Shown here piece by piece: positions 1 through 22,725 of a stretch of 22,725 nt of DNA. Positions within the stretch are counted from its first letter, which is position 1. Each line of letters opens with the position of its first letter. Under the pieces are notes generated by a model. That model had not been told where the DNA came from. It saw only the letters and a program-made list of their open reading frames with translations, and ran no database searches. This stretch comes from a virus. The translations under genes were made by a program, and so were the position numbers. The DNA is taken from positions 1 to 22,725 of the IMG/VR virus record IMGVR_UViG_3300013306_000057; one strand, given 5' to 3'.

Positions 1-44
1 TCACGCGGCGAGTTTATACTGGTAAAAAAGGGACTTAGCCAAAA

Positions 45-1274
45 TTGGAACCTAATTCCTGGCCTGCGGACAAAGTCGAGCGGTGGCCGATCGAGCGGCT
101 GGTTCCGTATGCGCGGAACGCCAGAACGCATACTGACGAGCAGGTAGGCCAAGTTGCGGCCTCGATTCGGGAGTGGGGCTGGACTAACCCGGTTCTGGTA
201 TCGGTGGATGGCGGGATCATTGCCGGCCATTGTCGGGTGCTGGCGGGGAGGAAACTGGGTCTGACCGAGGTCCCGGTGATGTTGGCGGCGGGCTGGAGCG
301 AGGCGCAAAAGCGGGCCTACATCCTGGCCGACAACCAGCTGACGCTGAACGCTGGATGGAACCCGGAACTGTTGCGGCTGGAACTAGCCGAGTTGCAGGA
401 CCTGCAATTTGACCTTGGCCTGATCGGGTTTGGCGACGACCAACTGGCCGGACTGCTGCAGAGCAATCCTGGCCTGACCGATCCCGACGAGGTTCCCGAG
501 CCACCTGCCGTTCCGGTGGCGCAGCGTGGCGATTTGTGGCGTTTAGGCCGGCATCGGCTGGTGTGCGGCGACGCCACCGATAAAAACGACGTGCGGGCCG
601 CGCTGGGCGACGTGGTGCCGCACCTGATGGTGACCGATCCTCCGTATGGAGTTGAGTACGACCCTGACTGGCGCAACCGGGCTGACAGGGCCAATGGGAA
701 ACCCTATCGCGCGAGCGCCATAGGGCAAGTGTCCAACGACGACCGGGTTGATTGGCGCGAGGCGTGGGCGCTGTTTCCGGGTTCCATTGTTTATTGCTGG
801 CATGCCGACCCGCATGCCGCTGGCGTCCAGGCCTCGCTGGAGGCGGCAAGTTTTGAGATCGTCTGTCAGGTTATATGGGCCAAGGACCGATTCGTTATCT
901 CACGCGGCGACTACCATTGGCAGCACGAGCCGTGCTGGTACGCAGTCCGCAAGGGAAAGAAACACGGCTGGTCCGGCGATCGGTCTCAAACAACACTCTG
1001 GCAGATTAGCCACCAGAAATCCGAAACCGGCCACTCGACCCAGAAACCTGTCGAGTGCATGCGCCGGCCGATCGAAAACAACTCCTCGCCGGGCCAGGCG
1101 GTCTACGACCCGTTCGTCGGCTCCGGCACCACCATCATCGCCGCCGAGATGACCGGCCGCGCCTGCCATGCGCTGGAGATTGATCCGGCCTATTGCGACG
1201 TCACCATTGAGCGCTGGCAGAACTTCACTGGCGAGAAGGCGGAACGGATGCCAGCACATGAAGCTGCCGCGTGA
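45..1274 (+). CDS. ParB-domain DNA methyltransferase (N6-adenine type, beta class)
   Basis: Two-domain DNA modification enzyme of 409 aa. Residues about 10-110 are a ParB/sulfiredoxin-like domain, with the G-H-x-R signature at residues 61-64. Residues about 165-405 are a SAM-dependent DNA methyltransferase. The catalytic motif IV is D198-P-P-Y201, and the SAM-binding motif F357-V-G-S-G-T-T comes later. This order (IV before I) is that of beta-class N6-adenine or N4-cytosine enzymes, and DPPY favours adenine. Such ParB-methyltransferase fusions often sit just upstream of phage terminase genes and probably modify phage DNA against host restriction; the target site cannot be read from sequence. 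The start is a TTG at 45 with AAGGGA 11 nt upstream, and a TAG at 36-38 closes the frame before it. No other good start precedes the conserved Trp-Pro-Ile-Glu-Arg-Leu segment. The 44 bases before it may hold the end of another gene, but too little is present to call. Confidence 0.9.
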   Translation: MEPNSWPADKVERWPIERLVPYARNARTHTDEQVGQVAASIREWGWTNPVLVSVDGGIIAGHCRVLAGRKLGLTEVPVMLAAGWSEAQKRAYILADNQLTLNAGWNPELLRLELAELQDLQFDLGLIGFGDDQLAGLLQSNPGLTDPDEVPEPPAVPVAQRGDLWRLGRHRLVCGDATDKNDVRAALGDVVPHLMVTDPPYGVEYDPDWRNRADRANGKPYRASAIGQVSNDDRVDWREAWALFPGSIVYCWHADPHAAGVQASLEAASFEIVCQVIWAKDRFVISRGDYHWQHEPCWYAVRKGKKHGWSGDRSQTTLWQISHQKSETGHSTQKPVECMRRPIENNSSPGQAVYDPFVGSGTTIIAAEMTGRACHALEIDPAYCDVTIERWQNFTGEKAERMPAHEAAA

Positions 1275-1431
1275 TGCCGACTATTGCTATGCGCGAATTG
1301 TCCGCGCCGAGGATTATCTTCGGATGGGCTGGATGATTGTCGGTGAACTCGGGCCGACGCACGGCGTTTGGTCGGTGCTGGCGATCTGGCTGTGCGAGTG
1401 TCGGCCGGCACGCATGCCGCGGGAGGCTTAA
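1258..1431 (+). CDS. Small conserved-looking phage protein before the terminase (57 aa)
   Basis: A 57-aa protein that starts inside the last 17 bases of the methyltransferase gene and ends in a TAATG overlap with the small terminase gene. It is rich in Trp, Cys and Arg (for example GWMIVGELGP and WLCECRP) and has a central hydrophobic stretch too short and broken to be a clear membrane segment. I do not recognise a domain. Its position, perfect fit between two real genes and amphipathic content argue that it is translated. The ribosome site is weak (AACGGA about 8 nt upstream), so translation is probably coupled to the methyltransferase. It could be a packaging accessory, but nothing in the sequence proves that. 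Confidence 0.6.
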   Translation: MKLPRDADYCYARIVRAEDYLRMGWMIVGELGPTHGVWSVLAIWLCECRPARMPREA

Positions 1432-1823
1432 TGGCTCAATACAACAAACACGAACCGACCGAGAAGGACCGCAAGACCGTCGAGTCGATGTCGGGGCATG
1501 GCATTCCGGAAGACGATATTGCGCGGGTGCTCGGCATCGCGCGGATGACCCTGCGCAAGTGGTATTCCGAGGAACTGGCAACCGGCCACATCAAGGCGAA
1601 TTCGATGGTTGCGCAGAGCCTGTACCAGAAGGCGATGGGCAACGGCCAGGGCTCCGTGACCGCCTGTATTTTCTGGCTCAAGGTCCGGGCCAACTGGGTC
1701 GAACCGCGACCTTGGGAAGACCAGGGGCCGGGCAAGAAGGAACAGTTGCAGACGGCGGCGGCCACGGCGGGCGGCACGGCGACCGAATGGGCCGACGATT
1801 TGGGGGTTGGGCAAGTTAACTGA
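1431..1823 (+). CDS. Terminase small subunit (putative)
   Basis: Protein of 130 aa starting at the ATG at 1431, where GGGAGG lies 5 nt upstream and the ATG overlaps the previous TAA. A longer reading from 1368 has no comparable ribosome site. Residues about 25-50 form a helix-turn-helix of the kind found in terminase small subunits (IPEDDIARVLGIARMTLRKW), followed by a helical region (residues 51-85). The tail is a Lys/Gly/Ala-rich flexible end. The small subunit recognises the phage packaging site and hands the DNA to the large subunit. The gene joins the large subunit by a TGATG overlap, which supports the assignment. Sequence alone does not distinguish cos from pac packaging. Confidence 0.75.
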   Translation: MAQYNKHEPTEKDRKTVESMSGHGIPEDDIARVLGIARMTLRKWYSEELATGHIKANSMVAQSLYQKAMGNGQGSVTACIFWLKVRANWVEPRPWEDQGPGKKEQLQTAAATAGGTATEWADDLGVGQVN

Positions 1824-3499
1824 TGCTCACGACATCCTGGGACACCTCCTGCCGGGGCTGGGAATCCCGCATCCTTTCCGGCTGCTCGCTGGTTCCGGAA
1901 TTACCGTTGTTCGAGGCCGAGGCAGCCAGGGCGCTGCGGGTATTCAAGCGGCTGCGGCTGCCGGATGTGATCGGCACGCCGACGCTGGGCGAGGTCTGTG
2001 GCCCGTGGTTCTTCCCGATCGTGGCGGCGCTGTTCGGGTCGTACGACCCGGCGACCAATGTCCGGCACATTTCGGAAGTCTTCCAGCTAATTCCGAAAGG
2101 CAACAGCAAATCGTCCAACGGCGGCGCGGTGATGTTGACAGCGCTGATTGTCAATCGAAGACCCGAATCGGAATATCTTTTCATCGCGCCCACCATCGAG
2201 ATTGCGTCGATCGCCTACAAGCAAGCCAAGGGCACGATCCGGCTCGACCCTGAGCTAACCAAACTGTTCCAGGTGCAGGATCACCTCAAGAAGATCACGC
2301 ACCGGGTTAGCGGCGCGACGTTGCAGATCAAGGCAGCCGACACCGACACGATCACCGGAAGCAAGGCGACCGGGACCATGATCGACGAGACCCATCAGTT
2401 TGCCAGGAAGAACAACGCCGCCGAAGTGTTCATCGAGTTACGCGGCGCACTGACCAAGCGGCCGGACGGGTTCCTATTTCAAACGACCACGCAATCGAAG
2501 CAGCCGCCGGTCGGGGTGTTCGCCTCGGAGTTGGCGATGGCGAGAGCGGTGCGCGACGGCAAGCACCGACTACCGCTATTGCCGGTGCTGTACGAACTGC
2601 CGGATAGTATGACCCGCGACGACGGCTGGAAAAATCCGGAGTTGTGGCCGCTGGTCAATCCGAACCTCGGGCGCTCGACAAACGCCGACTTCCTAGCGCG
2701 CGAGGTAATGCGGGCCGAGGCTGACGGGCCTGCCGCGGTGGCGCTGATTGCGAGCCAGCATTTTAACGTGCAGATCGGCATGAGCCTGCGGGCCGATGGC
2801 TGGGCCGGCGCCAACTACTGGAGCCGCGGCGTCGAGGCGGGGCTTTCGCTGGATGATGTGCTGGCGCGATCCGAGGCCGTGGTGGTCGGGATTGATGGCG
2901 GTGGGCTGGACGATCTTTTGGGCATCGCTGTGCTCGGCCGCGAGAAGGACACCAAGACGCACCTAGCCTGGACGCACGCTCTCATTTCCCCGGAGGGGCT
3001 TGAGCGGCGCAAGGCCAATCAAGGGTTCTACGACCGCTTCCAGGCCGACGGCGATCTGACGGTGGTTGCGGAATTGCCGGACGATATTTCGTTCGTCATC
3101 GATGTCGTGGAGAAAGTTAAGGCGACCAAGAAGCTCGCCGGGGTCGGCGTGGACGCAATCGGGATCGGCGGCATCGTCGATGCGCTGGCCAGGATAGGCG
3201 TCACGCAGGAGAACAACCTGCTCGCCGGCGTGCGGCAGGGCATCTCGCTGATGGGCGCCATCAAGACCGTCGAGCGCAAGCTGGTCGACGGCTCGTTCAA
3301 GCACAACGGCTCGGCGCTAATGGCCTGGTGCGCCGGCAATGCGCGGATTGTACCGACGCCGACCGGGATGCGGGTCGCAAGAGACGATAGCGGCTTTGGC
3401 AAGATTGACCCGCTGATGGCGCTGTTCAACGCCGCGGCGCTGATGGCACTGAACCCGGTGCCGGTGAAGAAGCCGGAATATCAATTGTTTTTCGCCTGA
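1823..3499 (+). CDS. Terminase large subunit (packaging ATPase and nuclease)
   Basis: DNA-packaging motor of 558 aa, the usual size for HK97-like large terminases. The N-terminal ATPase has a Walker A-like loop P91-K-G-N-S-K96-S-S and a Walker B ending D188-E189 (GTMIDETH). A coupling-type TTTQS motif follows near residue 220. The C-terminal RNase H-like nuclease shows three spaced acidic sites: D358 (VGIDGGGLDD), D444 (VGVDAIG) and D529 (KIDPLMALFNAAA). The protein docks on the portal, pumps DNA into the prohead and cuts the concatemer. The start ATG shares its A with the TGA of the small subunit gene. In the Walker A loop the Gly before the Lys is replaced by Ser; I believe this variant occurs in related terminases, so it is not taken as a defect. 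Confidence 0.95.
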   Translation: MLTTSWDTSCRGWESRILSGCSLVPELPLFEAEAARALRVFKRLRLPDVIGTPTLGEVCGPWFFPIVAALFGSYDPATNVRHISEVFQLIPKGNSKSSNGGAVMLTALIVNRRPESEYLFIAPTIEIASIAYKQAKGTIRLDPELTKLFQVQDHLKKITHRVSGATLQIKAADTDTITGSKATGTMIDETHQFARKNNAAEVFIELRGALTKRPDGFLFQTTTQSKQPPVGVFASELAMARAVRDGKHRLPLLPVLYELPDSMTRDDGWKNPELWPLVNPNLGRSTNADFLAREVMRAEADGPAAVALIASQHFNVQIGMSLRADGWAGANYWSRGVEAGLSLDDVLARSEAVVVGIDGGGLDDLLGIAVLGREKDTKTHLAWTHALISPEGLERRKANQGFYDRFQADGDLTVVAELPDDISFVIDVVEKVKATKKLAGVGVDAIGIGGIVDALARIGVTQENNLLAGVRQGISLMGAIKTVERKLVDGSFKHNGSALMAWCAGNARIVPTPTGMRVARDDSGFGKIDPLMALFNAAALMALNPVPVKKPEYQLFFA

Positions 3500-3510
3500 G
3501 GATCACCCCC

Positions 3511-5466
3511 ATGTTGAACCGGGCCTACAGCCTGCTTGAGATCAAGCGGGTGGACGAAGACGCGCGCGAGATCACCGGCATGGCCTCGACGCCGACGCCG
3601 GATCGCTTGCAGGATGTTGTCGAGCCGACCGGGGCGCAGTTCAAGCTGCCTCTGCCGCTGCTGTGGCAGCACGATTCGAGCCAGCCGATCGGTCATGTCA
3701 CGCATGCCAAGGTCGGCAAGGCCGGCATCGAGATTGTCGCCAGGATCGCCAAGGGTGTGACGGCCGAGATCGACCGCGCCTGGTCGTTGATCAAGGCCGG
3801 CCTCGTTCCTGGCCTCTCGATCGGCTTCAAGCCAATCGAGCATGAATTCATCAAGGAGACCAAGGGAATCCGTTTCATCAAATGGGATTTCCTGGAGCTG
3901 TCGGCGGTGACCATTCCGGCCAACAGTGAATGCACCATCGCCACCGTGAAATCGATCGACACTGCGCAGCGGGCCGCGTCAGGCCCAAAAGCTCGCGGTG
4001 TCGTCCGACTACTGGACCCACCGGGCGCCTCCGGCTCATTGAAACTCAAAGCCCAGGAGGGCACCCAAATGAAAACGATAGCAGAGCAGATTACCGCGCT
4101 GGAAAACAAGCGTGCGGCCAGTGCCACGCGCATGGAAGCGGTGATGCAAAAGAGCCTCGACGAGGATCGCACCTCGGACGTGGCCGAGCAGGACGAGTTT
4201 GACAATCTCGAATCCGAGGTTTCGGCCATCGACAAGGACCTGGTGCGGCTGCGTGCGGTCGAGCGGGCCAGGGCGTATGCGGCCAAGCCGGTGGTCAAGG
4301 CCGACACGGCGCACGAAGGCACGGTACAGCGCGGCGGCTCGATCGTCGTCAAGCCGCAGCCGAGGCTGGAGCCGGGACAACTCTTTGCTCAGAAGGTCAA
4401 GTGCATGGCGCTGTCGCAGAAGGTGTTTCGTCCCGCAGCCGATATCGCTGCGGAAATGTACGGTCCCGACAGCGACGTCGTTGGCGAGTTCAAAACGGCG
4501 GTGCCGGCCGGCTCGACGATCACAGGTAACTGGGCAGCCAATTTGGCTGTTGTTGACACTGCGGCGGCTGCCGCTTTCTTGGAATATCTGCGGCCGATGA
4601 CCATCCTCGGCCGCTTCGGCGTTGGCGGCGTCCCGGCATTGCGATCAGTGCCGTTCAATACGCCGCTGATCACGCAGACTGGCGGCGGTGCCGGCTACTG
4701 GGTCGGCGAGGGGAAAGCCAAGCCCTTAACCTCGCTTAACTTCGCACGCGCGACGCTACCCCCGCTCAAGGTCGCCAATATCTGTGCCCTGACGGACGAG
4801 TCGATCCGCTTCAGCAATCCGAAGTCGGACCTTATCGTTCGCGACAGTCTGGCGGCGGCGTTGCGGGAACGGCTGGATATCGATTTCATCAATCCAGCGA
4901 AGACGGCGAGCACTGGCGTCTCACCGGCTTCGATCACCAACGGCGCCGCGACGGTGGTGTCGTCGGGCGACACCGCCGACGATATCCGGCTCGACATCCG
5001 GTCGCTCTATGCCAAATTCTCCGCGGCTAATAATCCGGTATCGAGCGGCGTCTGGATCATGTCATCGAACAATGCGGTGGCATTGGCGATGATGACTAAC
5101 CCGCTGGGACAGGCTGAGTTCAACGGCATGACCATGACCGGCGGCACACTCAACGGCATGCCGGTGATCGCCAGCGATTACATCACCAAGGCGATGAACA
5201 TCGTCGTGCTGGTCAACGCCTCCGACATCTTCGTGGCGGATGACGGCGACATCGCAATCGATGCCAGCCGCGAGGCTTCGCTCGAAATGTCGGATGCGCC
5301 TACGGGCGACTCCATCACGCCGACCGGCACCTCGTTGGTCAGCATGTTCCAGACCAACACCGTGGCAATTCGGGCCGAACGCATCATCAACTGGATACGC
5401 GGACGGTCGCAATCGGTTGCTTATCTGACCAGTGCGGACTGGGGCGGCCCGGTTCACACGGCGTAA
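3511..5466 (+). CDS. Fused HK97-type prohead protease and major capsid protein
   Basis: A single 651-aa frame carries two head proteins. Residues 1-150 are an HK97-family (S78) prohead protease: the likely catalytic His is H54 in LLWQHD and the nucleophile is S103 in GLSIGF, with an acidic partner near the KWDFLELSAV segment. Residues 151-186 are a linker. Residues 187-257 form a charged, helical delta/scaffold-like region. From about 320 to 640 the HK97-fold capsid protein follows (YWVGEGKAKP near its middle). The protease normally trims the delta region after assembly. A separate internal start at 4069 (see its own entry) could make a 465-aa capsid protein alone. The gene start at ATG 3511 has TGAGGA 8 nt upstream. 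A strong terminator follows the gene. Confidence 0.93.
   Translation: MLNRAYSLLEIKRVDEDAREITGMASTPTPDRLQDVVEPTGAQFKLPLPLLWQHDSSQPIGHVTHAKVGKAGIEIVARIAKGVTAEIDRAWSLIKAGLVPGLSIGFKPIEHEFIKETKGIRFIKWDFLELSAVTIPANSECTIATVKSIDTAQRAASGPKARGVVRLLDPPGASGSLKLKAQEGTQMKTIAEQITALENKRAASATRMEAVMQKSLDEDRTSDVAEQDEFDNLESEVSAIDKDLVRLRAVERARAYAAKPVVKADTAHEGTVQRGGSIVVKPQPRLEPGQLFAQKVKCMALSQKVFRPAADIAAEMYGPDSDVVGEFKTAVPAGSTITGNWAANLAVVDTAAAAAFLEYLRPMTILGRFGVGGVPALRSVPFNTPLITQTGGGAGYWVGEGKAKPLTSLNFARATLPPLKVANICALTDESIRFSNPKSDLIVRDSLAAALRERLDIDFINPAKTASTGVSPASITNGAATVVSSGDTADDIRLDIRSLYAKFSAANNPVSSGVWIMSSNNAVALAMMTNPLGQAEFNGMTMTGGTLNGMPVIASDYITKAMNIVVLVNASDIFVADDGDIAIDASREASLEMSDAPTGDSITPTGTSLVSMFQTNTVAIRAERIINWIRGRSQSVAYLTSADWGGPVHTA
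4055..4071 (+). promoter_or_regulatory. Internal Shine-Dalgarno and ATG for the capsid part
   Basis: Inside the protease-capsid frame, AGGAGG (4055-4060) stands 8 nt before an in-frame ATG (4069-4071, residue 187). This is the best ribosome site in the first 5 kb and lies exactly at the protease/capsid boundary. Initiation here would give a 465-aa capsid protein without the protease, allowing many capsid copies per protease. The site is seen directly; its use is inferred. Confidence 0.75.
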
Positions 5467-5476
5467 TCCTGACCTC

Positions 5477-5509
5477 GGGGGCGGGCATTCTTCCCGCCCC
5501 CACCTTTTT
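5477..5509 (+). terminator. Rho-independent terminator after the capsid gene
   Basis: A perfect 9-bp G+C stem (GGGGGCGGG at 5477-5485 with CCCGCCCCC at 5493-5501) encloses a 7-nt loop. It is followed after three bases by five T (5505-5509). It begins 11 nt after the capsid stop codon. It probably ends or attenuates capsid transcripts, so downstream head and tail genes need read-through or another promoter. No clear promoter was found in the 17 bases before the next start. Confidence 0.85.
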
Positions 5510-5526
5510 GCGGAGAAGGTTGCTCA

Positions 5527-5898
5527 ATGGCCAAGACCATCACCCGATTGAATGTATACATCGGCTATGGCGCGTCGCTGTCGGGATCGATCGATTGCGG
5601 CGACGGCTATATCGTCGGGCTCGTCATGCCGGATGTCTGGACCCAGGCGCAGGTGTCGATCCAGGTCTCGATGAACAACACCGAATTTTTTGACCTGTTC
5701 GACTTCGACCTTGAAACCAGGACGACCGCAAAGGAAGTCGTTTTCAACGTCCCACCGCCCGGCACGATGGTGGCGATCAATCCCAACACGCTGCTGATGG
5801 CGCAGTATATCAAGCTGCGAAGCGGTACGCGGGACGCGCCGATAGACCAGGAGAAAACCTGCATGTTCACCCTTCTCACCGTCGATACCGTGTCATGA
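5527..5898 (+). CDS. Small head-region protein, possible capsid decoration protein
   Basis: Protein of 123 aa, rich in alternating hydrophobic and polar residues as in a beta sandwich, with no signal peptide or membrane segment. The C-terminal part contains YIKLRSGTRDAPIDQ, a pattern I associate loosely with phage beta-rich accessory proteins. The start ATG has GGAGAAGG 7 nt upstream, so translation is independent of the capsid gene. Being next to the capsid gene and small, it could decorate the capsid surface, but I do not recognise a family and this role is a guess from position only. It joins the next gene by an ATGA overlap. Confidence 0.7.
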   Translation: MAKTITRLNVYIGYGASLSGSIDCGDGYIVGLVMPDVWTQAQVSIQVSMNNTEFFDLFDFDLETRTTAKEVVFNVPPPGTMVAINPNTLLMAQYIKLRSGTRDAPIDQEKTCMFTLLTVDTVS

Positions 5899-6230
5899 CG
5901 CGCAAATTGATCGCTGAGAGAAACCACAAGTATGGCACCAGGCGGCTGGTCGCCGGCGACGAATACGAGGCGACCGACATGCACGCCAAGGTTCTGGTTG
6001 GCATCCGCAAGGCACGCTACGCGCCCTCGCTTGAGCAGGCGGCGCCGGTGAAGCATGTGGAGAAGGCCGAGACCCACGCCCAGCCGCAAGCTGTCGATCA
6101 CGATCTCGATCGTCTGCGCACTGAGGCAAAACGACTTGGCATAGAGGTCGACGGCCGCTGGGGCGACATCCGGCTCCGGCATGAGATTATGCAGGCAAGG
6201 TCGGTATCGCAAGGGCGAACCGGGAAATGA
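5895..6230 (+). CDS. Small protein with LEM/SAP-like C-terminal helix motif
   Basis: Protein of 111 aa starting in an ATGA overlap. The N-terminal 45 residues are basic (GDEYEATDMHAKVLVGIRKA) and resemble short phage head-region proteins. After a polar linker, residues about 77-100 (LRTEAKRLGIEVDGRWGDIR) look like the helix-extended loop-helix seen in LEM, SAP and Rho N-terminal-like modules, which in other proteins bind DNA or protein partners. The role is unknown. Its place just before the portal gene, which it overlaps by ATGA, suggests a head or head-completion job. Confidence 0.65.
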   Translation: MTRKLIAERNHKYGTRRLVAGDEYEATDMHAKVLVGIRKARYAPSLEQAAPVKHVEKAETHAQPQAVDHDLDRLRTEAKRLGIEVDGRWGDIRLRHEIMQARSVSQGRTGK

Positions 6231-7609
6231 GGATCTTCGGCCTGCCCGTTCCGTTCACCGGCGAACGCAAGGCGCTCAACCAGGTGCCGGCAGGCTCGGG
6301 CGGCTGGTATCCGATCATTCGCGAACCGTTTAGTGGCGCCTGGCAGCGCAACATGGAGGTGAACGTTGATACCGCGGCGAGCTTCCATGCCGACTTTGCC
6401 TGCAAAACCCTGATCGCGCGCGACATCGCCAAGCTGCGGCTGAAGCTGGTCGAGAAGGACGCCGACGACATCTGGACCGAGACCACCAACCCGGCGTTCT
6501 CTCCGGTGCTGCGGCGGCCGAACCTGTACCAGACCCACAATCAATTCTGGGAAGCCTGGGTGCTGTCGAAGCTGTCGCGCGGCAATGCCTATGTGCTCAA
6601 GGAGCGCGATAATCGAAACGTGGTGACCGCGCTGCACGTGCTCGATCCGACCCGGGTACAGCCGCTGGTGGCCGACGACGGTGCGGTGTTCTACCGGCTG
6701 TCCAGCGACAACCTGGCCGGCATCGGTGAGCTGGTCGTGCCGGCGCGCGAGATCATTCACGACCGCATGAACTGCCTGTTTCACCCGCTGGTCGGAACGC
6801 CGCCGGTGTTTGCGAGCGGCCTGGCCTCGATGCTCGGGCTGAACGCGCAGAAGGCCAGCGCGCTATTGTTCGAGAATTCGTCGATGCCTGGCGGCATTAT
6901 CACCGCTCCAGACGAGATGAGCGACGAGCAAAGGGTGCGGTTCAAGGCCGAATGGGAACAAAACTTTTCCAGGATCAACCTCGGCCGCGTCGCGGTGATG
7001 GGTGGCGGGCTGAAGTACGAACCGATCGCAATGACCCACGTCGAGGGCCAGATGATCGAGAACCTGAAATGGAGCGCAGAGGTGGTGTGCAGTGTCTACC
7101 ATGTGCCGCCGTATAAAGTCGGCGTCGGCGCATTGCCTTCCTACAACAACGTTCAGGCATTAAACGTCGAGTACTATTCGCAGGCGCTACAGAGCCACAT
7201 CGAGGAAATCGAGGAACTGCTTGACCACGCGCTCGGCATCGGCTGGGGCGTCGGCCTCGGCACCGAGTTCGACACCGAAAACCTGTTGCGGATGGATAGC
7301 GTGACGCAGATAACCGCAATCCAGCAAGCGGTCGGCGCCGGGGTGATGGCGCCCAACGAGGGCCGCAGCAAACTCGATCTCAAGCCGGTCGACGGCGGCG
7401 AGTCGCCCTATTTGCAGCAACAGAACTATTCGTTGGCTGCGCTGGCCAAGCGCGACGCCCAGGATGATCCGTTCAAGCCGAACACTCCGGCATTGGCTGC
7501 ACCAACAGAGCAGCCGGTCGCGGAGAAGCCCGCCGCTGATCCGCCCAAGGAAGAAGTCAAGGCCATCGATATCGACCGGGTCACCAAGCTATACGCGAGG
7601 GCTGCGTGA
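6227..7609 (+). CDS. Portal protein (HK97 family)
   Basis: Protein of 460 aa with the pattern of HK97-type portals. It has an N-terminal segment that enters a conserved core (DFACKTLIARDIAKLRLKLV). Then come FWEAWVLSKLSRGNAYVLKE, the V-P-A-R-E-I-I-H-D segment, the GLASMLGLNAQKASALLFEN helices, and the VVCSVYHVPPYKVG and YYSQALQSHIEEIEELLDHA segments. The tail after about 400 is Pro/Ala-rich. The portal forms the dodecameric ring at one capsid vertex through which DNA is packaged and to which the connector binds. The start is an ATGA overlap and the end a TGATG overlap with the next gene. Its position after the capsid gene is unusual (see findings). Confidence 0.93.
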   Translation: MRIFGLPVPFTGERKALNQVPAGSGGWYPIIREPFSGAWQRNMEVNVDTAASFHADFACKTLIARDIAKLRLKLVEKDADDIWTETTNPAFSPVLRRPNLYQTHNQFWEAWVLSKLSRGNAYVLKERDNRNVVTALHVLDPTRVQPLVADDGAVFYRLSSDNLAGIGELVVPAREIIHDRMNCLFHPLVGTPPVFASGLASMLGLNAQKASALLFENSSMPGGIITAPDEMSDEQRVRFKAEWEQNFSRINLGRVAVMGGGLKYEPIAMTHVEGQMIENLKWSAEVVCSVYHVPPYKVGVGALPSYNNVQALNVEYYSQALQSHIEEIEELLDHALGIGWGVGLGTEFDTENLLRMDSVTQITAIQQAVGAGVMAPNEGRSKLDLKPVDGGESPYLQQQNYSLAALAKRDAQDDPFKPNTPALAAPTEQPVAEKPAADPPKEEVKAIDIDRVTKLYARAA

Positions 7610-7875
7610 TGGATCTGCAAGAAGCATTTGATCGTGGTTTCGAGGTGGTGAAAACCTACGTCGATGCCGAACTCGCGGCTGCCGCCATGTTGCCGCCCGA
7701 ACTCGCTGTTGAGGTCGCGAAAGCGGTGCGGACATTGCACGAAGCGCCAGAGATGATTGAACGCAGCGAACCCGCGGCGCCGCCAAAAGTCGTCCGCATC
7801 GAGCGCGATGATGACGGCAACCTGGTGCCGATCTACGACGAGCCCCGGCCCGCTGTTGCGGTGCCGCAGCCGTGA
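7609..7875 (+). CDS. Small acidic protein of unknown function (88 aa)
   Basis: Protein of 88 aa chosen from the ATG at 7609, which shares its A with the portal TGA; a GTG one codon earlier is possible. The first 50 residues are predicted helical and Ala/Glu-rich (YVDAELAAAAMLPPELAVEV). The last 40 are Pro-rich and charged (IERDDDGNLVPIYDEPRPAV), likely disordered. No family is recognised. Its tight coupling to the portal suggests a head role. Confidence 0.6.
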   Translation: MDLQEAFDRGFEVVKTYVDAELAAAAMLPPELAVEVAKAVRTLHEAPEMIERSEPAAPPKVVRIERDDDGNLVPIYDEPRPAVAVPQP

Positions 7876-8234
7876 TCATTGTGCTGTCGGAGCAGGCCAG
7901 CAATATTATGCTCAACGTATTGTCCGGCCTGATGGATGGCGGCTCGATCGAACTGTTGTCGGACGATGACCGCAGGCTCGCCGTGCTGAAATTGTCCGAT
8001 CCGGCAACGGAGGAAGCATCCGGCCGCGAGATCGCATTCAACAGGATCATGGAAGAGGATGCCGCGCTGGCACAAGGCAATGCGGCCAACGCGCGGGTTC
8101 TCAGCAGTGACGGCAGCGAAGTATTTCACTGCGATGTCGGCGACGAAAATTCCGACGCCACGATCAAGCTCAACACCACCAGGATATTCCGCGGCGGCCC
8201 GGTGCGGCTGACCTCGTTCCGGCTGGCGTTCTGA
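7872..8234 (+). CDS. Small head-region protein of unknown function (120 aa)
   Basis: Protein of 120 aa with a GTG start inside a GTGA overlap. It begins with a hydrophobic helix-like segment, then an acidic middle and a beta-like C-terminal half (ATIKLNTTRIFRGGPVRLTS). There is no signal sequence and no recognised domain. It ends 11 nt before the next start, which has its own ribosome site, so this gene closes the portal-coupled group. Confidence 0.6.
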   Translation: MIIVLSEQASNIMLNVLSGLMDGGSIELLSDDDRRLAVLKLSDPATEEASGREIAFNRIMEEDAALAQGNAANARVLSSDGSEVFHCDVGDENSDATIKLNTTRIFRGGPVRLTSFRLAF

Positions 8235-8245
8235 GGGAGGCTAAC

Positions 8246-8674
8246 TTGGCCACATACACGAAGTACGACACCGCGATCGAGAAGCTCTGCAACAAGCTGA
8301 TCGATGCGTTCGGCACTACAGACACCTGGAAGGCCGTGATCCATACCGACGCGCCGGTCACTGCTACAGACAGCACGCTGACCGACTTGACCCAGATTGC
8401 CGGGAGCAACGGCTACACGACGGGCGGCACCAGCATCACGTTCAACTCGACGCGAACCGGCGGCACGATTACCTCGACCGGCACCGACGTGGTCTGGACG
8501 GCCAGCGGCGGCAATCTCGGTGCTAGCACGACCGGGCGGTATATATCGGTCTATGATGATACTTCCGCTGCCGACGATCTCTGGTGCAGCTGGGATTATG
8601 GGTCGGCGTTCACGGTCGCTGACGGCGAAACTCTAACGCTCGACTTTGGCGCGAACATTTGGACCATGACGTGA
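8246..8674 (+). CDS. Thr/Gly-rich beta-structured virion protein (putative)
   Basis: Protein of 142 aa from a TTG start with GAGGGAGG 5 nt upstream. A short helical N-terminus (residues 1-30, YDTAIEKLCNKLIDAFG) leads into a Thr/Gly/Ser-rich beta region (NGYTTGGTSITFNSTRTGGT, then a Trp-containing end). This composition is typical of phage structural or adhesin beta sandwiches. It starts a 5-kb run of surface-type genes. I do not recognise a family; a capsid- or tail-surface role is inferred. Confidence 0.65.
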   Translation: MATYTKYDTAIEKLCNKLIDAFGTTDTWKAVIHTDAPVTATDSTLTDLTQIAGSNGYTTGGTSITFNSTRTGGTITSTGTDVVWTASGGNLGASTTGRYISVYDDTSAADDLWCSWDYGSAFTVADGETLTLDFGANIWTMT

Positions 8675-8955
8675 AACTACAGCCGCGGCCGGCAATGCAG
8701 GTGCTGGCCTGCAAGCGCTATCCGGTTGCTAAGTTGAAGGGCCTGATCCCGCAAAAATATATCGAGGCGCTGGAGCAGAACCAGATGCTGCGATCGTGCT
8801 GTCGCCATCCTGAGAACCACGAGATCGAGGCATGGAAATCGCGGGCCGAGGAAGCGGCGCCGGATGTGTACATCTTCCACTGTTCGTGCGGACGCAAACA
8901 CAGACGGTTCTGTGTCGGTGGCGGTGACGAGAGGCCATTTTGGGAGATCGGGTGA
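8671..8955 (+). CDS. Cysteine/histidine-rich small protein (possible zinc binding)
   Basis: Protein of 94 aa from a GTG in a GTGA overlap; a TTG four codons earlier is less likely. It contains six Cys, of which RSCCRHPENHE and FHCSCGRKHRRFC make a plausible metal-binding cluster with nearby His. No known domain is recognised. It directly precedes and overlaps a second Cys-rich gene, so the two may act together. Confidence 0.6.
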   Translation: MKLQPRPAMQVLACKRYPVAKLKGLIPQKYIEALEQNQMLRSCCRHPENHEIEAWKSRAEEAAPDVYIFHCSCGRKHRRFCVGGGDERPFWEIG

Positions 8956-9284
8956 ATGTGCCGTGTAATGGTTGTCGTTTATGCTGTCGCATGATGACGC
9001 CTCTACGCCCAGAGATGGGTGACGATCTGGCGTCGTACCAAACAGCCATGTGCTACACGCCGGGCCAGTTGCCGTACATGATCCTCGACCGCCACGCTAA
9101 CGGTGACTGCATCTATCTCGGCGAGCACGGCTGTACGATCTGGGATCGCGCGCCTTATGAATGCCGCATGTTCGATTGCCGCGACTACTTCAAGAATAAG
9201 ACCCGGAACGAGCGCCGTGATCTGATGAAGCGGGATACCGCGGCCAAGCCGTTGTTCGACCGGGCGAAGGAGTTGCTGCGCTAA
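8952..9284 (+). CDS. YkgJ-like cysteine cluster protein
   Basis: Protein of 110 aa from a GTG in a GTGA overlap. The N-terminal CNGCRLCCRMM, with a later CIYLGEHGCTIWDRAPYECR and MFDCRDYF, matches the spacing of the YkgJ/CxxCxxCC family of proposed zinc- or iron-chelating proteins. Nine Cys are present in 110 residues. The function of this family is poorly known; proposals include metal binding or metal-dependent maturation. Its presence in a virion-structure operon is unusual. It ends in a TAATG overlap with the large surface protein gene. Confidence 0.75.
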   Translation: MNVPCNGCRLCCRMMTPLRPEMGDDLASYQTAMCYTPGQLPYMILDRHANGDCIYLGEHGCTIWDRAPYECRMFDCRDYFKNKTRNERRDLMKRDTAAKPLFDRAKELLR

Positions 9285-10927
9285 TGGCGCTTCCGGTAGC
9301 CATTTCGGGCATCTCGACGGCGGTCGCGCCGGTCGGGCCGTTTAAGTCGAGTGGCGGTGCCTACTATTTCTTCGGGCGCGACGGCACCACCGCGACCACG
9401 CTGCAATCCTACAAGGCGTTGAACGCGGCTGCGGTGATCGCACCGGGGGGTGCGGGTAATCAGAATTTAGGTGACATTACTGGTCAGTCATCGATCGGAC
9501 AAACATGGACGCATGACGGATCAACTGTTACTTCTGTCCGTGTCCATATCTGGAAGGTTGGTGCTCCGACCGATACTGTCAATGCTGAAATCTATGCAAC
9601 GTCTGCCGGATTGCCTGTCGGCACGGCGCTTTTCACTTCGACAAATACGGTTTCCGGGGCGTCGCTTGGTACGGTTTCGGGAGGGCAGCCTGTTTCTGTT
9701 TTCAGTTTTTCCGGCGTCACTACGCTTGCCGCATCGACGATGTATGCACTTGTGATCAATCGTAGCAGTGCAGTCGATGCGTCGAATTATTATCGATGGG
9801 GTGGCGATGCCGCAGATACGTATGCTGGGGGCACCACCCTCAGAAAAGGTACGAGTATTCCAAATTGGAGCGTATCATCTGGTACTGATCGTGATGTCAC
9901 GATCATCAGCGCATCGAGTGATACTGCGCCCGAAACTGCGTGGTCATCCATCGCGACCAAGACCGGCTTCACCACCGCGATTCTGAACCTCGCCGCGTAC
10001 CAGGTCGGCAACGTCATTCACATGCTGGTGCAGGACGGCACGGGCCCAGCAACGTTGGTGGCGACGAAATATCTTTCGTTCAACATGTCCACCGACACGT
10101 TTCTGGCGACGACGGAAACGGTCTCGGCAGCATCGATCCTCACCGGCACCGCAGCATCAGGCTGGGGCTGCTCACTGGTCGTGCGGTCCAACGGCAACGT
10201 GGTCTGCTTCTACAACGGTGTGCAGACCAAGGTCTCGACAAACTGGTCCCGTGTCTATTACCGGGTACGCACAGGTGTAGCTACATTCGCCGCTGCCGAG
10301 GCTATGGTCGATGCCGGGTTGGGTGTTAACAACACCGCTCCCATTGCCGTGCTTGGTTCATCCGATCGCACGCATCTGTTGTTCTTCAACGGCACCAATA
10401 CGCTTCAGAGACATCTGACCAGCGCCAACGTGTTGGGAACGGTGGCGTCAACTGGTGCGACGGCGGCTGCATTGGATGTCTGCACATTCGGTGCCACCAG
10501 TCATGTCGGTTTTACACCGGCTCAAACGTTTCGCTGGACTAGCGCGGACAATCCGACTGTCACCGCCGCCAGTGTGACATTCGGCACGCCGACCAGGACA
10601 GTCAATGACGGCGCGGATGTTCACGCACTGTACCAGAACAGCGCCGATAGCGACCTGTATGTCAAGAAATCGACGGATAGTGGCGCGACGTTCGGGACCG
10701 GCACTAATGTATTTACCGCTACGGTCACCGCAGCAGATGCCAACGTTTCGAAAAATCAAACGGCTTATCAGCGCGGTTCGAGTATCGTTTTTCCTTACAT
10801 CGTCAACGATAACGCTACGCTGAAATACAACGAGGCTGTTATTCGATCCACGGCAGTGGCGGCGACAGCCCCGCCGGTTTTCCAGTCGCCGCGCAAAGTT
10901 TTCGCCTTCAGTGGAAGAGCCAGATGA
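9284..10927 (+). CDS. Large beta-structured surface protein with lectin-like insert and sialidase-type Asp box
   Basis: Protein of 547 aa, rich in Thr, Ser, Ala and Gly, with no signal peptide. Residues about 53-215 form a lectin-like block (GQTWTHDGSTVTSVRVHIWK, then a Ser/Thr-rich part) that looks inserted. The rest resembles a beta-propeller, with an Asp box S463-T-D-S-G-A-T-F of the kind found in sialidases and other carbohydrate-active propellers. The catalytic residues of a sialidase cannot be assigned, so binding is more likely than hydrolysis. Position between head and connector genes makes a virion-surface adhesin or decoration role plausible. The DNA of the inserted block has lower G+C (about 52% over 9481-9900) than its flanks (about 60-65%), suggesting acquisition. 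Confidence 0.7.
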   Translation: MALPVAISGISTAVAPVGPFKSSGGAYYFFGRDGTTATTLQSYKALNAAAVIAPGGAGNQNLGDITGQSSIGQTWTHDGSTVTSVRVHIWKVGAPTDTVNAEIYATSAGLPVGTALFTSTNTVSGASLGTVSGGQPVSVFSFSGVTTLAASTMYALVINRSSAVDASNYYRWGGDAADTYAGGTTLRKGTSIPNWSVSSGTDRDVTIISASSDTAPETAWSSIATKTGFTTAILNLAAYQVGNVIHMLVQDGTGPATLVATKYLSFNMSTDTFLATTETVSAASILTGTAASGWGCSLVVRSNGNVVCFYNGVQTKVSTNWSRVYYRVRTGVATFAAAEAMVDAGLGVNNTAPIAVLGSSDRTHLLFFNGTNTLQRHLTSANVLGTVASTGATAAALDVCTFGATSHVGFTPAQTFRWTSADNPTVTAASVTFGTPTRTVNDGADVHALYQNSADSDLYVKKSTDSGATFGTGTNVFTATVTAADANVSKNQTAYQRGSSIVFPYIVNDNATLKYNEAVIRSTAVAATAPPVFQSPRKVFAFSGRAR

Positions 10928-11412
10928 GTCGTATCTACGCGGTGCCGTTCAATGGCACCATCACGGCAGCGGGGACCGATACCGACATCTGGTCGTTCCA
11001 GGCAGCGGCCAACAAGCCGATTTGCCTGCGCGCCTTCACGCTTGGGCAAACATCGGAAATTGGCGATGCGATGGAGGAGAACCTTCGCATCACGGTGCGG
11101 AGAATCACGACTTCATATGCGGTTGGTTCGGGCGGCAGTTCGGTGACGGCGGCGGCAACCACAGCGTCGTCCGCAGATACGGCATGGTCGTTCACGGCGC
11201 GAACCAACGACACCACGGTGGCAACCGGGACATCGCAAGTCCTTGACGAGTTCGGTTGGAACGAGCGCAACACGCCATATGAACACTGGTATCCCGACAA
11301 CATCTTCGCGCCATCGGCAGTCAACGGTCAGGGATTGGTGATCAGGTGCGAGACCACGCTGCTCGATGACATGACGTTTTCAGGAACGGCCTGGATCGAA
11401 GAAGAGGGCTAA
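10924..11412 (+). CDS. Beta-rich virion protein of unknown function (162 aa)
   Basis: Protein of 162 aa in an ATGA overlap with the preceding large surface protein. It begins RIYAVPFNGTITAAGTDTDI, then a hydrophilic Thr/Ala-rich beta region, and ends with acidic residues (WIEEEG). It has no signal peptide or membrane segment. The tight coupling suggests that it is a partner of the large surface protein, for instance an attachment or assembly domain. No family is recognised. Confidence 0.6.
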   Translation: MSRIYAVPFNGTITAAGTDTDIWSFQAAANKPICLRAFTLGQTSEIGDAMEENLRITVRRITTSYAVGSGGSSVTAAATTASSADTAWSFTARTNDTTVATGTSQVLDEFGWNERNTPYEHWYPDNIFAPSAVNGQGLVIRCETTLLDDMTFSGTAWIEEEG

Positions 11413-12603
11413 GTGCCGGTCTTTCTCAGGTACAGACCGCAAGTCAAGCCGCATAGAAGGTGGTTACCGCCTGGCCGGGCCGCGGCGGCATTAGTTAATA
11501 AAACAGTCGTTGCTGATGCCGGTTCGTACAGTCTTGCCGGCGCAACGACGACTGCGGTTCTGCATAAGTGGAAGGTCGACGCCACAACGGCTGCGAGCTA
11601 CGCGCTTACTGGCGCGGCAACAACCAGCCTATTACACGCCTACAAGCCGGCGGCGGTTGCGGGCAGTTACGCCTTAGCCGGCGCGGCCACTACCAACGTT
11701 CTGCACAAGTGGACAGTCTCGGCAGGCACTGCGTCGTACGCGCTGACGGGCAACGATGTTGCGTTGACGAGGCTGACGAACAAGTCGCTGGTGGCTGGTA
11801 CTGCCAGCTATGCCATCACTGGGACGGCGGCGTCTGTTCTGCATCGGTGGAAGCCTGTGGCTGCGGCGGGCAGCTACAGCCTCACAGGCTCTGATGTTGG
11901 CGTCCGGCATGTCTGGAAGATTGCCGCTGCCGCCGGGGCATACTCGCTCACGGGCGCGCAGGTCACGTTCCAGCACGTCTGGAAACTGCCGGCAGGCACA
12001 GCGTCGTATGCACTGATTGGCAGCGACGCGGTTCTGAAAAAGATTGCGGGTAAATTCGTCTCGGCCGATCCCGGCAACTACACGCTGACCGGCTCGGCTG
12101 TGGCCGTACTGGTTGGCCGCAAGCTCGCGGCGACGGCTGGCAGTTACGCGCTCACCGGCACCGCGGCCAGTATCGTCTATGAGCCCGGCGTGGTGGCGCC
12201 GCCGATCTTTGGCGGTGGCGGCGTTGCCAGGCCGCCGCGGCCCTATCCAGTCGAGGGTGCGGGTTTCGGAATTCTGCCGCCGATCGAGGGCGAGGCGTTT
12301 GGCGTCGTCATTGTCGCCGGCGTTGGTCAAGGCACGCTGCCGCTGCTTGAAGGCCAGGCAACAGGATCAATCGGCGTTGCCGGCAGATCGGCGGCACAGC
12401 TCGCCATCAAAGCGGCGGCCGTTGGCCAGCGCGGCCAGGCTGGCGCGGCGGAAGCCACGCTCAAGAGCATCGCGGCTGCAAGTTCGGGCCGCGCCATCGC
12501 GTGCGGGAAAGGTTACGGGATGATCGTGAAACTTGAGGGCGCCGCTGTCGGACGCCAGGACGATGACGAGGCCGCGGCGGTGACGTTCCTGCTGGCGGCA
12601 TAG
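11413..12603 (+). CDS. Tandem-repeat virion surface protein (GSYALTG repeats)
   Basis: Protein of 396 aa, GTG start directly after the previous TAA with GAAGAGG upstream. Residues about 30-258 hold ten imperfect repeats of 21-24 aa with core A-G-S-Y-A-L-T-G and a Trp/Lys-containing spacer (LHKWK, VRHVWK). After a Pro/Gly-rich hinge (EPGVVAPPIFGGGGVARPPR) comes a second repeat type with E-G-x-A-x-G and leucine-proline steps. This looks like a repetitive solenoid or fibrous surface protein. The Ser/Thr/Tyr content offers many possible glycosylation sites, relevant to the nearby glycan genes. It is not membrane anchored. The role is inferred from architecture and neighbours. Confidence 0.7.
   Translation: MPVFLRYRPQVKPHRRWLPPGRAAAALVNKTVVADAGSYSLAGATTTAVLHKWKVDATTAASYALTGAATTSLLHAYKPAAVAGSYALAGAATTNVLHKWTVSAGTASYALTGNDVALTRLTNKSLVAGTASYAITGTAASVLHRWKPVAAAGSYSLTGSDVGVRHVWKIAAAAGAYSLTGAQVTFQHVWKLPAGTASYALIGSDAVLKKIAGKFVSADPGNYTLTGSAVAVLVGRKLAATAGSYALTGTAASIVYEPGVVAPPIFGGGGVARPPRPYPVEGAGFGILPPIEGEAFGVVIVAGVGQGTLPLLEGQATGSIGVAGRSAAQLAIKAAAVGQRGQAGAAEATLKSIAAASSGRAIACGKGYGMIVKLEGAAVGRQDDDEAAAVTFLLAA
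11500..12186 (+). repeat. Ten tandem copies of a 63-72 bp coding repeat
   Basis: The DNA repeats follow the protein repeats. Each encodes a near-copy of A-G-S-Y-x-L-T-G plus a spacer ending in a Trp-Lys or similar pair. Units differ by substitutions and by small in-frame length changes, so they have diverged rather than been freshly duplicated. Such arrays can gain or lose units by recombination. Confidence 0.75.
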
Positions 12604-12612
12604 GGAATGGAC

Positions 12613-13257
12613 ATGAGCGAAAAACCGACCATTCCCCGGCCCGCCGTTGCGGTGCCCGGCCCGCATTATACCAAGGACGAAGGCATCGGTGCGGCGCTCG
12701 CGCTGGGCCAGCGTTGCATGGCCCAATTGCGCATATTGGCGCGGACACCGGGGCCGGAAGGGAAGCGCGGACCCGCCGGCGAGAAGGGCGACAAGGGCGA
12801 GCGCGGCGAGGTGGGCAAGGATGGGCCGGCCGGCCACCCGGGTAAGGACGGCATCGACGGCCGGGATGGCGAACGAGGCCAGAAGGGCGAGCCGGGCCGC
12901 AACGCTGCCGACCTGACGCTATTGCAGCAATACATCGACGAGCGAGTCGAGCGCACGCTTAAGGCTGCCTCGGTTACCACGTCGGACGGTGGCCGCACGC
13001 TGCATTGGTCGATGGGCGAAACAGTGCATGAAATAAAAACCGCCGTCGTGCTCGATGCCGGGGTCTGGAAAGAAGGCGCGGCCTATGTCACCGGCGACGC
13101 CGTCAGTCATGGCGGCTCCCTGTTCATCGCGCAAGGCGATACGTCGGAGAGACCGGGCAAGAGCGACCACTGGCGGCTCGCGGTCAAGCGCGGCAATGAT
13201 GGTCGCGACTATCGCGCTGAAGAAAAGCGCCAGCCCGATTTGGTGAGGCTTAAATAA
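12613..13257 (+). CDS. Collagen-like fibre with carbohydrate-binding-like end
   Basis: Protein of 214 aa. The ATG at 12613 is preferred over the ATG at 12607 because AGGGA (12602-12606) lies 6 nt upstream of it. Residues about 47-97 are 17 uninterrupted Gly-X-Y triplets rich in Lys, Glu, Asp and Pro, a bacterial/phage collagen-type triple helix. A helical segment follows (LTLLQQYIDERVERTLKAAS), suited to trimerise the fibre. Residues about 147-190 carry a W...Y..GD.V....S.F....G pattern and a late Trp like carbohydrate-binding family 5/12 modules. It is thus probably a trimeric fibre with a sugar-binding tip. It ends in a TAATG overlap with the connector gene. Confidence 0.82.
   Translation: MSEKPTIPRPAVAVPGPHYTKDEGIGAALALGQRCMAQLRILARTPGPEGKRGPAGEKGDKGERGEVGKDGPAGHPGKDGIDGRDGERGQKGEPGRNAADLTLLQQYIDERVERTLKAASVTTSDGGRTLHWSMGETVHEIKTAVVLDAGVWKEGAAYVTGDAVSHGGSLFIAQGDTSERPGKSDHWRLAVKRGNDGRDYRAEEKRQPDLVRLK
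12751..12903 (+). repeat. 17 Gly-X-Y codon triplets (collagen-like)
   Basis: Seventeen consecutive nine-base units each begin with a Gly codon (GPE, GKR, GPA, GEK and so on), without interruption. This gives a short rigid triple helix with charged X and Y residues that can stabilise it by Lys-Glu and Lys-Asp pairs in the absence of hydroxyproline. Confidence 0.9.
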
Positions 13258-13874
13258 TGCATTCGATCCTGGAAATTTTGGAAGAGGCGACCGACAGCGC
13301 CGGGCCAGACCTGATCTCGCTTGACGATCTGAAGCTCGCGCTCGGCATCGAGGGCACTGCCGAGGACGCGCAGTTGCAGGCCATGATCACGTTTCAAAGC
13401 CGCATCATCGCCGATTACTGCGACCGCCGGTTCGGCTTGGCCGAGGCTGTGGAAACGTTTACTTTCGATCGCGGCGAGACCATGCCGACCCGGCAGGCGC
13501 TGACGCTGTCGCTCTATCCGGTGGTGGAAGTGTTCGAAGTCTCCAGCTTCGGTGCCACTGCGGCCGATTACGATCTCGATCCAACGACCGGCCGGTTGTG
13601 GTCGGATGGCTGGTGGACTGGGTCAGTCAGTGTGCTTTATGCCGGCGGCTACGATCTGCCGGAGCAGGCGCCGGCGCGGTTGCAGAAGGCGGTGATCGAG
13701 GCGGTGTATGAGGGGCGCACCTCGGGCGCCCGCGATCCTTCAATACAACAGGTGACGCACGGCGATACCAGTATTCGTTACTTCACATCAGCCACATCGT
13801 CGGCGTCGGAGGGGTTTCTGTCGGCACCGGTGGTCGACCTGATCAGGCCTTACAGGCGGTTGCGTGTTGCGTGA
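13257..13874 (+). CDS. Head-tail connector protein (gp6-like)
   Basis: Protein of 205 aa resembling the HK97 gp6/phage DNA-packaging connector family. It has an N-terminal helical segment (LISLDDLKLALGIEGTAEDA), then AMITFQSRIIADYCDRRFG, a central TLSLYPVVEVFEVSS, and a C-terminal helical segment (LQKAVIEAVYEGR). In related phages this protein forms the ring beneath the portal that extends the DNA channel. The start is TAATG-coupled to the collagen-like gene. Its 3' end overlaps the next gene by 11 nt. Confidence 0.78.
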   Translation: MHSILEILEEATDSAGPDLISLDDLKLALGIEGTAEDAQLQAMITFQSRIIADYCDRRFGLAEAVETFTFDRGETMPTRQALTLSLYPVVEVFEVSSFGATAADYDLDPTTGRLWSDGWWTGSVSVLYAGGYDLPEQAPARLQKAVIEAVYEGRTSGARDPSIQQVTHGDTSIRYFTSATSSASEGFLSAPVVDLIRPYRRLRVA

Positions 13875-14508
13875 TTCCTATCCCTGGACCGTGCCCTGCG
13901 AGTGGCCGGGCGAATGCGTGTTTATTATTGGCGGTGGGCCGTCCGTGTTGTCGCAGGATCTCAATGCGTTACGCGGGCGGCGGGTGATCGTGATCAATTC
14001 GAGCGTCTATGCGGCGCCGTGGGCAGACTTCCTTTTCTTCGGCGACTGGCGCTGGTGGAACGAAGAGGAGAACAAGGCGGCGGTCGACAGTTTCGACGGC
14101 CGCGTCGTCACCACCACGCGGCTGGTGCGGGGAGATCCTAAGGTTTTGGTTTGCAGGAAAACCAATCCGCCGGGATTGGCGAAGGCGCGAGATAGTCTGG
14201 TGCAGAAATGGACCTCGTTGACGGCGGCGACCAATCTGGCGGCGCATCTGGTTGGGCGCGGCGGCACCATCGTTTGGCTCGGGGCGGACGGCAAGGTTGC
14301 TGCCGATCGCACCCATCATCACAAGCCGCACCGCTGGCCGCATAAGCCGGGCGCCTACGACAAGCAGCATGCGGACCTGGTGACGATCCTGCCGTCGTTG
14401 AAGGCGCTCGGGATTGCGGCATACAATGCCTCGCCCGGTACGGCATGGACCGATCTGTTGCCTCAGGTTGAATTGGAGGACGTATTGGAAGGGCGTCGGG
14501 CAGCGTGA
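13864..14508 (+). CDS. DUF115/sialyltransferase-like protein (putative glycan enzyme)
   Basis: Protein of 214 aa. A G23-G-G-P-S27 loop after a beta strand, then a second strand (VIVINSSVY) and an acidic FGDW patch, give a Rossmann-like N-terminus. Residues about 115-145 (SLTAATNLAAHLVG and IVWLGADGK) resemble the second sugar-nucleotide-binding part of DUF115 and GT42-like glycosyltransferases. A His-rich segment starts at H151-H-H and continues with further His to about 170, as in catalytic loops of that superfamily. The likely role is transfer of a sugar from an activated donor; donor and acceptor are unknown. The start is GTG 13864, with TTG 13867 also possible. It is coupled by GTGA to the next gene. 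Assignment is by motif, not by proven homology. Confidence 0.6.
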   Translation: MLRDSYPWTVPCEWPGECVFIIGGGPSVLSQDLNALRGRRVIVINSSVYAAPWADFLFFGDWRWWNEEENKAAVDSFDGRVVTTTRLVRGDPKVLVCRKTNPPGLAKARDSLVQKWTSLTAATNLAAHLVGRGGTIVWLGADGKVAADRTHHHKPHRWPHKPGAYDKQHADLVTILPSLKALGIAAYNASPGTAWTDLLPQVELEDVLEGRRAA

Positions 14509-15491
14509 GAACTTCCTGGCCGGTAATCGTCAACGGCATGCATGGGATGGGCGATAACGTCCACCAGCGCGCGGTGGTCCGGCATCTGCTTGCGTCCCAA
14601 CCGTCAACCGAAATCTGGCTGAAGACGCCGTGGCCATGCCTCTATCATGATCTCGTCGGCGATCGACTTCATCTGGTTGATCCGAGGAGTTCATTGCGGA
14701 CCCAGCGCAAGAACTCCATCCGCGAACAGGCCAGCTATGTGCCGGCGCCGCGTGTCTCCCAGAGGCAGCGGGTCTCGTACAGTCCCCGGGCGGTTCGGGA
14801 AACTGGATCGGTGCTATCAGCCATGATCCGCACAACGCTCGGATACGATCTCGACGATGCCGACTTCTCGTTGCCGGTGCCTGTGGCATGGCTTGCCAAG
14901 GCGGATGCGGTGCTCGGCCGTCAGCACAAGCCGGTGATGGTACTGCGGCCACTGGTCGAGCGCACTGAATGGGGCGGCTGTGCAGCGCGCAATCCGGACC
15001 CGATTGCCTATGCCGCGCTCTACAACGCTATCCGCCACCGCTTCTTCGTGGTGTCGCTCGCGGACCTGGTGCCGGGTGTAGAGGAATTAGTTAGCGATCT
15101 CGATGCCGACATCTGCCTGCACCAGGGTGAACTGGACACCGAGGCGATCGCCGGATTGATTTCTCGCGCGGCACTGACGTTCTGCTCGCCGGGGTTCGCG
15201 GTGCCGTTGTCGCAGGCGGTCGGCACACCGGCCATCGTCGTGTTCGGCGGCTACGAATGCTCGGCATCGTTCAGTTACGGGCAACGGTTCGCGCCAACGC
15301 TTGGGATCGATCCGATCAATCCGTGTCAATGCTGGTCGCATACCCATGCCTGTGACAAGCGCATCGACCTGAAGGCCGCGCACGCGCGCATAGAGGAGTT
15401 TATCGCAAACCATGTTGCCGAGCATATCGCAATACCATTTGGACGTGCGACCGATCGACTGGAATGGCTTGCCCCGGCGTTTCATGAATAA
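14505..15491 (+). CDS. GT9-like glycosyltransferase (heptosyltransferase-type fold)
   Basis: Protein of 328 aa with a two-domain GT-B-like layout. The N-terminal part has a G-M-G-D motif (residues 14-17) followed by HQRAVVRHLL, the start found in ADP-heptose-type GT9 enzymes. The C-terminal part has a VMVLRPL strand, DTEAIAGLISRAALTFCSPG, and PLSQAVGTPAIVVFGGYE (residues about 225-252), the classic GT9 donor-site pattern. It has no membrane segment, so it acts in the cytoplasm. It could glycosylate a phage protein or a host surface glycan. The GTG start is coupled to the preceding gene by GTGA. The 3' end overlaps the next gene by 80 nt. Confidence 0.72.
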   Translation: MRTSWPVIVNGMHGMGDNVHQRAVVRHLLASQPSTEIWLKTPWPCLYHDLVGDRLHLVDPRSSLRTQRKNSIREQASYVPAPRVSQRQRVSYSPRAVRETGSVLSAMIRTTLGYDLDDADFSLPVPVAWLAKADAVLGRQHKPVMVLRPLVERTEWGGCAARNPDPIAYAALYNAIRHRFFVVSLADLVPGVEELVSDLDADICLHQGELDTEAIAGLISRAALTFCSPGFAVPLSQAVGTPAIVVFGGYECSASFSYGQRFAPTLGIDPINPCQCWSHTHACDKRIDLKAAHARIEEFIANHVAEHIAIPFGRATDRLEWLAPAFHE

Positions 15492-16002
15492 GGGCGAACT
15501 GGAAACGCTGATCGCGCTGATGCGCAGCGTCTGCCCGCGCCACGTCATCGAATTCGGCGTCAATGTCGGCCGCACCGCCAAGGCAATCATGGCAAACGTG
15601 GCCGGGATCGAATGTTATATCGGCATCGATGTCGCGCCAGAGTATGTGCCGGCCAAGGCGGTGCAACGCCAGGAAGTCCCGGCCGATCCTGGCGCATTGG
15701 TCTTGTCCGATCCGCGCTTTGATTTGATCGTCAGGCCGCGCGGCTCGCTGGATTTGTCCGCGGACGAGCTTGCGCCATGCGATGCTGTTTTCATCGACGG
15801 CGATCATGGCCGCGAAGCCGTCCTGCACGACACCGCCTTGGCGCGGGCGCTGGTGCGTAAGGGCGGAATCATCGTGTGGCACGACTATCACCAGCTCGGC
15901 ACCGTGGACGTTAAGGACGTGCTCGACGAGATGCATCGGGCGGGCGATGACATTGTTCGCGTCGACGGTACCTGGCTTGCCTTTGAACGGGTGCCAGGAT
16001 GA
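15412..16002 (+). CDS. Class I SAM-dependent methyltransferase
   Basis: Protein of 196 aa. Motif I is E47-F-G-V-N-V-G-R-T-A (SAM-binding strand and Gly loop). A GIDV strand end follows near residue 70, then FIDGDH (D129, D131, H132) and IIVWHDY (D158). This DGDH/HDY layout is typical of methyltransferases that act on sugars or small molecules. The start chosen is ATG 15412, with GAGGAG 13 nt upstream, giving an 80-nt overlap with the glycosyltransferase gene. A later ATG at 15484 would give an 8-nt overlap but has no visible ribosome site. It would add a methyl group to a glycan made by its neighbours; this target is inferred. Confidence 0.75.
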   Translation: MLPSISQYHLDVRPIDWNGLPRRFMNKGELETLIALMRSVCPRHVIEFGVNVGRTAKAIMANVAGIECYIGIDVAPEYVPAKAVQRQEVPADPGALVLSDPRFDLIVRPRGSLDLSADELAPCDAVFIDGDHGREAVLHDTALARALVRKGGIIVWHDYHQLGTVDVKDVLDEMHRAGDDIVRVDGTWLAFERVPG

Positions 16003-16328
16003 TCGATTACAGCGCGCTGCTCTATGATCCGGTCTATGCCGAGATCGGCGTACCGGCGACGATGGACGGGACAGCTATCACCGTGATCGACGATACGCGG
16101 CCGAAGGTGATACCGGCCGGGATGGCGGACGTGCGCGGCATGGGGCCGGGCGCGTTTGCGCGCATCCCGGAACTGGAAGCAAACGAGATCGCTCGCGACG
16201 ACTGGCAGGACGCATTGTTGGTGTTTAACGGGGGATCGTGGCTGGTGCGCTCTTATGAATTGCGCGGTAGCCCGAACGGCGAGAATCTTGGCGAGGTGCG
16301 GTTCCTGCTGAAAGCAGTCGATGACTGA
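15999..16328 (+). CDS. Head-tail joining (stopper-type) protein
   Basis: Protein of 109 aa that starts in an ATGA overlap with the methyltransferase and ends with an 8-nt overlap into the next gene. Its short beta-rich sequence (IDYSALLYDPVYAEIGVPAT at the start, then FNGGSWLVRSYELRGSPNG near the end) matches the usual size and position of head-closure proteins, which seal the portal-connector channel and bind the tail. Assigned from length, fold pattern and gene order between connector and tail terminator. Confidence 0.65.
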   Translation: MIDYSALLYDPVYAEIGVPATMDGTAITVIDDTRPKVIPAGMADVRGMGPGAFARIPELEANEIARDDWQDALLVFNGGSWLVRSYELRGSPNGENLGEVRFLLKAVDD

Positions 16329-16758
16329 TATTCGCGAGGGCATCCTGGCGCGGCTGGTTGAGGTGGTGGCTACCGTCCCGAACCTGCGCACAGTCAGGCG
16401 CAACGATACCGATTATTTCAGTGCTCTCATGCCGGCCGCATTTGTACTCGACGGCGACGAAGATGTCGTCGCAGGCAACGACGGATCGCGCCCATCCAAT
16501 CGTCCCATGCTGGTGGAGATGGCGCCTGAAATTCACATCATCGAGCAGTCCGATGCGATCGGCTCCGACCTTACCGCATTCCGGCGTGAATTGATGAAAC
16601 TGGTATTGGCCGACGCCACGCTAAATAGCCTGACAGGCAGCAACGGGGCAATCCAGTATCTCGGATGTGACAGCAGCTTTGGCTGGCTCGAAAAGCAGTA
16701 TGGCGGACTCCAGATCCGCTTCAGGTTCAAGTACCCGCTGAAACCCGACGATTTCTAA
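16321..16758 (+). CDS. Tail terminator/completion protein (putative)
   Basis: Protein of 145 aa located between the stopper-type protein and the tail tube gene, the standard site of tail terminator proteins. It starts with a helix (DIREGILARLVEVVATVPNL), continues with beta strands (PMLVEMAPEIHIIEQ), a helix (DLTAFRRELMKLVL) and a final strand pair (GLQIRFRFKYPL). That is the alpha/beta order of lambda gpU-type proteins. These cap the tail tube and join it to the head. It ends in TAA 15 nt before the tube start. Confidence 0.65.
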   Translation: MTDIREGILARLVEVVATVPNLRTVRRNDTDYFSALMPAAFVLDGDEDVVAGNDGSRPSNRPMLVEMAPEIHIIEQSDAIGSDLTAFRRELMKLVLADATLNSLTGSNGAIQYLGCDSSFGWLEKQYGGLQIRFRFKYPLKPDDF

Positions 16759-16773
16759 AAGGAGAATACCGCC

Positions 16774-17301
16774 ATGCCTACGTCGCCTAATGTCAACAAC
16801 TACCATATTGGAAAAGGAATTGTTTCCTTCAAGGAAGTCGGCGAGAGTGTCTACCGCGACCTCGGCAACGCTCCATCCTTTGTCTATACACCAGCCATCG
16901 AAAAGCTGGAGCACTTCTCATCGAGGGAGGGCGTCAAGACCAAGGACTTCACGGCGGTCACGAAGATTTCCGCGACCATCAAGGTTACCATCGACGAGAT
17001 CACCGGGGAGAATCTCGCCTACTTCGCGCTCGCAGAGCTGGGCACCGACACCGATGGCAACACCACTCTGGAGGGCCTGAAGAAAACCGAATTCGTCGGC
17101 GACATCAGGGTGGTCGGCACCAACGACATCGGCCAGAAGGTAGACTTCGACGCCACCGTCTCGTTCATCCCGGAGGGCGACTTCTCGTTCATCACCGCCG
17201 AGGATGCTTTCACGGAACTGACCATCACCGCCGAGGTGCAGCGCGATAGCAATGGCAGTTTCGGTGTCTGGACTGTGCGCGATGAAGTGGTGAGCGCGTG
17301 A
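16774..17301 (+). CDS. Major tail tube protein
   Basis: Protein of 175 aa with the beta-sandwich pattern of siphovirus tail tube proteins: an early HIGKGIVSFKEVGES strand pair, KISATIKVTIDEITGENLAY, DFDATVSFIPEGDFSF, and ELTITAEVQRDSNGSFGVW. The order tail terminator, tube, two chaperones, tape measure is canonical. A strong AAGGAGA lies 8 nt upstream, consistent with high copy number. The stop TGA shares its A with the ATG of the chaperone gene. Confidence 0.85.
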   Translation: MPTSPNVNNYHIGKGIVSFKEVGESVYRDLGNAPSFVYTPAIEKLEHFSSREGVKTKDFTAVTKISATIKVTIDEITGENLAYFALAELGTDTDGNTTLEGLKKTEFVGDIRVVGTNDIGQKVDFDATVSFIPEGDFSFITAEDAFTELTITAEVQRDSNGSFGVWTVRDEVVSA

Positions 17302-17765
17302 TGGCAGACCTTCTGGACATTGTGCCTGCAACGGCGGTCGAGGTAGTGCATATTGCCGACAATCAGCGCATCAAAGTTCGCGGCTTGCCTGGTTCAGAAA
17401 TTGCAGCCATTGTGGCGAGATTCCCAAACGTGGTCGCGGTGTTAACCGGCGCTGCCGGCGACAACGCGATTGCGCTGTACGGCATGGCCTGTGGCCCGAT
17501 CATTGCCGCCGGTTGCGGTCATCCCGGCAACGAGAAGGCGGAGACGATTGCAAATTCGTTGTTGCTCGAGGACCAGGCCAAATTGATCAAGGCCATCATT
17601 GGCTTATCGTTCCCAAACGGGTTCGGCCCCATCATGGAGACCATCGCGACTCTCATGACCGGGGCAGCAGACGAAAAGTCAAAACCAGTTCGGGTCCGCT
17701 TGAAGACATCGCAATCGGCATCACCGCCCTCATCCGACGCGGATTCCCACCGGATTATGCAATGA
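17301..17765 (+). CDS. Tail assembly chaperone, gpG-like short product
   Basis: Protein of 154 aa with a helical core (residues about 25-115: EIAAIVARFPNVVAVLTG, then NSLLLEDQAKLIKAIIGL). The Ser/Lys-rich C-terminal tail follows the point where the longer product would leave the frame. The gpG protein coats the tape measure protein during tail assembly and is not part of the virion. The start is ATG 17301, sharing its A with the tube gene TGA. A second reading, by a -1 shift near 17672-17684, extends the protein (next entry). Confidence 0.78.
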   Translation: MADLLDIVPATAVEVVHIADNQRIKVRGLPGSEIAAIVARFPNVVAVLTGAAGDNAIALYGMACGPIIAAGCGHPGNEKAETIANSLLLEDQAKLIKAIIGLSFPNGFGPIMETIATLMTGAADEKSKPVRVRLKTSQSASPPSSDADSHRIMQ

Positions 17766-17917
17766 CGCTGACGCCGCGGCAGATCGCGGCTTATCTGGAA
17801 TTCAACGACAAGATCGATCGCATCGAGCGCGCCCATGCTCTGGTGGTCGCAGCGACCGGCGCGCAGGGCGACCAGAAGGCTATCGAGAAGGCGCTGAAGG
17901 AATTATCTGCGGGGTAG
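17301..17917 (+). CDS. gpG-gpT fusion tail chaperone by -1 frameshift
   Basis: The frame one base back of gpG is open through the gpG end and encodes a coherent segment (EDIAIGITALIRRGFPPDYA, then TLTPRQIAAYLEFNDKIDRI) that ends with TAG at 17915-17917. A -1 shift at the Lys codon in CGAAAAG (17672-17678), or at A-AAA (17681-17684), would join the two and give about 205 aa. This is the arrangement of gpG/gpGT in lambda-like phages, where the longer form binds both tape measure and tube protein. An alternative is separate translation of a 51-aa protein from ATG 17762, overlapping the gpG TGA. The open, protein-like upstream frame makes the shift more likely. The exact site is uncertain. Confidence 0.7.
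17672..17684 (+). promoter_or_regulatory. Candidate -1 ribosomal frameshift site
   Basis: In the gpG frame, GAA-AAG-TCA-AAA offers two Lys codons whose tRNA can re-pair one base back (A-AAG at 17675-17678 and A-AAA at 17681-17684). It is not a perfect X-XXY-YYZ heptamer. A shift here leads straight into the open gpT frame. Confidence 0.45.
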
Positions 17918-17932
17918 ATCGGTTAAACATTA

Positions 17933-18481
17933 ATGGCTGAGTTTAAGGTCACAAACAACGGGCCGGACTGGCTGCAGGCAATGCGCGACAAGCACAAGCC
18001 GGTAGCCGAGGCGGCGGTTGCCGCGCTGCGAGAGACCGCCGCCAACGCGGTGCAGGAAGGTCGCCAGGACATTGCCGCCGCCGGCCGCTTTGGTCCGCAA
18101 TGGCAAAAGGGATTGCAGTTTCTAACCAAGGGCGCCAACAAAGGCGGCACACCGTCGCTGCAGGCCGAGGCCATCATCTTCCACAAGTTCGCCATCGCCG
18201 GCATATTCGAGCAGGGCGGGATGATTTCAGGCAAGCCGCTGCTGTGGATACCGACCACGCGAGGCGGGCCGCCGCCGAAGAAGTCTGGAAAGAAATTGTT
18301 CTCGGCCACAGTGCGCGGCCAACCGATGATGTTCGATGCCGCCGACCGCGACCGCAACAAGAAGCCGCTCTATGTCGGCGTGCCTCAGGTTCACATCCGC
18401 AAACTGTTCCACATCACCGCGATCGTTCAGAAGCACGTCAAGAACATCGGGCGTTTGTTCATCAAGCATTTCAAGGGATAG
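17933..18481 (+). CDS. Minor tail / tail-completion protein (putative)
   Basis: Protein of 182 aa. It has an N-terminal long helix (VAEAAVAALRETAANAVQEG), an aromatic basic middle (GRFGPQWQKGLQF), a strand rich in Gly and Pro (SGKPLLWIPTTRGGPPPK) and a basic C-terminal helix (AIVQKHVKNIGRLFIKHF). This resembles phage tail-completion or HK97 gp10-like proteins. The ribosome site is weak, so translation may depend on read-through from the chaperone gene 15 nt before. It precedes the tape measure gene by 3 nt. Confidence 0.55.
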   Translation: MAEFKVTNNGPDWLQAMRDKHKPVAEAAVAALRETAANAVQEGRQDIAAAGRFGPQWQKGLQFLTKGANKGGTPSLQAEAIIFHKFAIAGIFEQGGMISGKPLLWIPTTRGGPPPKKSGKKLFSATVRGQPMMFDAADRDRNKKPLYVGVPQVHIRKLFHITAIVQKHVKNIGRLFIKHFKG

Positions 18482-18484
18482 AGA

Positions 18485-20242
18485 ATGGCCGAGAAACTAT
18501 CCATCACCATTGGCCTGGAAGGCGGCAAGGAGCTGCAGCGGCAGCTTGCCGACATCGGAAAAGCGGGGCAGCAAGCATTTCTAGAGATTCAAAAAGCAGC
18601 TGAAAAGGCTGGCGGGTTTACCAAGCTCGACCCAGCCCAGGTCGTAGCCTTCACCGACAAACTCAAAAGCATGGGCATCGTCGGCGAGCAGGCTTTCAAC
18701 CAGATCAGTAGCGCGCTCGCCTCCGCCACCCGCACCGAACGGCTGGTCGGCGCTGTGCAGGCGGTCGAAAACGGGTTTGCGAGCCTGGCCTCCGGTGCTG
18801 CCGCGTTTGCCCGCGCGCTGGGGCCGATCGGAGCGACGGCCGGCCTCGCGCTGGGGGGCATCGTCAAGGTGGCGGCCGACGCCGCCAGTGCCATCCACAA
18901 GGCCGACACCGAGGCGATCAAGCTCGGGATCTCGATTTCGAAGTTCGATCAATTGAAGCAGAGTTTCGAAAGGGCAGGTTTTTCGGCCGGCGCGATCGCC
19001 GACGGCATCACGCACGCCAAGGAGGTGATCGACAAGTTCAATCTCGACCGGGTCGAAACGCTGTTCAAGATCGCGTCCGAGACCGCCGATCGCTCGACGA
19101 GCAACTTCACGCGGGCGGTGGACATGCTGAAGCAGATGGCGCAGGGCCTGGGCACAACCGCGGAGGGGGCCCGGGCGGCGCAGGAGGCGCTGGTGAAACT
19201 CGGCGCGGCGAATATTGCCCCTGATGTCAGTATCGGTGGTGTGAGACTTCCCGAGCTGGAGCGGATGTTCATTCGGCTCGGTGTCACCGTCACCGATACT
19301 GCGGGGACCATAACCCAATTCGTCGAGAAGATGCGGCTGCTGCCCGACAGCACGCAGCGCACGGCCGATGCGATTACGGTTTTTGGTCAAAAGGCGGGGG
19401 TGGAGTTTATCCAGATCCTGCGCAACGGGGGGATTGGCCTCGACGAGTTCATGAAGAAAATGGGATTGCTGACGCAGGAGAGTGCCAACGCGGCCAACAA
19501 GGCGGAGCAGGACTGGAATCGGGTGGGGTCTGCCTGGGAACGGCTGAAAACCACGTTGGGGGCGACGCTGCTGGTCAACGTGCCGACCAACCTGCAATCG
19601 ACGCTGGATGCCATCAACGCGCTGCTGGTGGCTGACAACTGGGTCAAGTGGGGGCAGCAGGCATCAACTGCGATCGGCGGCGTGATTTCACAGTTCGACC
19701 AACTCTCCCTTGCGGCGGGCGACGCGCTCTGGGCTGGTTTCAAGACTGCCGGCCAGGCGGCCATCGACGCGATCGGTGCTTCGATCGACTGGCTGATCGG
19801 CAAGATTGCGGCCGTAGCGAAGGCGATGCGCGGGATCGCCGCAGGTGGCGGCGAACCCGGCTCGGTCACGCCGGCGCCGGGCAATGCCAGCGGCGGCTAC
19901 ATCCGGGGTCCCGGCACGGCAACCAGCGACAGCATCCTGGCGCGGCTTTCCAATGGCGAGTTCGTCGTGTCGGCGCGTGCCGTCCAGCATTGGGGCGTCG
20001 GTTTCCTTTCGAGCCTCAACAATCTGCAAACGCCACGGTTCAGCATGGGCGGGTTGGCGCAGATGCCGCGGTTTGCCGCTGGAGGGTTGGTTGGTGGTAT
20101 GCCGCACCTCGGCACCGTGGACTTGACCACTAATCACGGCCTCGTGCGGGTCGCGGTCGACGACGGCGGGCTGAAGCAACTGCGCAAGGCGGCTGTGATG
20201 CGGAACATGGGCGCCGATCGCAAGCCTGGCTGGGTGCGGTGA
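18485..20242 (+). CDS. Tape measure protein
   Basis: Protein of 585 aa that fixes tail length and aids DNA entry. The N-terminus (KLSITIGLEGGKELQRQLAD) and long helical, Ala/Lys/Gln-rich body are typical. A hydrophobic Gly/Ala-rich stretch (residues about 98-135) is suited to membrane insertion. The C-terminus has GGYIRGPGTATSDSILARL followed by SNGEFVVSARAV (about 470-505), a common end of tape measure proteins. AGGGA lies 6 nt before the ATG. At about 0.15 nm per residue, a rule of thumb from lambda-like phages, it predicts a short tail of roughly 85-90 nm. It ends in a GTGA overlap. Confidence 0.9.
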   Translation: MAEKLSITIGLEGGKELQRQLADIGKAGQQAFLEIQKAAEKAGGFTKLDPAQVVAFTDKLKSMGIVGEQAFNQISSALASATRTERLVGAVQAVENGFASLASGAAAFARALGPIGATAGLALGGIVKVAADAASAIHKADTEAIKLGISISKFDQLKQSFERAGFSAGAIADGITHAKEVIDKFNLDRVETLFKIASETADRSTSNFTRAVDMLKQMAQGLGTTAEGARAAQEALVKLGAANIAPDVSIGGVRLPELERMFIRLGVTVTDTAGTITQFVEKMRLLPDSTQRTADAITVFGQKAGVEFIQILRNGGIGLDEFMKKMGLLTQESANAANKAEQDWNRVGSAWERLKTTLGATLLVNVPTNLQSTLDAINALLVADNWVKWGQQASTAIGGVISQFDQLSLAAGDALWAGFKTAGQAAIDAIGASIDWLIGKIAAVAKAMRGIAAGGGEPGSVTPAPGNASGGYIRGPGTATSDSILARLSNGEFVVSARAVQHWGVGFLSSLNNLQTPRFSMGGLAQMPRFAAGGLVGGMPHLGTVDLTTNHGLVRVAVDDGGLKQLRKAAVMRNMGADRKPGWVR

Positions 20243-20688
20243 CAATGCTCGTAGACAATAACTTCACGCTCCTGGTCATGACGCCGATCGGAGTTCCACT
20301 CTATTCGGCGCGCGGGCTGACGCAGACCCTGACGCCAGTGCAAGAAGCCAAGCCGGCACCTCAACGCACCATCAACGGCGAGGCGCGGTTTCTCGGCGGC
20401 TCGCAAATGCGCAAGTACGAGTCCACCATCACCTGCACCGACCAGAACGCACCGCCATTCGACGGGCTGTGGCCGGGCGAGGAAATCGTGGTCGAGTGCG
20501 TCTGCGAGCTTTCCTACAAGACCAGCGGAGGAGGACCGGATCGCGGCGCGGTCACCGGTTCGTCGCGCACGGTAGGCGACTTCACGCTGTACCGCCCGAT
20601 CATGAATTCTATGGTGGTGGACTACAATCAGTCGTTTGCCGAATACCCGCACGACTATCAATGGCAGCTAACACTGACGGAGAAATAG
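20239..20688 (+). CDS. Small tail protein after the tape measure (149 aa)
   Basis: Protein of 149 aa with a GTG start in a GTGA overlap (an ATG at 20245 is the alternative). It is beta-rich with a repeated polar pattern (TLLVMTPIGVPLYSARGLTQ at the start, DFTLYRPIMNSMVVDYNQ near the end). Its place directly after the tape measure matches distal tail proteins that seed the tail tip. I do not recognise a specific family. The next start is 2 nt after its TAG. Confidence 0.6.
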   Translation: MTMLVDNNFTLLVMTPIGVPLYSARGLTQTLTPVQEAKPAPQRTINGEARFLGGSQMRKYESTITCTDQNAPPFDGLWPGEEIVVECVCELSYKTSGGGPDRGAVTGSSRTVGDFTLYRPIMNSMVVDYNQSFAEYPHDYQWQLTLTEK

Positions 20689-20689
20689 C

Positions 20690-22725
20690 GTGCCGGTGGC
20701 ATCGCCATTTTTCTTTGCGTGGGTAGCGGAGACCGAGACCACCTTTGGGCCTGAACACCACCGGATGGATGAGTATATCTTTTCGGCCAAGCGCGTCTTG
20801 ACGGAGGGCGAGAAGCCGAAGCTCGAACTGGTGATCGAAAATCCGTATGTCGGGCTGTTGAGCGCGCTGCGCCAGCAATGGGCGTGGTTCGCGTGGAGCG
20901 ACGGCACCACCGTGCATCCGCTGTTCTTCGGCCGCGTGGTCGGCATTCCGTCCGATCTGCAGGCCGAGACCATTGTCGTTAGCCTGATTGCCTGGCCGTC
21001 AAACTACGTGAGCCAGTTGCAGCAGGTCGCCGAGGCCCTGAAATACCCGCCGTTCTACGATCCGGTGTTCACCGACGTGGCGCTACGCGACAATCCGCTG
21101 GCGATCTTCGAATCGCATTCCAGGATGATCGTGGTCGATCCGGTGACGCTTACAGTGAGCTCCAGTGACATCCTCGACGCCGAGGACGGCAACGTCGACT
21201 TTACCGGCGACGATCATTTCTATGACAATCTGAACATCTCTCCCGGCGCGGTGCCGAAGACCGTGGTGCATGTCGATGCCCAGGTCGCGTGGACCCAGAC
21301 CGCGCGCGGCTATGTCGACATGGGCAACAACACGTTCCGGAGCTATTCGGGCGACGGCATCCTTGGCGACTGGCCAAAGCCGGGGGCAACGGTTGCGCCG
21401 GGACTGACCGCGTTCACGGCGACCGCCATCGACGCCTCGGGCATCTCCAATGCGTTGACCGGAAGCTATTCGTATTCATGGACCAACACGGCAAAAGAAC
21501 ACAGCGACGGCGACGGGTTAAGCACCAACATCAACCAGACCATCCCGCAGATCAGTGGCGGAATAAGCCAGGTTCTCACCTTCAAACAGCAAAGCGGCGT
21601 GCTTGATCCCTTCGCCACCGATGGCAACGGCGATCCGGCACCGTTGAACATTCCGCCCAGTCTCAATGTGACGATGGTGTATGCGGCGGCCTACAGCGTC
21701 AAGACCTCGCTGGTTCTCGAATACCAGGCCGAGCGGCCGCATACCGAGCGGGTAATATTCAGACTCTTCGCCGACGTGCAGCCGACCACACTCGATCCGT
21801 TAATTTCCGAGGACAGCGAGACCCTGAACATCTCCGGGTCCGATGTCGGGATGCCGATCGTTGATCTCTTGAACTGGACCACCGTTGCCGGCACCGCCGT
21901 TGCAGTCGGCACCGTGATCTTTCCCGATGATCCGCATTTCCCCGGCAACAAGACCGCGCAGAGATGCATCACCGCTGGCACCACCGGCACGGTTGAACCC
22001 GATTTCAGCGACGTGGCCGGCGAAACCACCGCAGACGGCAGCGCGGTATGGTCGAGCCTTAGCACCGCAGCACCGACCGAGAGCGCGCCGGACTGGACCG
22101 GTGTCAGCCTGGTGCCGCTGGGTGCCACCATCCTGCCGCGGCGCCCGATCTACACGACCTGGTTTGCCTTCACCCAGGGCGGCCGGGCCACCATTCCGCA
22201 GACCGGCACCTCGGTGAGCGAAGGCACCATCATCCAGGCGTCGAACGGTTCATTCCAGGTCTGCACCCAAGGCGGCACGACGGCTGGCGGCGGCGGTGGC
22301 AACCTGTCGGAGCCCGCGTTTGCCACCAGTTGGGGCGCGACGACATCGGATGGCTCGGCGATATGGAAGTCGCTCGGCCTTGCGTTGCCGACCGGCAGCG
22401 CGTTCTTTGTGGCGACCACCGGCGGCACCACCGGCGCGCAGCACGTCATTCCGCCGTTCAACAACAATCTGAACGCCACCACGAGCGACGGCAGCGTGGT
22501 CTGGACCAACATCGGCAGCGGCAGCATCCCGATCGGCGGCACACCCGGCAACGTCATCGGCGGTTCCTATTTTGCCTCCGACCGCGGTCAGTGGAGCGTT
22601 CAGCATCTGATCTGCCGGGCGCGGGCACGGCTGCGCTATGCCTCGCGGGCGGTGACCACGTCGTTTGATACCAGCTTCGCGCGCGGCATCGGATTGACGC
22701 TGCGCAAGAGCGTCACGCTGCACGA
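20690..22725 (+). CDS. Tail hub/baseplate protein, 3' end outside the window
   Basis: Partial gene, at least 678 aa, cut by the window end with no stop. The GTG start has CGGAGA 7 nt upstream. The first 140 residues (a FFFAWVAETETTFGPEHHRM start, then LFFGRVVGIPSDLQ and PLAIFESHSRMIVVD) look like a phage hub protein with its lysozyme- or receptor-facing ring. After a long beta region come three copies of a T-T-x-D-G-S-x-x-W repeat (see its entry), of the sort that binds sugars or spaces domains in tail proteins. The final residues (RARARLRYASRAVTTSFDT) return to a hub-like pattern. So an accessory region seems inserted in a hub. Role: tail tip attachment to the host surface. Confidence 0.7.
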   Translation, partial: MPVASPFFFAWVAETETTFGPEHHRMDEYIFSAKRVLTEGEKPKLELVIENPYVGLLSALRQQWAWFAWSDGTTVHPLFFGRVVGIPSDLQAETIVVSLIAWPSNYVSQLQQVAEALKYPPFYDPVFTDVALRDNPLAIFESHSRMIVVDPVTLTVSSSDILDAEDGNVDFTGDDHFYDNLNISPGAVPKTVVHVDAQVAWTQTARGYVDMGNNTFRSYSGDGILGDWPKPGATVAPGLTAFTATAIDASGISNALTGSYSYSWTNTAKEHSDGDGLSTNINQTIPQISGGISQVLTFKQQSGVLDPFATDGNGDPAPLNIPPSLNVTMVYAAAYSVKTSLVLEYQAERPHTERVIFRLFADVQPTTLDPLISEDSETLNISGSDVGMPIVDLLNWTTVAGTAVAVGTVIFPDDPHFPGNKTAQRCITAGTTGTVEPDFSDVAGETTADGSAVWSSLSTAAPTESAPDWTGVSLVPLGATILPRRPIYTTWFAFTQGGRATIPQTGTSVSEGTIIQASNGSFQVCTQGGTTAGGGGGNLSEPAFATSWGATTSDGSAIWKSLGLALPTGSAFFVATTGGTTGAQHVIPPFNNNLNATTSDGSVVWTNIGSGSIPIGGTPGNVIGGSYFASDRGQWSVQHLICRARARLRYASRAVTTSFDTSFARGIGLTLRKSVTLH
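21965..22516 (+). repeat. Three T-T-x-D-G-S-x-x-W repeats in the hub protein
   Basis: Three imperfect copies lie at about 21965-22060, 22259-22378 and 22409-22516. Each starts with Gly/Thr residues after a hydrophobic strand and ends in a D-G-S-x-(V/I)-W step (for example TTADGSAVWSSL, TTSDGSAIWKSL, TTSDGSVVWTNI). They are 32-40 residues long and separated by 10-65 residues of linker. Similar repeats occur in phage tail proteins; the ligand is unknown. Confidence 0.7.

Follow-up and report, generated by a model that had tools for sequence, protein, structure and literature searches.

Why would a tailed phage carry genes of sugar transfer and methylation among those that build its neck, and what might their products modify? 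The question is raised by the window, by which the whole 22.7-kb stretch of DNA analysed here is meant, a fragment of a virus record from a soil phage with an HK97-type structural module. The module runs in the order terminase, fused protease-capsid gene, portal, surface genes, gp6-like connector, the trio of genes under study, next neck gene, major tail protein and tape measure.

Results

Layout of the locus and its insertion site

The features of the locus are as follows.

13257..13874, + strand: gp6-like head-tail connector, left flank (PF05135, E 2.3e-5; phrog_442 head-tail adaptor, E 2.5e-27)
13864..14508, + strand: gene 1, GT42/DUF115-like transferase, the constant first gene and predicted initiating glycosyltransferase (phrog_4603, AlphaFold/Foldseek)
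14505..15491, + strand: gene 2, GT9-like GT-B glycosyltransferase, allele A, predicted extending transferase (phrog_6804, AlphaFold/Foldseek)
15412..16002, + strand: gene 3, class I SAM methyltransferase of the Methyltransf_24 family, with predicted glycan O-methylation (PF13578)
15999..16328, + strand: next neck gene in the stopper/head-closure position, right flank (by position; it adjoins the gp6-like gene in cassette-free relatives)
13864..16002, + strand: whole cassette, about 2.1 kb, exactly at the junction of the gp6-like gene and the next gene (empty sites in L035, L040, L075, L076, L082, L086 and L087)

An earlier note, made from the letters of the window, had described three consecutive, overlapping genes here, and all three were found intact on the + strand with coupled junctions. 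The start of gene 1 overlaps the stop of the gp6-like gene (13864-13874), genes 1 and 2 overlap by 4 nt (14505-14508), genes 2 and 3 by 80 nt (15412-15491) and gene 3 and the next neck gene by 4 nt (15999-16002). Comparison with relatives revealed purifying selection on all three (dN/dS about 0.10-0.27; dN 0.04-0.21, dS 0.34-1.0), which indicates that the three ORFs are real genes. The gp6-like connector was likewise recognised correctly by the earlier note, as both family matches above attest. Its 'stopper-type' label for the gene at 15999-16328 did not hold up as well, since the product and its relatives were unrecognised by any family library and a profile comparison with the head-closure protein of D3 and PAJU2 was negative; position alone supports the name.

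Relatives with and without the cassette were fetched using the major tail protein as an independent query. The comparison with cassette-free relatives, which the earlier note had proposed, yielded empty sites in which the two neck genes overlap directly, in line with its claim that these genes are normally adjacent. The overlap amounts to about 10 bases in L035, L040, L075 and L076, and its ATG occupies the same position as the start of gene 1 in the occupied loci L013 and L097. This makes the cassette a discrete insert, one that adopts the translational coupling of the empty site. Virions can presumably be assembled without it. In the tree of the major tail protein, at least four changes in the presence of the cassette are required, two of them forced by well-supported branches. 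As a separate observation, the neck gene behind the cassette is extended at its C-terminus in four phages (L038, L043, L044, L051) by an additional domain, about 230 residues long, with no family match that was seen in cassette phages only, among the loci measured.

The phage and its probable host

Integrases are present in related larger records (four of eight related records overall), so the lineage is temperate. No close cultured host was found through portal relatives in genomes; the nearest, about 60% identical, belong to Sphingomonas, Enterovirga, Microvirga and Bradyrhizobium, and in Bradyrhizobium sp. NFR13 the complete trio stands immediately after the connector. The host would be an alphaproteobacterium, probably a Bradyrhizobium-like one.

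Several other features of the window deserve mention in their own right. A ParB-like/DNA methyltransferase fusion adjoins the terminase genes (45-1274; type II DNA methyltransferase match, PADLOC E 7e-108), and a single ORF at 3511-5466 encodes both prohead protease and major capsid protein (NCBIfam NF045541-like). Among the surface genes is a CxxCxxCC metal-chelating-type protein slightly under the Pfam cut-off (8940-9284), and the product of 11413-12603 contains repeated 'GSYxLTG' units of about 25 residues each and has no family match. Directly 5' of the connector is a collagen-like protein with a C-terminal CBM5/12-like module (12607-13257), found in almost every relative, whether cassette-bearing or not. 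Two overlapping ORFs ahead of the tape measure (17298-17765 and 17513-17917) may represent a tail assembly chaperone pair made by frameshifting.

Enzyme families of the three genes

A fold search, also proposed in the earlier note, places gene 2 firmly and gene 1 moderately within glycosyltransferase superfamilies. Gene 2 matches phrog_6804 (E 2e-38), a family without named function, and its AlphaFold model (pLDDT 90) has the heptosyltransferase GT-B fold by Foldseek, with probability 1.00 for WaaF (1psw, E 2.4e-9), the GT9 structure 3tov (E 1.1e-8), TibC (4rap, E 6.7e-8) and WaaC (2h1h, E 1.3e-6). None of the 38 members of the gene 2 family matched PF01075, the Pfam GT9 family. Across these sequences G14, G16 and D17 of an N-terminal G-x-G-D are invariant, and D17 is presumably the catalytic base, judging from what is known of GT9 enzymes and from the published comparison of TibC with WaaC (PMC4358343). 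The nucleotide loop of GT9, which we take to be D-x-G-x-x-H, is altered to CSPGFA in the window and to GGVGWI in allele B.

The TibC/BAHT autotransporter heptosyltransferases, which transfer from ADP-heptose to protein Ser (PMC4358343), serve as a model for gene 2 by virtue of the shared GT-B fold (probability 1.00). However, identity is 10-13%, the model of gene 2 begins with the Rossmann domain and has no N-terminal beta-barrel, and three clustered cysteines (C274, C276, C283) are conserved in place of the four-cysteine iron finger. In bacterial genomes phrog_6804 was detected in 1 of 385 of one class, in 2 of 369 of another (one marginal match included) and in none of 14 controls, a rarity that makes it essentially a phage family.

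Gene 1 matches phrog_4603, annotated 'alpha-2;3-sialyltransferase' (E 3.8e-21), and no Pfam family, PF01973 (DUF115/MptE-like) included. Its AlphaFold model (pLDDT 88) matches the sialyltransferase CstII (2drj) moderately in Foldseek (probability 1.00, TM 0.52, E 4.9e-3). An 89-row profile compared by hhalign with a CstII query, differing at one residue from PDB 1ro7, gave E 2e-4 at 46% probability over 122 columns, above every control; a narrow gene 1 profile was not significant in the same comparison. A sequence search of the PDB with genes 1 and 2 returned nothing usable. One of 36 gene 1 relatives matches PF01973 (9e-5), the PAJU2 homologue falls under the cut-off for that family (0.005), and the viral structure matches of gene 1 include DUF115/MptE-like phage proteins. 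Thiamin pyrophosphokinase is also among its fold-search matches, with TM 0.34-0.41 for pyrophosphokinases. The GGGPS-type motif and the CstII-related fold are common to gene 1, the Maf/DUF115 flagellin glycosyltransferases and the GT42 sialyltransferases, from which gene 1 differs as a short stand-alone domain without a Pfam match. With moderate confidence, gene 1 is placed in the GT42/DUF115 neighbourhood as a putative transferase, in agreement with the earlier note.

Gene 3 was confirmed as the class I methyltransferase that the earlier note had read there, with a match to PF13578 (E 5.4e-11; 43.7 bits against a cut-off of 26.3). At least three families fill the methyltransferase slot among relatives, namely Methyltransf_24, Methyltransf_23 (phrog_6564), both of these, or TylF. 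Gene 3 does not belong to phrog_6564, which L022 and other sisters carry, and of the PAJU2-type set (phrog_4603/6804/6564) the window has the first two. The TylF-type enzyme in the slot of L229 has as solved matches mycinamicin III 3''-O-methyltransferase, TDP-rhamnose 3'-O-methyltransferase CalS11 and NovP; solved TylF relatives methylate sugars or sugar-bearing antibiotics and natural products.

Allele exchange and trio architecture

In the occupied sites of close relatives, gene 1 retains 66-80% identity to the copy in the window, and gene 2 belongs to one of two alleles, A (about 64-80%) or B (about 30-36%). The exchange is most evident between L097 and L018, where gene 1 (92%), the next neck gene (91%) and the major tail protein (88%) are alike and gene 2 is 35% identical. 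Gene 2 is below 45% identity in 28 of the 80 pairs whose gene 1 is at least 78% identical, and alleles A and B are interleaved on the gene 1 tree with 5 changes, about 6.5 being expected at random. Judged from these sequences, the variation of gene 2 is allele replacement.

Counted over complete, de-duplicated loci, which are mutually related and hence not independent events, all 42 that carry this GT9 family share an upstream GT42 and one or more methyltransferases of a known family, and GT42 precedes GT9 in 53 of 53 loci. A further 18 loci have GT42 without this GT9; some of them, such as L006 and L007, carry glycosyltransferase and methyltransferase genes from other families, and in L142, L145 and L141 GT42 is the sole insert, which suggests that GT42 acts first. 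These results support the view that two glycosyltransferase-type proteins and a methyltransferase form one unit. The proposal of the earlier note that the three genes build and methylate one glycan is thus strengthened as regards the unit, by the two glycosyltransferase-type folds, the strict order and co-occurrence and the TylF-type alternative in the slot; the glycan itself stays a predicted product.

Distribution in other phages

The trio recurs in D3, PAJU2, Psp6, Mulvp2, Klebsiella phage Eowyn and a Pantoea prophage. The earlier note had thought the placement inside the connector block unusual, which is not borne out, since the trio stands there in D3, PAJU2, Psp6 and several Proteobacteria prophages and the mycobacteriophage Corndog has a comparable set. 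PAJU2 (gp10-gp11-gp12) and D3 (orf7/orf12/orf13) resemble the window in the order GT42 (phrog_4603), GT9-like (phrog_6804) and methyltransferase and in having these genes within the head-tail connector block, in phages of HK97 type. They differ in that their methyltransferase is phrog_6564/Methyltransf_23, whereas Methyltransf_24 and another GT9 allele are found in the window; the trio follows head closure in PAJU2, is split around it in D3 and comes directly after gp6 in the window. The phrog_6804-type GT9 is annotated 'hypothetical' in D3, PAJU2 and Psp6 and 'family 9' in D14C.

In Eowyn and the Pantoea prophage the trio is a stand-alone operon away from the connector and structural genes, which argues that its linkage is functional rather than merely positional and that it is a portable unit. 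In Caulobacter phage CcrBL9, tail genes are followed by GT42, GT9 (PF01075, E 9e-7) and methyltransferase. An initial scan of genome contigs with a GT42 profile gave no match; in an unbiased profile search over 392 genomes of one host family, 12 of 13 GT42 loci lay in prophage structural modules, the 13th being near a contig end.

The connector block seems to be a hotspot at which surface genes insert. Unrelated genes in the same slot comprise a KilA-N protein in D3 and an annotated anti-CRISPR in D14C. Collagen-like fibre genes were also observed inserted into this block in L009, L010, L012 and L027.

Search for an acceptor

None of the surface genes nearby follows the cassette in its distribution, the fibre and collagen-like neighbours included. 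The latter were rejected as acceptor because they do not co-occur with it, a collagen-like gene being present in 14 of 15 cassette loci and 10 of 11 cassette-free loci. The repeat gene rep396, considered as a TibA-like heptosylation target, was dismissed because cassette-free phages carry it no less often, and a defence-system reading was set aside as the three proteins have no PADLOC hit. Ser/Thr columns specific to cassette phages gave no clear site, only weak, lineage-confounded leads in the C-terminus of the major tail protein and in the capsid protein.

An Ig-like tail domain occurs in 7 of 22 cassette-free and 0 of 28 cassette phages, a hint, with the seven in one part of the tree, that cassette and domain are mutually exclusive. 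In these seven, L069, L073, L076, L078, L080, L086 and L087, it forms a C-terminal extension of the major tail protein (IPT/TIG in L076).

Discussion

Overall, an enzyme pathway at this locus is well supported; catalysis, donors, order of action and a virion-protein acceptor, be it major tail, capsid or neck protein, are inferred. The reading to which we lean, and which we hold to be somewhat probable, is that the trio glycosylates and methylates a virion protein with host donors, gene 1 initiating, gene 2 extending and gene 3 O-methylating. A mobile glycan cassette would be expressed together with late structural genes in a temperate phage of HK97 type. The GT42/DUF115-like enzyme would work in the cytoplasm, attaching the first sugar to Ser/Thr in a virion protein just as Maf-type enzymes modify flagellin; the GT9-like enzyme would extend the glycan, possibly from ADP-heptose or another host donor, and the methyltransferase would O-methylate the product. 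With host nucleotide sugars at its disposal, the cassette would need transferases only. Exchange of gene 2 and the methyltransferase may alter the displayed glycan, comparable to O-antigen serotype switching.

Virion modification is favoured by both transferase folds with the methyltransferase domain, the strict architecture, the location in structural modules, the allele swap and the precedent of Corndog. It is weakened by the want of a co-occurring surface gene or clear Ser/Thr site, by the altered GT9 nucleotide-loop residues with no Pfam GT9 match, and by the likeness of gene 1 to DUF115/MptE-like diphosphokinases. The trio of Eowyn and Pantoea outside structural genes weakens it further and speaks for its main rival, in which the cassette alters the host surface, changing the newly made LPS core late or on induction, such that progeny avoid debris and infected cells. 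GT9 is the LPS heptosyltransferase family with WaaF as the top structural match of gene 2, the lineage is temperate, with integrases in half of the related records, and O-antigen modifiers are often carried by phages. Conversion genes, however, usually lie at prophage ends with their own promoters, whereas most lineages have the cassette in their late connector block; late synthesis could change new LPS only, the cassette has no membrane or flippase gene, and that GT9 depends on a GT42/Maf-like partner suits a protein-linked glycan better. Modification of host LPS is considered unlikely, though not negligible.

Gene 1 might instead be an MptE-like pyrophosphokinase or other nucleotide enzyme, the trio then making a small molecule or modifying DNA or tRNA, as the single PF01973 match, the thiamin pyrophosphokinase in the fold search and the MptE-like names among its viral structure matches would allow. 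CstII nonetheless fits gene 1 better (TM 0.52 against 0.34-0.41), and its partners are a GT-B transferase and, in one variant, a sugar-type O-methyltransferase, which leaves this reading improbable. We deem it very improbable that the cassette is a hotspot passenger that rides late transcription with a function not tied to the virion: the slot does accept unrelated genes (KilA-N in D3, anti-CRISPR in D14C, collagen-like fibre in L027, L010 and L012), but the low dN/dS, the strict order and co-occurrence of the trio and the specific recurrence of the GT42 family in structural modules tell against it.

To our knowledge, and as far as our literature searches reached, phage-encoded virion glycosylation is documented mainly in mycobacteriophages. 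Corndog has an O-methyltransferase and glycosyltransferases between portal and protease, for which capsid glycan and methyl modification was proposed (PMC4351075), and glycosylated virion proteins of Che8, Corndog and Myrna are reported in work cited by PMC12363180. Like gp35-gp38 of Corndog (cluster O), an O-methyltransferase with several glycosyltransferases among structural genes, the window has glycosyltransferase and methyltransferase genes inside its structural operon; the likeness is one of enzyme class and placement, and Corndog differs in the portal-protease position and in its Mycobacterium host. A limited literature search found no description of the GT42/GT9/methyltransferase trio.

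As a wider and rather doubtful generalisation, the locus could represent a mobile glycosylation system common among phages of Gram-negative bacteria. A virion protein would be primed by a Maf/GT42-like enzyme, and the GT9-like enzyme and methyltransferase, exchangeable as a pair, would add a switchable methylated glycan drawn from LPS donors that are universal (CMP-Kdo, ADP-heptose), so that the surface of neck or tail would vary in a serotype-like way. Since D3 and PAJU2 have been isolated and their host species is a standard one, virion modification is directly testable. The trio, mostly annotated 'hypothetical' in D3 and its relatives, implies that phages of Pseudomonas and alphaproteobacteria may glycosylate their virions too, with exchangeable glycans. 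A changing sugar coat of this kind would matter for adsorption, for how the immune system recognises therapeutic phages and for the status of the neck genes as an insertion hotspot.
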